The notes under the pieces are model-generated. The model had not been told where the DNA came from, did no database searches, and worked only from the letters and a program-made list of their open reading frames with translations. DNA of 64,000 bases from Xanthobacteraceae bacterium (lineage in GTDB: Bacteria > Pseudomonadota > Alphaproteobacteria > Rhizobiales > Xanthobacteraceae), in NCBI GenBank assembly GCA_029239875.1, contig JARBUD010000009.1:62001-126000 (forward strand). Direction: 5' to 3'. A program made the position numbers and the translations under genes. Position 1 is the stretch's first letter. Each line of letters opens with the position of its first letter. This document shows, in pieces, positions 1 to 64,000 of this stretch.

Positions 1-3000
1 TCGCTGCATCTCGACACGCTGAACGAGCATATCGACTTCGAGGCGCTCAACCTCGTCCCCGCGGCCGAGCCGCGTTCGCTCGACGCCGAATCCCGCGTGG
101 CCGGAATCTCCTCCTTCGGCTTCGGCGGCACCAATGCCCACGCCGTCATCCGCCTGCCGGAGCCGCATGAGCTTCCGGCGCGCGGCGCGCTCCCCTCCGC
201 GCCGGTGCTGATGATCTCGGCGCACGACCCGCACGCCCTCTCCGCCCTCGCCGAGACCTATGCCGACCGCCTCGAGCAGGAGCCGGCTCCCGAGCGCCTC
301 GCCCATGCCGCCGCGCATGGGAGGGCGCGGCTGCCGCACCGCCTCGCCGTCTCGCTCAAGGACCCCGATGCGCCGGCGAAGCTGCGCCGCATCGCCCGCG
401 GCACCGGCGAAGGCGCCCTGCTGCGCGGCGCCGCGCGCGGTTCCGGTTCCGGCGTCGCCTTCGTCTTCACCGGCAATGGCGGGCAATATGCCGGCATGGG
501 CCGCGCCGCCTGGCAGGCGAGCCCCGCCTTCCGCGATGCCGTCGAAGAGATCGACGCGCTGTTCGAGCCGCTCGCCGGCTGGTCGCTGGCCGAGGCCTTC
601 CGCCAGCCGCCGAACGAAGCCAAGCTCGCCGCCACCGAGATCGCCCAGCCGCTGATCTTCGCGCTGGAAGTCGCCGTCGCCCGCACGCTGATGGCGAATG
701 GCTGCATGCCGGCGGCCGTGCTCGGCCACAGCGTTGGCGAGATCGCCGCCGCTCACATCGCCGGCGCGCTCAGCCTGTCCGACGCCACCCATCTCATCTA
801 CTGGCGCAGCCAGCTGCAGGGCGAGACCCGCGGCAGCGGCGTGATGGCCTTCCTGATGGCGAGCCCCATCCAAGCCGGCGAGCTGATCGCCGCCGCCGCC
901 CAGCCGGAGGTGGTCATCGGCGCCGTCAACGCGCCGAAGGGCGTGACGCTGTCCGGCCCGGCCGCGGCGGTCGACGCGGTGTTGCGCCTTGCCCGCCGCC
1001 GGGGCGTGGTCGGCAAGCGCCTCGGCATCGACTACGCCTTCCATTCGCCGGCCATGGGGCCGCTCTACGAGCAGCTCTTCGAGGTGCTCACCGTGCTGGT
1101 GCCGCGCGCGCCGGCGATCCCCTTCCTCTCCGGCGTCACCGGCGAGCCGATCGAGGACGCCTCGCTCGACGCCTATTACTGGTGGGACAATATCCGCCAG
1201 CCGGTGCAGTTCGACGCGGCGGTACGAGCCGCGGCGCGCGACAGCTCCGTCGGCATCTTCCTGGAGATCGGGCCGAAGGCCGTGCTGACCGGCTTCCTGC
1301 GCGAGATCCTCGCCGATGCCGGGCGCCCCGCCACCGTGCTCGCCTCGCTGCAGGAGAAGGACACCGCCGGCGAGGACCCGATCGAGCGCACCCTCCTCGC
1401 CGCGCTGGTCAACGGCGCGACGGTGGATGAGGAGCAGCTCTTCGGTCCGGCTACGCCGCCCGGCCGCATCGAACTGCCCAAGACGCCCTGGCACCGCCAG
1501 CCGATCCGTCCGCCGCGCACGGCCGAGGCGATCGATCTCATCGGCGCCGGCACCGAGGATCATCCGCTGCTCGGGGCTCGGCTGCTCGGCGACGGCTGCG
1601 AATGGCGCGGCACGCTCGACATCGAATCCCGTCCCTTCCTCGCCGACCACAAGGTCGGCGGCCATGTCGTCGTGCCGGCGACCGCCCTCGCCGAGATGGC
1701 GCTGGCGGCCGGCCGCGGCGCGCTCGGCACCGACCGGCTGCGGCTGGAGGAGTTCGCCATCCTCTCGGCGCTGCGCCTTTCCGCCGGCGAGAGCCTGGAG
1801 ACGCGCGTCGCCATCGACGCCGAGGGCGGCGTCGCCCTCTCCTCCCGCGCCCGCGGTTCGCAGGAGTGGAGCCTGCATGCCCGCGGCCGCGTGCTGACCG
1901 ACAGCGGCGCGATCGTCCCGCTGGCTCCGTCGCCTGTGGTAGATGGCGAAAGCGAGCTCGACGTCGAGGCGCTCTACGCCGCCGCCGCCCGGCTCGGGCT
2001 CGATTACGGGCCGGCCTTCCGGCTCGTGCGCTCGGCCCGGCGCTCCGGTGCCGAGATCCATCTCGACCTTGCCGCCTCCGAGGCGGTGAAGGGCCCCTAT
2101 CTCCTGCCGCCCACCCTGGCGGACGCCGCGTTGCACGGCCTCGTCCTGGCGGCCGAGGGCCTGCCGACCAAGGCCGGCACGGCGTTTCTGCCCATCCGCT
2201 TCGCGGCGCTGACCGTACGCGGCTCTACACCGCCGGTGCGCGCTACGCTGACAATACGCCGCGCCAGCCCGCGGGCGCTGGAGCTCGACGTCGCGCTGTT
2301 CGACGGGACCGACGTCGAGACCGCCCGCATCGAGGGCGTCGAACTCAGGGCGGTGGCGCTCGCCGCCGAGGACGAGCTCGACCATGATTTCCGCCAGACC
2401 TATGTCCGGCTCGGTCCGGCGCGCACGGAAGCCGGCCGTCGCATCGACGCCTTCCTCGACGCCGCCGGCGACGTGCCGACCGCTGACGATGCGCTGATGC
2501 TGGACGCGCTCGCCTATGCCATCGCCCATCGCGCGGCGGCCGAGGTCGCGGGCGAGGAGATGCTGGCGACCGAGCGTCTCGACATCGAGGCGCTGATCGC
2601 CGAGGGCCGGCTTTCCACCGAGCGCCGCGCGGCCTTCCTGTCGCTGCTCGACCTGTTGGCCGAGGGCGGGCTCGCCCGTTACGCGCCGGAGGAGGGCTGG
2701 CGTGTGCTGCCGCAGAGCGACCTGCCCACGCCCGAGCCGCTGCTGCACGAGATCGCGCTGATCGCTCCCGACCGCGCCGCCGAGCTCGCCATCGGCGCTC
2801 GTCTCGCCGTCGACCTCGCCTCGCATCTGCGCGGTGCCGTCGCCCTCACCCACGCCCCCGGTCTCGTCGACCAGTGGGAAGCGGCCTCGCCGGCCGCCCG
2901 CGCCATGGCCGAGCAGGCGGCGGCGCTGGTTGCCGACGCCGCGCGTGATCTCGACGCGCCGCTGGCCGTTCTGGTGGCGGAGCGCCACGGCACCGTGCTG

Positions 3001-6000
3001 GAAGCGCTGCGGCCGCTGGCGCAGACCGGCACCATCACCCTCACGATCCTGCCCGCCGACACCACGGCCCGCCCCCACCTCGCCGACCGCGTGAGTCCGT
3101 CCGAGGGCATCACGCTGTGCGAGGAAGAGGCCCTGCCCGCCGTCGACCTCGTGCTCCATGCCGATCCGCGCCAGCCGCTCGATCCCGCCGGCGAGCTCGG
3201 CCGGCGCCTCGGCGCCGCGTTGCGGCCCGGCGGTGCGCTCGTCGCGCTCGGCTTCGCGGCGAGCGGCTTCGCGCGGCTGCTGACCATCGACGCGCCCGCC
3301 GGCACCGTGCGCGGCGAGCGCCGGCTGCGCAGCGCCCGGGCGGCGACGGACATTGCGGTGATCGGTGCTCCGACCTCGGACCTGCCCGACCACCGGGTGG
3401 TTGGGGAGGCCATGTTGGCCTTGCTGAGGGAGGATGCGCGCTCATGCCTGGTTTCGGACACCGGTCACGTACTCGACCTCGATCTGTCGTCGCCGACCGT
3501 GCGAAGCGGCGCCGTGCTGGTGTGCAGGCCGGCGCCCGGCGCGGACGCCGCCTCGCTCGCAGCCGCGATGGACGAGGCACGCGCGGTGCTGGAAGTCCTT
3601 CGCGACGGCGCCGAGGCCGGCTCTCCCGCCCTGCGCCTGCTGGTCGACGGCGACCCGCTCGGCGGCTCTCCGGCCGCCGCCGCGCTGTGGGCCTTCGCCC
3701 GCACGGCGATGAACGAATATCCCGATCTCGACGTCAGGCTGATCGCTCTCGACCGGACCGTCGTCGACGACGCGGCGACGAGCGAATTGGCGCGCGCGGT
3801 CGTCGGGCTGCCCGGCGAGCGCGAGCTGGTGCTTGACGCGCACGGCCTCAAGGCCGTCCGCCTCGCCCCGGCGGCGCCGGAGCGCGCCTCGGATTCCGGG
3901 GCGGCCGCCCGGCTCGCCATGCAGCGGCCGGGCTCGCTCGACCGCCTCGTGTGGCGGGCGGAACCGCGCCGTGCGCCGGAAGCCGGCGAGATCGAGATCG
4001 AGATCGCCGCCGCCGCGCTGAATTTCCGCGACGTGATGTTCGCGCAGGGGCTGATCGGCGACGACATGCTCGCCAGCGGTTTCGCCGGCCCGACCCTTGG
4101 TTTCGAGTGCGCCGGCAGGGTGGTGCGCGTCGGCGAGGGCGTCGCCGACATCCGGCCCGGCGACGAGATCGTCGCCTTCGCGCCCGGCTCCTTCGCCACG
4201 CACACGACCGTGCCCGCCGCCGCGGTGCTGCCGGTGCCTGCAGGCGTATCGCTGGATGCCGCGGCGACGCTGCCGGTCGCCTTCCTCACCGCCTGGTACG
4301 GCCTCGTGCATTGCGCGCGGCTGGAAGCCGGTGAGACCGTGCTCATCCATGGCGCCGCCGGCGGCGTCGGGTTGGCGGCGATGCAGATCGCCAAGGCGCG
4401 GGGCGCGCGGATCGTCGCCACCGCCGGTTCGCCGGAGAAGCGCGCTCTCGTCCGCCTCTACGGCGCCGACGCGGTGTACGATTCCCGCGACACCCGGTTC
4501 GCCGAGACGCTGCGCGCCGAGGGCGGCTGCGACGTGGTGCTGAACTCGCTGGCGGGACGGCCGATGGAGCTGTCGCTGCGGGCGCTGAAGCCCTTCGGGC
4601 GCTTCATCGAGCTCGGCAAGCGCGACTTCGTGGCGAACACCAGCATCGGCCTGCGGCCCTTCGCGCGGAACCTCACCTATTTCGGCGTCGATGCCGACCA
4701 GCTCATCGCCGCCCGGCCGGCGCTGGCGCAGCAGGTGCTGGATGAGCTCCGCCGCCTGTTCGAGGCCGGCACGCTGCGGCCCCTGCCCCATCGCGTCTTC
4801 GCGGCGGACGACGTGCGCGCCGCCTTCCGGCTGATGCAGGGCTCGGGGCATGTCGGCAAGATCCTGGTCCGCCCGCCCACCGAAGTCTCCGCCATCCCGG
4901 CGGAAAAGCCCGTCTTCACGGCGTCGGCCGAGGGCGTGCATGTCGTGGTCGGCGGCACCGGCGGCTTCGGCCGCGAGACCGCGCGCTGGCTGGCCGAGCG
5001 GGGCGCGAAGCACATCGTCGTCGCCTCGCGCCGCGGCGTGATCGACCCGCCGCTGGCAGTGGACGGCGCCGAGATCGTCGCCGAGAGCCTCGACGTGCGC
5101 GATGCGCGCGCCTGCGCGGCGTTCGTCGCGGAGCTTCGCGCGCGCCATGGCCGCATCGCGGGCTTGATCCACACCGCCATGGTGCTGGACGACGCGCTGA
5201 TCCGCGATCTCGACTTTGACCGCTTCGAGGAGGTGCTGGCGCCCAAGGTTGACGGCGCCCGCAATCTCGACGCCGCGACCGCCGGGCTCGATCTCGACTA
5301 TTTCGTGCTGTTCTCCTCGGCCACGACACTGATCGGCAATCCCGGCCAGGCGGCCTATGTCGCGGCGAACGCCTATCTCGAAGGCCTCGCCCGCCGTCGC
5401 CGCGACGAGGGCCGGCCGGCGCTCGCCATCGCCTGGGGCGCGATCTCCGACGCCGGCGTGCTGGCGCGCAACGCCGCCACCTCCGAGAAGCTGAGCCGCC
5501 GGCTCGGCCTCGGTATGCTCACCGCCTCCGCCGCACTGGAGCATCTCGGCGCCTGCCTGGCCGATGAAGCCACGCCGCCGGTCGCGGTGCATGCACCGGT
5601 CGACTGGCGTGTGGCGCGCGAACTGGCGGTGATGGGCGGGGCGAGCTTCGCCGCGTTGCGCCCCGCCATCGAGGATGCCGCCGCCGCGGCCGGCGAGGCG
5701 GACCTGCTCGCCCTCATCCATGGCCAGAGCGACGGCGAGGCGCGGGCGACGGTGTTGCGCCTGCTCACCGGCGAACTCGCCCGCATCCTGCGCCTGCCGG
5801 CCGAGACCATCGAGCCCTCGCGCCCGCTCAGCGAGATAGGCATGGATTCGCTGATGGGGCTGGAGCTGGACATGGAGATGCAGCGCCGCCACAAGGTCGC
5901 GCTGCCCATGCTCGGCCTCGGCGCCGGCGCCACCTTGGAGGACGTGACCGACAAGGTGCTGCGCAAGCTGCGCCCCTCCGCCGAGGCCGCGGGCGGCGAC

Positions 6001-6147
6001 GCGCCCGCCGCAGGGATACAGCTCCCCGAGGAAGGCGCCGGGCTGATCGACCGCCATCTGCGGATCGAGCCGACGGCGGCCGCCATCCAGTCGCTGCAAG
6101 CCAAGGCATCGGCCGACAGCCGGCGCGACGGGAGCCTGTTGCGATGA
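1..6147 (+). CDS. Type I polyketide synthase, RkpA-like (5' truncated)
   Basis: The frame is open from the first base, so the N-terminus (most of the ketosynthase) lies outside the window; the GTG at 97 is internal, because the GTNAH ketosynthase motif (near residue 47) follows it directly. About 2048 residues are visible. Domain order: end of KS; acyltransferase with GHSVGE (Ser near residue 244); dehydratase with HxxxGxxxxP (His near 550) and a DxxxH motif near 708; a linker of several hundred residues without a clear motif; enoylreductase with a GxxGG nucleotide loop near 1455; ketoreductase with GGTGGFG near 1651 and catalytic Tyr near 1786; acyl carrier protein with GMDSL (Ser near 1950). 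All reductive domains look intact, so a fully reduced acyl chain is expected. The stop overlaps the oxoamine synthase start (ATGA). Rhizobial RkpA, which acts in K-antigen production, has this kind of architecture and neighbour. The link to a capsule lipid is inference. Confidence 0.9.
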   Translation, partial: SLHLDTLNEHIDFEALNLVPAAEPRSLDAESRVAGISSFGFGGTNAHAVIRLPEPHELPARGALPSAPVLMISAHDPHALSALAETYADRLEQEPAPERLAHAAAHGRARLPHRLAVSLKDPDAPAKLRRIARGTGEGALLRGAARGSGSGVAFVFTGNGGQYAGMGRAAWQASPAFRDAVEEIDALFEPLAGWSLAEAFRQPPNEAKLAATEIAQPLIFALEVAVARTLMANGCMPAAVLGHSVGEIAAAHIAGALSLSDATHLIYWRSQLQGETRGSGVMAFLMASPIQAGELIAAAAQPEVVIGAVNAPKGVTLSGPAAAVDAVLRLARRRGVVGKRLGIDYAFHSPAMGPLYEQLFEVLTVLVPRAPAIPFLSGVTGEPIEDASLDAYYWWDNIRQPVQFDAAVRAAARDSSVGIFLEIGPKAVLTGFLREILADAGRPATVLASLQEKDTAGEDPIERTLLAALVNGATVDEEQLFGPATPPGRIELPKTPWHRQPIRPPRTAEAIDLIGAGTEDHPLLGARLLGDGCEWRGTLDIESRPFLADHKVGGHVVVPATALAEMALAAGRGALGTDRLRLEEFAILSALRLSAGESLETRVAIDAEGGVALSSRARGSQEWSLHARGRVLTDSGAIVPLAPSPVVDGESELDVEALYAAAARLGLDYGPAFRLVRSARRSGAEIHLDLAASEAVKGPYLLPPTLADAALHGLVLAAEGLPTKAGTAFLPIRFAALTVRGSTPPVRATLTIRRASPRALELDVALFDGTDVETARIEGVELRAVALAAEDELDHDFRQTYVRLGPARTEAGRRIDAFLDAAGDVPTADDALMLDALAYAIAHRAAAEVAGEEMLATERLDIEALIAEGRLSTERRAAFLSLLDLLAEGGLARYAPEEGWRVLPQSDLPTPEPLLHEIALIAPDRAAELAIGARLAVDLASHLRGAVALTHAPGLVDQWEAASPAARAMAEQAAALVADAARDLDAPLAVLVAERHGTVLEALRPLAQTGTITLTILPADTTARPHLADRVSPSEGITLCEEEALPAVDLVLHADPRQPLDPAGELGRRLGAALRPGGALVALGFAASGFARLLTIDAPAGTVRGERRLRSARAATDIAVIGAPTSDLPDHRVVGEAMLALLREDARSCLVSDTGHVLDLDLSSPTVRSGAVLVCRPAPGADAASLAAAMDEARAVLEVLRDGAEAGSPALRLLVDGDPLGGSPAAAALWAFARTAMNEYPDLDVRLIALDRTVVDDAATSELARAVVGLPGERELVLDAHGLKAVRLAPAAPERASDSGAAARLAMQRPGSLDRLVWRAEPRRAPEAGEIEIEIAAAALNFRDVMFAQGLIGDDMLASGFAGPTLGFECAGRVVRVGEGVADIRPGDEIVAFAPGSFATHTTVPAAAVLPVPAGVSLDAAATLPVAFLTAWYGLVHCARLEAGETVLIHGAAGGVGLAAMQIAKARGARIVATAGSPEKRALVRLYGADAVYDSRDTRFAETLRAEGGCDVVLNSLAGRPMELSLRALKPFGRFIELGKRDFVANTSIGLRPFARNLTYFGVDADQLIAARPALAQQVLDELRRLFEAGTLRPLPHRVFAADDVRAAFRLMQGSGHVGKILVRPPTEVSAIPAEKPVFTASAEGVHVVVGGTGGFGRETARWLAERGAKHIVVASRRGVIDPPLAVDGAEIVAESLDVRDARACAAFVAELRARHGRIAGLIHTAMVLDDALIRDLDFDRFEEVLAPKVDGARNLDAATAGLDLDYFVLFSSATTLIGNPGQAAYVAANAYLEGLARRRRDEGRPALAIAWGAISDAGVLARNAATSEKLSRRLGLGMLTASAALEHLGACLADEATPPVAVHAPVDWRVARELAVMGGASFAALRPAIEDAAAAAGEADLLALIHGQSDGEARATVLRLLTGELARILRLPAETIEPSRPLSEIGMDSLMGLELDMEMQRRHKVALPMLGLGAGATLEDVTDKVLRKLRPSAEAAGGDAPAAGIQLPEEGAGLIDRHLRIEPTAAAIQSLQAKASADSRRDGSLLR

Positions 6148-7538
6148 CCCTGCACAATAACGGCATCCACCTCGACGACGCGGCGCGGGCCGCCCTGCTC
6201 GCCCGCATGCGCGAGCGTACAGCCGAGGTCGATGCCGCCCCCGCCATGCCGGCCTACGACACCTCCTTCGAGACGCTGCCCGGCTATGAGGAATTGCTGC
6301 TGGTGCGCTCCACCGGCGAGGCGCTCGGCATCTCCAACCCGTTCTTCCGCCCGCATGAGGGACGCGCCGGCCCCCTCAGCCGCATCGACGGGCGCGAGGT
6401 GATCAACTTCGCCTCCTACGACTATCTCGGCCTGAACGGCCATCCGGAGGTGCGCCGGGCCGCGCAGGAGGCGATCGAGCACTACGGCACCAGCGTCTCG
6501 GCGAGCCGTCTGGTGGCCGGCGAGCGTCCCATCCACCGTGCTCTGGAAGCGCGGCTCGCCGGCCTGCACCGGGCGGACGATGCCGTCGTCTTCGTCTCCG
6601 GCCATGCCGCCAACGTCACCACCATCGGAACACTTGTCGGGCCTGAGGATGCGGTGTTCCACGACACGCTTATCCATAACAGCGTGATCGTCGGCGCCCA
6701 GCTCGCCGGAGCCACGCGCCGGCCCTTCCCGCACAACGATCTCGACGCGCTGGAGCGCATCCTCGCCGCCGAGCGCCCGCGCTACCGCCGGGCGCTGACC
6801 GTGGTCGAGGGCCTCTACTCCATGGACGGCGACATACCCGACCTCGCCCGGCTGATCGAGCTCAAGCAGCGCTTCGGTGCCTGGCTGATGGTCGACGAGG
6901 CGCACAGCATCGGCGTGCTCGGCGCGGGCGGTCGCGGCGCGGCCGAGTTGCTTGGGCTCGATCCGGGGCTGGTCGACATCTGGATGGGCACGCTGTCGAA
7001 GTCGCTCGCCTCCTGCGGCGGCTACATCGCCGGGCCGCAGGCGATGATCGACTATCTGAAGGTCTCCGCGCCGGGCTTCGTCTACAGCGTCGGCCTGCCG
7101 CCGGCGGCGGCGGGGGCGGCGCTGGCCGCGCTCGACGCCATGGAGCGCGAGACCGGACGCATCGCGACGCTGCAGGCCAATGCCCGGCATTTCCTCGAGG
7201 CGGCGCAGGAGGCGGGCCTCTCCACAGGCACCGCCGAGGGCCACGCCATCGTGCCGATCATGGTGGGGGATTCGCTCAAAGCCGTGCTGCTCTCCGAGCG
7301 GCTGTTGGCGCGCGGCGTCAACGTGCTGCCGATCATCCATCCGGCCGTGCCGCACCGCTCCGCGCGGCTGCGCTTCTTCATCACCGCCGCCCATGCCCGC
7401 GAGCAGCTCGACGAGGCCGTGCGCGTGCTCATCGAGGAGATCGACGAGTGTTCCCGCCTTCTCGCCGCGCTGGGGTTCGGCGGCGTGGAGGATGGGGAAG
7501 ACGCGGACGCCGTGCCTGTTCCGGAGTGGAGGAAGTGA
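6144..7538 (+). CDS. Alpha-oxoamine synthase (AONS/KBL/SPT family), RkpG-like
   Basis: A 464-residue PLP-dependent fold-type I enzyme. Family members condense an amino acid with an acyl thioester, with loss of CO2. Visible motifs are NFASYDYLG, the Asp-containing MVDEAHSIG and GTLSKSLAS, whose Lys (about residue 286) should form the aldimine with PLP. About 60 extra residues precede the usual core start. The start overlaps the PKS stop by 4 bp, so translational coupling is likely, and the acyl carrier protein of the PKS is the obvious acyl donor. The same pairing occurs in rhizobial rkp clusters (RkpA/RkpG). It could make a long-chain amino-ketone. It is not expected to be BioF, because no biotin genes are nearby. 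Confidence 0.88.
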   Translation: MTLHNNGIHLDDAARAALLARMRERTAEVDAAPAMPAYDTSFETLPGYEELLLVRSTGEALGISNPFFRPHEGRAGPLSRIDGREVINFASYDYLGLNGHPEVRRAAQEAIEHYGTSVSASRLVAGERPIHRALEARLAGLHRADDAVVFVSGHAANVTTIGTLVGPEDAVFHDTLIHNSVIVGAQLAGATRRPFPHNDLDALERILAAERPRYRRALTVVEGLYSMDGDIPDLARLIELKQRFGAWLMVDEAHSIGVLGAGGRGAAELLGLDPGLVDIWMGTLSKSLASCGGYIAGPQAMIDYLKVSAPGFVYSVGLPPAAAGAALAALDAMERETGRIATLQANARHFLEAAQEAGLSTGTAEGHAIVPIMVGDSLKAVLLSERLLARGVNVLPIIHPAVPHRSARLRFFITAAHAREQLDEAVRVLIEEIDECSRLLAALGFGGVEDGEDADAVPVPEWRK

Positions 7539-7539
7539 C

Positions 7540-8982
7540 ATGAAGGTCGTGCTCGACATTACTCGGCTGCTGCGGCGCTCGTCGCAGGCGACGCCCACGG
7601 GCATCGACCGCGTCGAGCTCGCCTATGCCCGCCATCTGCTCGGCGCCCGCCACTACCAGGACCGTGCCGCCTTCGTCGCGCGGGTACGCGCCTCGACCTG
7701 GTATCTCGACGCCGAGACCGTCTCCGCCTTCGTCGAGACGCTGGTGCAGCGCTGGAGGCTGTCCGAGGGACGGATCACGCGGCGCGAGCTGGCGGATGTC
7801 GAGCGCTTCCTCGAGCTGGAGCCGGGCGGCCTGTTCGGCAACGAGCCGGAGCCGCCGCCGCGCTCATCGCTGCCGGACGTGCTGCCGGCGGTCAAGCGTC
7901 TGTTCTCGCCGGTGAACCTGCTGCCGCGGCTGCTGCGCCCGCGCAATTCGCAGGGCGCGGTCTATCTCAACGTCTCGCATGAGGGGCTGAATTCCATCAA
8001 CGGCGTGCGCTCGATGGTGCGCGGCCATGGCCTCAAGCCCATGTATCTCGTGCACGACCTCATTCCCCTCACCCATCCGGAATATGTCCGGCCGGGGGAC
8101 GCGGAGAAGCATGAGACGCGCATGCGCACCGTGCTCGCCTCCGCCGAGGCGATCATCTGCAACTCGCAGCACACGCTGGACCAGCTCTCCGCCTTCGCCG
8201 AGCGCAACGACATGGGCGTGCCGCCCAGCATCGTCAGCCCGCTCGGGATCGAGGACGAGTTCGGCGCCGACGAGCCGGCAGCGCCGGAAGTGCCGCCCTT
8301 CTTCCTCACGGTAGGCACCATCGAGCCGCGCAAGAACCACCTCGTGCTGCTGCATGCCTGGCGGGTGCTGGTCGAGAAGCTGGGCCCGAAGGCGCCGAAG
8401 CTGATCATCGTCGGCCGCCGCGGCTGGGAGAACGAGAACGTCATCGACATCATCGAGCGCTGCCAGACGCTCGGCGACCATGTGCTGGAGTGCAACCGGC
8501 TGCCGGACATGCATCTGCGCCGGCTGATGAAGCAGGCGCGCGGGGTGCTGTTTCCCTCCTTCGCCGAGGGCTACGGCCTGCCGCTGTTCGAGGCCATGGC
8601 GCTACGCGTGCCGGTGATCTGCTCGGATCTTCAGGCCTTCCGCGACATCGCCGGGCCGGCGCCGCGCTATCTCGACCCGATCGACGGGCTCGGCTGGGCG
8701 CGGGCGATCGAGGAATATGCCAAGCCGGACTCCGAGTTCCGCGCGTCGCAGATGCGCCAGCTCGCCGGAATCAAGATGCCGCGCTGGCGGGATCACTTCT
8801 CGATCATCGACCGCATCATCGACGTCGTCGCCGATGCCGGCGAAGTGTCGGCGTCCTCGGGAGCGTGGCGTCCCGCCGCCAGCTTCGAGCGCAGCAAGGC
8901 GTTGATCTCGGCCGGCGAACGCGTGGACGCGGGACGCTCGCTGTCCTTCGCCGCCGCCCACCCGCATTCGAGCACGAGGTAG
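7540..8982 (+). CDS. GT4-family glycosyltransferase
   Basis: A 480-residue GT-B glycosyltransferase. The C-terminal nucleotide-sugar domain shows VGTIEPRKNH and the E-x7-E motif in FAEGYGLPLFEAM. The ATG at 7540 is chosen because GGAGG lies just upstream and it follows the oxoamine synthase stop by one base; the frame is open further upstream but reads through the previous gene. The last 50 or so residues, after the normal end of the fold, are encoded opposite the 3' end of the convergent sulfatase-like gene and look low-complexity. It probably adds a sugar to the capsular glycan or its lipid acceptor; donor and acceptor cannot be read from the sequence. Confidence 0.87.
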   Translation: MKVVLDITRLLRRSSQATPTGIDRVELAYARHLLGARHYQDRAAFVARVRASTWYLDAETVSAFVETLVQRWRLSEGRITRRELADVERFLELEPGGLFGNEPEPPPRSSLPDVLPAVKRLFSPVNLLPRLLRPRNSQGAVYLNVSHEGLNSINGVRSMVRGHGLKPMYLVHDLIPLTHPEYVRPGDAEKHETRMRTVLASAEAIICNSQHTLDQLSAFAERNDMGVPPSIVSPLGIEDEFGADEPAAPEVPPFFLTVGTIEPRKNHLVLLHAWRVLVEKLGPKAPKLIIVGRRGWENENVIDIIERCQTLGDHVLECNRLPDMHLRRLMKQARGVLFPSFAEGYGLPLFEAMALRVPVICSDLQAFRDIAGPAPRYLDPIDGLGWARAIEEYAKPDSEFRASQMRQLAGIKMPRWRDHFSIIDRIIDVVADAGEVSASSGAWRPAASFERSKALISAGERVDAGRSLSFAAAHPHSSTR

Positions 8983-10382
8983 TCCGTGGCCGTATCGTCC
9001 GCGAGCCCCTCGTGCCCGGGAAGGATCGGAGCATGATCGCCGTAAAAGACCAGCAGCGAGCGGTCCGTGAGCGCGTCGAGCGCCGTCGCCACCTTGCCGA
9101 GCATCGCATCGGCATTGGCGAGGTGGCGCACGTACTGCGCGACAGGATCGTCGATGCCGGGCAGGCGGCCGGGCCCGTAGGGATCGTGCGCCTCCATGGT
9201 GACCGCCATCAGGAACAGCTCCTCGCCGGCATTGGTGGCCGCCTCGATCTCCGCGACGATGCGGCGGCCGACGGCGAGGTCGCCGACATAGGGGCCGAAG
9301 CGATCCTCGGGCGCGAAGTCCTCGTCGGTGACGAAGCGCGCGAAGCCGAGGCGGGGGATTGCCCGGTCGCGGCGGAAGAAGCGCGCATCGTGCGGGTGCA
9401 GGAAGAACGTGCGCCAGCCGGCGGCGCCGAGCGCGCGCGCCAGCGAGGCGTGCGTCAGCCGATGCGGGCGCAGATAGGGATCGAAGCGATCCATGCGCTG
9501 GCGGGCGAAGGGGATACCGGTGAGCATCTCCACTTCCGAGCGATGGGTGTAGGCGCCATAGCAGGAGACGTCGAGGCGCCCCTGCGCCAGGGCGCGGCGG
9601 CGCAGGCGGTCGATGTTCGACAGGGCGAGTTCCACACCGTAGCGGCGCAGGTCGGCGAAGGATTCCGACTGCAGGATGACGACGGCGCGATAACCGTCGG
9701 CGTTCAGCGGAACGGCGACGGGGCCGCCCTGCCCTCGTCCGTCCCGGCGCCAGACGGCGAAGCCGGCGGCCAGCGAGACCGAGAGGCCCAACGTACGGAC
9801 GAAGCGGATGGCCGGTGCGCCCAGCAATTCGGCGGTGACGTCGGGCAGCAGGCCGGCGATGCGACCGGCCAGTCTGACGAAGCCGACGGCGGCGAGGACG
9901 GCGGCCGCAAGCAGGCCGGTCTGCACGCCGCCGCTCACCGCCCGCGGCTCGATGGCGGTCCAGGCGAGGATCGCCCCGGCGAGCGTCAGCACGACGAGGC
10001 CGAGGCCGATCGCGGTCGTGCGGCCGACATAGAACAGGTCGGGATGGCGCAGCAGCGTCGGCAAGAAGCCGAGGTCGCTGAACACCAGCGGCTCGCGCAG
10101 ATAGAAATATTTGGCGCGCGAGATCACCACGAACACGCCCAACGTCACCAGCGACGCCACCATGGCGAAGAGGGGCCGCGCCGACAGGCCGAGCCACAGC
10201 AGCCAGAGCCAGGAAGCAATAAACGCTCCCACGAGATGCGCCTCGCCGGGAACCCGCGCGGCGGCATGGCGGTTCGGCGCTCCCAGCCGGTCGAGCCGGT
10301 TCGCGCCGACCAGCGTGATCGCCAGGGCCGCGAGCATCATCATTCCCGTTTGAGTGGTCTCGGCGGCCATGCCCTTGCCCAT
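8793..10382 (-). CDS. LtaS/MdoB-like membrane sulfatase-fold transferase
   Basis: About 529 residues. The N-terminal third is a set of hydrophobic segments; the C-terminal part is an alkaline-phosphatase/sulfatase domain: ILQSESFAD near its start (metal-binding Glu), CYGAYTHRSE with the likely Thr nucleophile, and FYGDHAPILPG with the Asp-His metal ligands. Family members transfer phosphoglycerol or similar groups to glycans or lipids outside the inner membrane; rhizobial rkp clusters carry a comparable membrane protein (RkpI). Possible starts are GTG 10412, ATG 10382 and ATG 10370; none has a strong Shine-Dalgarno sequence, so ATG 10382 is provisional. The 3' end overlaps the glycosyltransferase gene by 190 bp in antisense orientation. 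Confidence 0.82.
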   Translation of the reverse strand: MGKGMAAETTQTGMMMLAALAITLVGANRLDRLGAPNRHAAARVPGEAHLVGAFIASWLWLLWLGLSARPLFAMVASLVTLGVFVVISRAKYFYLREPLVFSDLGFLPTLLRHPDLFYVGRTTAIGLGLVVLTLAGAILAWTAIEPRAVSGGVQTGLLAAAVLAAVGFVRLAGRIAGLLPDVTAELLGAPAIRFVRTLGLSVSLAAGFAVWRRDGRGQGGPVAVPLNADGYRAVVILQSESFADLRRYGVELALSNIDRLRRRALAQGRLDVSCYGAYTHRSEVEMLTGIPFARQRMDRFDPYLRPHRLTHASLARALGAAGWRTFFLHPHDARFFRRDRAIPRLGFARFVTDEDFAPEDRFGPYVGDLAVGRRIVAEIEAATNAGEELFLMAVTMEAHDPYGPGRLPGIDDPVAQYVRHLANADAMLGKVATALDALTDRSLLVFYGDHAPILPGHEGLADDTATDYLVLECGWAAAKDSERPASTRSPAEINALLRSKLAAGRHAPEDADTSPASATTSMMRSMIEK

Positions 10383-10558
10383 TATGTGTCGATGAAAAGA
10401 ACAATAGATCACAGTTCTGGGTATTTTCGTGACCAGAATAAGAAATTAACTCTCCATTCATCGAATAATACTGGCATGTATAGCCTAATTGAACGATATT
10501 GTGCTGAATCTGATATGTCCGTTGCGTACGTATTGCGAACTGAGGGAGGCGGGATCGC
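10383..10558. promoter_or_regulatory. Divergent AT-rich control region between sulfatase-like gene and kpsE
   Basis: About 175 bp, much richer in A+T than the flanking genes. It holds the inverted repeat TTCTGG-N12-CCAGAA at 10415-10438, whose core TTCTG-N14-CAGAA recurs before the Wza-type gene. A GAGGGAGG ribosome-binding site sits before the kpsE ATG. Only weak promoter candidates are visible, for example TTGAAC at 10489 with GATATG 17 bp later. Confidence 0.55.
10415..10438. promoter_or_regulatory. Palindrome TTCTG-N14-CAGAA (copy 1)
   Basis: A 6-bp arm on each side (TTCTGG/CCAGAA) with a 12-nt spacer, upstream of kpsE and also of the divergent sulfatase-like gene. A second copy with the same 24-bp outer length lies at 14015-14038. 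The matching spacing suggests one dimeric regulator, which is inference. Confidence 0.45.
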
Positions 10559-12028
10559 ATGAATAAGCCGCACCCGATCCTCGACATGAAGGCCGAGCCG
10601 GTCGACGAGGTCATGCCCGCAAAGGCGAAGACCATCCCCGCCGGCAAGCCCAAGCCCTTGCGGCCGGTGCCGCAGGAGGTGCCCGGCGAGATCGACGACG
10701 CTCCCGTGCCGGCGCGGGGCAAGCCCGTGCGGCCGGCGGTCAAGCGCGACGGCTTCCCGCTGCCCGACGCGCAGGCGCCGGACATTGCCGGCCTGCCGCG
10801 CAAGGGACGCCGCAAGCGTTCGGTCGGGCTGTGGGCGTCGTTCCTCCTGATGGTCGCGATACCGACGCTCGCCGCCGGGCTCTATTACGGGCTGGTGGTC
10901 TCCAACCAGTACATGTCGGAGTTCCGCTTCGCGGTGCGCAATCAGGATTTCGCGCCGGCCGGCACCAGCGCGGCGAGCACGGCGCTGGGCGCCGCGGCGC
11001 GCGGCATGGGCATGTTCACCGACAACTTCCTGGTGATCGACTATCTCACCAGCCGGCAGGCGGTCGAGGACCTGATGAAGACCGTCGACCTGCGCGAGAT
11101 GTATACGCGTGGTGGCGTCGATCGCCTCTCCCGCCTCAGGGGCGAGGAGACGATGGAGAACCTCGTCACCTACTGGCAGTCGATGATCGACGCCAATTTC
11201 GATCTCGCCACCGGCCTCGCGCTGGTGCGGGTGCGCGCCTTCGCGCCCGAGGACGCGCATAAGATCGCCGCCACTCTGGTCACCCAGAGCGAGAGGCTGA
11301 TCAACGAGATTTCCGCGCGCGCGCGCCGCGACGCGGTGAAGTTCGCCGAGAACGACGTCTCCCGCGCCGAGGAGCGGCTGCGCGGCGCCCGCGCGGCCCT
11401 GCGCCAGTTCCGCGACATCCAGCAGACGCCCGATGCCGCCCGCACCGCCGGCGGCACGCTCGACCTCACCATGAAGCTGCGCGGCGAGCTCGCGGGGCTG
11501 CAGTCGCAGCTCGCCTCGCTGCGCACCTACATGAATCCCAATGCGCCGACCGTGAAGGTGCTGGAGAGCCGCATCGCCGCCACGCAGAAGCAGATCGCAT
11601 CCATCGAGGGCGAGATGGGTAAGGGCGGACAGAACGGCCGGGCGGCCGGCGGACAGGCGAACGGCGCCCAGGCCGGCGCGGCGCAGGGCAAGGACGCCCC
11701 GGCCGCGACGGCAGCCGGCGCCGCCACCGCCGCAGCGATCGCCGCCAACCCCGTGCTGTCGGACATCCTGGCCAATTACGAGGACGTCGATCTGAGCCGG
11801 CAGTTCGCCGAGAAATATTACGATACCACCCTCTCGGCCTTGGAGCTGGCCCGCTCCGAGGCCGCCTCGCAGCAGACCTATGTCGCGACCTATGTGCAGC
11901 CGGCGCTGGCGCAGGCGAGCGAGTATCCGCGGCGGATCATCTCGACGCTGATCGTGTTCCTCGCCGCCGGCGCGCTCTGGTTCATCAGCGTCATGGTCTT
12001 CTTCTCCATCCGCGATCACGTGGCCTGA
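10559..12028 (+). CDS. kpsE: Capsule polysaccharide export inner-membrane protein, KpsE-like
   Basis: 489 residues of the polysaccharide co-polymerase type. A basic, proline-rich cytoplasmic N-terminus of about 90 residues leads to a transmembrane segment (about residues 90-118), then a long periplasmic region rich in predicted coiled coil (roughly 255-360), an Ala/Gly/Gln-rich low-complexity stretch (about 360-400) and a C-terminal membrane segment ending near the last residue. KpsE proteins bridge the KpsMT ABC exporter and the outer-membrane channel. It precedes kpsM by 14 bp in the same operon. The long N-terminal tail and the Ala/Gln-rich insertion are unusual but fit a periplasmic linker. 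Confidence 0.87.
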   Translation: MNKPHPILDMKAEPVDEVMPAKAKTIPAGKPKPLRPVPQEVPGEIDDAPVPARGKPVRPAVKRDGFPLPDAQAPDIAGLPRKGRRKRSVGLWASFLLMVAIPTLAAGLYYGLVVSNQYMSEFRFAVRNQDFAPAGTSAASTALGAAARGMGMFTDNFLVIDYLTSRQAVEDLMKTVDLREMYTRGGVDRLSRLRGEETMENLVTYWQSMIDANFDLATGLALVRVRAFAPEDAHKIAATLVTQSERLINEISARARRDAVKFAENDVSRAEERLRGARAALRQFRDIQQTPDAARTAGGTLDLTMKLRGELAGLQSQLASLRTYMNPNAPTVKVLESRIAATQKQIASIEGEMGKGGQNGRAAGGQANGAQAGAAQGKDAPAATAAGAATAAAIAANPVLSDILANYEDVDLSRQFAEKYYDTTLSALELARSEAASQQTYVATYVQPALAQASEYPRRIISTLIVFLAAGALWFISVMVFFSIRDHVA

Positions 12029-12042
12029 GCGGGGGAGCGGCG

Positions 12043-12867
12043 ATGACCTACACCCCGCCCTTCGACGCTCCCGAACAAGGCTTCGGCCCGCGGCGGTTCG
12101 CCGAGGGATTGCGCGCGCAGGTGCGCGTCGTCATCGCATTGATGCTGCGGGAGATGCGCCTGCGCTCGGTGCATTCGCGCTTCAGCTATCTCCTGGCGCT
12201 GCTGGAGCCGATCCTTCAGCTGACTTTGATGATGACGATCTTCACCTATATCGGCCGGCGGCCGGAGTTCGGCACCAGCCTGCTGCTGTTCCTCGGCACC
12301 GGCATCCTGCCGTTCTTCCTGTTCACCCACGTGTCCGGCCGCACGACGGGCGCGATCCGCGCCAGCGGCCTCGTGCGGGCGCTCGCTCCCATCCAGCCGC
12401 TCGACATCATGCTGGCGCGCGCGCTTTTGGAGACGCTGACGCTGTTGTTCGTCGCCGTCCTGCTGTTCACCTTCATCTATGCGACGGGGGTCAAGGAGGC
12501 GATCCCGATCCGTCCCATGCTGGCGATCGAGGGCTTTGCCGCCACCGCCTTCCTGGCGATCGCCTTCGGCCTCATCAACGGCGTGATCGGCGCCTTCTTC
12601 CGGCTGTGGGCGGTGTTCTACGGCGTGGCGTCGCGCTCGCTCATCTTCCTGTCCGGCGTGTTCTTCGTGCCGGACTTCATGCCGCCGCCGATCCGTGCCG
12701 TGCTCAGCTGGAACCCGCTGCTGCACGGGCTGGAATGGTTCCGCTCCGGCTTCTACCTGACCTACCCCACGCTCACGCTGGACAAGGGCTACATCCTCGG
12801 CTTCGCCGTCGTCTCCCTGCTCATCGGGCTGGCGCTCGAGCGGGTGTTCCGGGCGAGGCTGATATGA
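12043..12867 (+). CDS. kpsM: ABC-2 type polysaccharide export permease, KpsM-like
   Basis: 274 residues with about six hydrophobic segments and the ABC-2 membrane domain. The cytoplasmic N-terminus carries an Arg-rich amphipathic stretch (MLREMRLRS) typical of KpsM/Wzm proteins. It should form the inner-membrane channel for capsular polysaccharide, driven by the ATPase encoded next. Its stop overlaps the kpsT start (ATGA), indicating coupled translation. Confidence 0.88.
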   Translation: MTYTPPFDAPEQGFGPRRFAEGLRAQVRVVIALMLREMRLRSVHSRFSYLLALLEPILQLTLMMTIFTYIGRRPEFGTSLLLFLGTGILPFFLFTHVSGRTTGAIRASGLVRALAPIQPLDIMLARALLETLTLLFVAVLLFTFIYATGVKEAIPIRPMLAIEGFAATAFLAIAFGLINGVIGAFFRLWAVFYGVASRSLIFLSGVFFVPDFMPPPIRAVLSWNPLLHGLEWFRSGFYLTYPTLTLDKGYILGFAVVSLLIGLALERVFRARLI

Positions 12868-13610
12868 GGGCGGTGGAGCTGTCCGGCGTCGCCAAGACGT
12901 TCCGCGCCTCGCACGGCCCGCGCCGGGTGTTCGAGCATCTCGACGCGAGCTTTCCGCGCGGCGTCTCGGTCGGCATCCTCGGCGTACGCAACGCCGGCAA
13001 GTCGACGCTGCTCCGGCTGATCGGCGGCTCGGTCCTGCCGGACTACGGCAGGGTCCGCCGCAACGGCTCGGTCTCGCCGCCGGTCGCCACCACGCAGGCC
13101 TATCACGCGGCGCTGACCGGGCGGGAGAACCTGCACTTCGTCGCCCGCGTGAACGGCTTCGACGGCGATGCCGCCGCCCGTTTCGTCGCCGACTTCGCGC
13201 AGATGGGCGAGGCGATCGACCAGCCGCTGTCGAGCTACACGCGCGAGCGGCGCTCGCGCTTCCTGTTCGCCGCCTCCTACGCCCTGCCCTTCGACATCTA
13301 CCTCGCCGACGAGGCGCTGTTCGGCGGCACCGGCGTCTTCCGCGAGCGCTGCGCCGAGCTGGTGCAGGCGCGCCGGACACAGGCGACGCTGATTTTCACC
13401 ACACGATCCCCACAGATGCTTCGTAGGTTCGCGGACATCGGCGCCGTCCTGCATGAGGGCCGGCTGCACATGTTCGAGCGGATCGGCGACGCCATACGTC
13501 TCTTTCGCTCCCTCGATCCCGGCACGGCGTCCGACACGGACGGCGCTCCGGAAGACGAGGAGGACGAGGAGGAGAGGTTCGCTGACGAACCCTTCGGGCC
13601 ATCGGCCTGA
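12864..13610 (+). CDS. kpsT: Capsule export ABC ATPase, KpsT-like, with divergent signature motif
   Basis: 248 residues. Walker A is intact (GVRNAGKST, about residues 39-47) and a Walker-B-like YLADEA follows. The usual signature SSGMR is replaced by SSYTRERRSR, and the residues after Walker B (LFGG) differ from the usual VGD. The last 35 residues are acidic (EDEEDEEE). The ATG at 12864 overlaps the kpsM stop and fits the family's length; the frame is open further upstream only as a shadow of kpsM. Position after kpsE/kpsM supports the role despite the divergence. ATPase activity may be altered, which would need testing. Confidence 0.82.
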   Translation: MRAVELSGVAKTFRASHGPRRVFEHLDASFPRGVSVGILGVRNAGKSTLLRLIGGSVLPDYGRVRRNGSVSPPVATTQAYHAALTGRENLHFVARVNGFDGDAAARFVADFAQMGEAIDQPLSSYTRERRSRFLFAASYALPFDIYLADEALFGGTGVFRERCAELVQARRTQATLIFTTRSPQMLRRFADIGAVLHEGRLHMFERIGDAIRLFRSLDPGTASDTDGAPEDEEDEEERFADEPFGPSA

Positions 13611-13667
13611 AGTCGTTTTCCATCACTTTCGGTCGGGGAGGTCCCGATCCAACCTGAAGGAGCCGAC

Positions 13668-13877
13668 ATGAACGACCTGAACACGATGCCTGAGATCAGC
13701 CGCGAACTTGAGCGCTTCGTGGCCCGCCGCCTCGTCGAGTTCGACCAGGAGGCCTGGAAGGAGCTCAGCGTGCAGAAGCGCAAGGAATGCATCCAGGCGG
13801 CGCGCCGCGCCCTCAAGGCGGAGCGCAATTTCTTCGCCCGCCAGGCGAAGCTCGTCACGCCCGTCGCCGCCGAGTGA
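13668..13877 (+). CDS. Small basic hypothetical protein
   Basis: 69 residues, predicted mostly helical, rich in Arg, Lys and Glu, with no signal peptide or membrane segment. A good ribosome-binding site (AAGGAG) lies just before the ATG. It follows kpsT by 57 bp and precedes a strong terminator, so it is probably the last gene of the capsule export operon. I do not recognise the family. Confidence 0.6.
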   Translation: MNDLNTMPEISRELERFVARRLVEFDQEAWKELSVQKRKECIQAARRALKAERNFFARQAKLVTPVAAE

Positions 13878-13892
13878 CGCTTACAGGGCAGG

Positions 13893-13927
13893 TCCGATGC
13901 CGGCCGACTTGGTCGGTCGGCATCGGA
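13893..13927 (+). terminator. Strong hairpin ending the kps operon
   Basis: A 35-nt hairpin: arms TCCGATGCCG and CGGCATCGGA plus inner CCGAC/GTCGG joined by a G-U pair, with a three-base loop, followed by TATTT. It separates the kps genes from the Wza-type gene. Confidence 0.75.
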
Positions 13928-13958
13928 TATTTCCGCGCTTTGCGCGCAGGTGCTCGAA

Positions 13959-13988
13959 TTCACAGTATGTATCTTGTGGTACTATAAT
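13959..13988 (+). promoter_or_regulatory. Probable promoter of the Wza-type gene
   Basis: TTCACA at 13959-13964, an 18-bp spacer, then a perfect TATAAT at 13983-13988 in an AT-rich pocket. It would give a leader of about 145 nt that contains the palindrome at 14011-14042. Confidence 0.55.
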
Positions 13989-14010
13989 AAGACAACAAGG
14001 TATATCCAGA

Positions 14011-14042
14011 CATCTTCTGTGTCCCTGCGACCACAGAAGATG
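14011..14042. promoter_or_regulatory. 11-bp inverted repeat containing TTCTG-N14-CAGAA (copy 2)
   Basis: Perfect 11-bp arms (CATCTTCTGTG and CACAGAAGATG) with a 10-nt spacer. The inner TTCTG-N14-CAGAA at 14015-14038 has exactly the geometry of the site before kpsE. It lies about 25 bp downstream of the TATAAT box, so it could be an operator or an RNA hairpin in the leader. Confidence 0.55.
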
Positions 14043-14139
14043 AGCTTTATTGACCGCCATTCATGGCGGCGTGGAAGTAACGACCTGGATCCGGTGTATA
14101 TGATCCAGTCGAGAGTAACAGGGGTCGGGCGGCTTGATT

Positions 14140-15294
14140 ATGCGTGGTCCGAAGGCCAGCCTCACCGGGCTAGCCGCGTTGTGTATGGCGCTTGGTGGAT
14201 GTGTCTTCTTTCCCGGGTCGGGTCCAACGACCCAGGAGGTCATGTCGCCGCAGACCGAGACGACCGAATACGAGATCGTGGACGTCGACGCGCGGGCGAT
14301 CCACGCGATGGGCGCGTGGCGTTCGCCGAGCCTGGCCCGCAGCTTCGGCGGTGGCCGGCTGGCGCCGGAGACGCGGGTGAATGTCGGCGACGTGGTCTCG
14401 GTCTCCATCTGGGAGGCGAGCACCGGCGGCCTGTTCGGCGGGCGGTCGACGAGCGGGACGGACACCGGCTCAGGCAGCGAGACGCTGCCGGCGCAGACGG
14501 TGGACCGCGAAGGGCGCATCAAGGTCCCCTATGTCGGCGACATCTCGGTGGTGGGCAAGCGCCCGAGCGAGATCGCGAAGACCATCGAGGAAGGGCTGAA
14601 GGGCAAGGCGATCGAGCCGCAGGTGCTGGTCACCCTGCCCGAGCAGACCTCCGCCTCGGTGGTGGTGGTCGGCGACCTGACCGGCGCCGGCCGGGTGAAC
14701 CTCAACGTCAAGGGCGACCGGCTGCTCGAGGTGATCGCGCAGGCGGGGGGCATCAAGGGCCCGCCGCACGAGACCTTCGTACGGGTGACGCGCGGCAAGC
14801 GCAGCCAGACGATGCAGCTCTCCGCCATCCTCGCCCAGCCGGACGAGAACGTCTTCATGCGCCCGGGCGACACGGTATACGTCTTCCGCCGGCCGCAGAC
14901 CTTCACGGCGCTGGGCGCGGTCAAGGGCGCGGGCGAGATGGCGATCGACCGGGACGACTTCACCGTGGCGGAAGCCATGGGCGTGTCGGGCGGCCTGATC
15001 GACAGCCTTGCCGATCCGAGCGGCATCTTCATCTTCCGCTACGAGCAGGCGGAGGTGGTGCGGCAGATCGATCCGGCATCGCCGCACCTCAACGGCAACG
15101 CGCTGGTGCCGGTCATCTACCGGCTGAACCTCAAGGACCCGAGCGGCTACTTCGTCGCCCGCGCCTTCCCGATCCGTGTCGGCGACATCGTATACGTCGC
15201 CAATGCGCCGGGCGCCGAGTTCAGCAAGTTCCTGCGCATGGCGCAGACCATCAGCACGATGATCCGCTCGAACGCGGTGGCGGTTACCGACTAG
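14140..15294 (+). CDS. Outer-membrane polysaccharide export lipoprotein, Wza/KpsD-type
   Basis: 384 residues from ATG 14140, preferred over TTG 14134. The N-terminus is a lipoprotein signal ending in the lipobox ALGGC. A polysaccharide export (Poly_export) domain follows (RVNVGDVVSVSIWE, then TVDREGRIKVPYVGDI), and then SLBB-type repeats (VVVVGDLTGAGRVNL; FTALGAVKGAGEM). Family members form the outer-membrane channel for capsule export and dock with the KpsE-type protein. It has its own promoter, but its product completes the kps system. Confidence 0.9.
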   Translation: MRGPKASLTGLAALCMALGGCVFFPGSGPTTQEVMSPQTETTEYEIVDVDARAIHAMGAWRSPSLARSFGGGRLAPETRVNVGDVVSVSIWEASTGGLFGGRSTSGTDTGSGSETLPAQTVDREGRIKVPYVGDISVVGKRPSEIAKTIEEGLKGKAIEPQVLVTLPEQTSASVVVVGDLTGAGRVNLNVKGDRLLEVIAQAGGIKGPPHETFVRVTRGKRSQTMQLSAILAQPDENVFMRPGDTVYVFRRPQTFTALGAVKGAGEMAIDRDDFTVAEAMGVSGGLIDSLADPSGIFIFRYEQAEVVRQIDPASPHLNGNALVPVIYRLNLKDPSGYFVARAFPIRVGDIVYVANAPGAEFSKFLRMAQTISTMIRSNAVAVTD

Positions 15295-15322
15295 CGGACC
15301 CTGCCAGCAACGGAGGCCGGCC

Positions 15323-16450
15323 ATGAACAGAACCATGGCCGGCGCGGCCTTCCTCCTGCTGGTCGGGACCGTGCCGCTGCGCGCGGCCGAGCCGGTGCCG
15401 ATCTCCGACTACATGATCATGGACGTGTGCGTGGATGCCTCCGACCGCATCCTGCCCGCGCTCATGCCCGGCGATGCCGGCTGCGAGCGCCGGCGCGACA
15501 TCCGCGCCGGCGAGACGCCGCCCTACGAACTGCGCAACTTCCTCAATCCCGGCCGCGCCTGCGCCGAGGACGGCGGCACGGTGCAGAAGCTCAACCGGCC
15601 GGTGGAGCGCGACGGCGAGACCCGCATCGTCTCCTCCACCATCACCCTCCCGCCCGAACCCTGCGGCCGCGGCAGCCGGAAGGCCAAGCCCGGCGAGGGC
15701 GGCGCCTCGATCCAGTGGTACGACGACGGCTACGGCTTCATCATGGGCAGCTACAGCCCGGTGGCGCCGTCGATCTACCAGACGCCGCTGTGCCGGGACG
15801 GCAGCCGCTCCTCCCGCCGCTTCTTCCGCGGCTGGGTGATCGCGCCGAGTGCGGTGCCGGCGGTCGGCGAGAGCGGCTACGGCGTGTTCGAGGGCCGCCT
15901 CGCCACCGGCGCCGCCTCGGCCTTGCCGGAGGCCTGCCCGACCCGCTACCGCCGGGCGCTGACGACCTGGCTGGTGACGCCCATGCGCTACACCGGCGAG
16001 CGGGAGATGGTGTCGATCGTCTCCGGCCATTTCGCCCAGGTGAGCCGCGACGGTCTCTCCCCCGGCAACACCTTGCAGATGGAGCAGACCTACTGGACGC
16101 GCGAATTCGGCCTGTCGCGCTGGGAGAAATGGGCCCGCGAGGACTGGGTGCATCCGCGCAGCGGCCGCGCCGCGCCCGATCTCGCCCGCGAGCTCTACAA
16201 GCGCGGGCGCTGCGGCCCGCCGTCGGGCGGGACCTTCGACATCTCAGCCCGCACGCGTTTCACCGACGCGGCGGGGTCCAGTGACGCCCAGGACGCCTAC
16301 GTCCGCGCCATCGTCGACCCGAAGAGCGGCGAGAGCCATCTCTGGTACATGACGCTGTGCGAGGACTACACCAATGTGCGGCCCCTGCCGTCCGGCAGTG
16401 CTCCGCCGGATGTCGCCCCCATCGCCGACCGGGCCTATTGGGTGCGGTGA
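15323..16450 (+). CDS. Secreted protein of unknown function
   Basis: 375 residues with a clear Sec signal peptide (cleavage after about residue 21, LRAAEP). The mature protein has about eight cysteines, many aromatic residues and no membrane segment, so it is likely a disulfide-stabilised periplasmic or outer-surface protein. It follows the Wza-type gene by 28 bp and is probably co-transcribed, suggesting a role in export or modification of the polysaccharide. I do not recognise a domain. Confidence 0.7.
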   Translation: MNRTMAGAAFLLLVGTVPLRAAEPVPISDYMIMDVCVDASDRILPALMPGDAGCERRRDIRAGETPPYELRNFLNPGRACAEDGGTVQKLNRPVERDGETRIVSSTITLPPEPCGRGSRKAKPGEGGASIQWYDDGYGFIMGSYSPVAPSIYQTPLCRDGSRSSRRFFRGWVIAPSAVPAVGESGYGVFEGRLATGAASALPEACPTRYRRALTTWLVTPMRYTGEREMVSIVSGHFAQVSRDGLSPGNTLQMEQTYWTREFGLSRWEKWAREDWVHPRSGRAAPDLARELYKRGRCGPPSGGTFDISARTRFTDAAGSSDAQDAYVRAIVDPKSGESHLWYMTLCEDYTNVRPLPSGSAPPDVAPIADRAYWVR

Positions 16451-16657
16451 CGAGCACCTCCGCGAGAGCCTCGCGACAACTTGAAATTGGCGTGCCGGAC
16501 GCTCCGTGCCCGCGACGTTCGCGGGTACGGCATTGCCGCGCGCCGCCATAGCGCGCCCCCCGGCCTGACGTAGCGCACCACGCTTAGCCGCCCGAGCCGT
16601 CCCTCCTCGTACCCATACCCTCCTCCGACCGGATCATCCCCTCGCGGAGGCTGTCGC
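16451..16657. other. Intergenic region without a recognisable gene
   Basis: About 200 bp between the secreted-protein gene and the GntR promoter. It is G+C-rich; I saw no RNA gene, clear terminator or repeat. Confidence 0.4.
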
Positions 16658-16696
16658 TTGACACGGTCGCCCGTGGTATGCATCTTGGTCTGACCA
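16658..16696 (+). promoter_or_regulatory. Promoter with overlapping FadR-type GntR operator
   Basis: TTGACA at 16658-16663, a 17-bp spacer and CATCTT at 16681-16686. The perfect 11-bp palindrome TGGTCTGACCA lies at 16686-16696, around the expected transcription start. It matches the TGGT-N3-ACCA consensus known for FadR/PdhR-subfamily GntR proteins, so autoregulation by the gene that follows is likely. Confidence 0.7.
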
Positions 16697-16712
16697 CGGT
16701 ATGAAAAGAGCG

Positions 16713-17465
16713 ATGAGCGACGCATTCGAGATCACGCGCCTCGACGACCAGGGCGGAAAAGGCTTCGAGAAGGTGTTCGCCTTCCTGCGGGAAAGGCTGC
16801 TCGCCGGCTCGCTCAAGCCCGGCGACCGGCTGATCCCGGAGCGCGAGCTCGCCGCGCAGCTCGGGGTGAGCCGCCCCATCCTGCGCGAGGCGCTACGCGC
16901 GCTCACCGTGCTCGGCATCGTCGAGATCCGTGACCGCGTCGGCACCATCGTGCGCCGGCCGGACATCTCGGTGCTGAACGACTTCTTCACCTTCGCGCTC
17001 TCGCACCGCTCCGATCTGATGGACGACATCGTCCAGGCGCGCGTGGCCATCGAGTGCCAGTCGATCCGCCTCGCCGCCGAGCGCGCCAGCGTCGCCGACC
17101 TCGAGCGGCTGCAGGCCGCGCTCCGGCAGATCGAGGAAACCATCGACGACGTCGAGGCGGGCGGCCGGGCCGACTTCGACTTCCACCACGCCATCGTCCG
17201 GGCCAGCGGCTCGGAGACGCTGCTGGTGCTCTACGATTCCATGTCGGCGGTGCTGATGCGCTCGCATCTAGACCGCCGGCATCTGGTGCGCGTCTTCGAC
17301 ATGCGCACCTACCTCATTGAGGACCACAAGCGCGTCTTCGATGCCATCGTCGGCGGCAATCCCGAGATCGCCGACCGCTCGCTGCGCGAGCACTTCGCCA
17401 TCGGCGACGAATTCCGCCGGAAACTCGCGATTCAGGGAGGGCGCCGGGCCGACCAGCCCGATTGA
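16713..17465 (+). CDS. FadR-subfamily GntR regulator (FCD domain)
   Basis: About 250 residues. The N-terminal winged helix-turn-helix has LKPGDRLIPERELAAQLGVSRP, split by the recognition helix, followed by LREALRAL. The C-terminal FCD domain keeps candidate metal-binding residues (Asp/His in FDFHHAIVRAS and HKRVFDAI). ATG 16713 has an AAGAG site at good distance; ATG 16701 would lie almost at the promoter start. It probably represses the catabolic genes downstream in response to their substrate, using the operator at 16686-16696. Confidence 0.88.
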   Translation: MSDAFEITRLDDQGGKGFEKVFAFLRERLLAGSLKPGDRLIPERELAAQLGVSRPILREALRALTVLGIVEIRDRVGTIVRRPDISVLNDFFTFALSHRSDLMDDIVQARVAIECQSIRLAAERASVADLERLQAALRQIEETIDDVEAGGRADFDFHHAIVRASGSETLLVLYDSMSAVLMRSHLDRRHLVRVFDMRTYLIEDHKRVFDAIVGGNPEIADRSLREHFAIGDEFRRKLAIQGGRRADQPD

Positions 17466-17497
17466 CCAGCCTGACAACAAGAAGACGAAGGTTAGAC

Positions 17498-18409
17498 ATG
17501 GGACGGAAAGAACAGGGAAGCGTCGGCTTCATCGGCCTCGGCACGATGGGCCGCGAAATGGCACGCAACCTCCTCGAGGCCGGCTTCGCCGTGCGCGTGT
17601 TCGACGTGGTGCCGAAGGCGATCGACGATCTGGTCGCGCTCGGCGCCGAAGCCGCCTCAGGCCCGGCCGATGCGGCTCGCGACGCCGACATCGCCATCAC
17701 CATGCTGCCCGACACGCCGCAGGTCGAGGAGGTCGTGCTCGGCCCCGGCGGCCTGCTGGCCGATCCGCCGCGCGGGCGGCTCGTGGTCGACATGAGCACC
17801 ATCTCGCCGGTCGCGGTGCAGCGCATGGCGGCCGAGCTCAAGCGCGTCGGCGTCGACATGATCGACGCCCCGGTCTCCGGCGGCCCCATCGGCGCCAAGA
17901 ACGCGGCGCTCTCCATCATGGCCGGCGGCGAGGCGCAGGCCTTCGCCCGCGCAAAGCCGTTCTTCGAGGCCATGGGAACCACTATCAACCATGTCGGCGC
18001 CCCCGGCGCCGGGCAGGCGGTGAAGCTGTGCAACCAGCTCATCTGCGGCATCAACATCCAGGCGATCTGCGAGGCGCTGGCGCTCGGTCGCGCCTTCGGC
18101 GTCGACCTGGAGCAGATGCGCGGCGTCCTGCTGGGCGGCTCGGCCGCCTCCTGGATGCTCGACAAGCTCGGCCCGGCGATGATCGCCGGCGATGCCTCCG
18201 CCGGCTTCCGCATCGACCTGATGCTGAAGGATCTGCGCCTCGTACAGGAGCAGGCGCTCGCCCTCGCAGTGCCCCTGCCCGCCACGGCGTTGGTCACCAG
18301 CCAGTATGTCGAGGCGCGCGCCCATGGCGAAGGCGCCAACGGCAACCAGGCGCTGTTCCGCGTCTATGACCGCATGGCCAACCAGCCGCGCCATCCCGAC
18401 AACGGCTGA
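17498..18409 (+). CDS. 3-hydroxyisobutyrate dehydrogenase-family oxidoreductase
   Basis: 303 residues. Rossmann motif GFIGLGTMG at the N-terminus, substrate-binding DAPVSGG near residue 123, and the catalytic Lys in GAGQAVKLCNQ. The family oxidises or reduces beta-hydroxyacids with NAD(P), including 3-hydroxyisobutyrate, tartronate semialdehyde and related sugar-acid products. ATG 17498 is preferred because the Rossmann motif begins within 10 residues of it. It is the first structural gene after the GntR regulator; its substrate is unknown. Confidence 0.87.
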   Translation: MGRKEQGSVGFIGLGTMGREMARNLLEAGFAVRVFDVVPKAIDDLVALGAEAASGPADAARDADIAITMLPDTPQVEEVVLGPGGLLADPPRGRLVVDMSTISPVAVQRMAAELKRVGVDMIDAPVSGGPIGAKNAALSIMAGGEAQAFARAKPFFEAMGTTINHVGAPGAGQAVKLCNQLICGINIQAICEALALGRAFGVDLEQMRGVLLGGSAASWMLDKLGPAMIAGDASAGFRIDLMLKDLRLVQEQALALAVPLPATALVTSQYVEARAHGEGANGNQALFRVYDRMANQPRHPDNG

Positions 18410-18460
18410 TCCCACGCGGGTGCGCCCGCACATCGTCGACAGATAGGTGGAGCCTCCACC

Positions 18461-19144
18461 ATGGGTCTCGAACTTGATTTCTCGGTCGTGCTCGACCGCT
18501 GGCGCAGCCTGCTCGACGGCGCCACGCTGACGCTCCAGCTCGCTTTCATCGCGGTGGTCTGCGGCGGCATCATCGGCGTGTTTGGCGCCATCGGCCGGCG
18601 CGGCGGCAATCCGCTGGTCGAGCGCCTGTGCGGCGCCTATGTCGAGGGCATCCGCAACACGCCGCTGCTGGTGCAGATCTTCCTGGTCTATTTCGGCCTG
18701 TCGAGCCTCGGGCTGAAGTTCTCCGCCTTCACCGTCGCCGCCGTGGCGCTGACCATCAATGTCGGCGCCTACACGACGGAGATCATGCGTGCCGGCTTCG
18801 ATTCCATCGTCAAGGGCCAGATCGAGGCCGCCGAAGGCCTCGGCCTGTCGAAGGCGCAGATCTACTGGCACGTCATCATCTGGCCGGGCATCGAGCGGGT
18901 CTACCCGGCGCTGACCAGCCAGTTCGTGCTGCTGATGCTGGCCTCCTCGGTCACCTCGCAGATCTCGGCCGAGGAGCTGACCGCGGTCGCCAACTACATC
19001 CAGTCGGAGACCTACCGCTCCTTCGAGACCTACATCGTGGTCGCGCTGATCTACGTCGCGCTGTCCTTCGTCATGCGGTTCGGCTTCTGGCTGCTCAGCC
19101 TCGCGCTGTTCCCGCGCCGTCGCCGCCTCGGCACCCCGCTGTGA
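18461..19144 (+). CDS. Polar amino-acid ABC transporter permease (HisM/GlnP family)
   Basis: 227 residues with about five membrane spans and the EAA loop EAAEGLGLSKAQIYWHVI that contacts the ATPase. RNTPLLVQIFLVYFGL is typical of His/Glu/Gln/Arg permeases. It is paired with a second permease 10 bp downstream, and together they should form the heterodimeric channel. Confidence 0.9.
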   Translation: MGLELDFSVVLDRWRSLLDGATLTLQLAFIAVVCGGIIGVFGAIGRRGGNPLVERLCGAYVEGIRNTPLLVQIFLVYFGLSSLGLKFSAFTVAAVALTINVGAYTTEIMRAGFDSIVKGQIEAAEGLGLSKAQIYWHVIIWPGIERVYPALTSQFVLLMLASSVTSQISAEELTAVANYIQSETYRSFETYIVVALIYVALSFVMRFGFWLLSLALFPRRRRLGTPL

Positions 19145-19154
19145 GGAGATGACC

Positions 19155-19817
19155 ATGGGCGGTTCTCTCAACATCAACCATCTTCTCTTCCTCGGCCATG
19201 GTGCGCTCTGGACCATCGGCCTGTCCGTCATCGCGCTGGTCGGCGGCGGCCTCGCCGGCTTCCTCGTCGCGCTGGGCCGGGTTTCGCCGAGCCGCACGCT
19301 GCGCCTCTTGGCCGCCACCTATGTGCAGCTGATCCAGGGCACGCCGCTGCTGGTCATCATGTTCCTGTCCTTCTTCGGGCTGGCGGCGATCGGCTTCAAC
19401 ATCTCGCCGCTCGCGGCGGCGGGCGCTTCCATGACCATCTTCGTCGCCGCCTATCTCGGCGAGATCTGGCGCGGCTGCATCGAGGCGGTGCCGAGGCCGC
19501 AATGGGAGGCGGCGGAAGGGCTCGCCCTGTCGCGCAGCCAGCGCATGGTCAAGGTGATCCTGCCGCAGGCGATCCGCATCGCCACGCCCCCGACGGTCGG
19601 GTTCATGGTGCAGATCGTCAAGAACACCTCGCTCGCCTCGGTGGTCGGCTTCGTCGAGCTCACGCGCTCGGGCCAGATCATCAACAACTCGATGTTCGAG
19701 CCCTTCCTCATCTACTCGATCATCGCCGTCGTCTACTTCTCGCTCTGCTACCCGCTCTCGCGCCTCAGCCGCCGGCTGGAGCGCACGGCCCTCCAGAAGA
19801 AGCCGGCCCTTGCCTGA
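19155..19817 (+). CDS. Polar amino-acid ABC transporter permease, second subunit
   Basis: About 220 residues, five hydrophobic segments and the EAA loop EAAEGLALSRSQRMVKVI. ATG 19155 is favoured over 19149 because GAGGAG ends at 19148, too close to the first ATG. It lies between its partner permease and the ATPase gene. Confidence 0.9.
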   Translation: MGGSLNINHLLFLGHGALWTIGLSVIALVGGGLAGFLVALGRVSPSRTLRLLAATYVQLIQGTPLLVIMFLSFFGLAAIGFNISPLAAAGASMTIFVAAYLGEIWRGCIEAVPRPQWEAAEGLALSRSQRMVKVILPQAIRIATPPTVGFMVQIVKNTSLASVVGFVELTRSGQIINNSMFEPFLIYSIIAVVYFSLCYPLSRLSRRLERTALQKKPALA

Positions 19818-19851
19818 GGCCGGCCCCGAGGAACGCGAAGGAAACAGCCCC

Positions 19852-20625
19852 ATGAACGTCTCGACCGCTCAATCCGCATCGCCCTCCCCGGCCGCCACGG
19901 CTCCCGTCGTGGCGATGCGCGGCGTCCACAAGAGCTTCGGCCCGCTGAAGGTGCTGGACGGCGTCAGCTTCGAGGTAGCACGCGGCGAAGTGACGGTGCT
20001 GATCGGCCGCTCGGGCTCGGGCAAGAGCACGGCGCTGCGCTGCATCGACCGCTTCGAGACCATCGACGGCGGCGAGATCGAGGTGTGCGGGCGCCGGGTC
20101 GACGACGACAAGCTCGATTTGCGGGCACTGCGCCTCGACGTCGGCATCGTCTTCCAGAGCTACAACCTGTTCCCCCACCTCACCATCGAGGAGAACATCA
20201 CCCTCGCCCCGCACGCGGTGAAGCGCGTGCCGAAGGACGAAGCGCGGGCCCTGGCGGCCAAGGTGCTGAAGCAGGTCGGGCTGGAGGACAAGCTGCACGC
20301 CTATCCCGAGCAGCTTTCCGGCGGCCAGCAGCAGCGCGCCGCCATCGCCCGTTCGCTGGCGATGCAGCCGAAGGTGATGCTGTTCGACGAGGTCACCTCG
20401 GCGCTCGATCCCGAGCTCACGGGCGAGGTGCTGAAGGTGATCGAGGCGCTCGCCGCCGACGGCATGACCATGGTCATGGTCACCCACGAGATGGGCTTCG
20501 CGCGCGGCATCGCCGACCAGGTGGTGTTCATGCACAAGGGCAAGGTCCACGAGGCGGGACCGGCCGACATCCTCTCATCGCCCTCCACGCCCGAACTCGC
20601 GCAGTTCGTCGGCACTGGGCTCTGA
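19852..20625 (+). CDS. Polar amino-acid ABC transporter ATPase (GlnQ/HisP family)
   Basis: 257 residues. Walker A GRSGSGKST, Q-loop FQSYNLFPH, signature LSGGQQQR, Walker B VMLFDEVTSALD and switch His in VTHEMGFA. ATG 19852 follows a GAAGGA site; an upstream in-frame start would add an unlikely tail. It energises the two permeases encoded just before it. Confidence 0.93.
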   Translation: MNVSTAQSASPSPAATAPVVAMRGVHKSFGPLKVLDGVSFEVARGEVTVLIGRSGSGKSTALRCIDRFETIDGGEIEVCGRRVDDDKLDLRALRLDVGIVFQSYNLFPHLTIEENITLAPHAVKRVPKDEARALAAKVLKQVGLEDKLHAYPEQLSGGQQQRAAIARSLAMQPKVMLFDEVTSALDPELTGEVLKVIEALAADGMTMVMVTHEMGFARGIADQVVFMHKGKVHEAGPADILSSPSTPELAQFVGTGL

Positions 20626-20665
20626 GCCGAAAAGACCAACCAAGACAAGCAAAAGGGAGAAGCGC

Positions 20666-21466
20666 ATGCTCAAGCATTCCGTATTCGCGGCCGCCCTGGC
20701 GGCGGTAGTCCTCGTCGGCGGCACGGCCGCCAGGGCCGACCTGCTCGACGACATCATCGCGGCGAAGAAGATACGCATCTCGACCGACCTCGCCATCCCG
20801 CCCTCGGGCATGATGGACGGCAGCATGAAGCCGGTCGGCTCGGACGTGGAGACCGCCGAGCTGCTGGCCAAGGACCTCGGCCTTGCCATCGAATGGGTGC
20901 AGACCACCGGCGCCACCCGCATTCCGAACCTGCAGACCAACAAGGCCGACGTCGTCATCTCCACCCTCTCGGTCACGCCCGAGCGCGCCAAGGTGATCGA
21001 CTTCACCGAGCCCTATGCGGCGCTGGAATCGGTCGTCGGTGGCCTGAAGACCATCGAGGTCAAGGACTGGGATGGCCTGAAGGGCAAGACCATCGCCGTC
21101 TCGCGCGGCACCACGCAGGACACCGCCCTCACCAACCGCGCCAAGGAAGGCGGCGGCTTCAACGTCGCCCGCTATGACGACGACGCCACCATGGTCACCG
21201 CCGCCGTCACCGGCCAGGCCGACTTCATCGCCACCTCGGCCACCATCGTGAATCAGATCGGCGTGAAGAACCCGGCCCGCGCCTTCGAGCCCAAGGTGCT
21301 GATCACCACCTTCAACCTCGCCATGGGCGTGAAGAAGGGCGAGCCGCGCCTGGTCGCCAAGCTGAACGAGTGGATCACCGAGAACATCAAGAACGGCAAG
21401 CTGAACGCGATCTACAAGAAGTACCACGGCACCGACCTGCCGGCGAACATGCGTGGCGCCAGCTGA
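20666..21466 (+). CDS. ABC transporter periplasmic substrate-binding protein (SBP_bac_3)
   Basis: 266 residues with a Sec signal peptide ending at ARA-D (about residue 24) and an extracellular solute-binding family 3 fold (IRISTDLAIPPSGM; DVVISTLSVTPERAKVIDF). The usual amino-acid-binding Arg motif is weakly conserved. Given the sugar-type enzymes around it, the ligand may be a hydroxy acid or modified sugar rather than a plain amino acid; that is inference. Confidence 0.88.
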   Translation: MLKHSVFAAALAAVVLVGGTAARADLLDDIIAAKKIRISTDLAIPPSGMMDGSMKPVGSDVETAELLAKDLGLAIEWVQTTGATRIPNLQTNKADVVISTLSVTPERAKVIDFTEPYAALESVVGGLKTIEVKDWDGLKGKTIAVSRGTTQDTALTNRAKEGGGFNVARYDDDATMVTAAVTGQADFIATSATIVNQIGVKNPARAFEPKVLITTFNLAMGVKKGEPRLVAKLNEWITENIKNGKLNAIYKKYHGTDLPANMRGAS

Positions 21467-21482
21467 GCCCTGTCCAATCCGG

Positions 21483-21504
21483 CGGCGCCCCTTGGCGGGC
21501 GCCG
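21483..21504 (+). terminator. Hairpin after the solute-binding protein gene
   Basis: Perfect 8-bp stem CGGCGCCC/GGGCGCCG with a 6-nt loop, lacking a long T-run. It may attenuate transcription or protect the transporter mRNA rather than fully terminate. Confidence 0.5.
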
Positions 21505-21532
21505 TCTCTCCCCTGATCAGAAGGAACCGAAT

Positions 21533-21979
21533 ATGCGCCTTGTCATTGGATCCGATCATGCCGGCTGGTCGCTGAAGGGCGCCGTCGTCGAGCACGTCCG
21601 CAGCCTCGGCCACGAGGTGATCGACGTCGGCTCGTATGACGACAAGCCGGTCGACTTTCCCGACATCGCCCGCCAGGTCGCGGCCAAGGTCACCTCCGGC
21701 GAGGCCGAGCGCGGCATCATGGTCTGCGGCACGGGCGTCGGCGCCTCCATCGCCGCGAACAAGATGAAGGGCATCCGCGCCGCGGTGTGCCACGACATCC
21801 ACTCGGCGCATCAGTCGGTCGAGCATGACGATGTCAACGTCATGTGCATCGGCGCGCAGATCATCGGCCCCTGGCTCGCCAAGGACCTCGTCGCCTCCTA
21901 CTTGACCGCCGAATTCTCCACCGACGAGGACTTCCGGCGCCGGGTGGAGAAGCTGCACCAGATGGACGCCGAAGGCTGA
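21533..21979 (+). CDS. rpiB: RpiB/LacA-family sugar-phosphate isomerase
   Basis: 148 residues. GSDHAG at the N-terminus, catalytic Cys in CGTGVGASIAANK and HDDVNVMCIGAQ are all RpiB hallmarks. RpiB interconverts ribose 5-phosphate and ribulose 5-phosphate, and paralogues act on other aldose phosphates. A PfkB kinase follows 30 bp later, giving a kinase/isomerase pair that suggests a sugar or sugar acid entering through its phosphate. Confidence 0.9.
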   Translation: MRLVIGSDHAGWSLKGAVVEHVRSLGHEVIDVGSYDDKPVDFPDIARQVAAKVTSGEAERGIMVCGTGVGASIAANKMKGIRAAVCHDIHSAHQSVEHDDVNVMCIGAQIIGPWLAKDLVASYLTAEFSTDEDFRRRVEKLHQMDAEG

Positions 21980-22009
21980 AAGCCGCAGGTTGGCGGCGCG
22001 GAGGAGCGG

Positions 22010-22957
22010 ATGATCCTGGTCTTCGGTTCGATCAACATGGACCTCGTCGCCTCGGTCGCCGCCATTCCGCGGCCGGGCGAGACCGTCCTGTCGCCGGGCT
22101 ATCGCACGCTGTTCGGCGGCAAGGGCGCCAACCAGGCGGTGGCCGCCGCCCGCATGGGCGGTGAGGTCGCGATGGTCGGGCGCGTCGGTAATGACGGCTT
22201 CGGCGCCTCCTGCCGCGGCAACCTCGCCGCCAACGGCGTCGCCACCGAGCATATCCTAACCGGCGTCGAGCCGACCGGCTGCGCTTTCATCACCGTCGAC
22301 GCCGCCGGTGAAAACGCCATCACCGTGGCCAGCGGAGCCAACGGCGCGGTTGCGGCGGGCGACCTGCCGGAATCTCTCGTCAACGCCGGCACGGTGGCGG
22401 TGATGCAGATGGAGGTTCCGCTCGCCGCCAGCCTCGACGCGGCGCGCAGGATCAAGGCGGCGGGCGGACAGGTGGTGTGGAACCTCGCCCCTGCCCCGCC
22501 CGGCCTGAAGGCGACCGACTTGCGGGAATTGCTCGCGGCCACCGATGTATTCGTCGGCAACGAGATCGAAGCGATGATGGCCGCCGATGCGCTCGGCGGC
22601 GCGGCGGACTTCAAGGACGCCGCCCGGCGTCTCGCGCAGGCGGGCTCGACGATCTGCGTCGTCACCGCCGGTGCCGCGGGCGCCTTTGCCTGCGAGCCGG
22701 ACGGCACGCTCCACCACGCCCCGGCCCTTCCTGTCACTCCGGTTGATACCACGGGTGCCGGCGACACCTTCGTCGGCGTGCTGGCGGCCGAACTCGCCTT
22801 GCACGGGCGACTGGACGAGGCGCTTCGCCTCGCCTGTGCCGCCGCCTCCCTGGCCTGCCTCGCCGCGGGTGCGCAGGACGGCATGCCCACGCGCCGGCAA
22901 CTCGACGACCGGCTTTCCGGGACGGCAGGTGCCAAGGCGGCGCCGTCAGTTGCATAG
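22010..22957 (+). CDS. PfkB-family sugar kinase, ribokinase-like
   Basis: 315 residues. N-terminal GSINMDLV, the GGKGANQAVAAARMG signature and C-terminal DTTGAGDTF with the catalytic Asp are all present. Overall similarity is to ribokinases. Together with RpiB it would feed a pentose-type substrate into the pentose phosphate pathway; the exact substrate is not determined. Confidence 0.9.
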   Translation: MILVFGSINMDLVASVAAIPRPGETVLSPGYRTLFGGKGANQAVAAARMGGEVAMVGRVGNDGFGASCRGNLAANGVATEHILTGVEPTGCAFITVDAAGENAITVASGANGAVAAGDLPESLVNAGTVAVMQMEVPLAASLDAARRIKAAGGQVVWNLAPAPPGLKATDLRELLAATDVFVGNEIEAMMAADALGGAADFKDAARRLAQAGSTICVVTAGAAGAFACEPDGTLHHAPALPVTPVDTTGAGDTFVGVLAAELALHGRLDEALRLACAAASLACLAAGAQDGMPTRRQLDDRLSGTAGAKAAPSVA

Positions 22958-22963
22958 AAAATC

Positions 22964-22983
22964 TTTCGTCTGAAAGAACGAAA
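22964..22983. promoter_or_regulatory. Inverted repeat before the Ldh2-type gene
   Basis: TTTCGT at 22964-22969 and ACGAAA at 22978-22983, separated by 8 bp, in an AT-rich pocket between the kinase and dehydrogenase genes. It resembles a dimeric regulator site; the regulator is unknown. Confidence 0.4.
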
Positions 22984-23066
22984 AGGAAGCTTTCCTGTAG
23001 ACGTCAAGCTCATAGGCTCCTGACCAACGGCCCGGCGAGGCCGAGCGGCAGGGAAGAAGCGACGCC

Positions 23067-24176
23067 ATGAAGCACCCGTTGGAGACCCATCGCGCGCAGG
23101 CGGCGGCCATCCTCGAATCCTGGGGCATGCCGGCCGCGACCGCCGCGACCACGGCGGAGATCCTCGCCTGGGCGGACCTCCACGGCATCGAGAGCCACGG
23201 CATCGCGATGCTGGTCGAATACGACGCTCGCCGGAAGACCCGCCCGATCAACATGAAGCCGTCGCCGCGCCTGCTGCGCGACGTGCCGGTCGCGGCGCTG
23301 ATGGACGCCGATGGCGGCCTTGGCCACGCCCCCGCGCGCCAGGCGATGCAGATCGCCATCGACAAGGCCCGCAGCGCCGGCGTCGGCATGGTGTCGGTGC
23401 GCAATTCCGGCCATTTCGGCGCGCTCGGCTACTACACCACCATGGCCGCGGATGCCGGGCTGATCGGCATTGCCACGACCTCCGTCTTCGGCATTCGTGT
23501 GCCGCCGACCGGCGGCCGGCAGGCGCGCTTCGGCACCGATCCCTGGTCCTTCGCCGCGCCTTCCGCCGACGGACGGCATTTCGTGCTCGACATGGCCACC
23601 ACGACCGTCGCCTCGGGCCGCGTGCGCAACAAGATCGTCGAGGGGCAGCCCATGCCGCCCGGCTGGGGCTTCGACCGCCACGGCAACCCGACCCGCGATC
23701 CGCGCGAGGTGATGGACGGCGGCTTCCTCTCGCCGCTCGGCGGCGCCGCCGAGAGCGCCGGCTACAAGGGCTACGGCCTGGCGACGATGGTCAACATCCT
23801 CTCCTCCTGCCTCTCCGGCGCGACGCTGATCACCGATCCCATGCATTCGCGCCAGCCCTGGGGTCTCGATGTCGGTCACTTCCTGATGGCCTTCGATCCC
23901 GGCCTGTTCCGTGAGCCCGCCGCCTTCGAGGCGGACGTCGCCCGGCTGTCGGACACGATGCGCGCGACCGAGCCGGCGGACCCCGCCAAGCCCGTCCTGG
24001 TCGCCGGCGATCCCGAGCGTGCGGTGCGTGACGCGCGCCTGCGCGAGGGCGTCCCCATCGGCCCGGGACTGGCGCGCCGCCTGCGTTCGCTGGCGCTGGA
24101 GACCGGCGCGCCGTGGCTGCTCACGCCCGTCGACCTCTCCGAGGCGGCCTCGGAAAACATAGCTGGTCTTTCGTGA
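23067..24176 (+). CDS. Malate/L-lactate dehydrogenase-family (Ldh2) oxidoreductase
   Basis: 369 residues of the Ldh_2 family, which uses NAD(P) without a Rossmann fold. SHGIAMLVEY, NSGHFGALGYY and GYKGYGLA are typical family segments. Members oxidise or reduce 2-hydroxy acids such as malate, ureidoglycolate, 2,3-diketogulonate and sulfolactate. It sits between the kinase and the second GntR regulator, consistent with hydroxy-acid catabolism. Confidence 0.88.
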   Translation: MKHPLETHRAQAAAILESWGMPAATAATTAEILAWADLHGIESHGIAMLVEYDARRKTRPINMKPSPRLLRDVPVAALMDADGGLGHAPARQAMQIAIDKARSAGVGMVSVRNSGHFGALGYYTTMAADAGLIGIATTSVFGIRVPPTGGRQARFGTDPWSFAAPSADGRHFVLDMATTTVASGRVRNKIVEGQPMPPGWGFDRHGNPTRDPREVMDGGFLSPLGGAAESAGYKGYGLATMVNILSSCLSGATLITDPMHSRQPWGLDVGHFLMAFDPGLFREPAAFEADVARLSDTMRATEPADPAKPVLVAGDPERAVRDARLREGVPIGPGLARRLRSLALETGAPWLLTPVDLSEAASENIAGLS

Positions 24177-24178
24177 GG

Positions 24179-24200
24179 TTGACTGTTAACTGTTTACTGC
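24179..24200. promoter_or_regulatory. Possible promoter/operator of the second GntR gene
   Basis: TTGACTG followed by a doubled CTGTTAAC/CTGTTTAC motif. This AT-rich pocket lies about 45 bp before the regulator start. It is a weak candidate for a GntR site. Confidence 0.3.
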
Positions 24201-24244
24201 CGACCGCGACAAGCGCGCGGCGAGACAGGGTTGGAAGACGGAAC

Positions 24245-24937
24245 ATGCACGGCCAGCGCATCGAACGAGCGGAGGGCCTCGCGGCCCGCGTCTATCAAGA
24301 GATCGAGCGGATGATCCTCGCCGGCGATCTCGAACCCGGTAGCCGGCTCAACGAATACGCCCTCGCCGAGCAATTCGCGGTCAGCCGCGGACCGGTGCGC
24401 GAGGCCACCCGCGCCCTCGTCGAGGCTGGGCTGCTGGTTTCCGTGCCGGCGCGCGGCGTCTTCGTCCGGGACATGTCGGAGGCCGAGATCGGCGAGAATT
24501 ACGACGTGCGCGCCGTGCTCACCGGGCTGATGTGCGCCCGCGCCGCCGAGCTGCGCACGGAGGAGGATGTGGCGGTGCTGGAAGGCTACGTCGCCGCCAT
24601 GGATGCGGCGATCGCGGTCGGGCAGGTGCGGGAATATTACCGCATCAACCTGGAGTTCCACGACCGCATCAACGCCGTCTCGGCGCATAGCTGCGCGCGT
24701 CGGGTCTATGACGACCTGATCCGCGAGACCCATTCGCTGCGGCGCGCGCTGTTCTCGCCCGGCCAGACCAATGGCGAGCACCGCGAGATGGTGGCTGCCA
24801 TCAAGGCGGGAGACGCCGATGCCGCCCGCCGGCTCGGCGAGGAGCACGTCCTGCACGGAAAGACACGATGGCTGACGTCGGTGGCGGCTGAACCGCCGCG
24901 CGCCGCGACCGGCCCCAATAAGGGAGGACCAAGGTGA
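24245..24937 (+). CDS. GntR-family regulator with FCD domain
   Basis: 230 residues. Winged helix at the N-terminus (LNEYALAEQFAVSRGPVREA), C-terminal FCD ligand domain with INLEFHDRINAVS and EHREMVAAIKAGD. ATG 24245 has a GGAAGACGGA site upstream. Its stop overlaps the GTG start of the enolase-superfamily gene by 4 bp, so regulator and enzyme are co-translated; it probably controls the enzyme and TctCBA genes. Confidence 0.87.
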   Translation: MHGQRIERAEGLAARVYQEIERMILAGDLEPGSRLNEYALAEQFAVSRGPVREATRALVEAGLLVSVPARGVFVRDMSEAEIGENYDVRAVLTGLMCARAAELRTEEDVAVLEGYVAAMDAAIAVGQVREYYRINLEFHDRINAVSAHSCARRVYDDLIRETHSLRRALFSPGQTNGEHREMVAAIKAGDADAARRLGEEHVLHGKTRWLTSVAAEPPRAATGPNKGGPR

Positions 24938-26100
24938 AGATCGCGAATATCAAGGCCAGCCTGCACCGCCACGAGATCGACCTGCCGGGCATCGGCGAGT
25001 CGATCGAGTCCCGCAGCTTCGTCTTCGTCGAGGTGGAGACGGATGAGGGGCTGAAGGGCATGGGCTGCACCGGCTCGTTCCTGCCCTGGGCGGTGATGCC
25101 GTGCATCGAGCATCATCTGCTGCCGCTCCTGAAGGGCAAGGACATCCGCCACACCGAAGCGATCCATCACCAGGTCTGGCGCCAGCTCAACAACCGGGCC
25201 TATACCGGCGTCATCTCCAATGCCCTCTCCGCCGTCGACATCGCCCTGTGGGACCTGCGCGGCAAGATGGAGGGCGTGCCGATCTCCGAACTGCTCGGCG
25301 GCTTCAGCAACGAGGCCTACACCTACGCCACCTTCGGCTACCCCTTCTTCGACGAGAAGCAGATCGCCGAATATGCGCTGAAGTTCCTGGCCGACGGCCA
25401 CACCATGCTGAAGATGGTAGTCGGCGGCGAGCCGACGCGCACCTGGAAGGACGACGTGCGCCGCGTGCGCGCCGCCCGCGAGGCGATCGGCCCCGACGTC
25501 GACCTGATGATCGACGCCAATTGCTGGTTCAACCCGCATGACGCGCTGATGCTCGCCAAGGGCGTCGAGGACCTGAACCTGAAATGGTTCGAGGAGCCGA
25601 TCCAGGCGAACGACGCCCGCGCCCTCGCCGACCTGCGCAGCCGCACCAACGTGCCGATCTCGGCCGGCCAGATGGAAGGCCATCGCTGGCGCTTCCGCGA
25701 GCTCGTCACCCACCATGCGGTCGACGTGCTGCAGCCCAACGTCCTCTACAATGGCGGCTACACGGAAGCCCTCAAGGTCGCCCACATGGCGCAGGCCTTC
25801 AACCTGCCCATGTCCAATGGCGGCGGCTGGCCGATCTTCAACATGCACCTGCTCGCCGGCGTCATGAATGGCGGCCCGGTCGAGTTCCACTACGGCATGT
25901 GGATGACCGGCAAGCACTTCTTCGAGGGCACGCCGGACCCGGTCAACGGCAAGATGCGCATCCCCGACCGGCCGGGCCTCGGCTTTACCCCGCGCTACGA
26001 CGCGCTGGAGGAAGCCCGCATCCGCGATCCCGAGGCGAGCCGGGCGAAGAACCGCGACGCCCACGGCTACCTGCTGCGGGAGGCCATCTACAAGAACTGA
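24934..26100 (+). CDS. Mandelate racemase/muconate lactonizing enzyme-family protein
   Basis: 388 residues of the enolase superfamily. The N-terminal capping domain is followed by a TIM barrel with MLKMVVGG (candidate base Lys), metal ligands in LMIDANCWFN and WFEEPIQ, a third ligand region near SAGQMEGHR, and PVEFHYGMW near the C-terminus. Members dehydrate acid sugars or racemise 2-hydroxy acids. The GTG start is supported by GGGAGG upstream and the GTGA overlap. Context suggests a sugar-acid dehydratase. Confidence 0.87.
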   Translation: MKIANIKASLHRHEIDLPGIGESIESRSFVFVEVETDEGLKGMGCTGSFLPWAVMPCIEHHLLPLLKGKDIRHTEAIHHQVWRQLNNRAYTGVISNALSAVDIALWDLRGKMEGVPISELLGGFSNEAYTYATFGYPFFDEKQIAEYALKFLADGHTMLKMVVGGEPTRTWKDDVRRVRAAREAIGPDVDLMIDANCWFNPHDALMLAKGVEDLNLKWFEEPIQANDARALADLRSRTNVPISAGQMEGHRWRFRELVTHHAVDVLQPNVLYNGGYTEALKVAHMAQAFNLPMSNGGGWPIFNMHLLAGVMNGGPVEFHYGMWMTGKHFFEGTPDPVNGKMRIPDRPGLGFTPRYDALEEARIRDPEASRAKNRDAHGYLLREAIYKN

Positions 26101-26107
26101 GCCGACA

Positions 26108-26137
26108 CCGCCCCGGTCCCGCAAGGAGCCGGGGCGG
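26108..26137 (+). terminator. Hairpin after the enolase-superfamily gene
   Basis: Perfect 9-bp stem CCGCCCCGG/CCGGGGCGG with a 12-nt loop. No T-run follows; it may be a Rho-dependent or attenuating structure. Confidence 0.45.
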
Positions 26138-26252
26138 CCGCCGCTGCCGAACGCCAACGGCAGCGGGGACAGGAGCCCGAAGACGATGCGGCGGACGCCA
26201 GCGCCCGCCGTCGCCGACCCAACGAGAACAGATGATTGGGAGGAAAAAAGCC

Positions 26253-27233
26253 ATGATGAATATGACGCGTTCGGCCCTCTGGAGCCGTAGCCGTGCCGCT
26301 CTCGCCGGTGCGATGTGCGCCGGCGCCCTGCTTGCCGCCGGTCCCGCCTCGGCCGCCTATCCCGACCGGGACATCACCATGATCATCCCGTTCGGTGTCG
26401 GCGGCGGCAGCGACGTGCTCGCCCGTACCATCGGCAACGTGATCTCCGAGCTGAAGCTCATCCCGGTGAAGATCCTGCCGGAGAACCGGCCCGGCGGCTC
26501 CGGCGCGGTCGGCTATTCCGCCGTCGCCAAGCAGAAGGGCAGCCCCTACACCATCGCCACGGTGAGCGTGTCCTTCTTCACCACGCCGCTGCAGGGCGGC
26601 TCGCCGGTGAGCTATCGCGACTTCACGCCGCTCGCGGCGATCGCGCAGTCGCCCTACATCCTCGTCGTCCCGGCGAGCTCCGAATACAAGACGCTCGACG
26701 ACCTGAAGAAGGCGAAGCGCCTCACCACCGGCACGGTCGGCGTGGTGTCGGATGCGGCGCTGCTGGCGCGCATGACCTCGAAGGCGCTGGGCGTGCAGAT
26801 CGACGCCATCCCCTTCGACGGCGAAGGCGAGGTGATGTCGGCGCTGCTCGGCGGCCACGTCAACATCGCCTATTTCAACCCGAGCGAGGTGCTGCCGCAG
26901 ATCCAGGCCGGCACGCTGCGGGCGCTGGCGGTCTCCTCCTCGCAGCGCGTCCCGGCGCTGAAGGACGTCCCGACCTTCACCGAGCTCGGCGCGCCCATCG
27001 TCCATACCCAGATCCGCGGGCTGGTCATGCCCAAGGACGTGCCGGCCGAGGCCGTCACCTATTGGGAGGGCGTGCTGAAGAAGGTGGCCGAGAGCGACGC
27101 CTGGAAGAAGCAGTATGTCGACCGCTTCCACGACGTTCCGCAGTTCCTCGATTCCAAGGCCTTCGGCGCCGCGATCGTGGAGACGAGCAACCGCTACGAG
27201 ACGCTGATGAAGGAGCTCGGCATCATCAAGTGA
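26253..27233 (+). CDS. tctC: Tripartite tricarboxylate transporter receptor (TctC/Bug family)
   Basis: 326 residues with a signal peptide (cleavage near ASA-A, about residue 34). The Bug-family core has ITMIIPFGVGGGSD and PENRPGGSGAVGY. It binds a carboxylate in the periplasm and delivers it to TctAB. The start follows GGGAGG. It heads a tctC-tctB-tctA set. Confidence 0.9.
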   Translation: MMNMTRSALWSRSRAALAGAMCAGALLAAGPASAAYPDRDITMIIPFGVGGGSDVLARTIGNVISELKLIPVKILPENRPGGSGAVGYSAVAKQKGSPYTIATVSVSFFTTPLQGGSPVSYRDFTPLAAIAQSPYILVVPASSEYKTLDDLKKAKRLTTGTVGVVSDAALLARMTSKALGVQIDAIPFDGEGEVMSALLGGHVNIAYFNPSEVLPQIQAGTLRALAVSSSQRVPALKDVPTFTELGAPIVHTQIRGLVMPKDVPAEAVTYWEGVLKKVAESDAWKKQYVDRFHDVPQFLDSKAFGAAIVETSNRYETLMKELGIIK

Positions 27234-27248
27234 TGCCGGAATTCCGTA

Positions 27249-27280
27249 CATCCCGGCGGGTCGCGAGGCGCGCCGGGATG
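27249..27280 (+). terminator. Hairpin between tctC and tctB
   Basis: Perfect 10-bp stem CATCCCGGCG/CGCCGGGATG with a 12-nt loop in the intergenic gap. It could lower tctBA expression relative to the abundant binding protein. Confidence 0.45.
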
Positions 27281-27311
27281 CATCGTCGGCTTCGCTATCG
27301 GGGATGATGCG

Positions 27312-27779
27312 ATGATCATGCAACGTCTCGACCAGGCGGTCGCGCTCGCGCTCGGCCTGTTCGGCGTCTATCTCGTCTGGGCCGGTTTCGGCTACGGCTT
27401 CATGCAGGGCACGACGCCCGGCGCCGGGTTCTTCCCGGTGCTGATCGGCGGCGCCCTCACCGTGCTCAGCCTGGTCAATCTGGTGCGCAGCCTCGTCGGC
27501 GCCGAGGTGCTGGAAGACGCCATGACCACCGGCGACGTGATCCGCTTCGCTGCGGTCGCCGCCGCGCTCTTCCTCTATGTCTGGCTCGCGCCGCTGCTCG
27601 GCCTCGCCCTGTCCACCATGGCGCTGATGGCGGTGACCGGCCTGATCATCCGTCCCTCGCTGGAACCCCGCTTCCTCGTCCGGCTCGCGCTGGTCTCGGT
27701 CATCTTCTCGCTGGTCTGCGTGTGGGTGTTCGGAAACCTGCTCGGCGTGCCGATGCTGGTCGGTCCCTTCGGCTTCTGA
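27312..27779 (+). CDS. tctB: Tripartite tricarboxylate transporter small membrane subunit TctB
   Basis: 155 residues with about four hydrophobic segments and the DUF1468/TctB pattern (GTTPGAGFFPVLIG). It forms the membrane complex with TctA. It lies between the receptor and the large subunit. Confidence 0.88.
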   Translation: MIMQRLDQAVALALGLFGVYLVWAGFGYGFMQGTTPGAGFFPVLIGGALTVLSLVNLVRSLVGAEVLEDAMTTGDVIRFAAVAAALFLYVWLAPLLGLALSTMALMAVTGLIIRPSLEPRFLVRLALVSVIFSLVCVWVFGNLLGVPMLVGPFGF

Positions 27780-27818
27780 CGCGGCGGCGCTGCGGCACCG
27801 GTCCGGGAGACAATCGCA

Positions 27819-29327
27819 ATGGAAATCTTCGGCCTCCTCTGGGACGGCATCGTGCAGGCGGCGGCGCCGAACATCCTGGCGGGCACGTTCCTCGGCATCA
27901 TCATCGGCCTGCTGATCGGCGCGCTGCCGGGCCTCGGCCCGAGCGCCGGCGTCGCCATCATGCTGCCGGTGGCGGTCGGCTTCGGCGGCACCGCTGCCAT
28001 CGCCTGCCTCGCCGGCGTCTATTACGGCTCGATGTTCGGCGGCGCCATCACCTCGATCCTGCTCGGGATACCCGGCGACGCGCCATCGGTGATGACGGTG
28101 CTCGACGGCTACCCGATGGCGCAGAAGGGGGAGGCCGGGCGGGCGCTCGGCATGAGCGTGTTCGCCTCCTTCATCGGCGGCCTGATCGGCCTGATCGGCC
28201 TCGTCGTCCTCTCCGTGCCGATCTCCCGCGCCGCCCTCGCCTTCGGACCGACCGAGATGACGGCGCTGATGTGCTTCGCGCTCTCGCTGGTCAGCGTGCT
28301 CGGCGGGCGCAACGTCATCAAGGCGTTCGTGGCGCTCGCCATCGGCTTCTGGCTCGGCATGATCGGCATCGACCCGATCGCCGGCCCGGCGCGCTTCACC
28401 TTCGGCCAGATGGACCTGTTCGAGGGCCTCGACTTCTCCGTCGTCGCCGTCGGTCTCTTCGGCCTCGCGGCGATGTTCACCACGCTGACCGTTTCCATCG
28501 ACAAGCGCCTCGCTTCCTTCTCGCTCCGCTCGCTGTTCCCGCAGATCCGCGATGCCATCTCCTCGCGCTGGGAGCTGTTCTCCGGCTCGCTGGTCGGCTT
28601 CATCGTCGGCGTGCTGCCCGGCGTCGGCGCCACCGCCGCGACCATGCTCTCCTATGCCGTGGCCAAGCGCTTCTCGCGCCACCCGGAGAGGTTCGGCACC
28701 GGCATCGTCGAAGGCATCGCTGCGCCGGAGGCGGCCAACAACTCCGCCTCCTACGCCTCGATGATCCCGCTCTTCACGCTCGGCATTCCCGGATCGGCCA
28801 CCACCGCGGTGATGATGGGCGGCCTCCTGATGATCGGCCTGCAGCCGGGCCCGCTGCTCTTCGTCAACAATCCCGACTTCGTCTGGACCGTGTTCGGCAG
28901 CTTCTGGGTGGGCAACATCGCCCTCGTCTTCCTGACGCTGCTGCTGACCCCGGCGCTGGCGGCGATCCTCTTCGTGCCGACCGCCTTGCTCTATCCGATG
29001 GTGCTGGCCGTGGTGGCATTCGGCGTCTACGCCATCGAATATTCGACCGCCTCCATCTTCATCGCCGTGCTCGCCGGCGTGGTCGGCGTGGTGCTCACCA
29101 AGCTCGACTATCCGGCGGTGCCGCTGATCCTCGGGCTGGTGCTCGGGCCGATGCTGGAGCGCAATATCCGCCGCACGCTGATCCAGAGCCAGGGCGACGT
29201 GCTCATCTTCGTCCAGCACCCGATCGCGCTGACCCTTTTCCTGCTCACCATCGCCGCGCTATTCATCCCGGTGATCCTGAAGCTGCTCAACAAGAACAAG
29301 ATTCCCGCCGACGAGGCGGATATCTGA
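27819..29327 (+). CDS. tctA: Tripartite tricarboxylate transporter large membrane subunit TctA
   Basis: 502 residues, about 11 membrane segments. The conserved LIGALPGLGPSAGVA motif lies near the N-terminus, with the related LPGVGATAATML in the second half, reflecting the internal duplication of the family. It is the ion-coupled channel of the transporter. Confidence 0.92.
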   Translation: MEIFGLLWDGIVQAAAPNILAGTFLGIIIGLLIGALPGLGPSAGVAIMLPVAVGFGGTAAIACLAGVYYGSMFGGAITSILLGIPGDAPSVMTVLDGYPMAQKGEAGRALGMSVFASFIGGLIGLIGLVVLSVPISRAALAFGPTEMTALMCFALSLVSVLGGRNVIKAFVALAIGFWLGMIGIDPIAGPARFTFGQMDLFEGLDFSVVAVGLFGLAAMFTTLTVSIDKRLASFSLRSLFPQIRDAISSRWELFSGSLVGFIVGVLPGVGATAATMLSYAVAKRFSRHPERFGTGIVEGIAAPEAANNSASYASMIPLFTLGIPGSATTAVMMGGLLMIGLQPGPLLFVNNPDFVWTVFGSFWVGNIALVFLTLLLTPALAAILFVPTALLYPMVLAVVAFGVYAIEYSTASIFIAVLAGVVGVVLTKLDYPAVPLILGLVLGPMLERNIRRTLIQSQGDVLIFVQHPIALTLFLLTIAALFIPVILKLLNKNKIPADEADI

Positions 29328-29346
29328 AAAGGCCCCGGCGACACCC

Positions 29347-30540
29347 ATGAGCTTCTCCCATGTCATCATCGGCGGCGGCATCGTCGGCCTCGCCACGGCA
29401 CGCGAGCTGGTGGCGCGCGATCCGGCGGCGAGGATCGTCCTGATCGAGAAGGAGGCCGATGTCGGCCTCCATCAGACCGGGCACAATAGCGGCGTCATCC
29501 ATGCCGGCGTGTACTACCAGCCCGGCTCGCTCAAGGCGCAGCTGTGCCGCGCGGGCGCCGAGGCGACCAAGCAGTTCTGCCGCGAGACCCAGATTCCCTT
29601 CGAGACCTGCGGCAAGCTGATCGTCGCCACCAGCCCGCTGGAGGTCGAGCGCATGCACGCGCTCGCCGGCCGGGCGGCGCAGAACGGCATCGAGATCCGT
29701 CATGTCGGCGGCGAGGAGCTCGCCCGCATCGAGCCGAATGTGAGCGGCCTCGAGGCGCTGCTGGTGCCGGCGACCGGCATCGTCGACTACCGCCGCATCT
29801 GCGTCGCCATGGCCGAGCGGTTGCGCGAGGCCGGCGTCGAGCTGCGCCTGTCGACGCGCGTCACCGCCATCCGCGAGGACGAGACCGGCGTCAGCGTCAC
29901 CACCGATGCCGAGACGTTGCGCGCGGAAAAGCTCATCGCCTGCGCCGGCCTGCAGTCGGACCGCCTCGCGCTGCTTGCCGGCCTGCCGGTGTGCCACCGC
30001 ATCGTGCCGTTCCGCGGCGAGTACTACACGCTGCCATCAGCGAAATCGGCCATCGTGCGGCACCTCATCTACCCGGTGCCCGATCCGGAGCTGCCCTTCC
30101 TCGGCATCCATCTCACCCGCATGATCGACGGTCGCGTCACCGTCGGCCCGAACGCGGTGCTGGGCTTTTCGCGCGAGGGCTATCCGCGCGGCAGCGTCGA
30201 CTTGGCCGATATCGGCTCCATGCTGGGCTTTGCCGGCTTCTGGACCATGGCCCGGCGCAATCTGCGCTCCGGCATCACCGAGTTCCGCAACTCGCTGCTG
30301 CGCCGGCGCTATCTGGAGGAATGCCGCAAATACTGCCCGAGCCTGACGCTCGGCGACCTCGGCACGCCGGGCGCCGGCATCCGCGCCCAGGCGGTGCTCG
30401 ACGACGGCACGCTGGTGCAGGATTTCCTGTTCCTGGATTCGCCGCGCAGCCTGCACGTCTGCAACGCGCCCTCCCCGGCCGCGACCTCCGCCATGCCGAT
30501 CGCGAAGATGATCGTCGACCGGATGGAGAAGGCTGCATAG
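29347..30540 (+). CDS. lhgO: L-2-hydroxyglutarate oxidase-like FAD enzyme
   Basis: 397 residues. The N-terminal FAD dinucleotide motif is GGGIVGLATA, followed by HQTGHNSGVIHAGVYY, which is characteristic of LhgO proteins. These enzymes oxidise L-2-hydroxyglutarate to 2-oxoglutarate and pass electrons to quinone. It follows tctA by 19 bp, so the true substrate may be a 2-hydroxy acid imported by the transporter. Confidence 0.88.
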   Translation: MSFSHVIIGGGIVGLATARELVARDPAARIVLIEKEADVGLHQTGHNSGVIHAGVYYQPGSLKAQLCRAGAEATKQFCRETQIPFETCGKLIVATSPLEVERMHALAGRAAQNGIEIRHVGGEELARIEPNVSGLEALLVPATGIVDYRRICVAMAERLREAGVELRLSTRVTAIREDETGVSVTTDAETLRAEKLIACAGLQSDRLALLAGLPVCHRIVPFRGEYYTLPSAKSAIVRHLIYPVPDPELPFLGIHLTRMIDGRVTVGPNAVLGFSREGYPRGSVDLADIGSMLGFAGFWTMARRNLRSGITEFRNSLLRRRYLEECRKYCPSLTLGDLGTPGAGIRAQAVLDDGTLVQDFLFLDSPRSLHVCNAPSPAATSAMPIAKMIVDRMEKAA

Positions 30541-30570
30541 GTCCTGCACTAACTGACAAGAGAGCGACGA

Positions 30571-30784
30571 AGCACCCTCTCCCCGTGCAGAACTCGGCTG
30601 TTGCCGAATTCTGCCTATGGAGTGGCCAAGGTCGGATAAATCCGACCTTGGCGGAGAGGGTTGGGGTGAGGAGTCTTCGACGCTCCGCAATCGCAGAGCC
30701 CCCTCACCGACCCGCGGAGCCTGTCCTCGGGCTCGCCAAAGGCGAGACCCGTGGGCGGGCCACCTCTCCCCCAACCGGGAGAGG
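30571..30784. repeat. Composite palindromic intergenic repeat
   Basis: Outer arms CCCTCTCC (30575-30582) and GGAGAGGG (30653-30660) enclose two hairpins: a 12-bp stem with one mismatch at 30587-30614 and a perfect 13-bp stem at 30625-30652. A further CCTCTCCC/GGGAGAGG hairpin lies at 30763-30784. CTCTCCCC/GGGGAGAGG modules of this kind are common between genes in Hyphomicrobiales genomes. It lies between two convergent genes and may also stop transcription. Confidence 0.65.
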
Positions 30785-30805
30785 AATAGAAGAGCTAGGC
30801 TCTGC

Positions 30806-31732
30806 TTAAAGCGCGGCCCGGCGATCCTTCAGCGCCAGCCGCGCCAGCAGGTAGTCGATCTCCGCCCGCGCGGTCTCGCTGAGCCGGCCGGCGGGCTTGC
30901 GCTGCGCGTCCGACGCGATGATCCCCCGCCGCATCAGCACATATTTGCGCACGGCGAGCCCGACGCCCTGCTGCTGCTCGTAGCGGATGAGCGGCAGATG
31001 CGCGTCGAACAGGTCGTGAGCCTCCTCGCGCCGCCCCGCGCGATGCAGGGCGATGAGCACGGCCAGCATGTCGGGGAAGGCGTAGCCGGTCATGGCGCCG
31101 TCGGCGCCGCGCTCGGGCTCGAAGTCGAGGAACAGCCCGCCATTGCCGCACAGGATGGAGAACGGCCGCAGCCGCCCGTCCGCCTGCATGGCGCGCAGCG
31201 TGGAGATTTTCTCCAGCCCCGGCCAGTCCTCGTGCTTCAGCATCACGCAGGAGGAATGATCGGTCATGATGCGGGCGATCACGCTCGGCGACATCACCAC
31301 CGAGAGCGTGAGCGGATAGTCCTGCAGCACGAAGGGCACGTCGGCGCCGATCGCCTCCACGGCCTGCGCGAAATAGCCGAGGATCTGCTCGTCCGTGCGC
31401 AGATGCGGCGCCGGCGCGATCATCACGCCGGCCGCACCCGCCTCCATCGACCGCAGCGCCAGCGAGCGCATGGCGGCGAAGCCCGGCGCCGATACGCCCA
31501 CCACCACCGGCACCCTTGCCCGGCCGACCACCTGCCGCATCAGGCCGAGCGCCTCCTCGGGCTCCAGCTTGGGCGCCTCGCCCATGATGCCGAGCACGGT
31601 GATGCCGGTGGCGCCGCTCTCGACATAGAAGTCGGTCAGGCGGTCGACGGAGGCGGTGTCGATGCTCCCGTCCGGCGCGAACGGCGTGGTCGCGATCGCG
31701 AACAGGCCGCTCGCATCGGCGCGAAGCGTCAC
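30806..31732 (-). CDS. DapA-family lyase (dihydrodipicolinate synthase-like)
   Basis: 308 residues from a GTG that overlaps the upstream stop (GTGA). TIM-barrel aldolase motifs: GIMGEAPKL in place of the GTTGE loop, Tyr in LQDYPLT, and the Schiff-base Lys in MLKHEDWPG. The changed GTTGE loop argues against a role in lysine synthesis; such paralogues often cleave or dehydrate 2-keto-3-deoxy sugar acids. It is the last gene of an SDR/RraA-like/DapA-like operon. Confidence 0.86.
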   Translation of the reverse strand: MTLRADASGLFAIATTPFAPDGSIDTASVDRLTDFYVESGATGITVLGIMGEAPKLEPEEALGLMRQVVGRARVPVVVGVSAPGFAAMRSLALRSMEAGAAGVMIAPAPHLRTDEQILGYFAQAVEAIGADVPFVLQDYPLTLSVVMSPSVIARIMTDHSSCVMLKHEDWPGLEKISTLRAMQADGRLRPFSILCGNGGLFLDFEPERGADGAMTGYAFPDMLAVLIALHRAGRREEAHDLFDAHLPLIRYEQQQGVGLAVRKYVLMRRGIIASDAQRKPAGRLSETARAEIDYLLARLALKDRRAAL

Positions 31733-32436
31733 TTCAGGCTGGCCTTGTAGGCTTCGTAGCGCGCCTTGGTGTCGGCGTTCATCGGGTAGAGGCCCGGCAG
31801 CGCCACGCCGCTCTCGACCTCCGACATGATCCACGCCTCCATGCGCTCCTGCTCGGGCGCCTCGGCCAGCACCACGTCGAGATAGGCGGCGGGGATCACC
31901 ACCGCGCCGTCGTCGTCGACCACGATGATGTCGTCCGGGAACACCGCCACGCCGCCGCAGGCGATCGGCTCCTGCCAGTTGACGAAGGTCAGGCCGGCGA
32001 CGGAGGGCGGGGCGGCGACGCCGTCACACCAGATCGACAGGCCGGTGCCCAGGCACCCCTCGCCGTCGCGCATCACGCCGTCGGTGACGAGGCCGGCGAC
32101 GCCGCGCTTTTTCATGCGGGCGCAGAGGATGTCGCCGAAGATGCCGGCATCGGTGACGCCCATGGCGTCGGCGACGACGATCACGCCTTCCGGCATCGCC
32201 TCGATGGCGCCGCGGGTGGAGATCGGCTTCGACCAGCTCTCCGGCGTGGCGAGGTCCTCGCGCGCCGGCACGAAGCGCAGGGTGAAGGCCTTGCCAACCA
32301 GGCGCCCCTGCCCTTCGCGCAGCGGCCGCGTGCCGCGCAGCCAGATGTTCCGCAGCCCCTTCTTGAGCATGATGGTGGTGATGGTGGCGGTCGACACCTT
32401 CTTGAGGGTGTCGATGGCGGCGGGATCGAGGCTCAT
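31729..32436 (-). CDS. RraA-family protein (probable aldolase or dehydratase)
   Basis: 235 residues. GVAGLVTDGVMRD and AVFPDDIIVVDDDGAVVIP are RraA/4-hydroxy-4-methyl-2-oxoglutarate aldolase-family segments, with candidate metal- and substrate-binding Arg and Asp residues. In catabolic operons such proteins are usually metal-dependent aldolases rather than RNase E regulators. It is coupled by a 4-bp overlap to the DapA-like gene. Confidence 0.85.
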   Translation of the reverse strand: MSLDPAAIDTLKKVSTATITTIMLKKGLRNIWLRGTRPLREGQGRLVGKAFTLRFVPAREDLATPESWSKPISTRGAIEAMPEGVIVVADAMGVTDAGIFGDILCARMKKRGVAGLVTDGVMRDGEGCLGTGLSIWCDGVAAPPSVAGLTFVNWQEPIACGGVAVFPDDIIVVDDDGAVVIPAAYLDVVLAEAPEQERMEAWIMSEVESGVALPGLYPMNADTKARYEAYKASLK

Positions 32437-32478
32437 GGGTTCGGTTCCTGGCTGGAAGGCTGGTTTTCAGATGCTTGG

Positions 32479-33264
32479 TCAGATGCTCGGGATGAGGCCG
32501 CCGTCGACGCGGATCACCGAGCCGGTGATATAGGAGGCGCGCGCGCTGGCGAGGAAGGCGACGGTGTCGCCATATTCCTGCGGGTCGCCATAGCGCCCGA
32601 CCGGAATGGAGCCGGTGCTCTCCGCCGTCACCTCGGCGACCGGGCGGTTCTCGCGCTTGGCCTTCTGCTCGTCGAGGAAGACGATGCGGCCGGTGGCGAT
32701 GCGGCCGGGGACGATGACGTTGGCGGTGACGCCGTCGCGGCCGATCTCGCGCGCCAGCGTCTTCGACCAGCCGACGAGGGCGAGGCGCAGCGCGTTGGAC
32801 ATGCCGAGATTGGGGATCGGGGAGATCACGCCCGAGGAGGCGGAGGTGACGATCCGGCCCCATTTGCGCGCGCGCATGCCGGGCAGGACGAGGTCGGTGA
32901 CGGCGATGACCGAGCGCACCATCTCCTCGAAATAGCGCGACCAGACGTCGGCCCCCTGCCCGCTCGCCGGGGTGGGTGGCGGGCCGCCGGTATTGTTGAC
33001 GAGGATGTCGACCTCGCCGAAGCGCGCGCGGATCGCCGCCAGATGCGCCTCGGCGGCGGCGAGGTCGGCGATGTTCCAGGTCAGCGCCAGCGCCTCCCCG
33101 CCGGCCTCGATGATCGCCGCCGCGGTCTTCTCCGCCGCCGCGCCGTCTATGTCGGCGACGACGGTGCGCGCGCCCTCCTTGGCGAGCGAGCGGGCGATGG
33201 CCCCGCCCAGCCCGCCTCCGCCGCCGAACACCAGCGCCGTCCTGTCCTGCAATCCGAAATCCAC
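32479..33264 (-). CDS. Atypical short-chain dehydrogenase lacking the canonical Tyr-x3-Lys
   Basis: 261 residues, starting at a GTG preceded by GGGAGGAG. The nucleotide loop is GGGGGLGGAIA and NNTGG is present. The catalytic stretch reads SASSGVISPIPNLGMSNALR, where Met replaces the expected Tyr and the YxxxK pattern is missing. A known subgroup of BKR-like SDRs shows this change. It may still reduce or oxidise a substrate by another mechanism. It is the first gene of the operon divergent from a LysR gene. Confidence 0.85.
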   Translation of the reverse strand: MDFGLQDRTALVFGGGGGLGGAIARSLAKEGARTVVADIDGAAAEKTAAAIIEAGGEALALTWNIADLAAAEAHLAAIRARFGEVDILVNNTGGPPPTPASGQGADVWSRYFEEMVRSVIAVTDLVLPGMRARKWGRIVTSASSGVISPIPNLGMSNALRLALVGWSKTLAREIGRDGVTANVIVPGRIATGRIVFLDEQKAKRENRPVAEVTAESTGSIPVGRYGDPQEYGDTVAFLASARASYITGSVIRVDGGLIPSI

Positions 33265-33312
33265 GCGGGCTCCTCCCTTTTCCGGAGGATTATCCCGCAT
33301 GGCTAGAATAGA

Positions 33313-33326
33313 GAAACTGGCGTTTC
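33313..33326. promoter_or_regulatory. GAAAC-N4-GTTTC dyad between the SDR and LysR genes
   Basis: A short palindrome in the 90-bp divergent intergenic region, with another GTTTC 4 bp further on. It is a candidate LysR binding site. Confidence 0.35.
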
Positions 33327-33354
33327 CTTGTTTCAGGCAGTAGTTTTTCTTTCG

Positions 33355-34224
33355 ATGGAAACCCGCTTCCTCGAGACCTTCCTCACTGTGATCGAGCATG
33401 GCTCGCTGGCCGAGGCCTCGCGCCGGCTCGGCATCACGCCCGCCGCCGTCGCCCAGCGCATCCAGGCGCTGGAGGACGAGATCGGCGTGGCGCTGCTGGC
33501 GCGCGCCGGGCGGCGCGTGCAGGCGACTTCCGCCGGCCTCGCCATCGCCGAGCGCAGCCGGCAGATCCTCACCGACGTCCGGCACCTGCGCATCCTCGCG
33601 ACGCAGGACGCGCCCTCGGGCGAACTACGCCTCGGCGCCGTCTCGACGGCGCTGACCGGCCTGCTCGCCCCGGCGCTCAGCCGGCTGCGCGAGAGCGTGC
33701 CCAATGTCGAAGTGTTCCTGCTGCCCGGCACCTCGGCGATGCTCTACCAGCAGCTCGTCGACGGCGGTATCGACGCCGCGCTGCTGGTGGAGCCGCCCTT
33801 CCCCATCCTGAAGACCTTCGACTGGCGGCTGCTGCGCTCGGAGGCCACGACGCTGCTGGCGCCGCGCGCCTGGGCGCATGAGGACGTGCACGAGCTGCTC
33901 GCGACGCGCCCTTTCATCCGCTACGACCGCAACAATTGGGGCGGGCGCGTCGTCGACCGCTATTTGCAGGATGCCGGCATCGCCCCGCGCGAATGGCTGG
34001 AGCTCGATTCGTTGGAGGCCATCGCGGTGATGGTGGCCAACGGGCTCGGCATCGCGCTGGTGCCGGAATGGGCGCGCACGACCCCGGATTCCGCCGAGAT
34101 CGTCCGCCTCAGGCTGCCGCTGCCCGCCGAGCCGCGCCGTGTCGGCATGCTCTGGCCGCGCAACTCCGCCACCAGCCGCCTCGTCGAGGTGCTGATCGAG
34201 GTGCTCGGCCGGAAGGCCGCGTAG
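33355..34224 (+). CDS. LysR-family transcriptional regulator
   Basis: 289 residues. N-terminal winged helix (TFLTVIEHGSLAEASRRLGI, then PAAVAQRIQALE) and a C-terminal periplasmic-binding-like effector domain. ATG 33355 gives the standard LysR start; a TTG 27 bp upstream is also possible. Divergent from the SDR/RraA-like/DapA-like operon, which it most likely controls. Confidence 0.88.
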   Translation: METRFLETFLTVIEHGSLAEASRRLGITPAAVAQRIQALEDEIGVALLARAGRRVQATSAGLAIAERSRQILTDVRHLRILATQDAPSGELRLGAVSTALTGLLAPALSRLRESVPNVEVFLLPGTSAMLYQQLVDGGIDAALLVEPPFPILKTFDWRLLRSEATTLLAPRAWAHEDVHELLATRPFIRYDRNNWGGRVVDRYLQDAGIAPREWLELDSLEAIAVMVANGLGIALVPEWARTTPDSAEIVRLRLPLPAEPRRVGMLWPRNSATSRLVEVLIEVLGRKAA

Positions 34225-34258
34225 CGCGCGCTCACGCCACGAGCGCGCGCCGCCTCTC

Positions 34259-35023
34259 TCAGGCCTTGAACTTCCTCGCGATCGCCTCGGTGCTGCGCGC
34301 CAGCGTGCCGGTGTCGATGCCGACGGCGGTGAAGGTGCTGCCGGCCGCCATGTAGCGGCGGGCCAGCGCCTCGTCGCCGGTGAGGATGCCCGCCGGCTTG
34401 CCGGTGGCGACGATGCGGTGCAGCGTCCGCTCGATCAGCTCGACGATGTAGGGGTTGCCCTGGTCGCCGAGATAGCCGAGGTCGGAGGAGAGGTCGCCCG
34501 GTCCGACGAAGAGCCCGTCGATGCCCTCCACCGCGGCGATCGCCTCGATGTTGTCGAGCGCCTGCTGGGTCTCGATCTGCACGAGGATGCAGAGCTCCTC
34601 ATGCGCGCGGGAATGGTAGTTCGCCACGCGTCCATAGCGCGAAGCGCGCGCGGCGCCGGCAAAGCCGCGGATGCCGTGCGGGGGAAAGCGCGTCGCCGCC
34701 ACCGCCGCCTGCGCCTGCTCCACGGTCTCGACCATCGGCACCAGGAAGGTCTGCGTCCCGATGTCGAGGAAGCGCTTGAACACGATGGGGTCGTTGACGG
34801 GAATGCGCACGATCGGGTGGGTCGTGTTCTCCATCATGGCGTGGATCTGCGACAGCACGCCCGGAACGTCGTTCGGCGCGTGCTCGCCGTCGATGATCAG
34901 CCAGTCGAAGCCGGAGCCGGCGAGGATCTCGGTGGCGGTCGGGCTCGTCATGCTGTTCCAGAAGCCGATCTGCTGACGGCCGGCCACCAGGGCGCGCTTG
35001 AAGCTGTTAACGGGCAGGTCCAC
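34259..35023 (-). CDS. HpcH/HpaI-family aldolase
   Basis: 254 residues. The class II metal-dependent pyruvate aldolase pattern includes LIIDGEHAPND, RIPVNDP, ILVQIETQQAL and DGLFVGPGDLSSDLG, with the metal ligands Glu and Asp in the last two. Members cleave 4-hydroxy-2-oxo acids to pyruvate or glyoxylate and an aldehyde. It begins with GTG and is the last gene of the tctCBA operon on this strand. Confidence 0.88.
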   Translation of the reverse strand: MDLPVNSFKRALVAGRQQIGFWNSMTSPTATEILAGSGFDWLIIDGEHAPNDVPGVLSQIHAMMENTTHPIVRIPVNDPIVFKRFLDIGTQTFLVPMVETVEQAQAAVAATRFPPHGIRGFAGAARASRYGRVANYHSRAHEELCILVQIETQQALDNIEAIAAVEGIDGLFVGPGDLSSDLGYLGDQGNPYIVELIERTLHRIVATGKPAGILTGDEALARRYMAAGSTFTAVGIDTGTLARSTEAIARKFKA

Positions 35024-35074
35024 GGGCAGGGTCCTTGTAATGGGCAGTGACGACAGGGTGGGAGGCGAGCGCGG

Positions 35075-36574
35075 CTATTCGGCCAGGGCCCGTTCGCGGG
35101 TCTTCAGCACGGCGGGCGAGAGCATGGCGAGCAGCATGACCGCGACGACGAGCAGCAGCACGGCGCTGATCGGCCGGGTGACGAAGACCGACGGATCGCC
35201 GTCGGAGAGCTGCATGGCGCGGCGGAAATTCTCCTCCAGCTGCGGCCCGAGCACGAGGCCCAGCAGCAGCGGCGCCGGCTCGACCCCGACCTTGATGAAG
35301 AAGTAGCCGACCACGGCGCAGCCCAGCATCAGCCAGACGTTGAAGGCGCTGTTGGAGATGCCGTAGGTGCCGATGCAGCAGAACAGCACGATGGCGGGGA
35401 AGAGCAGCCGGTAGGGAATCTTCAGCATCGACACCCACAGGCCCACCAGCGGCAGGTTGATGACCAGCAGCATCAGGTTGCCGGTCCACATGGAGGCGAT
35501 GACGCCCCAGACCAGCTCGGGCTGCTCGGTCATCACCTGCGGGCCCGGCTGGATGCCCTGCATCATCAGCGCGCCGATCATCAGCGCCATCAGGGCGTTG
35601 GCGGGAATGCCGAGCGTGAGCAGCGGAATGAAGCTGGTCTGCGCGCCGGCATTGTTGGCCGCCTCCGGCCCCGCGACGCCCTCGATGGCGCCCTTGCCGA
35701 AGCGCGACGGATCCTTGGCGACCTTTTTCTCCAGCGCATAGGCGGTGAAGGGCGGCAGCGCCGCGCCGCCGCCCGGCAGCACGCCGAGCGCCGAGCCGAT
35801 GACGGTGCCGCGAACCATGGCCGGGAACGCCGCCCGAAGGTCGGCGCGCGAGGGGATGAGGTCGCGCAGCTTCTGGCTCACCACTTGCCGGACCGCCGGC
35901 CGTTCGAGATTGGCGATGATCTCGGCGAGGCCGAACATGCCCATGGCGACGGGCACGAAATCCAGCCCGTCCGACAGCGCCGGAATGCCGAAGGTCATCC
36001 GGGCGACGCCGGAATTCACGTCGATGCCGACCGTGCCGATGAGCAGCCCGAGGAAGACCATGGCGAGCGACTTCGCCACCGAACCGTGGGCGAGGATGAC
36101 GGCGGCGAACAGGCCGAGCACCAGCAGGCTGAAATACTCGACCGCGGTGAATTTCAGCGCCAGCGCCGCCAGCGGCAGGCTGAGCACCGCGATCACCACC
36201 GTGGCGACCGTGCCCGCGAAGAAGGAGGAGATCGCCGCGATGGCGAGCGCCGGCCCGGCGCGGCCGCGCTTGGCCATCTCGTGCCCGTCGAGGCAGGTGA
36301 CCACCGAGGAGGTCTCGCCGGGCACGTTGACCAGGATGGCCGTGGTCGAGCCGCCATACTGCGCGCCATAGAAGATGCCGGCGAGCATGATCAGCGCCGA
36401 GGCCGGCGCGAGCCCGAAGGTGAAGGGCAGCAGCAGCGCCACGGTCGGGATCGGCCCGATGCCCGGCAGCACGCCGATCGCCGTGCCGATGACCACGCCG
36501 ATCAGGCAGTAGATCAGGTTGTTCAGCTGCAGGGCCGTCGAAAGGCCGAGGAGAAGATTGTCGAAGAGTTCCAT
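35075..36574 (-). CDS. tctA: Tripartite tricarboxylate transporter large subunit TctA (second set)
   Basis: 499 residues, about 11 membrane segments, GVLPGIGPIPTVALLLP near the N-terminus and GVLPGGGAALPPF in the second half. It is clearly distinct from the TctA at 27.8 kb, so this is not a recent duplication. Confidence 0.92.
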   Translation of the reverse strand: MELFDNLLLGLSTALQLNNLIYCLIGVVIGTAIGVLPGIGPIPTVALLLPFTFGLAPASALIMLAGIFYGAQYGGSTTAILVNVPGETSSVVTCLDGHEMAKRGRAGPALAIAAISSFFAGTVATVVIAVLSLPLAALALKFTAVEYFSLLVLGLFAAVILAHGSVAKSLAMVFLGLLIGTVGIDVNSGVARMTFGIPALSDGLDFVPVAMGMFGLAEIIANLERPAVRQVVSQKLRDLIPSRADLRAAFPAMVRGTVIGSALGVLPGGGAALPPFTAYALEKKVAKDPSRFGKGAIEGVAGPEAANNAGAQTSFIPLLTLGIPANALMALMIGALMMQGIQPGPQVMTEQPELVWGVIASMWTGNLMLLVINLPLVGLWVSMLKIPYRLLFPAIVLFCCIGTYGISNSAFNVWLMLGCAVVGYFFIKVGVEPAPLLLGLVLGPQLEENFRRAMQLSDGDPSVFVTRPISAVLLLVVAVMLLAMLSPAVLKTRERALAE

Positions 36575-36590
36575 GGCGCGCCTGCGATGC

Positions 36591-37049
36591 TCACCAGGGC
36601 CAGATGGACACGGGCAGCGCCAGTGCCTTGACGAAGAGAAGCACCGCTGCGGCGGTGACGCCGAGCCCGAAGAGGATCACCTCGAAGAAGCGGCTCTCGC
36701 GGCTGGCGACGGCGGCGATGAGGATGGCGGCGAAGGAGGCGAGCGCCAGGCCGCCGCTCTCGATCAGCAGGGCGAAGACCCCCACGGCGGCGCCGACCCC
36801 GAGGATCGGCCGCAACTGCACCGTCTCGATGCCGACGGGTCCGCGCAGCACGCCCCGGACGGCGAAGAAGACGCCGAAGGCGAGCAGCACCAGCGCGATG
36901 GCCCGCGGCATGTAGGCGGGGCCCATGTCGGCGGCCGTGCCGCCGACGAGGTTCCGGGTGGCGACGAGGGTGCCCGCCGCCGCCACGATCAGGAAACCGC
37001 CGAACAGCAGGTCCGGCCAGCCGAAGCGACGACGGGTCACGACGCGCAC
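36591..37049 (-). CDS. tctB: Tripartite tricarboxylate transporter small subunit TctB (second set)
   Basis: 152 residues, about four hydrophobic segments, with DMGPAYMPRAIALVLLAFG matching the TctB pattern. GTG start, only 6 bp after the receptor gene. Confidence 0.83.
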   Translation of the reverse strand: MRVVTRRRFGWPDLLFGGFLIVAAAGTLVATRNLVGGTAADMGPAYMPRAIALVLLAFGVFFAVRGVLRGPVGIETVQLRPILGVGAAVGVFALLIESGGLALASFAAILIAAVASRESRFFEVILFGLGVTAAAVLLFVKALALPVSIWPW

Positions 37050-37055
37050 CGGCGG

Positions 37056-38042
37056 TCAGTTGGTCTTGATGTCGGCGGCGCGAACGATGTCGCCCCAGCT
37101 CTTGATATTGGTGGTGAGCCAGGTCTTCACCGCGTCCGGCGTGCCGGGGCGCACCGAGCCGCCCTGCTCGGCGATCTTCGCCTGGATATCGGGCATGGCG
37201 AGGATCTTGTTCAGCTCGGCATTCAGCTTGGCGACGACCTCCGGAGGCGTCTTGCCGCTGGTGAGCAGGCCCTGCCAGGTGCCGGCGTCGTTCAGCGGGA
37301 GCTTCGCTTCCTTGAAGGTCTCGACGTTCGGCAGCGCGGCGAGCCGCTCGTCGCCGGTGACGGCGATGCCGACCAGCTGGCCGTTGGTGACGAAGGGCAG
37401 CGTCGCGGTCGCGCCGTTGATGATCACGGTGCTCTCGCCGGAGACCACGGCGCGCGAGGCCGCCGCGCCGCCCTTGTAGGGGACGTTCTTCCAGTCGATG
37501 CCGAGATCGCGCGCCAGCGCCACCGCGGTGATGTGGTTGAGCGCGCCGACGCCGGAGTTCGCGACCGCCAGCTTGCCCGGATTGGCCTTGGCGTAAGCGA
37601 CGAGCTCGGCCACGTTCTTGGCCGGCACCGACGGGTTCACCGCCAGCACATAGGGGCCGAACATGACCATGCCGACAGGGGCGAGGTCGTTCTCGACATT
37701 GTAGGAGAGGTCGGAGAACAGGCTCGGCGCGATGGCGAGCGAGCCGATATCCATCAGCAGCAGCGTGTGCCCGTCCGGACGGGCCTTGGCGACCGCGTCG
37801 GCGCCGATGTTGCCGGCGGCGCCGGGCTTGTTCTCGACGACCACCGGCTGGCCGACGGCTTCGGAGAGCTTCGGTGCGATGAGGCGGGCGAGAATGTCGG
37901 ACGTGCCGCCGGGTGCGAAGGGTACGACGATGCGCACGGGACGGTCGAAGCTCTGCGCGGCGGCGGGGCCGGGCGCCATGGCGGGCGCGAAGGCGCAAAG
38001 GGTGAGAGCGGCCGCGGCCGCCTTGAGAAGGCGAAGGCTCAT
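37056..38042 (-). CDS. tctC: Tripartite tricarboxylate transporter receptor TctC (second set)
   Basis: 328 residues with a signal peptide ending at AAA-Q (near residue 29), then VRIVVPFAPGGTSD and VENKPGAAGN, the Bug-family hallmarks. A CTGGAGG site precedes the ATG. It heads the tctC-tctB-tctA-aldolase operon, so the imported carboxylate or its derivative is probably the aldolase substrate. Confidence 0.92.
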   Translation of the reverse strand: MSLRLLKAAAAALTLCAFAPAMAPGPAAAQSFDRPVRIVVPFAPGGTSDILARLIAPKLSEAVGQPVVVENKPGAAGNIGADAVAKARPDGHTLLLMDIGSLAIAPSLFSDLSYNVENDLAPVGMVMFGPYVLAVNPSVPAKNVAELVAYAKANPGKLAVANSGVGALNHITAVALARDLGIDWKNVPYKGGAAASRAVVSGESTVIINGATATLPFVTNGQLVGIAVTGDERLAALPNVETFKEAKLPLNDAGTWQGLLTSGKTPPEVVAKLNAELNKILAMPDIQAKIAEQGGSVRPGTPDAVKTWLTTNIKSWGDIVRAADIKTN

Positions 38043-38129
38043 TGGCGTTACCTCCAGGAGTGGCGATGGCGACGTTGCGCCTCTTTGCGATTGTGAGGCG
38101 TCACGGCCTCCACCGTTAATCTAGGCGCT

Positions 38130-38144
38130 ATTCGATGCTCCAAT
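38130..38144. promoter_or_regulatory. LysR-type box ATT-N9-AAT in the divergent promoter region
   Basis: A 15-bp dyad that satisfies the T-N11-A rule for LysR operators, located 40 bp before the LysR gene and 88 bp before the tctC gene on the other strand. Confidence 0.5.
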
Positions 38145-38183
38145 GAGTTGTTCTGCGCATAGATCAATGCCACTTTTGGATCG

Positions 38184-39089
38184 ATGTTCGAACTCAGCCA
38201 TCTCCGCTGCTTCGTTGCCGTCGCCGAGGAACTGCATTTCGGCCGGGCGGCCGCGCGCCTGAACCTGACCCAACCGCCGCTCAGCCGGCAGATCCAGCTG
38301 CTGGAGCACACGCTCGACGTCCGGCTGCTGGAGCGCACCAGCCGCTCGGTCAGCCTGACCCGCGCCGGCCACAGCTTCCTGCCGGAGGCCCGCCGGCTGC
38401 TGCGGCTGGCCGAGGGCGCAGCACTGGCCGCGAGGCGGACGGCGAGCGGCGACGTCGGCTCCATCACCCTCGGCTTCACGGCGGCATCGGGCTACGATTT
38501 CCTGCCGCGCCTGATCACCCATTTCCGCTCGGCGGCGCCGGGCATCGACCTGGTGCTGAAGGAGATGGTGTCGACGGATCAGTTCGAGTCGCTGACCTCC
38601 GGGCTCATCGATGTCGGTCTCGTCCGGCCGACCTTCAACCGGCGCGAGGTGGTCTCGCTCTGCGTGGTGCGGGAGCCGCTGCTGCTGGCCGCGCCGAGCG
38701 GTCACCCGCTGACCAACGCGGCCGAGGTGCAGCTGGCGGACCTCGATCGGCAGCCGATGGTCACCTACTCGCCTTACGAGGCCCGCTATTTCTACGACCT
38801 GCTGGCGACGCTCTTCGCCACGGCGGGGATAACGCCGCGCTACGTCCAGCACATCAGCCAGGTGCATTCCATCCTCGGCCTGGTCAAGGCCGGCATCGGG
38901 CTGGCGCTGGTGCCGCGCGCCGCGCGCAATCTCGGCTTCGACGGCGTGGCGCTGCGCCCGCTGGCGCCGGGAACCTCGCCGACCGTCGAGCTTCACGCGA
39001 TCTGGCGGCCGGCCAATGCCAATCCCGCCATCGCGACGCTGCACGCTACGCTGCAGCGCCTGGTGTCGAAATCCGAACAGGATGACTGA
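38184..39089 (+). CDS. LysR-family transcriptional regulator
   Basis: 301 residues. The helix-turn-helix region (FVAVAEELHFGRAAARLNL, then TQPPLSRQIQ) is of the CatR/BenM type. The C-terminal effector domain is complete. It is divergent from the tctCBA-aldolase operon and probably activates it in response to the transported acid. Confidence 0.9.
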   Translation: MFELSHLRCFVAVAEELHFGRAAARLNLTQPPLSRQIQLLEHTLDVRLLERTSRSVSLTRAGHSFLPEARRLLRLAEGAALAARRTASGDVGSITLGFTAASGYDFLPRLITHFRSAAPGIDLVLKEMVSTDQFESLTSGLIDVGLVRPTFNRREVVSLCVVREPLLLAAPSGHPLTNAAEVQLADLDRQPMVTYSPYEARYFYDLLATLFATAGITPRYVQHISQVHSILGLVKAGIGLALVPRAARNLGFDGVALRPLAPGTSPTVELHAIWRPANANPAIATLHATLQRLVSKSEQDD

Positions 39090-39104
39090 CGTGCGCGGGG
39101 CCGC

Positions 39105-39338
39105 TCAGGCCGCCCGCCGCATCGACATCGGGCGCAGCGGCACGGCCACGTCGTCCACCTCGACGGTGACCACCAGCCGCCGCAACTCCGGGCAACCGGC
39201 CATGACGCCCCAGCCCTGCATGACCAGTGCGCACTCGTCGTATTCGGTGACGATGGGCTGCACCGTCATCGCCAGCGTGCGGGTATGCCGGTCATAGACG
39301 AGACTGGAGGAATCGATGTCGAATTTGGCAGCGATCAT
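39105..39338 (-). CDS. Small hypothetical protein
   Basis: 77 residues starting at an ATG preceded by GGGAGGTGAGG. Predicted beta-rich with no signal peptide; it ends in MSMRRAA. The longer frame on this strand has no better start. Not recognised. First of four small genes on this strand. Confidence 0.55.
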   Translation of the reverse strand: MIAAKFDIDSSSLVYDRHTRTLAMTVQPIVTEYDECALVMQGWGVMAGCPELRRLVVTVEVDDVAVPLRPMSMRRAA

Positions 39339-39426
39339 TGTCCTCACCTCCCTGCAACATTCATTAATGAAGTGTGAACGAGGTGGTTCCATGAGGCGCG
39401 CAAAAGATCTGATGCGAGCCCGGCGC

Positions 39427-39645
39427 TCACGCCGCCGCGGCGGTGTCGATCTCCTCGACGTCGACCACGACCACGTGGCCGGCATCCTCGAGGTCGGGAT
39501 GCCAATCCACGTCGATCCGCGCATCGCCGCGGACCCGCTGACGCGCCACGCGCTCGGCCTCGCCGAGGTCGGAGGCGTCGACGACGACACGGCCGATCTC
39601 CCGTGTGGTGACGGTCCGCTCGAGCGTGATGGTGAACTGGGTCAT
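39427..39645 (-). CDS. Small acidic hypothetical protein
   Basis: 72 residues, strongly acidic at the C-terminus (VVVVDVEEIDTAAAA), predicted alpha/beta. A modest ribosome-binding site (CGGAG) lies upstream. Family not recognised. Confidence 0.55.
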   Translation of the reverse strand: MTQFTITLERTVTTREIGRVVVDASDLGEAERVARQRVRGDARIDVDWHPDLEDAGHVVVVDVEEIDTAAAA

Positions 39646-39752
39646 GGCGCTGCTCCGCTGAAGACTGCGGGGCGCTTATGCCTCCGCCGGGGCGGAGCGG
39701 TCTTCGAAATTTGCACCCCGGTTTCCGGCAGGCACGGCCGGGCCGGCAATCG

Positions 39753-39947
39753 TCAGGTCGCGGTGTGCATGGAGCGATAGAAATGCTCCGCATGCTGGTT
39801 GAAGTTCTCGGCAGCGATCATGTCGCCGCGGAGGGTCTCCACGCGGGCGAGCTCGAGGAAGTGCTGGTAGCGCTGCTGCGGATTGCCGGCGTTCGGCTTG
39901 CGCCTGATGGCTTGCTCCCCGCGGCGGGGGAGCTTCTGTTCGGACAT
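39753..39947 (-). CDS. Short DUF4167-like protein
   Basis: 64 residues. The C-terminal half (QQRYQHFLELARVE, then RGDMIAAENFNQHAEHFYRS) resembles the conserved core of alphaproteobacterial DUF4167 proteins, which have a basic N-terminus and are thought to be nucleic-acid associated. Here the N-terminus is short and basic. Family assignment is from memory of the motif. Confidence 0.6.
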   Translation of the reverse strand: MSEQKLPRRGEQAIRRKPNAGNPQQRYQHFLELARVETLRGDMIAAENFNQHAEHFYRSMHTAT

Positions 39948-39950
39948 CGG

Positions 39951-40088
39951 TCAGCCGATCTGTTCGATGACGATGGCTCGGATCTGCTCGCGGGTCAGGC
40001 CGCAGGGCTCTGGCTTCCAATCGGCGGGAGAGCGGGTGGCAGGCGTGTTGAGGGTGCGGCGGTCATCGCCGCGCTTGGCGTTGTGCAT
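39951..40088 (-). CDS. Very small protein, 45 residues
   Basis: ATG at 40088, preceded by AAAGGA, and a TGA three bases before the next start, so it forms an operon with the DUF4167-like gene. The product ends in GLTREQIRAIVIEQIG, a helical tail that looks conserved-type rather than random. No signal peptide. Function unknown. Confidence 0.55.
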   Translation of the reverse strand: MHNAKRGDDRRTLNTPATRSPADWKPEPCGLTREQIRAIVIEQIG

Positions 40089-40377
40089 AAGAGTCCTTTG
40101 CGCGCGGCTCGCTGGTCGCGGCCCGCGTCATGTTCTTCGGAATTCGGAAAAGAGGCCCGCGCCACCGAATCGGGGCGGGCAAGTCGATCTATCGACACGA
40201 CCTATATGGGCTGCGAATATGAATTAAAGAAGACGGCCGGCGAAGATTATTCCGCCTTCTCTCCAAAAGGGCGAAAAATGGCGCCGTGGCGTCTTGTGCC
40301 GCCGGGGGTTCTTCATTGCAGGCGGCGGAGAATACGTGCCTGACGGCACCGCGCGGGGACTCCGAGGTGCCCCGCCT
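40089..40377. other. Intergenic region upstream of the small-gene operon
   Basis: About 290 bp. The part from about 40190 to 40290 is A+T-rich and is the likely promoter zone for the small genes. No RNA gene or repeat was seen. Confidence 0.35.
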
Positions 40378-40833
40378 TCAGCCGACATCCCCGGCGAGCC
40401 GCACGGTCTTCGTCACCACGTAGCTGAAATAGCGCTCGATGCCGATCTGCGGCGCCAGCAGCCGGTCGATCAGCCGCTGATAGCTGTCGATATCAGGCAC
40501 CACCACGCGCAGGATGTAGTCGATGCCGCCGCCCGTCGCGTCGCAGGCGATGATCGCCGGCTCCCTCGCCACCGCCTCCTCGAAGCGGCGGAAATCCGCC
40601 TGTTGGTGGCTCTTGAGGCTGATCTCCACGATTACCGTGGTGCGCGGCGCATCCGCCTCCAGATCGACGATGGCGGTGTAGCCCTTGATCACGCCGGACT
40701 CCTCCAGCCGCCGCAGCCTTTCCCAGCAGGCGGCCGGCGAGAGATTCGCCGCCTCCGCCAGCTTGAGCTTGGTCATGCGGCCGTCCCGGCGCAGGGCGGC
40801 GATGATCTTCAGATCGATGGCATCGAGCTTCAT
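40378..40833 (-). CDS. Lrp/AsnC-family regulator of the ectoine locus (DoeX-like)
   Basis: 151 residues. N-terminal helix-turn-helix (LKIIAALRRDGRMTKLKLAE) and C-terminal RAM domain (AIIACDATGGGIDYILRVVV). An AsnC-type gene beside ectoine catabolic genes is common in Proteobacteria (called doeX or asnC). It is divergent from enuR with a 59-bp gap, so the two share a control region. Confidence 0.85.
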   Translation of the reverse strand: MKLDAIDLKIIAALRRDGRMTKLKLAEAANLSPAACWERLRRLEESGVIKGYTAIVDLEADAPRTTVIVEISLKSHQQADFRRFEEAVAREPAIIACDATGGGIDYILRVVVPDIDSYQRLIDRLLAPQIGIERYFSYVVTKTVRLAGDVG

Positions 40834-40869
40834 CTTGGACGCCGGCCGTGCATAATGTCCTGAATCCAG

Positions 40870-40882
40870 CGCTTTAAAAGCG
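40870..40882. promoter_or_regulatory. Palindrome CGCTTT-A-AAAGCG in the asnC/enuR divergent region
   Basis: A 6-bp dyad in the middle of the 59-bp gap. It may bind the AsnC-type or MocR-type regulator. Confidence 0.4.
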
Positions 40883-40892
40883 AGACAATTTT

Positions 40893-42347
40893 ATGCTTCG
40901 TCAAGTCCGTCCTTCCGTCGGGGAGCGCGCCGCACCGGGCGTCGCCAGGAGCGTCGACTGGCGCCCGCGGCTGGCCAAGCGCCGCGGACAGACCAAGCAT
41001 GCGGCGCTGACCGAGCGCATCATCGCCGACATCGACGCCGGCATCCTCAAGCCCATGGACCGCATGCCGACCCATCGCGACCTCGCCCGCGAGCTCGGCA
41101 TCTCCGTCCAGACCGTCGGCATGAGCTACCAGGAGGCCGAGCGCCTCGGCTATCTCAGCGGCGAGATCGGCCGCGGCACCTTCGTCAAGGCGCGCGTCAC
41201 CGAGCGCGCCGGCCGCCTGATGCTGGACCGCAATCCCGACGAGGCTATCGACCTGTCGATCGTGCGCGGCGTCTACACGCAGGTCCATGAGGAGGCCTCC
41301 CGCGCCGTGATGGCCGCGCTGGCGGCGAGCGACAACGCCGCCTTCATGCGCCCCTGCCGGCCAATCGCCGGGCTGGACCATCATCGCGAGGCGGCGCGCG
41401 CCTGGCTCAAGCCGCTCGGCGTCGACGCGCCGGCCGACCGCATCCTCATCACCAACGGCGCCGCGCACGGGCTCTTCCTGGCGCTGAGCTGCGTCGTCCG
41501 GACGGGCGACGTGGTGCTGACGGAGAACCTGACGGACCACGGCGTCATCGGCCTCGCCAATATCCTCGGCTTCAACCTCAAGGGTCTGCCGACCGACGAG
41601 GAAGGCCTGATCCCCGAGGCGTTCGCCGCGGCGTGCGAGGCCGGCGGCGTGCGAGCTCTGGTGCTGATCCCGACGCTGAACAACCCGACCAGCCATGTCG
41701 CCGGCGTCGGGCGGCGCCAGGCCATCGCCGAGATCGCGCGGCGGCACGGCGTCTTCGTCATCGAGGACGAGGTCTACAAGCCGCTGTTCGACGAGCCGCT
41801 GCCCTCGATCGCGGAGATGATCCCGGACCTCGGCTTCTTCGTCACCAGCTTCACCAAGGCGGTGCTGACGGGGCTGCGCGCGGGCTACCTCGTGGTGCCG
41901 CCGCAATACACCATCCGCGCCACCTCGATCCTGCGGGTGACGAGCTGGAGCGGCGCATATCTCCTCGCCGAGATCGCCACCCGCTTCATCGAGGATGGCA
42001 CGGCGGACCGTCTGCTCGCCGTGCAGCGCGACGAGGCGCGGGCGCGCCAGCTCATCGTCGCCGACATTCTGGACGGCCACATCGCCTCGACCCATCCGCT
42101 GTCGCTCTGCGCCTGGCTGGCGGTGCCGGAGCACTGGAACGAGGATCGGCTGGTGCGCTCTCTTGCCGACCGGCGCGTGGCGGTGACGCCGTCGGATCCC
42201 TTCATCGCCGGCGGTGGCCATGACGGCGGCATCCGCATCTGCCTCGGCGGCCAGTTCAGCCACGCCACGCTGGCGCAGGCGCTGACCACGATCCGCCAGA
42301 CCTTCGAGCAGCTCCCCCCGATCTTCGACATCGGCTCCATCGGCTGA
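40893..42347 (+). CDS. enuR: MocR/GntR-type regulator with aminotransferase domain, EnuR
   Basis: 484 residues. N-terminal GntR winged helix (PTHRDLARELGISVQTVGMS) and a C-terminal fold-type I aminotransferase domain whose Lys in TSFTKAVLTG is the expected PLP anchor. In Ruegeria pomeroyi EnuR represses ectoine import and degradation genes and is relieved by catabolic intermediates that react with PLP. The location directly before eutB strongly supports this identity. Confidence 0.88.
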   Translation: MLRQVRPSVGERAAPGVARSVDWRPRLAKRRGQTKHAALTERIIADIDAGILKPMDRMPTHRDLARELGISVQTVGMSYQEAERLGYLSGEIGRGTFVKARVTERAGRLMLDRNPDEAIDLSIVRGVYTQVHEEASRAVMAALAASDNAAFMRPCRPIAGLDHHREAARAWLKPLGVDAPADRILITNGAAHGLFLALSCVVRTGDVVLTENLTDHGVIGLANILGFNLKGLPTDEEGLIPEAFAAACEAGGVRALVLIPTLNNPTSHVAGVGRRQAIAEIARRHGVFVIEDEVYKPLFDEPLPSIAEMIPDLGFFVTSFTKAVLTGLRAGYLVVPPQYTIRATSILRVTSWSGAYLLAEIATRFIEDGTADRLLAVQRDEARARQLIVADILDGHIASTHPLSLCAWLAVPEHWNEDRLVRSLADRRVAVTPSDPFIAGGGHDGGIRICLGGQFSHATLAQALTTIRQTFEQLPPIFDIGSIG

Positions 42348-42366
42348 CGCGCTCTGCGCAGGATTG

Positions 42367-42396
42367 AATCATGTCAATATAGTAATTGACATGATT
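42367..42396. promoter_or_regulatory. Perfect 12-bp inverted repeat before eutB, probable EnuR operator
   Basis: AATCATGTCAAT, six bases, then ATTGACATGATT. The right arm contains TTGACA, a possible -35 box, and the spacer contains TATAGT. It lies 43 bp before the eutB start. Such a site would let a repressor block the eutBC-doeAB promoter. The binding protein is inferred. Confidence 0.65.
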
Positions 42397-42403
42397 TTTT
42401 ATG

Positions 42404-42427
42404 CCTCTCACCATCACAAGTGAGAGG
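42404..42427 (+). promoter_or_regulatory. Hairpin covering the eutB ribosome-binding site
   Basis: 8-bp stem CCTCTCAC/GTGAGAGG with an 8-nt loop. The right arm includes the purine-rich GAGAGG site before the eutB ATG, so it could limit translation. Confidence 0.4.
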
Positions 42428-42438
42428 AACAATCGCCC

Positions 42439-43440
42439 ATGCCGCAGCCCGCCACCGACGCGCCACGCTACGCCGCGCCCGGCCTCGCCGATGTCGAGGC
42501 GGCCGCGGCCCGTATCGCAGGGCACGTCGTGCGCACGCCGCTCCTCGCCTCCCCTGCGCTGACGGAACTCTGCGGCCAGCCCGTGCATCTCAAGCTCGAG
42601 ACGCGCCAGCCGGTCGGCGCCTTCAAGCTGCGCGGCGCGGTGAACGCGCTGCTTGCGCTCGACGAGGACGCCCGCAAGCGCGGGCTCGTCACCGCCTCGA
42701 CCGGCAATCACGGCCGCGCCCTCGCCTATGCGGCGCGCGAGGCCGGCGTGCCGGCCACCGTGTGCATGTCGGCGCTGGTGCCGGCGAACAAGGTCGAGGC
42801 CGTGCGCGCGCTCGGCGCCGAGGTTCGCATCGTCGGCCGCTCGCAGGACGATGCCCAGGCCGAGGTCGAGCGCCTCGTCGCCGAGCGCGGCCTTACCGCC
42901 ATCCCGCCCTTCGATCATCCCGACGTGGTCGCCGGACAGGGCACCATCGGCCTCGAACTGGTCGACGACCTGCCCGGTCTCGCCCTCATCCTCGTGCCGC
43001 TGTCCGGCGGCGGGCTCGCCGGCGGTGTCGCGCTGGCGGTGAAGGCGCGCCGCTCCGATGTCCGCGTGGTCGGCGTCTCCATGGAGCACGGCGCCGCCAT
43101 GGCGGCCTCTCTCAAGGCCGGCCGCCCGGTCGACGTCGTCGAGGAAGAAACGCTCGCGGATTCCCTCGGCGGCGGCATCGGCCTCGCCAACCGCATCACC
43201 TTCCCGCTCTGCCGCGACCTGCTCGACGAGGTCGTCCTGCTGAGCGAGGACGAGATCGCCGCCGGCATCGCCCACGCCGCCAACGTCGAGGGCGAGGTGG
43301 TGGAGGGCGCGGGTGCGGTCGGCATCGCCGCCCTGCTCGCCGGCAAGGTCCGCCCATCGGGGCCGACGGCCGTCATCGTCTCGGGGCGCAACATCGACGA
43401 CGCCGTCCACCGCCGCATCGTCAACGGAGAGGTTGCATGA
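42439..43440 (+). CDS. eutB: Hydroxyectoine utilization dehydratase EutB (threonine dehydratase family)
   Basis: 333 residues of the PLP fold-type II family. The PLP Lys is in GAFKLRGAVN (near residue 57); the phosphate loop is SGGGLAGG. EutB acts with EutC to remove the hydroxyl-bearing step of hydroxyectoine catabolism. It overlaps eutC by 4 bp (ATGA). Confidence 0.88.
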   Translation: MPQPATDAPRYAAPGLADVEAAAARIAGHVVRTPLLASPALTELCGQPVHLKLETRQPVGAFKLRGAVNALLALDEDARKRGLVTASTGNHGRALAYAAREAGVPATVCMSALVPANKVEAVRALGAEVRIVGRSQDDAQAEVERLVAERGLTAIPPFDHPDVVAGQGTIGLELVDDLPGLALILVPLSGGGLAGGVALAVKARRSDVRVVGVSMEHGAAMAASLKAGRPVDVVEEETLADSLGGGIGLANRITFPLCRDLLDEVVLLSEDEIAAGIAHAANVEGEVVEGAGAVGIAALLAGKVRPSGPTAVIVSGRNIDDAVHRRIVNGEVA

Positions 43441-44450
43441 GCCAGATGCTCGTCCTGACCGAGGCGGATCTGCGCCGCATCGTTTCCCTCGACGCCAGCG
43501 CGGTCGATTGCGTGGAGGAGGCCTTCGCGGCGCTCGCCACCCGCCCCGTGGCCATGCCGCCGATCCTGCGCCTCGACATCCCCGAGCACCGGGGCGAGGT
43601 GGACGTGAAGACCGCCTATATCCCCGGCCTCGACGGCTTCGCCATCAAGGTCAGCCCCGGCTTCTTCGACAATCCCAGCCTCGGTCTGCCGAGCCTCAAC
43701 GGGCTGATGATCCTGTTCAGCACCAAGACGGGCCTCGTCGAGGCGCTGCTGCTCGACAATGGCTACCTCACCGATGTGCGCACCGCCGCCGCCGGCGCCG
43801 TGGCGGCCCGTCACCTCGCGCGGCCCGACGCGGCGGTCGCGACCATCTTCGGTGCCGGTGTGCAGGCGCGCCTGCAGCTGGAGGCGCTGACGCTGGTGCG
43901 GCCGATCCGCGAAGCGCGCATCTGGGCGCGCGACGGGGTGAAGGCTGAGGCCGCTGCGCGCGAGGTCGGCCGGCATCTCGGCATCCCGGTCCTGGCGGTC
44001 GCCGAGCCGCAGGCGGCCATGCGCGGCGCCGACATCGTCGTCACCACGACTCCGGCCGAAAAGCCGATCCTGATGGCCGACTGGCTGGAGCCCGGCCAGC
44101 ACCTCACCGCCATGGGCTCGGACAGCGAGCACAAGAACGAGATCGACCCTGCCCTCTTCGCCCGCGCGACCTATGTCGCCGACAGGCTGGCGCAGACCCG
44201 CCGGCTCGGCGAGCTGCACCACGCCATCGACGCCGGCCTGGTCGCTGCCGACGCCGCCTTCCCCGAGCTCGGCGAGATCGTCGCCAGCACGGCGACCGGC
44301 CGCAGCGGCGCGGAAGAGATCACCGTCGCCGACCTGACCGGCACCGGCGTGCAGGACACCGCCATCGCCAATCTCGCCTTCGCGCGCGCCTGCGGCGCCG
44401 GCGCGGGGCGCGCCATCGACACCAAAGCTTCAGCCGGAGACGTCGTGTGA
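43437..44450 (+). CDS. eutC: Ornithine cyclodeaminase/mu-crystallin-family protein EutC
   Basis: 337 residues. YIPGLDGFAIKVSPGFF and the Rossmann loop IFGAGVQARLQLEAL are family hallmarks. In hydroxyectoine degraders EutC partners EutB. It overlaps both eutB (ATGA) and doeA (GTGA), so translation is tightly coupled. Confidence 0.88.
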   Translation: MSQMLVLTEADLRRIVSLDASAVDCVEEAFAALATRPVAMPPILRLDIPEHRGEVDVKTAYIPGLDGFAIKVSPGFFDNPSLGLPSLNGLMILFSTKTGLVEALLLDNGYLTDVRTAAAGAVAARHLARPDAAVATIFGAGVQARLQLEALTLVRPIREARIWARDGVKAEAAAREVGRHLGIPVLAVAEPQAAMRGADIVVTTTPAEKPILMADWLEPGQHLTAMGSDSEHKNEIDPALFARATYVADRLAQTRRLGELHHAIDAGLVAADAAFPELGEIVASTATGRSGAEEITVADLTGTGVQDTAIANLAFARACGAGAGRAIDTKASAGDVV

Positions 44451-45625
44451 CCGTGACCCTGAATTTCTCGCGCGGGGAATATGCCCAGCGCCTCGCCAAG
44501 ACCCGCGCGGCGATGGAGAAGGCCGGCATCGAGCTGCTGGTCGTCACCGACCCGTCCAACATGCACTGGCTGACCGGCTATGATGGCTGGTCCTTCTACG
44601 TGCACCAGTGCGTGCTGGTGCCGCCGACCGGCGAGCCGGTCTGGTACGGCCGCAAGCAGGACGCCAACGGCGCGAAGCGCACGGCCTATCTCGCCCACGA
44701 CAGCATCGTCGGCTACCCCGACCACTATGTTCAGTCGGCCGAGCGCCACCCGATGGACCTGCTGTCGCAGATCATCACTGAACGCGGTTGGGACCGGCTC
44801 TCCATCGCCGTGGAGATGGACAATTACTACTTCTCCGCCGCCGCCTTCGCCTCGCTGGTCAAGCATCTGCCGAACGCCCGCTTCAAGGATGCCGGCGGGC
44901 TGGTGAACTGGCAGCGCGCGGTCAAGAGCCCGACCGAGCTCGACTACATGCGCAAGGCCGGCCGCATCGTCGAGCTCATGCATCAGCGCATCGTCGAGGT
45001 CGTCGAGCCCGGCATGCGCAAATGCGATCTCGTCGCCGAGATCTACGACGCCGGCATCCGCGGCACCGCCGAGTTCGGCGGCGACTATCCCGCCATCGTG
45101 CCGCTGCTGCCCTCGGGCGCCGACGCCTCCGCCCCGCATCTGACCTGGGACGACAAGCCCATGCGCACGGGCGAAGGCACCTTCTTCGAGATCGCCGGCG
45201 CGTATAAGCGCTACCACTGCCCGCTCTCGCGCACGGTCTTCCTCGGCAAGCCGACCCAGGCCTTCCTCGACGCCGAGAAGGCGACGCTGGAGGGCATGGA
45301 AGCCGGCCTCGCCGCCGCCAAGCCCGGCAATAGCTGCGAGGACATCGCCAACGCCTTCTTCGCCGTGCTGAAGAAATACGGGATCATCAAGGACAACCGC
45401 ACGGGATACCCGATCGGCCTGAGCTATCCGCCGGACTGGGGCGAGCGCACCATGAGCCTGCGCCCGGGCGACCGCACCGAGCTCAGGCCTGGCATGACCT
45501 TCCATTTCATGACCGGCCTCTGGCTCGAGGATATGGGCCTGGAGATCACCGAGAGCATCGCCATCACCGACACCGGCGTCGAATGCCTGTCGAACGTGCC
45601 GCGCCAGCTCTTCGTGAAGGGTTAG
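44447..45625 (+). CDS. doeA: Ectoine hydrolase DoeA/EutD (M24 peptidase family)
   Basis: 392 residues with a creatinase-like N-terminal domain and a pita-bread M24 C-terminal domain (FEIAGAYKRYHCPLSRT; MTFHFMTGLWLED). DoeA opens the ectoine ring to N-acetyl-diaminobutyrate. The GTG start overlaps the eutC stop. Confidence 0.9.
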   Translation: MTVTLNFSRGEYAQRLAKTRAAMEKAGIELLVVTDPSNMHWLTGYDGWSFYVHQCVLVPPTGEPVWYGRKQDANGAKRTAYLAHDSIVGYPDHYVQSAERHPMDLLSQIITERGWDRLSIAVEMDNYYFSAAAFASLVKHLPNARFKDAGGLVNWQRAVKSPTELDYMRKAGRIVELMHQRIVEVVEPGMRKCDLVAEIYDAGIRGTAEFGGDYPAIVPLLPSGADASAPHLTWDDKPMRTGEGTFFEIAGAYKRYHCPLSRTVFLGKPTQAFLDAEKATLEGMEAGLAAAKPGNSCEDIANAFFAVLKKYGIIKDNRTGYPIGLSYPPDWGERTMSLRPGDRTELRPGMTFHFMTGLWLEDMGLEITESIAITDTGVECLSNVPRQLFVKG

Positions 45626-45628
45626 GCG

Positions 45629-46642
45629 ATGCTGACCGCGTCTCCGCGCCCCTCCCCCGTCACCCCGACGGTCGACTTCGCCGCCAAGGGTGTGCAGCAC
45701 GGCCATCTGCGCCTGCCCTACAGCCGCGACGACAGCGCCTGGGGCTCGGTGATGATCCCGGTTTGCGTCATCGCCAATGGCGAGGGGCCGACGGCGCTCC
45801 TCACCGGCGCCAATCATGGCGACGAATATGAGGGGCCCGCCGCCCTGTTCGAGCTGGCGCGCACGCTCAGCCCCGAATCCGTGCAAGGCCGCGTCATCAT
45901 CGTGCCGGCGCTCAACTATCCCGCCTTCCGGGCCGGCACCCGTACTTCGCCGATAGACCGCGGCAACCTCAACCGCAGCTTTCCCGGCCGCCCGGACGGC
46001 ACGGTGACCGAGAAGATCGCGGACTACGTCACCCGCCATCTCGTGCCGCTGGCCGATGTCGTGCTGGACTTCCATTCCGGCGGCAGGACGCTGGACTTCC
46101 TCCCCTATGCCGCCGCGCACGAGTTGCCGGACAAGGCGCAGGAGGCCCGCTGCTTCGCCGGGGTCGCGGCCTTCGCCGCCCCCTACTCCATGCGCATGCT
46201 GGAGATCGACGCCGTCGGCATGCTCGACACCACCGTCGAGGAGATGGGCAAGGTCTTCGTCACCACCGAACTCGGCGGCGCCGGCACGGCGAGCGCGACC
46301 AGCATCGGCATCGCCCGGCGCGGCGCGACCAACCTGCTCAAGCATGCCGGCATCCTCGCCGGCGCGCCGGAGCGCGCACCGACCCGCTGGCTCGACATGC
46401 CCTCGGCCGATTGCTTCGCCTTCGCGCAAGAGGACGGGCTGGTCGCCTTCGCGCGCGATCTCGGCCAGCCGGTGCGCGCCGGCGAGGTCGTCGCCCGCGT
46501 CTATCCCGTCGGCCGGACCGGCGAGACCCCGGCCGAGTACCGCGCGGCGATGGATGGCGTGCTTGCCGCCCGCCACGTGCCGGGCCTGATCAAGGCCGGC
46601 GACTGCCTCTCCGTCCTCGCCGTGGTGACGGAGGAAGCGTGA
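45629..46642 (+). CDS. doeB: N-acetyl-diaminobutyrate deacetylase DoeB/EutE
   Basis: 337 residues of the succinylglutamate desuccinylase/aspartoacylase family. Zinc-binding GANHGDEYEG, then LDFHSGG and the catalytic Glu in TTELGGAG. It removes the acetyl group to give L-2,4-diaminobutyrate. Starts 3 bp after doeA. Confidence 0.9.
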   Translation: MLTASPRPSPVTPTVDFAAKGVQHGHLRLPYSRDDSAWGSVMIPVCVIANGEGPTALLTGANHGDEYEGPAALFELARTLSPESVQGRVIIVPALNYPAFRAGTRTSPIDRGNLNRSFPGRPDGTVTEKIADYVTRHLVPLADVVLDFHSGGRTLDFLPYAAAHELPDKAQEARCFAGVAAFAAPYSMRMLEIDAVGMLDTTVEEMGKVFVTTELGGAGTASATSIGIARRGATNLLKHAGILAGAPERAPTRWLDMPSADCFAFAQEDGLVAFARDLGQPVRAGEVVARVYPVGRTGETPAEYRAAMDGVLAARHVPGLIKAGDCLSVLAVVTEEA

Positions 46643-46737
46643 TCCATGGCCGCCGACGCGGCCCAATCTTTCCGCCGGCGCAACGCGCCGAGACCCGAAC
46701 AATCGGCATGCGGACCTATCAACCAGAGGAGATTGGA

Positions 46738-47589
46738 ATGTCGTTCTTGAAGATCGCCGGGCTTTCCGCCCTTGCCGTCGTCGCCGGTCTTTCCGCGGCG
46801 GGCGCCACCACCCTTCAGGATGTGAAGGACCAGGGCTACATCCGCGCCGCCACGGCCAACGAGGTGCCCTACTCCTTCATGAAGGATGACGGGACCTCTT
46901 CGGGCATCGGCCCGGACGTCGCCAACGCCGTCCTGAAGAAGATGGGCATCAGCGACGTGACCTGGACGGTGACCCCGTTCGGCACGCTGATCCCCGGCCT
47001 CAAGGCCAAGCGCTTCGATTTCGTCGCCGCCGAGCAGAACATCTCGCCCGAGCGTTGCAAGCAGGTCGCCTTCACCGAGCCGAACTCTTCCTATGGCGAA
47101 GGGCTGCTGGTGAAGAAGGGCAACCCGAAGAAGCTCACCACCTATGCCGACATCGCCAAGGACCCCTCGCTCAAGGTGGCGGTGGTCTCGGGCGCCAACA
47201 ACATCGACTTCCTGCGCGCCGTCGGCGTGAAGGACGATCAGGTGATCTTCATCACTGCCAACGCCGATGCGCTCGCCACCGTGCAGAGCCGCGCCGACGC
47301 CTATGCCGCGACCGAGCTCACCGTCGCCTCGCTCGCCAAGGGCCAGGCCAATGTCGAGCAGGTCAAGCCGTTCACCGACCCGGTGGTCAACGGCAAGCCG
47401 GTGCGCAACTTCGGCGGCTTCGCGTTCCGCCCCGAGGACAAGGATCTCTATGACGCGTTCAATGTCGCGCTCGTCGAGTTCCGCAAGACCGACGACTACA
47501 AGAAGATCCTGATGAGCTACGGGCTCTCGGAAGAGAGCATCAAGGCGGCGGCGGACCGCAAGGTCGCCGACCTCTGCGCCGGCAAGTGA
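46738..47589 (+). CDS. ehuB: Ectoine/hydroxyectoine ABC transporter binding protein EhuB
   Basis: 283 residues. Signal peptide ending near AGA-T (about residue 23), then a family 3 solute-binding fold (YIRAATANEVPYSFM; RFDFVAAEQNISPERCKQVAF) matching EhuB. An AGAGGAG site precedes the ATG. The 95-bp gap after doeB may hold its own promoter, though none is clear. Confidence 0.9.
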   Translation: MSFLKIAGLSALAVVAGLSAAGATTLQDVKDQGYIRAATANEVPYSFMKDDGTSSGIGPDVANAVLKKMGISDVTWTVTPFGTLIPGLKAKRFDFVAAEQNISPERCKQVAFTEPNSSYGEGLLVKKGNPKKLTTYADIAKDPSLKVAVVSGANNIDFLRAVGVKDDQVIFITANADALATVQSRADAYAATELTVASLAKGQANVEQVKPFTDPVVNGKPVRNFGGFAFRPEDKDLYDAFNVALVEFRKTDDYKKILMSYGLSEESIKAAADRKVADLCAGK

Positions 47590-47603
47590 ACTGACGCGTG
47601 AGC

Positions 47604-47637
47604 CCCTCCGCCGGCGATGCGGATCGCCGGCGGAGGG
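47604..47637 (+). terminator. Strong hairpin between ehuB and ehuC
   Basis: Perfect 14-bp stem (CCCTCCGCCGGCGA and complement) with a 6-nt loop, followed by TTTCGCGTTTC. It likely lets only part of transcription continue to ehuCDA and stabilises the ehuB mRNA. Confidence 0.75.
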
Positions 47638-47679
47638 TTTCGCGTTTCTCGGACGCAGCAAGAAACCGGGAGCTGACCG

Positions 47680-48345
47680 ATGGAGTGGGTCTCCTATCTG
47701 CCCTCGCTGGCGCGCGGAGCGCTCGTCACCGCGTCGATCACGCTCGCGGCGATCGCCGTCGGTGCGGTTCTCGCCTTCGCGGCGGGCATTGCGCGCGTCG
47801 AGGGTGGGCGTGTCCTGTCGACCGTCGCGCTCTGCTACACCGAAATCTTCCGCGGTACCTCCCTGCTGGTGCAGCTGTTCTGGTTCTATTACGCGCTGCC
47901 GCTCGTCGGCGTCAGCTTCGAGCCGGTCGAGACCGGCATCCTGGTGCTGGCCCTGCATGTCGGCGCCTATGGCTCGGAGATCGTGCGCGGCGCCCTTTCC
48001 TCCGTCTCCGTGCAGCAGCACGAGGCGGCACGGGCTCTCAATTTCGGGCGCATGCAGACGCTGTTCCGCATCTCGCTGCCGCAGGCGATCGTCGAGATGA
48101 TGCCGGCCTTCGGCAATCTCGCCATCGAGACGCTGAAGCTGTCCTCGCTGGTCTCGCTGATCTCGATCGCGGATCTCACCTTCCGCGCCCAGTCGATCCG
48201 CAACCTCACCCTCGACAGCGCCGGCGTCTACAGCCTGACGCTGGTGGGCTATTTCGCCATGTCGCTGGTGCTGATGGCGCTGATGCGCCTGATCGAGCGC
48301 GCGCTGCGGCGCGGCCCGGCCTTCCCGCGCGCGGCGCATTCGTGA
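47680..48345 (+). CDS. ehuC: Ectoine ABC transporter permease EhuC
   Basis: 221 residues, about five membrane spans, FRGTSLLVQLFWFYYALPL and the EAA-loop region HEAARALNFGRMQT. Order and family match the Ehu system of rhizobia. Confidence 0.9.
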   Translation: MEWVSYLPSLARGALVTASITLAAIAVGAVLAFAAGIARVEGGRVLSTVALCYTEIFRGTSLLVQLFWFYYALPLVGVSFEPVETGILVLALHVGAYGSEIVRGALSSVSVQQHEAARALNFGRMQTLFRISLPQAIVEMMPAFGNLAIETLKLSSLVSLISIADLTFRAQSIRNLTLDSAGVYSLTLVGYFAMSLVLMALMRLIERALRRGPAFPRAAHS

Positions 48346-48355
48346 GGGCGCGGCG

Positions 48356-49048
48356 ATGATGTACGGCTTCGAATGGGACACCGCGACCCCGCTCACCTAT
48401 GCGTGGTCGATCCTGCCCATCATCCTCATCGGCCTCACCGTCACGCTGCAGGCCGCCGCCGCCGGTTTCGCCATCGCGCTCGGCCTCGGGCTCGTCTTCG
48501 CGATGCTGCGCCGCAGCCGCATCCGCACGGTGTCGTGGACCACGGCGGTCGTCGTCGAGTTCCTGCGCGACACGCCACTGCTGGTGCAGCTCTTCTTCCT
48601 CTACTACGTGCTGCCGGACTATGGCGTGACCCTTCCGGCCTTCCTGACCGGCGCCATCGCTCTGGGGCTGCAATATTCGGCCTACACCTCCGAGGTCTAT
48701 CGCGGCGGCATCGATGCCGTGCCGCGCGGCCAGTGGGAGGCCGCCACCGCACTCAATCTCTCGCGCATGCAGACCTATCGCGACATCGTCGTGCCGCAGA
48801 TCGTGCCGCGCATTCTCCCCGCCATGGGCAACTACCTCGTCGCCATGATCAAGGAGACGCCCGTGCTCTCCGTGGTCACGGTGCTGGAGATGATGGCGCT
48901 CGCCAACATGATCGGCGAGCGGACCTTCGAGTATCTCGTGCCGCTGACGCTGGTCGGCGTGATCTTCCTCATCCTGACGCTGATCTGCTCGGCCGGGCTT
49001 CACCGGCTGCAGAAGGTGCTTCCCAAAGCAGGGATCCCGCTGCGATGA
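48356..49048 (+). CDS. ehuD: Ectoine ABC transporter permease EhuD
   Basis: 230 residues, about five membrane spans, [17 protein letters not shown] and the EAA loop [18 protein letters not shown]. The stop overlaps the ehuA start (ATGA). Confidence 0.9.
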
Positions 49049-49824
49049 CACAAGCCGTGAAGCCGCCCCTGATCCAGTTCACCAACGTGGCCAAGCGCTT
49101 CGGCGCCCTCACCGTGCTCGACGATTTCAACTTCGAGGTCGCGCCCGGCGAGAAGGTGACGCTGATCGGCCCGTCCGGCTCGGGCAAGTCGACGGTGCTG
49201 CGCATCCTGATGACGCTGGAGCCGTTCCAGGAGGGGCAGCTCTCCCTCGCCGGCATGTCCTATCACGAGCCGAACGGCACCGGCCCCTTCAAGGCCTCGG
49301 AGCGGCATCTGCGGCAGATCCGCAGCCATGTCGGCATGGTGTTCCAGAGCTTCAACCTGTTCCCGCACATGACGGTGCTGCGCAACGTCGTCGAGGCGCC
49401 GGCGCGGGTGCTCGGCCTGCCGCGCGGCGAAGCGGAATGCCGCGCGATCGACCTGCTCGCGATGGTCGGCCTCGCCGACAAGAAGGACCACTACCCCTCG
49501 CAGCTCTCCGGCGGGCAGCAGCAGCGCGTCGCCATTGCCCGCGCGCTCGCCATGCGCCCGCGCGTGCTGCTGTTCGACGAGCCGACTTCGGCGCTCGATC
49601 CCCAGCTCGTCGGCGAGGTGCTGTCAGTCATCCGTGGCCTGGCCCATGAGCACGACCTGACCATGCTGCTGGTCACCCACGAGATGCGCTTCGCCCGCGA
49701 GGTGTCCGACCGGGTGTGCTTCTTCGACAAGGGGCGCATCTGCGAGCAGGGAGCGCCGGAGGCCATCTTCACCGCTCCCGAGCACCCGCGCACGCGGGAA
49801 TTCCTTGCCTCGGTGCTGCGCTAG
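49045..49824 (+). CDS. ehuA: Ectoine ABC transporter ATPase EhuA
   Basis: 259 residues. Walker [39 protein letters not shown] and the switch His in [11 protein letters not shown] 49045 overlaps the ehuD stop. Confidence 0.93.
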
Positions 49825-49828
49825 CGGG

Positions 49829-49849
49829 CCGCCGATAATCTATCGGCGG
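49829..49849 (+). terminator. Hairpin after ehuA
   Basis: Perfect 9-bp stem CCGCCGATA/TATCGGCGG with a 3-nt loop. A larger imperfect hairpin follows within the 124-bp gap before doeC. Confidence 0.55.
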
Positions 49850-49948
49850 GGCGGCGAAGTTCCGACAGCCCTTCGGCCTCCGGCCGATGGTTCGGAAGCC
49901 TTCTCGCCGCCGCCTCGCCTAGGCTGCCTCATCGACAGAGGAGCTGCC

Positions 49949-51478
49949 ATGAACGCGACCGCTCGCCTGCCCTTCGCCGCCGGCATCGCCAACCCCGGCA
50001 TCGCCAAGCCCGAACGCCACGGTGCGCTGTCACGGCTGGCGGACCGGCGCCTGCTGAAGGAGCTGTCATACATCGACGGCCGCTGGACCGCCGCCGCCAC
50101 CGGTGGCAGCTTCAATGTCACCGATCCTGCCACTGGTGCACTCGTGGCGCAGGTTGCGGCCCTCGGCGCGGCCGAGGCGAGCCTCGCGGTCGATGCTGCG
50201 CACCGCGCCTTCGCACCCTGGAAAGCGTTGCTGCCGCAGGAACGCGCGGCGATCCTGCGCCGCTGGCACGCGCTGATCGAAGCCGCCTCCGAGGACCTCG
50301 CGCTGCTGATGACTCTGGAGCAGGGCAAGCCGCTGGCGGAATCGCGCGGCGAGATCGCCTATGCCGCGTCCTTCGTCGCCTTTTACGCCGAGGAGGCGCT
50401 GCGGGTGAACGTCGAGAGCGTCACGAGCCACCTCCCCGGCGCGCAGATATCCCTGCAACGCCAACCGGTTGGCGTCGCGGCGCTGCTCACCCCGTGGAAC
50501 TTCCCCTCCGCCATGCTGACCCGCAAGGCCGCGGCCGCGCTCGCCGCCGGCTGCACCACGGTCGCGCATCCTTCGTCGCAAACCCCTCTTTCCGCCCTCG
50601 CCCTCGCCGAACTCGCCGACCGGGCGGGCTTTCCGGCGGGGGTGTTCAACATCGTCACCGGGGCGCCGGCGCCGATCGCCGAAACCTTCTGCGCCGACGT
50701 GCGGGTACGGGCCGTGAGCTTCACCGGTTCGACCGAGATCGGCCGCCTCATAGCCCGCAACGCTGTCACCAGCATGAAGCGAGTCATCATGGAGCTCGGC
50801 GGCCACGCCCCGCTGATCGTCTTCGACGATGCCGATCTCGACCGCGCCGTGCAGATCGCCATCGACGCCAAGTTCGCCACCTCCGGACAGGACTGCCTCG
50901 CCGCCAACCGCATCTATGTGCAGCGTTCCCTCTACGACCGCTTCTGCACGGCCTTCGCGGAACGCGTCACCGCCCTCAAGGTCGGGAACGGGCTCGACGA
51001 CGGCATTGAGATCGGCCCGCTCATGCATGAAGGCGCCGTCGGCAAGGCCCATGAGCAGATCGGGGACGCCCTACGCCGCGGCGCGCGCCGGCTGACGGCG
51101 GAACGCCCCCTGCCCGGCCCGCTCTTCGTGGCGCCGACGGTGCTCGCCGACGTGCCGGAGGACGCGCTCATCTTGCACGAGGAGACCTTCGCGCCGGTCG
51201 CCGCGCTCTGCCCCTTTGACACGGAGGAAGAGGTGATCGTCCGCGCCAATGCCACCGAGTACGGGCTCGTCGCCTATGTGGTGACGCGCGACGGCGCCCG
51301 CGCCGAGCGCATGGCTAACGCCCTCGACTACGGCATGGTGGCGGTCAACCGCGTGAAGATTACCGGCGCGCCCATCCCCTTCGGCGGCGTGAAGCAGTCC
51401 GGCCTCGGCCGCGAAGGCTCGCGCCATGGGCTCGAGGCCTTCACCGACCTCAAATATGTCTGCCGCGACCTCACCTGA
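49949..51478 (+). CDS. doeC: Aldehyde dehydrogenase, DoeC-like (aspartate semialdehyde)
   Basis: 509 residues. Catalytic Glu in MELGGHAPLI, Cys in SGQDCLAANR, and TPWNFPSAM of the NAD(P)-binding domain. Similar to succinate-semialdehyde dehydrogenases. In ectoine degradation DoeC oxidises aspartate semialdehyde to aspartate. An extra N-terminal segment of about 20 residues precedes the core. ATG 49949 has a GAGGAG site; the frame is open upstream without a better start. Confidence 0.85.
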   Translation: MNATARLPFAAGIANPGIAKPERHGALSRLADRRLLKELSYIDGRWTAAATGGSFNVTDPATGALVAQVAALGAAEASLAVDAAHRAFAPWKALLPQERAAILRRWHALIEAASEDLALLMTLEQGKPLAESRGEIAYAASFVAFYAEEALRVNVESVTSHLPGAQISLQRQPVGVAALLTPWNFPSAMLTRKAAAALAAGCTTVAHPSSQTPLSALALAELADRAGFPAGVFNIVTGAPAPIAETFCADVRVRAVSFTGSTEIGRLIARNAVTSMKRVIMELGGHAPLIVFDDADLDRAVQIAIDAKFATSGQDCLAANRIYVQRSLYDRFCTAFAERVTALKVGNGLDDGIEIGPLMHEGAVGKAHEQIGDALRRGARRLTAERPLPGPLFVAPTVLADVPEDALILHEETFAPVAALCPFDTEEEVIVRANATEYGLVAYVVTRDGARAERMANALDYGMVAVNRVKITGAPIPFGGVKQSGLGREGSRHGLEAFTDLKYVCRDLT

Positions 51479-51506
51479 CCCCGCTGCCGATCAAACGGAG
51501 ACCAAC

Positions 51507-52898
51507 ATGCTCGACACACCCGCTTCTTCCGGCAACGAACTGAGTGCTTGGGACCGCGACCACTTCTTCCATCCCTCGACCCATATGGCCCAGCACGCGC
51601 GGGGCGAGACGCCGAACCGCATCATCACCGGCGGCGAAGGCGTCTACATCGTCGACCGTGAGGGCAGGCGCAGCCTCGACGCCTTTGGCGGACTCTACTG
51701 CGTGAATGTCGGCTATGGCCGCAAGTCGATCACCGACGCCATCGCCGAGCAGGCCTCGAAGCTCTCCTACTACCACGCCTATGCCGGCCACGGCTCCGAG
51801 CCCTCGATCGAGCTCGCCAAGATGGTGATCGACCGCGCCCCGGCCGGGATGAGCCGCGTGTTCTTTGGCCTGTCTGGTTCGGACGCCAACGAGACCAACA
51901 TCAAGCTGGTCTGGTACTTCAACAACGTCCTCGGGCGCCCGCAGAAGAAGAAGATCATCTCGCGCTGGCGCGGTTATCACGGCTCCGGCGTGATGACCGG
52001 CAGCCTCACGGGGCTGGCGGGCTTCCACAACCTGTTCGACCTGCCGCGCGCGCCGATCCTGCACACCGAGGCGCCCTATTATTTCCGCCGCGCCGACCGC
52101 AGCCTGAGCGAGGAGGCCTTCTCGCAGTTCTGCGCTGACAGGCTGGAGGAGATGATCCAGGTCGAGGGGCCGGAGACCATCGCCGCCTTCATCGGCGAGC
52201 CGGTGCTGGGCACGGGCGGCATCGTGCCGCCGCCGGCCGGCTACTGGGAGAAGATTCAGACCGTGCTCAGGAAGCACGACATCCTGCTGATCGCCGACGA
52301 GGTGGTCACCGGCTTCGGCCGTCTCGGCAGCATGTTCGGCTCGCTGCATTACGGTATCGAGCCGGATCTCATCACCATCGCCAAGGGCCTCACCTCGGCC
52401 TATGCGCCGCTTTCCGGCGTCATCGTCTCCGAGGCGTTCTGGCGCGTGCTGGAGCGGGGCTCGGACGAGTTCGGCCCGATCGGCCACGGCTGGACCTATT
52501 CGTCGCATCCGCTCTGCACGGCGGCCGGCGTTGCCAATCTCGAACTGGTGGATGAACTCGACCTCATCACCAATGCGCGCGAGGTCGGCGCCTATCTCAA
52601 CGCCGCGCTCAAGTATGCGCTTGGCGGCCACCGCTTCGTCGGCGATGTGCGCGGCGAAGGCCTGCTGGCAGCGGTCGAGCTGGTGCGCGACAAGGACGAG
52701 CGCACCTTCTTCGAGACGAGCGAGAAGGTCGGCCCGCGTGTGGCCGCCGCCATGCTGGAGCGCGGCGTGATCGCTCGAGCCATGCCGCAGGGCGACATCA
52801 TCGGCTTCGCGCCGCCGCTGTGCCTCACCCGGCAGGAAGCCGACATCGTCGTCGACGCCACACGCAAGGCCGTCGAGGCCGTCAGCACCGGGCTTTAG
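51507..52898 (+). CDS. doeD: Diaminobutyrate aminotransferase DoeD (class III)
   Basis: 463 residues. ADEVVTGFGRLG and the PLP Lys in ITIAKGLTSAYAPL mark a class III (omega) aminotransferase. DoeD converts diaminobutyrate to aspartate semialdehyde, the substrate of the preceding gene's product. ATG 51507 places the fold start correctly. Confidence 0.87.
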   Translation: MLDTPASSGNELSAWDRDHFFHPSTHMAQHARGETPNRIITGGEGVYIVDREGRRSLDAFGGLYCVNVGYGRKSITDAIAEQASKLSYYHAYAGHGSEPSIELAKMVIDRAPAGMSRVFFGLSGSDANETNIKLVWYFNNVLGRPQKKKIISRWRGYHGSGVMTGSLTGLAGFHNLFDLPRAPILHTEAPYYFRRADRSLSEEAFSQFCADRLEEMIQVEGPETIAAFIGEPVLGTGGIVPPPAGYWEKIQTVLRKHDILLIADEVVTGFGRLGSMFGSLHYGIEPDLITIAKGLTSAYAPLSGVIVSEAFWRVLERGSDEFGPIGHGWTYSSHPLCTAAGVANLELVDELDLITNAREVGAYLNAALKYALGGHRFVGDVRGEGLLAAVELVRDKDERTFFETSEKVGPRVAAAMLERGVIARAMPQGDIIGFAPPLCLTRQEADIVVDATRKAVEAVSTGL

Positions 52899-52915
52899 CG
52901 ATACCGAGGCAGGCT

Positions 52916-52936
52916 CGCGGCGGATCGATCGCCGCG
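52916..52936. terminator. Hairpin between convergent doeD and AHSA1 genes
   Basis: 7-bp stem CGCGGCG/CGCCGCG with a 7-nt loop, in the 71-bp gap. It can serve both strands. Confidence 0.5.
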
Positions 52937-52969
52937 GGCCGGCTCGGGAACGGTGGAAGCCGCAGCCTT

Positions 52970-53890
52970 TCAGCGGGATTGGACGAAGCGTTCCAGCTTG
53001 CCCAGCGTCTGCTTGCCGAGTTCGATGGCGCCGAAACCTTTCGCCTCCTGGAACTCGGCCTCCGTGCTGAACACCATGCCCAGTGTCACCTTCGTCGCCC
53101 CGTTCTGCTCTTCCAGAGAGGCCCAGGCGTCGGCGTGCTTCGGCCCGTTCTCGCCCCAGTGCAGCGTGTAGCTGATCCTCTCCTCGGGTCGGACCTCGGT
53201 GTAGAGATGGTGGTTCGGGTAGACCGTGCCGTCGGGCCCGACCATGTCGAACACCCATTCGCCTCCCGTCCGCAGGTCGATCCTCTGGGTGCGGCAGGAA
53301 TAGCCATCTGGCCCCCACCATTGTGGCAGCGTCTCCGGGTTCATCCACGCGTTCCACACGATGGTCCGTGGCGCCCGTATCACCCGCTGCAGCACCATGG
53401 TCCGCCTAGCGACCGCAGCGAGATTGTCCAGTCCCGCGCCGAAGCCCTGCCGGTAGCCGGCCTCCATGTCCTCGGCCAGCGAGGAAAGCTGCACCGTTAC
53501 CACCAGCTGGCTGCGCTCCTCCGTGCCGGAGAAATCGGCCGTCACCAGCGCCGCTGATTGCGTCACGCCTTCGGAGGAGACCACCTCGTAGTTCACGCTG
53601 CGCCGCGCCGGCTGCACGTCGAGCCAGCCGCACTCGCAGCGCATGTCCGGCTGGTCCTCGACCTTGCAGAGCGAGATCTCGCGACCGCCCACCCGGGTGT
53701 CTGCCTCCAGGAACTCCACGGTCGCCGAGGGCGTCGGAGACGCCCAGACCGCCCGCGCGGCGGGGGCGGCCCAGGCCTGCCACAGCACCGATAACGGCAC
53801 GGCCACGTCCCGCTCGAAGGTCAGCGTCGCAAAGCGGCCTTCCGCAGGACCGCGCGCAGGTGTGCGAACCGGATTAAAACTCGATGTCAT
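52970..53890 (-). CDS. Tandem AHSA1/SRPBCC-domain protein
   Basis: 306 residues with two START-like domains, about 1-150 (VLWQAWAAPAARAVW) and 160-306 (TIVWNAWMNPETLPQWWGPDG). Such proteins bind hydrophobic ligands and often pair with ArsR regulators, as here: its ATG overlaps the arsR stop (ATGA). Function unknown. Confidence 0.85.
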   Translation of the reverse strand: MTSSFNPVRTPARGPAEGRFATLTFERDVAVPLSVLWQAWAAPAARAVWASPTPSATVEFLEADTRVGGREISLCKVEDQPDMRCECGWLDVQPARRSVNYEVVSSEGVTQSAALVTADFSGTEERSQLVVTVQLSSLAEDMEAGYRQGFGAGLDNLAAVARRTMVLQRVIRAPRTIVWNAWMNPETLPQWWGPDGYSCRTQRIDLRTGGEWVFDMVGPDGTVYPNHHLYTEVRPEERISYTLHWGENGPKHADAWASLEEQNGATKVTLGMVFSTEAEFQEAKGFGAIELGKQTLGKLERFVQSR

Positions 53891-54243
53891 TTCGTGCGCT
53901 CCTTCATCGCCTTCATCGCGAATGCCTCCAGCCTGTCGAGGCGGGCTTCCCAAATCGCGCGCTGCTCATCGAGCCATGTCCGCACCGGCTCCAGCGCCTC
54001 GGGCACGATGGCGCAGGTGCGTACCCGCCCATCCTTGGAGGTGGCGATCAGCCCCGCCTCCTCCAGCACCGAAAGATGCCGCATCACCGTGGGCAGGCGC
54101 AGGCCGGTGGGTTCCGACAGATCCGTGACGCGCGCGGGCCCTTCCGCGAGCCGGGTCAGGATCGACCGACGGGTCGGATCGGCCAGGGCATGGAAGAGCA
54201 GCGAGAGTCCCGGATAATGCTTAGCCATGATGCTAACTAACAT
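53887..54243 (-). CDS. ArsR-family regulator
   Basis: 118 residues, winged helix (FHALADPTRRSILTRLAEGP; PTVMRHLSVLEEAGLI) without obvious metal-binding cysteines, typical of the ArsR/AHSA1 pair. Two starts are possible, 54243 or 54228. The dyad TTAGC-N6-GCTAA at 54221-54236 overlaps the second start. Confidence 0.85.
   Translation of the reverse strand: MLVSIMAKHYPGLSLLFHALADPTRRSILTRLAEGPARVTDLSEPTGLRLPTVMRHLSVLEEAGLIATSKDGRVRTCAIVPEALEPVRTWLDEQRAIWEARLDRLEAFAMKAMKERTK
54221..54236. promoter_or_regulatory. TTAGC-N6-GCTAA dyad at the arsR start
   Basis: A perfect 5-bp inverted repeat overlapping the possible ATG 54228. It is a candidate autoregulatory site, or simply coincident with the start codon. 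Confidence 0.35.
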
Positions 54244-54543
54244 CCGGCAGACCGGCCGCGCAAGAGGAACTTCGTCAACCTGCTAAGTGTTGGTTGGCGG
54301 CGGCACGCTGGGCAATCGATGCAAAATGGCGGGCCGAAGCCGACGAAACAGAGAACTACACCTACGCTATAGCCCTCCAAAATTGAGGTACAAGCGAGGG
54401 TTCGTGACGTCGAGCGCTCCAGCGGCGTGGGCTGCGGCCATCAACTTTCTTCTGCCGCGCGGATACAGCTTCGGCGTTCCAACTAAGGGATTCCCTTTGG
54501 CACCAATGTGGTGCATGATGGTGCACCATGGGGAATCTGCGGT
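54244..54543. other. Left boundary of the low-G+C island, non-coding
   Basis: About 300 bp where composition shifts from G+C-rich to more balanced. No integrase, transposase or clear boundary repeat was found. The last 60 bp carry the dyads described separately. Confidence 0.45.
54501..54529. promoter_or_regulatory. Operator-like repeats before the RHH gene
   Basis: CACC-N5-GGTG at 54501-54513 followed by the perfect 12-bp palindrome ATGGTGCACCAT at 54518-54529, 14 bp before the small DNA-binding protein's ATG. Clustered GGTG/CACC half-sites suit a ribbon-helix-helix autorepressor. Confidence 0.5.
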
Positions 54544-54744
54544 ATGTCATCAAAAGTGAGATTTTCGGTCAGCTTGGACCCAAAGACCAACCGGGCCATT
54601 GAGGAATTGGCCCAACGGCACAAGCCGGAGCTATCGAAAAGCTATATCGTCGAATACGCTTTGCTTCGCCTCCTGAAGGGGATGGATGCAAAGCAGCTCT
54701 TGCTCCCGCTTGAGCTTGAGGGCGGCCATGGCGCGGAACGCTGA
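54544..54744 (+). CDS. Ribbon-helix-helix (CopG-like) small protein
   Basis: 66 residues. VRFSVSLDPKTNRAIEELA followed by helices (YIVEYALLRLLKG) fits a ribbon-helix-helix DNA-binding fold. A GTG 36 bp upstream is in frame but would run through the palindromes; ATG 54544 fits the fold. It precedes the methyltransferase gene by 76 bp and may regulate it. Confidence 0.6.
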   Translation: MSSKVRFSVSLDPKTNRAIEELAQRHKPELSKSYIVEYALLRLLKGMDAKQLLLPLELEGGHGAER

Positions 54745-54820
54745 GCACACCGCTCACCTTGATAAATGGTGTTCCGTCCAGTGAAGCGGCAAACCTCATA
54801 TATCTTGATCGGGGCGTGCC

Positions 54821-57800
54821 GTGGATAGCCAGGGCCGCGAGCTTCTAGATCAAGTATATAGCGCGTTCTCTGAGAGGTCGAACGATCTCCTTGATGCTGT
54901 CGCGCAGCCTGGCGCGCTCAGTGACAAGGATGGCTCTGCTTCGCGCTGGACCGATCTTGGTGATTGGCTGAGTCTCGCGAGGCGGCTCGGAGCGCAAAAA
55001 GTGCTCTTCGTTCGTGGCGACCCTGTCGCCGTGTTCAGTGACGCTCACGACGCGTCGGACGAGGTGGCGTTGGGAGAACTCTATCGTCGTGCCTGGTGCA
55101 TGACCGAGCCTCGTTGTCTTTTTGTCGCACTCCCGCACGAACTCCGAATTTATGATCTCAATACTCCACCGAAACGGGGAGGACCGCCAAGTGATCCTTG
55201 GCGGGTGCTTTCATCTGCCGCCGATGTGCTCAAAATTGACGCACGAAATCGATGAATATGGCCCCGATCTGCAAGGGCTAATGGAAGTAGGAAATTCTGC
55301 GCCCGCTCGTGCTGACCGCCGCCTCATTGATGATCTGCGGCATGTCCGTTCGCAACTTGAGGCAACGGGCCTCTCAATGGCCGAAGCACATGCTCTCATC
55401 GGCCGTTCGATCCTCGTGAGGTATCTGGAAGATCGTGGCGTACTGACGCAAGCCTATTTCGATGAAGTGGCCGGCAACAATCAGACATGGCAGTTAGCGC
55501 TCTCTAGCGAGGGGGCCATACCCGTGCTTGGCCCCCCGGGAAAGCAGCGCCTCTACGACAGGGTGCTTTGCGACGCTGACTTTACCCACGCGCTATTCAA
55601 AAAAGCTGTCCACGGATTTTAACGGCGATCTGTTCGCACTCGGAGAAGCGCGGGAGAAGCGGTTCGACGACGTGGCACTGAAGCTCCTGCGCGCATTCCT
55701 GCTTGGAGAGATTCAGGCTGGTCAACAGCCTCTATTTTTCTGGGCGTACGATTTTGAGGTAGTCCCTCTCGCCCTGATCAGTAGCATTTATGAGCAATTC
55801 TATCATGACGCTCTCAACAAGGAGACTGCCAGAAGAACGGAAAAGAATACCACCGCTCCGTCGCCTCAAGCCGATAATGGAGGCGCGTCTGTTCGCGTCA
55901 TTGACGATGATCCCGAAGACACTAGTTTCGAGGAAGGTGAGTTCAAACACGGCGCGGGTACGCATTATACGCCGGCTAGTCTTGTCCACGATGCGCTGCG
56001 AAGGACACTGACCCCAACCTGTTTGGTACACCATCCAAAAATACTTGATCCAGCCTGTGGGTCAGGAATCTTCCTCGTGGAAGCATTTCGTAGGATCGTC
56101 CGCTACGAAGCCCAAGGCAGGAAGCGTAAGCTATCGCCAGACGAGTTGCGTGACATTCTCCAAAATCGCATTTTCGGCATTGAAATCAATGCGGAGGCCG
56201 CCCGCGTCGCAGCGTTCAGCCTTTACCTAGCGCTTCTTGATCAACAGGAGCCACCCGATATCGCCTCGGGAGGGCCACTGCCTTATCTGCTGCATAGTGG
56301 CCTGCGCGACGAGAAGCACTTTGGGATACTCATCGTTTCTGACGCTTTTGCGCTGACCAAGGATGAACGTGAGTTACTCTCGAAGCGAGTAGCCGCCAAG
56401 AAAGCCTATAAAGGTCGTGCGGGCGACGTCAGACTGCTGGCCAATGCTGGAATTCTGGACCTGCCGCTCGGCGGCTTCGATGTTGTGATTGGCAATCCCC
56501 CCTGGCAGGAAGCGCCGTCCCTCCCTCGTAGCTGGGCGGCTGCGTTCAAATTTCCGGAGGGCGAAGGAGCCTACTCCCAGCTTTTCATTCATCGTGCTCT
56601 GACGTTACTTCGAGAAGGCGGGAGGCTGGGGCTTCTCGTTGGCATGAAGGTATTCTGGAACGACCGCGATACGAGTAGAGCATTTCGCGGCCACCTATTG
56701 GCACACGCGGCACTCATGCAAGTCGTGAACATGGCGCATGTGCGTCGTGTGTTCTTCGCGAAAGCAGTTGCACCGTTTGCATTCTTGCTTGCTGAAAGGC
56801 GCCCGCCGTTACCCGGTGAGCGGGTTGTAATCTGGAATGCAAGGCGGGTTCGAGCTGTCGATCGGTTGCGGTCTATGGCAGCCGTCCCGCTTGATCGACG
56901 CGTCGTGGCCCAAGGCGATCTGGCCGATGCTGACTATCTTTGGAAAGTCTATTGGTGGGGTGGGCATCATGACGCCGCGCTGCTGTCCAGGCTGGCGTTG
57001 GAGCGGACACTGGGCGAAACGGTCAAGGACGCCGATCCACAACCGCGTTACGGTTGGCAACGCGGTAGCTCCGTCCCGTCCGGGAAGCTCGCGACACTAT
57101 CTGAACTCAGCAATCGAAAGGTGCAGCCATTTGGGCGCTTGCAAGAGGGTTGGTTTGTACCACCGCCGACCGGGATCAAACGAGACCCCGATCAACGGAT
57201 TTACAGCGGACAACGCTTGGTAATCACCCATGGCGTTAGGGAACCCGTTGGTCCTGTCGCTCGACTAGAGACTCGCGAGTTCTCGTTCCGGCATAGCTTT
57301 TACTGCATTCCATTGCCGCATCTCACCGAAAACGAAGCTCAGTTGGTGCTCGGAGTGATGTGGTCTTCGCTCGGCCGCTACCTGCTGTTTATGACCGCAG
57401 GCAGTTGGGGCGGGTGGCATGACAAAGTCACTGCCCGCGACCTGCTCCGCATGCCGGTACGTCTGAAGCCTTCATGGGGCATGCCGAAGACGAAGCATGA
57501 CGAAGCCGCAATGCGCGTTGTGCAAGCCGTGACCCAGTTGCGCGATCTCCCATCCCGCAACCCCCTCCCACTTGGACTTTTCCATACTTCTTCCCATGAG
57601 AAACCCGAAGAAAATTGGCTAGGTGTACTCGATGAAGCCATTTTCGATTTGTTTGAGCTTGCCAAGGCTGAACGTGATCTAGTTGAGGATTTCTGGGCTG
57701 AGAACCACGAACTCTACTGGAAAGGAGCGGAGGCGGGGGCAACCAAACGCTTAACGTTAGCCGGGGTTTTGAATGGTACACGAGCAGACCTTCCGGAAAC

Positions 57801-58185
57801 TCCGGATCGAACCGGATTGCAGCCTTATCTGCGGGCTTTTTTGGAGGCTTGGAACGCGCAGTTGCCTGAAGGTTCTGAATTCCACTGGCAGGTAGTCATT
57901 TCGCCGGCTCGCGATGCAGTCGCCGTGGTTTTCGCTTTGGGTGGCGCAGAGATATCGGCACAGCAAGGCCCTGACGGCGAGTGGGAATCGATTGTCGCGC
58001 GGTGCGCTGATGCACTCGATCAACCGATTTCACCTGCGTTTTATGCCAAGCGTGTTGTCAGGGCAGCGACAGCCGACAACTTTATTATTCTGCGGGAGAA
58101 TACACGCCGCCTTTGGACAGCCAGTACCGCCAGAGAAGACGCCGAAGCCTTGTTCGTACAACTTGCCGTGCGTAGCGAGGGTTGA
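54821..58185 (+). pseudogene. Large N6-adenine DNA methyltransferase, interrupted by two frameshifts
   Basis: Three consecutive frames cover one protein. Frame 1 (GTG 54821 to stop 55255) encodes the N-terminal region. Frame 2 continues from about 55236 to a stop at 55622. Frame 3 runs from about 55600 to 58185. Removing one A from the AAAA run at 55232-55235 and one from the A6 run at 55599-55604 restores one frame of 1120 residues with sensible joints (ALFKK-LSTDFNGD at the second). The catalytic part has motif I DPACGSGIF (nt 56047 on) and motif IV GNPPW (nt 56491 on), with a long C-terminal region that may be the target-recognition part. It resembles Eco57I/type IIG-like or BREX/DISARM-type methylases but I cannot place it further. 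Whether the shifts are real or sequencing errors is open. It is followed by a nuclease-like gene whose start lies 5 bp after its stop. Confidence 0.8.
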
Positions 58186-58190
58186 CCGGG

Positions 58191-58961
58191 ATGGCTGGGC
58201 TGAACGAGGTTTCGATCAATCTATGGCCCTCTTTTGTAGAAAAAGTCCAAGATATTGTCAAAGCTGGCCTCCAGCGTCTCGCTGAGGATGCCGAGGAGAA
58301 CGGGTTTGTCGCGTCGTGCGAAAATGACCTCAACCGAGAATTGTTCTTTCGAATGAGGCGGATTGCCGCCGACCGTCACAAGACTCTACTCTCGTTGTCT
58401 CCAAGTCCTGTTTTGAGCCGAGAGCACACGTGGAACCTAGTCGCTGCATATGAAGCAAACAATCAACCTAGCCCAGACGATCCAGAGAGAACGCCACGCG
58501 AAAATAAGCGCCCTGACTTTCAGTGGAGTTTCTTGGACGATCAAGCAACAGATCTTGACCGTTCTACAAGAACCTATGTCGTCGAGTGCAAGCGTTTAGG
58601 CCAAGCAATCGGTGCTTGGATTTTCAACGCAAACTATGTGGCGCAAGGCGTAGGCCGATACATTTCCAAGTCGCACCTCTATGGCAAAGACGACGCTGGC
58701 GGCGGCATGATCGGTTATGTTCAATCGATGGACATCGATACGATCTGGGCCGAGATCGATTGTAATCTCGGCAGTGCGGGAATTTCATCACTTCCCATGC
58801 TATCGCCCATTTCAGGATCATCTGCACTTCATGTCGCATCTCATGAGATAATTCGTTCGGACGCGTCTTCTCCATTTCATCTACATCATATCTGGGTCGA
58901 TCTTCGTGCATCAGGCGCGCAATTGGCTTCTGATCCATGTAGGGCAGAGAGAAGGGAATAG
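58191..58961 (+). CDS. PD-(D/E)XK nuclease-like protein, putative restriction component
   Basis: 256 residues. The pattern RPDF (Asp 109) followed by VECK (Glu 132, Lys 134) after a hydrophobic strand fits a PD-(D/E)XK nuclease core, and ENDLNREL near residue 44 could supply the helical Glu. ATG 58191 has GAGGG upstream; TTG 58182 overlaps the methyltransferase stop. It sits between the methyltransferase and FRG genes with short gaps, so all three appear to be one operon. Nuclease activity is inferred from motif and context. Confidence 0.65.
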   Translation: MAGLNEVSINLWPSFVEKVQDIVKAGLQRLAEDAEENGFVASCENDLNRELFFRMRRIAADRHKTLLSLSPSPVLSREHTWNLVAAYEANNQPSPDDPERTPRENKRPDFQWSFLDDQATDLDRSTRTYVVECKRLGQAIGAWIFNANYVAQGVGRYISKSHLYGKDDAGGGMIGYVQSMDIDTIWAEIDCNLGSAGISSLPMLSPISGSSALHVASHEIIRSDASSPFHLHHIWVDLRASGAQLASDPCRAERRE

Positions 58962-58967
58962 CGACGC

Positions 58968-60377
58968 ATGGCGGAAGCTTTCAACTACATATCTTTTGGA
59001 AACTGGGAATATATCGAGGGCAACGTCGATGACATCACCATGGGTCGGGGACGTATGTTCGAATATACGCCGCCGGACACCGAAAAGCGGCTTGAAAGCC
59101 TCGATAATACGGCACTCGCTTTTCTAGAAAAGCTACCGACCTTCTTGTGCAGCGAGATCAAGTCCGGCGGAGACGCTGTCTCCATGCTGATCAAGTATGG
59201 TCGAGTTTCCAACATCAATCTCGGACATAAGGAGGTCTCCGCTGCCTTCGAGACCTTGACCGACTTCGGCGAGGTGGGATTCGAGAACATTGAGGCGGCT
59301 CGCTCGGTGTTTGGCGCGGATAGGTTTCAACTCTATCGAACTCATTGGGCCGTCCGTGAAGGTGATGCTAGTGACATCCTCAACCGGCTGGCTGAAGCGA
59401 AGCCCGATCTTGCCCAAATTATCGCGGCCGCGCATGCTCCTGCTGACGATGGTGCCGAAGTCCAACCGCCGCCTCGCGACAAAAGGATTCTTGGCAACGC
59501 CGACAGCGTGGAGCGGTTTCTTGAGCTTCTCTATAGCTTGCCGGCGAAGGTGGAGACTGAGACATTCTTCAGGGGACACAGTGACGCGCGCTATGAGTTG
59601 ACCCCGTCCCTGCTGCGCAAATGGGACAATGGTGACTGGCAGTTCATGCCCAGCGAGGACCGCCTCTGCAAAGAGCTGCTAATCGCCCATCACGACGAGT
59701 TCCACGGCGATGATTATTGCTTCGACCGCCTCGTGCGCATGCAACATTACGGCCTGCCTACGCGGCTGCTCGATGTTTCCGGTAATCCGCTGGTGGCGCT
59801 GTTCTTTGCCTGCTCGTGCAAGCCGGATCAACTCGGCATCGACGGCGAGGTCATCGTCTTCCAAGTCGCGTCGGACGGCGTGAAATACTATGATTCCGAC
59901 ACCGTCAGTTGTCTGTCCAACCTCTCAAATCTGACCTATGCGCAGAAGAACGACATAGACCTCAGCCTCGACCAAGATGCCTTCAACGCAACAGATGTCG
60001 CCGGCAAGCTGCTCCACCACATCAAGTCCGAGAAGGGGTTTTTCGAAGGACGAATCGTTCCCGACGACTTGGGCTCTATCATATGCGTAAAGGCGAAGCG
60101 CACGAATACCCGCATCAAATCCCAGTCCGGAGCCTTTCTGCTGTTCGGCCACGAGGCCGCGCTGCCCGATGCAGGACAGGACGGCATCGAGATCAGCCGG
60201 GTGACGATCAAGAATAAGGCGCACATTCTCAACCAGCTCGACCGCATCAACATCAACGCCACGACCGTCTATCCGAGCATTGACCAGACCGCAGTTCATT
60301 TGCGCGATCAGCACCAGTCACCGGAGCCGGTCAGAATGGCTACCAGCACTACGTCCGACGATCATCCAGATGTTTGA
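58968..60377 (+). CDS. FRG-domain protein with unknown N-terminal region
   Basis: 469 residues. The FRG domain begins near residue 198 (TFFRGHSDARYELTPSLLR) and includes RMQHYGLPTRLLDVSGNPLVA, split around residue 255, the family's conserved segment. The function of FRG domains is unknown; they recur in putative defence and mobile loci. The first 190 residues, ending in a proline-rich linker (EVQPPPRDK), are not recognised. It starts 6 bp after the nuclease-like gene with AGAAGGGAA as ribosome-binding site. Confidence 0.7.
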   Translation: MAEAFNYISFGNWEYIEGNVDDITMGRGRMFEYTPPDTEKRLESLDNTALAFLEKLPTFLCSEIKSGGDAVSMLIKYGRVSNINLGHKEVSAAFETLTDFGEVGFENIEAARSVFGADRFQLYRTHWAVREGDASDILNRLAEAKPDLAQIIAAAHAPADDGAEVQPPPRDKRILGNADSVERFLELLYSLPAKVETETFFRGHSDARYELTPSLLRKWDNGDWQFMPSEDRLCKELLIAHHDEFHGDDYCFDRLVRMQHYGLPTRLLDVSGNPLVALFFACSCKPDQLGIDGEVIVFQVASDGVKYYDSDTVSCLSNLSNLTYAQKNDIDLSLDQDAFNATDVAGKLLHHIKSEKGFFEGRIVPDDLGSIICVKAKRTNTRIKSQSGAFLLFGHEAALPDAGQDGIEISRVTIKNKAHILNQLDRININATTVYPSIDQTAVHLRDQHQSPEPVRMATSTTSDDHPDV

Positions 60378-60437
60378 GGAGCGGCTTCGTCCTCAATCCG
60401 ATATGATGTGCCCACGAATTGTCGGGCTGTAGCGTAG

Positions 60438-60513
60438 AATCGGCGGCTTACTATCTCACCCGGTGGAATGCGGTAATCGGCGGGAATATCGCACCATGGA
60501 GGGCAATCGGCGG
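60438..60513. repeat. Three direct repeats AATCGGCGG beside the tRNA gene
   Basis: Copies at 60438-60446, 60475-60483 and 60505-60513, spaced 37 and 30 bp apart, in the short gap between the FRG gene and the tRNA 3' end. They may be integration-related sites or chance. Confidence 0.45.
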
Positions 60514-60517
60514 TGTT

Positions 60518-60607
60518 TGGCGGAAGGGGTGGGATTCGAACCCACGGTGAGCTTGCACCCACGGCGGTTTTCAAGACCGCTGCCTTAAACCACTCGGCCA
60601 CCCTTCC
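60518..60607 (-). tRNA. tRNA-Ser (anticodon UGA)
   Basis: 90 nt including an encoded CCA. GGAAGGG/CCCTTCC acceptor stem, D-arm with GCCGAGTGG, anticodon loop CTTGAAA giving UGA between GCGGT and ACCGC, a long variable arm typical of serine tRNAs, and the TTCGAAT T-loop. Its 3' end faces the low-G+C island. Confidence 0.95.
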
Positions 60608-60687
60608 CCGGCGCGTGCCGAGCGCCCTTGTTTCGAAACTCCGCGGCTTTGGCAAGAGTGGTCGGCAAGTGCGGTCGGCGGCGGCGT

Positions 60688-61455
60688 TCAGCCGCCGTTG
60701 CCCGTCGTTCCCGGTTGCGACGCGCCGGGAACGGTCCAACCCGGCGCGGACCATATCTGCGGCCAGCTATAGGCGCGTGCTGTCGGGGCCGGCGGCGGCG
60801 GCGTGGTCGCGGGCTTTGCGGCTTGCTTTGCGGCCGGCTTCTCCGCGGGCTTGGGCACGGCGACGACGCGGGCCGACTTCGCCCGTCGTGCCGCCATCCA
60901 CGCCGCCGTCTCCTGCAGGATGAGCCGCTGCACCGCCGGGTGGGTCGGCAGCTGCGCATGGCCGACGAAGCGCGCACCATAGGCCCAGGCGCTGATGTTC
61001 ACAGCGCCCGGCACCTTAAAGAAGCCTGGCCCGGCGATGTTCACGCAGCGCGGCACCGGGCAAGGAGGCTGGGTCGGCGCGGTATCGATAGTGATGACCA
61101 GCGGCGCCGGATAGCCGGACCGCACCAACTGGCCCGCATAGCGCAGCGCCTGCTCCCCGCCCATGGAATGGCCGATGATGACGTCGGGCACCAAGCCGCG
61201 CGTCCCGTACATGAGATGGGAATCGGTGCGGGTCTGGAACCCCTGCTGCTGCAGCGGCCGGGTCAGACGGGAGACGCCGATATAGGGGCTTTCGACATAG
61301 ACCCCGAGCCCGTCGAGCAGCAGGACCAGGGGGGGCTTCGGCGGCGCCGGCGCTTCGGCAGCAGGGGGGCTGGAAGGCGGCGCGGCCGGCGTCTGCGCCC
61401 ATGTGGGCGCCGAGCCTGCGAGCAGCACGGCAACGGCAATCTGGACAAGCTTCAA
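60688..61455 (-). CDS. Secreted alpha/beta-hydrolase-like protein with Pro/Ala-rich ends
   Basis: 255 residues. Signal peptide ending at AQT (about residue 21), a Pro/Ala-rich stretch (22-42), then an alpha/beta-hydrolase-like core with the nucleophile elbow GHSMGG. The C-terminal 60 residues are Pro/Ala/Lys-rich. Probably a periplasmic hydrolase; substrate unknown. Confidence 0.72.
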   Translation of the reverse strand: MKLVQIAVAVLLAGSAPTWAQTPAAPPSSPPAAEAPAPPKPPLVLLLDGLGVYVESPYIGVSRLTRPLQQQGFQTRTDSHLMYGTRGLVPDVIIGHSMGGEQALRYAGQLVRSGYPAPLVITIDTAPTQPPCPVPRCVNIAGPGFFKVPGAVNISAWAYGARFVGHAQLPTHPAVQRLILQETAAWMAARRAKSARVVAVPKPAEKPAAKQAAKPATTPPPPAPTARAYSWPQIWSAPGWTVPGASQPGTTGNGG

Positions 61456-61593
61456 GGCGGTCGCTCGCTTGGCAGGTTTCCCCGCCCCCAGCGAGAGACT
61501 TACCCGATCGTCCGTTCGACGGCTAGCTATGCGAAGAGGTTAGCGTTACCGGACCGGCGGGGCGCCCGGCCCCGCCTCGCGCGCGTGACGTGC

Positions 61594-61866
61594 TCAGGCC
61601 GCCTGGTCCCAGCGGCCGTCGGCGCGCAGATGGCAGGCATCGGTCCAGGTCGCGAAGGCGACCCAGGCATCGTTCTGCTGCTGAGGCTGGCGCGCGGCTT
61701 CCATCTGCGTCAGCAGCATTTCCGCGTAGCGGCCGAGATGGTCATGGCGCAGCGAGCGGATGAAATGGATGGCGCTGTCCAGCGAGCCGATCTCGAGATC
61801 CTCCCGTCCCACACGCACATGGATCGGTTGGGGCAGAAAGGCGGCGCGGTCGATCGCGTTCGTCAT
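61594..61866 (-). CDS. DUF982-like small protein
   Basis: 90 residues from an ATG preceded by GGGAGG. HVRVGREDLEIGSLDSAIHF and AWVAFATWTDACHL resemble DUF982, a family common in rhizobia and of unknown function. A longer start on the same frame has no ribosome-binding site. Confidence 0.6.
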   Translation of the reverse strand: MTNAIDRAAFLPQPIHVRVGREDLEIGSLDSAIHFIRSLRHDHLGRYAEMLLTQMEAARQPQQQNDAWVAFATWTDACHLRADGRWDQAA

Positions 61867-62425
61867 CTTGAAACCTCCCTGTGCTCGGCTTTTTTGAAAA
61901 GTCCGGTGGACGGAGCCGATTCCGTTCCCGGTCGTTCTTTGACATACCAATTTGGCGCCGAAATGACGCAGTCAAGAAAGATCCATCGGATGGGCGATCA
62001 AATCACCCGCTTTCACTTCTTATTAGGAACACCTTTCAGTGATCGGTGATGTCCGACATGAAGAATATGGCACATCGTACATGGAATTTGGCATTCCAGC
62101 CGAACGCCAATGTTTACCGCCTACCCTTCCCTGCTGCGCCAATGCTTAGTTTGTCGTCCGGCACGTCCAGACGACGCTGCATCAGAAAGAACGACGCTCG
62201 CCGTCGACCCTGCCCCGATTCCCGGGCCGTGCGCGGGCGCGTAAAACATAGAGTCTAGAAATTACATTGGTCATAATACTATTCGATGTATAAATATTTC
62301 GCTTATGCGAAGTAAATGCATTATTCGTGCTGCTATGCAGCGTCGAATACCTCTTGCGGGTGGGTCGTTACATCATGCTACGCTGCCTCCTGGCGGCTCA
62401 AGACCGCCCTGAGGAGGAAACGCCA
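61867..62425. other. Long intergenic region with AT-rich promoter zone
   Basis: About 560 bp. The stretch from about 62250 to 62340 is strongly A+T-rich and holds the dyad TTCGC-N4-GCGAA at 62298-62311; it probably contains the promoter of the next gene. The rest contains a 70-codon open frame (62046-62258) that looks spurious. No RNA gene was recognised. Confidence 0.4.
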
Positions 62426-62995
62426 ATGAACATTCGTCATGGGATCGCCGCGCTCGCCACCGTGGCCGGCATTCTCGTCGCCGCCCCGGCCTTCGCGCAG
62501 GAGGAAGCCCCGCATGTGAAGCCGGCGACGGCCTATGTGCAGAAGAACATCCTGCCCTGGCTGAGCGACAAGGTAATCATCGTCGCCGTCAAGGATTCCA
62601 ATAAGGCGCACGCCAAGCTGATGCAGGACGAGATCGACAAGATGGACAAGGCCTGGATCGCCAAGGACCAGGCGCTGATCGACAGCATCCGCAAGAACAA
62701 GCTCTCCGAATTCCTGATCACGAAACGCGACGCCTCCGGCGGAGTCATCACCGAGGCCTTCGTGATGGACAATCGCGGCCTCAATGTCGGCCAGACCGAC
62801 GGCACGTCGGACCTGTGGCAGGCCGACGAGGCCAAGTGGCAGAAGACCTACGGCGTCGGCCCCGGCACGATCTTCGTCGACAAGGTCGAGGAGGACGGCG
62901 GCAAGAAGATCGCCCAGGTCAGCGTGACCATCGCCGACAAGGACGTCGCCATCGGCGCGGTCACCTTCGGCATCGACGTCGACAAGCTGAAGTAA
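62426..62995 (+). CDS. Periplasmic PDC/Cache-like protein
   Basis: 189 residues. GAGGAGG site, signal peptide ending at AFA-Q (about residue 24). The mature part (AFVMDNRGLNVGQTDGTSD) resembles single-Cache (PDC-like) sensor domains but has no membrane anchor or signalling domain, so it would act as a free periplasmic protein. Function unknown. Confidence 0.65.
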   Translation: MNIRHGIAALATVAGILVAAPAFAQEEAPHVKPATAYVQKNILPWLSDKVIIVAVKDSNKAHAKLMQDEIDKMDKAWIAKDQALIDSIRKNKLSEFLITKRDASGGVITEAFVMDNRGLNVGQTDGTSDLWQADEAKWQKTYGVGPGTIFVDKVEEDGGKKIAQVSVTIADKDVAIGAVTFGIDVDKLK

Positions 62996-63026
62996 CCGGT
63001 ACCGGACGTCTCTCCCGGGTATCGGC

Positions 63027-63054
63027 GGGGCGGCGCGAGCCGCCCCTTCTTTTT
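63027..63054 (+). terminator. Rho-independent terminator
   Basis: Perfect 8-bp stem GGGGCGGC/GCCGCCCC with a GCGA tetraloop, followed by TTCTTTTT. It ends the periplasmic-protein gene. Confidence 0.9.
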
Positions 63055-63150
63055 GCTCACGCGCTTGCGAGCGCCGGGCGCGCCGCGCCGCATCGACCTC
63101 GGCGCTCGCATGGGCTAAGCCTTGCCGGCCGGCAGCTTCAGGAGACCGCC

Positions 63151-63480
63151 ATGTTCCTCGCCATGAACCGCTTCAAGGTGAAGCTCGGATCGGAAGCCGA
63201 TTTCGAGGCCGTCTGGCGCGAGCGCGACAGCTACCTGTCCAGCGTGCCGGGCTTCGTCTCGTTCAGCCTGCTGCGCGGCGCCTCGAAGGACGACCACACG
63301 CTCTACGCCTCGCATTCGGTCTGGGGCTCGCGCGAGGATTTCGAGGCGTGGACGCGCTCGGAGGCGTTCCGCAACGCCCATCGCAGCGCCGGCGGCAACA
63401 AGCCACTCTATCTCGGCCATCCCGATCTCGAACTGTTCGACAGCGTCATCGCCCAGAAGGCCGGCGACGCGGCGGCGTGA
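63151..63480 (+). CDS. Antibiotic-biosynthesis-monooxygenase-fold protein
   Basis: 109 residues with the ABM ferredoxin-like fold (MFLAMNRFKVKLG; SYLSSVPGFVSFSLLRG; YASHSVWGSREDFEAW). Related proteins include IsdG-type heme-degrading monooxygenases. ATG 63151 follows CAGGAG. Substrate unknown. Confidence 0.8.
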   Translation: MFLAMNRFKVKLGSEADFEAVWRERDSYLSSVPGFVSFSLLRGASKDDHTLYASHSVWGSREDFEAWTRSEAFRNAHRSAGGNKPLYLGHPDLELFDSVIAQKAGDAAA

Positions 63481-63501
63481 CGACGCACCCCGCATAAATC
63501 T

Positions 63502-63622
63502 CCCTCATCCTGAGGTGCCCGGCGTTTCGCCGGGCCTCGAAGGATGCTCGTCCGGGCGCGCTGTAGCGACCATCCTTCGAGGCTCCCCCGGATCAAGTCC
63601 GGGTCGCACCTCAGGATGAGGG
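63502..63622. repeat. 121-bp nested palindromic (REP/MITE-like) repeat
   Basis: Perfect 17-bp outer arms (63502-63518 and 63606-63622) and perfect 12-bp inner arms (63535-63546 and 63571-63582), plus two small hairpins (CCCGGCG/CGCCGGG and CCGGA/TCCGG). Elements with CCTCATCCTGAGG and CCTCGAAGGATG are frequent between genes in Hyphomicrobiales. No coding capacity. Confidence 0.85.
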
Positions 63623-63762
63623 TTGTTCAGGTGAGCCACGCGGGACCGCCGCGGCCTTCACATGCAGGTCATGCAAGGCCAAGGCGCGGGCGCCGGAGTT
63701 GACGGACGCATCGGCGTGGCTTAACCGCTCGCGATCCTGAAAATCCGGGTGCCGCACCGATC

Positions 63763-64000
63763 ATGGCCGATATCGCGTCGACCGACGCCTTCAATGCCGC
63801 GCGCGCCGATGCGCCGCGCATTTCCTTCGTTTCGCTCGGCTGCCCGAAGGCGCTGGTCGATAGCGAGCGCATCATCACCAGCCTGCGCTCGGAAGGCTAT
63901 GAGCTGTCGCGCCGCCACGAGGGCGCCGACCTCGTCATCGTCAATACCTGCGGCTTCCTCGACAGCGCCAAGGCGGAGAGCCTCGCCGCCATCGGCGACG
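63763..64000 (+). CDS. rimO: Ribosomal protein S12 methylthiotransferase RimO (3' truncated)
   Basis: The first 79 residues are visible and the frame runs off the window. [18 protein letters not shown] and [16 protein letters not shown] carry the first two cysteines of the UPF0004 cluster-binding domain and are specific to RimO (MiaB differs). RimO adds a methylthio group to an aspartate of ribosomal protein S12 using radical SAM chemistry. Confidence 0.92.

Follow-up and report, generated by a model that had tools for sequence, protein, structure and literature searches.

The island and its genes

Between positions 54327 and 60523 of the window (the whole 64,000-nucleotide stretch of DNA that was analysed) lies what appears to be an island inserted at the 3′ end of the gene for tRNA-Ser, with the following features:

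54327–54380, + strand: left end of the island (L-end), where homology with the Paracoccus locus L008 starts
54499–54527, + strand: GCACC/GGTGC repeats, a candidate operator 5′ of the regulator gene; similar repeats are seen by eye in L007, L008 and L009
54544–54744, + strand: ribbon-helix-helix (RHH, CopG-like) regulator gene (PF01402, E = 2.5e-4), also found 5′ of the methyltransferase (MTase) gene in L007, L008 and L009
54821–58185, + strand: broken adenine MTase/specificity gene in three frames (Eco57I, PF07669, E = 1.4e-17)
58191–58961, + strand: gene for a PD-(D/E)XK-like nuclease subunit, with invariant residues in 15/15 relatives and an MTase gene directly 5′ in 17/17 other loci
58968–60377, + strand: gene for an FRG-domain protein (PF08867, E = 4.7e-19; PADLOC PDC-S15, E = 2e-100)
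60424–60523, + strand: right end of the island (R-end), with three AATCGGCGG repeats and a TGGCGG terminus within the tRNA-Ser 3′ end
60518–60607, − strand: tRNA-Ser(TGA), the putative attachment gene (ARAGORN)

From 55 to 60 kb, each of the five 1-kb steps has a G+C content of 0.51–0.57, compared with 0.64–0.76 elsewhere in the window except for 0.595 at 54–55 kb and 0.580 at 62–63 kb. These values, the tRNA-Ser(TGA) gene and the RHH gene, which scores 21.3 bits against a PF01402 cut-off of 20.5, bear out the initial annotation of a low-G+C block next to a tRNA gene with a ribbon-helix-helix gene upstream. The GCACC/GGTGC repeats would serve as the operator at which the RHH protein probably acts to repress the operon. 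The three larger genes of that annotation are likewise present, but the MTase is not a single open gene. As for the gaps of 5 and 6 bp reported between them, the 6 bp separating the nuclease and FRG genes stand, whereas the 5 bp following the MTase stop hold only if the nuclease starts at ATG 58191; an alternative start, TTG at 58182, would overlap the MTase gene.

The methyltransferase gene is broken in the assembly

The open reading frames covering the MTase run from 54821 to 55255, 55122 to 55622 and 55528 to 58185 in three different frames, and an intact relative (L007) aligns successively to 54821–55237, 55233–55619 and 55600–58173, which places two frameshifts near 55,240 and 55,610. The first reading of the sequence had overlooked this break. 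The frameshifts may be real mutations or assembly errors. In relatives the gene is intact and about 1,120 codons long (L007 of Sphingopyxis bauzanensis, 4636–8004; L009 of Sphingomonas CFBP 8760, 4619–7996; L010, 4633–7977). The Paracoccus copy in L008 is broken at other places: its MTase gene contains one stop codon and changes frame twice, and its FRG gene changes frame once. Because the MTase gene is broken in the assembly, the restriction unit is probably inactive here; the orphan nuclease would then be harmless, and the FRG gene is open.

The assignment as an adenine MTase, made initially from motifs, was confirmed by matches to both PF07669 (Eco57I) and PF02384 (N6_Mtase) in L007, L009, L010, L011 and the window MTase piece. 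Each position of the motifs DP.CGSG and NPPW is conserved in 14 or 15 of 15 relatives.

A small nuclease-like protein accompanies the methyltransferase

Numbered from the 259-residue open reading frame that starts at TTG 58182, residues D112, E135, K137 and R138 of the nuclease-like protein are invariant in 15/15 aligned relatives. The first three, which agree with the earlier proposal of PD-(D/E)XK-type residues, are also present in 10/10 members of a second set; the helix residue E47 is conserved in 15/15 sequences of one alignment and is not invariant in the 10-member set. Translations from 15 loci are 211–261 residues long. The family had no match in PADLOC or NCBIfam and no meaningful match in Pfam. 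Its AlphaFold model is of low confidence (mean pLDDT 56.6); the predicted order of elements (helix 47–65, strands 113–119, 130–136 and 138–140, helix 150–161 and strand 179–181) fits an alpha-beta-beta-beta-alpha-beta core. A fold search of the PDB with this low-confidence model gave no significant match, EcoO109I appearing in the Foldseek list, and BglI and SfiI in the VIA-align list, among unrelated proteins. PDB sequence searches with the nuclease and FRG alignments returned nothing useful.

An MTase gene stands directly 5′ of the nuclease gene in all 17 other nuclease loci, among them loci from alphaproteobacteria, one cyanobacterium, plasmids and one viral contig; adjacent hits for the pair were also obtained on Sagittula and R. 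gallicum plasmids. This adjacency, together with the conserved D112, E135 and K137, supports the earlier suggestion that the MTase and nuclease act in restriction. In the part of the open-access literature covered by our search, we found no published description of the pair or of the island ends described below.

One pair of loci, L011 and L013, bears on how the nuclease may find its target. Their MTases and their nucleases are each 88% identical overall, and 60-residue windows of the MTase starting at residues 631–691 are only 45–58% identical. At the DNA level, identity runs at 92–97%, falls to 47% and returns to 84–94%. One recognition region has thus been replaced next to a nuclease that is 88% identical, a pattern as expected for a swapped recognition domain serving the same cutter, suggesting from sequence comparison that the nuclease probably takes its specificity from the MTase protein.

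The island ends recur with other cargo

The 54-bp L-end recurs on plasmids of Haematobacter (96%) and Rhizobium (80%), and also stands directly behind the R-end in L008. The R-end recurs as well: on plasmids of Shinella, Sinorhizobium and Beijerinckia the match extends to the same final base, and in R. leguminosarum it reaches within 12 bases of that position. Of eight genomes with R-end matches, three (G366, G205 and G057; E = 6e-5 to 4e-4) were excluded because their matches look like chance hits within coding sequence. When an empty site was sought in a genome of the same genus (G460), the left flank of the window was not found at this tRNA, and its right side is occupied by 2.7 kb of different DNA. 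The recurrence of the end sequences, together with the position of one end in the 3′ terminus of a tRNA gene, points to a tRNA-targeted integrative element. As in known tRNA-targeted islands, the element terminates within a tRNA 3′ end and one of its ends bears repeated arm-like sites. Unlike in such islands, no integrase was recognised among the open reading frames and scanned proteins of the 6.2-kb island, and none was shared among the loci with these ends that were tested: the integrases of L052, L038 and L031, used as tblastn queries against 18 loci and the window, produced only self-matches (the L040 serine recombinase was left out of the queries). The idea that the R-end acts as an RNA or a folded attC-like site was dropped, as its folding energy is no better than that of shuffled sequences (z = 1.25); the corresponding value for the L-end is z = 0.01.

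Other cargo accompanies similar ends. In Shinella, such ends at tRNA-Ser(TGA) flank a gene weakly matching PDC-M54A/Avs4, a candidate defence cargo, and in Haematobacter a reverse transcriptase (RT)-protease and Gabija lie behind an L-end. By eye, no obvious defence genes stand beside the end in G135, in G236 or in the copy on contig C34 of the window's own genome, so island cargo is not always defence; the survey around R-ends left out G280 and G266. We tentatively propose, as a possibility that falls short of being probable, that the window, Paracoccus, Shinella and Haematobacter elements belong to a family of small, mobile, integrase-less cassettes of Alphaproteobacteria. Their ends would be fixed and common to all (a TGGCGG core and an arm bearing AATCGGCGG repeats), and they would target tRNA 3′ ends, be able to stack in tandem, carry interchangeable defence genes and rely on a recombinase acting in trans. 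The shared ends could serve as a sequence handle to locate more defence cargo in Alphaproteobacteria. A Haematobacter locus (L040) considered as a complete element at tRNA-Ser(GCT) was discarded, the R-end profile having no match there; one AATCGGCGG near its tRNA sits, by eye, in a serine-recombinase-like open reading frame.

Two probably independent units on one island

We consider it likely that the locus is a 6.2-kb mobile island at tRNA-Ser carrying two independent anti-phage units, a split Type IIG-like restriction unit and an FRG effector. The restriction unit would comprise the regulator, a large M/S protein that recognises DNA and methylates adenine, and a separate small PD-(D/E)XK protein (R) that cuts unmodified DNA with specificity drawn from the large protein, and it would work without a helicase or ATPase gene. 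The FRG protein would be a stand-alone effector of the ADP-ribosyltransferase (ART) superfamily, probably an NAD-consuming abortive-infection enzyme, and its position behind the nuclease gene would be happenstance. The accessible text of PMC9503650 proposes FRG as a member of the ART superfamily and a potential NADase or immune effector; that of PMC7159879 does not mention Frg.

The main competitor, which we judge rather improbable, is a decayed relic without present function, the restriction pair being a pseudogene and the FRG gene a passenger. It would account for the broken MTase in the window and the broken MTase and FRG genes in Paracoccus. However, the FRG and nuclease genes are open in the window, and dN/dS between the window and L008 is low: 0.05–0.14 across three MTase segments, 0.17 for the nuclease, 0.22 for RHH, and 0.24 and 0.01 for two parts of the FRG gene, the latter being the FRG-domain part. 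Island genes are, by this comparison of the two copies, under purifying selection. We regard as unlikely, slightly more so than a relic, an ordinary Type II system in which a conventional small restriction enzyme and a large, monomeric MTase of the gamma class recognise the same site independently of each other. Classical Type II restriction enzymes are comparable in size to the nuclease (about 210–260 residues), and MTase and nuclease co-diverge closely, recognition region included; against this, MTases with differing recognition regions are served by a single nuclease family, whose invariant residues are identical in 15/15 members, and L011 and L013 combine strongly different recognition regions with nucleases that are 88% identical.

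Far less probable than either is that all three genes form one system, with FRG as the triggered effector of the restriction pair; the initial annotation had grouped the three genes as one candidate defence module. Close gene spacing in both the window and Paracoccus copies and purifying selection on the FRG-domain part would suit it, but the co-occurrence analysis, which upheld the MTase–nuclease link, separated FRG from the pair. FRG accompanies the pair in only 2/18 pair loci, the window and Paracoccus solventivorans, which hold the same island (92% identical DNA). Conversely, the nuclease is carried by 0/96 FRG loci from elsewhere, and weak partial MTase matches occur in 2/80. The closest FRG relatives are found either next to drt2 or, in prophage-like contigs, by themselves, and full-length relatives occur on plasmids and phages. 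On this co-occurrence evidence, we discarded the idea that FRG is a third component specific to the operon. Nor is its N-terminus, first described as unrecognised, peculiar to this protein: ahead of the FRG domain (residues 198–284) lies a conserved region of about 170 residues common to many full-length relatives. The gene resembles the PADLOC candidate PDC-S15, but in the window it follows a restriction pair at a distance of 6 bp, and residues 1–175 are outside the matched stretches.

Relationship to known restriction systems

In Type III systems (Mod and Res), recognition and methylation reside in one subunit and cutting in another. The proposed unit divides these tasks similarly, but its second subunit, at about 210–260 residues, is too small for a helicase motor, and the part of the window from the RHH gene to the FRG gene contains no ATPase gene that could encode a Type I or Type III helicase subunit. 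If specificity is borrowed from an exchangeable domain, this simple, helicase-free two-part design could become a tractable restriction tool.

The unit also stands close to Type IIG enzymes such as Eco57I, MmeI and BpuSI, which likewise combine a gamma-class adenine MTase with a C-terminal recognition region; cleavage at a fixed distance, stimulated by SAM, is a further trait of that type. According to the accessible text of PMC3874165 and PMC4081073, the cleavage domain of Type IIG enzymes forms the N-terminal part of the MTase chain itself; here, by contrast, the candidate cutter is a separate PD-(D/E)XK-like gene. A sequence motif search found no conserved D...(E/D)xK in MTase residues 1–200 across 15 members, and a loose nuclease pattern in the MTase N-terminus occurs in 2/6 single sequences, at differing places. 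Annotation would place the cutting domain inside the MTase, and since the always-adjacent nuclease is absent from Pfam, NCBIfam and PADLOC, pipelines would see half a system. The MTase family itself is already known to PADLOC as Type IIG: the REase_MTase_IIG model PDLC03623 matches residues 138–1026 of 1037 in the relative L060 (E = 4.7e-96) and is the best match for L007 (E = 1e-35), where the best stretch covers only residues 372–479.

A separate nuclease accompanies an adenine methyltransferase

The low-G+C block lies on contig C19 of a 5.07-Mb genome, and the initial annotation was right that it reaches a tRNA gene and has a ribbon-helix-helix (RHH) gene upstream.

54,327–60,523, genes on the plus strand: low-G+C block encoding, in order, an RHH protein, a large adenine methyltransferase, a small nuclease-like protein and an FRG-domain protein
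Right boundary of the block, minus strand: tRNA-Ser(TGA)

This block is ordinary in kind, consisting of restriction and an FRG gene within a tRNA island. What is new is a separate, unlisted nuclease that partners a presumed Type IIG methyltransferase family.

The proposed three-gene arrangement held in part: the methyltransferase, nuclease-like and FRG genes are all on the plus strand, but the methyltransferase coding sequence is split among three frames in the window assembly. Because an intact 1,122-residue relative aligns piecewise (54821–55237 in frame 2, 55233–55619 in frame 3 and 55600–58173 in frame 1), we place two apparent frameshifts in this assembly, either true mutations or assembly errors, near 55,240 and 55,610. 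The Paracoccus solventivorans copy is damaged at other sites: its methyltransferase gene carries one stop and changes frame twice, and its FRG gene changes frame once. Between these two copies, dN/dS is 0.01–0.24 by segment, indicating purifying selection, so that gene decay, if real, would be recent.

Scanning 84,980 species genomes with a pattern of the nuclease protein, which detects close relatives only, returned four loci: L007 (Sphingopyxis bauzanensis), L008 (P. solventivorans), L009 (Sphingomonas) and L010 (the cyanobacterium Anabaenopsis). A single-protein search matched 4 of 385 genomes of the class, own genome counted. Profile searches yielded matches in 8 of 372 genomes at class level and in 5 of 398 at phylum level, with the own genome and a second one present in both sets; three of the matches carried a flag for a stop inside the matched stretch. 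One nuclease match came from a viral contig, and two plasmids fetched initially through the methyltransferase (L032 and L033) were recovered also by the nuclease search. The methyltransferase gene lies immediately upstream of the nuclease gene, on the same strand, in all 17 loci besides the window, which supports the earlier proposal that the two form a restriction unit; matches to both proteins also adjoin on two further plasmids, from Sagittula and R. gallicum.

Several of these loci have a small DNA-binding gene 5′ of the methyltransferase gene: RHH in the window, L007, L008 and L009, MerR-like in L011 and HTH in the viral contig L060. GCACC/GGTGC repeats, seen by eye upstream of the RHH gene in the RHH loci, are candidate operator sites and suggest autoregulation. 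In Anabaenopsis (L010, 3992–9844), a TniQ-like ORF precedes the pair, and a MerR-like ORF and tRNA-Ala follow; by eye, the arrangement resembles what is left of a Tn7-like/CAST element with the pair as its cargo. In L060 (2328–10082), the HTH, methyltransferase and nuclease genes adjoin opposite-strand genes for a UvrD-like helicase and an ATPase, Gabija-like in appearance by eye.

Relation to Type IIG enzymes

The methyltransferase contains Eco57I and N6_Mtase domains. PDLC03623, the PADLOC Type IIG model (REase_MTase_IIG), spans the L060 relative nearly end to end (E = 4.7e-96) and is the top match for L007 too, chiefly across the methyltransferase core (E = 1e-35). PMC3874165 and PMC4081073 define Type IIG by an N-terminal cleavage domain within the same chain. 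Residues 1–200 showed no conserved D...ExK sequence motif among the 15 members compared, and we therefore set aside Type IIG proper; a loose nuclease pattern matched two of six single methyltransferase sequences, at differing positions. Whereas Type IIG enzymes carry their cutter N-terminally in the same chain, the small nuclease here is a separate gene product, and the system reads as one that would function like a Type IIG enzyme whose cutter became, or remained, a separate protein.

In the pair loci L011 and L013, both proteins are 88% identical, yet identity falls to 45–58% in 60-residue windows starting at methyltransferase residues 631 to 691, and DNA identity goes from 92–97% to 47% and back to 84–94%. 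This dip looks like a replaced target-recognition domain of the sort known from Type I and IIG enzymes. As the nuclease did not change along with the recognition region, it probably does not read the target sequence itself, a claim of shared specificity that depends on this single clear case. Against it, across 105 pairs the similarity between nucleases follows the recognition region and the core equally closely (0.94 for each).

The FRG gene as a separate unit

The FRG N-terminal region, initially deemed unrecognised, is in fact common to full-length relatives in 217 plasmid records (coverage at least 80%), five phage records and more than 30 viral contigs. The closest relatives (79–80% in alignment A7) sit in contigs that, by eye, also encode phage structural proteins. 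Regular co-occurrence of the three genes was not borne out: the nuclease gene was absent from all 96 FRG loci compared (80 viral ones, being the best 80 of 101; 10 genomic, with flanks of about 1.5 kb; three plasmids; three phages), many of them relatives of the FRG domain only. Of the 80 viral loci, two gave methyltransferase matches, both weak and partial. The FRG gene is thus best regarded as a stand-alone unit. PMC9503650 assigns the Frg domain to the ADP-ribosyltransferase superfamily and proposes that it may act as an NADase or immune effector.

On the Rhizobium beringeri plasmid pRlX2 (L026, 6521–9371), a 67% FRG relative lies about 100 bp behind drt2, an annotated antiviral reverse transcriptase, on the same strand. 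On the Raoultella plasmid p23_E (L030, 5148–7326), a TPR-containing gene of 267 residues lies 13 bp upstream of the enterobacterial FRG gene, and the two may make up one unit.

Recurring island ends

The ends of the island recur, a lead that deserves a test. The 92% DNA match to Paracoccus is confined to 54327–60523. The left 54 bp are also found on Haematobacter and Rhizobium plasmids, and the right ~100 bp on Shinella, Sinorhizobium, Beijerinckia and R. leguminosarum plasmids; part of this right end also occurs in Zymomonas. In L008 a right end runs straight into a left end or a diverged version of one, and L037, L038 and L041 look alike by eye; the arrangement is that of a tandem or circle junction, which it may represent.

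A right-end profile matched 8 of 385 genomes, three of them judged chance. The right end contacts a tRNA gene in the window and in L054, and the Shinella tRNA-Ser(TGA) has a diverged right end whose final 24 bases are the same as the window's. On that Shinella plasmid (L037, 14092–19995), a right–left junction is followed by proteins of 1,651 and 124 residues and then by the right end at tRNA-Ser(TGA); the larger protein weakly matches PDC-M54A (E = 2.7e-16) and Avs4 (E = 3.5e-7).

No integrase was recognised among the island genes, and none was found to be shared by the other loci with such ends; we infer mobility in trans. Contig C34 of the own genome holds a second, partial right-end copy; there (L052, 3429–5079), about 215 bp separate a right-end-like site from the end of a gene for a tyrosine integrase with an Arm-DNA-binding domain. 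On the Haematobacter massiliensis plasmid pOT1-2 (L040, 14001–20172), an RT-protease gene and Gabija (GajA, GajB) come behind a left end; about 13 kb ahead of that end, the annotation lists a BREX-type brxL.
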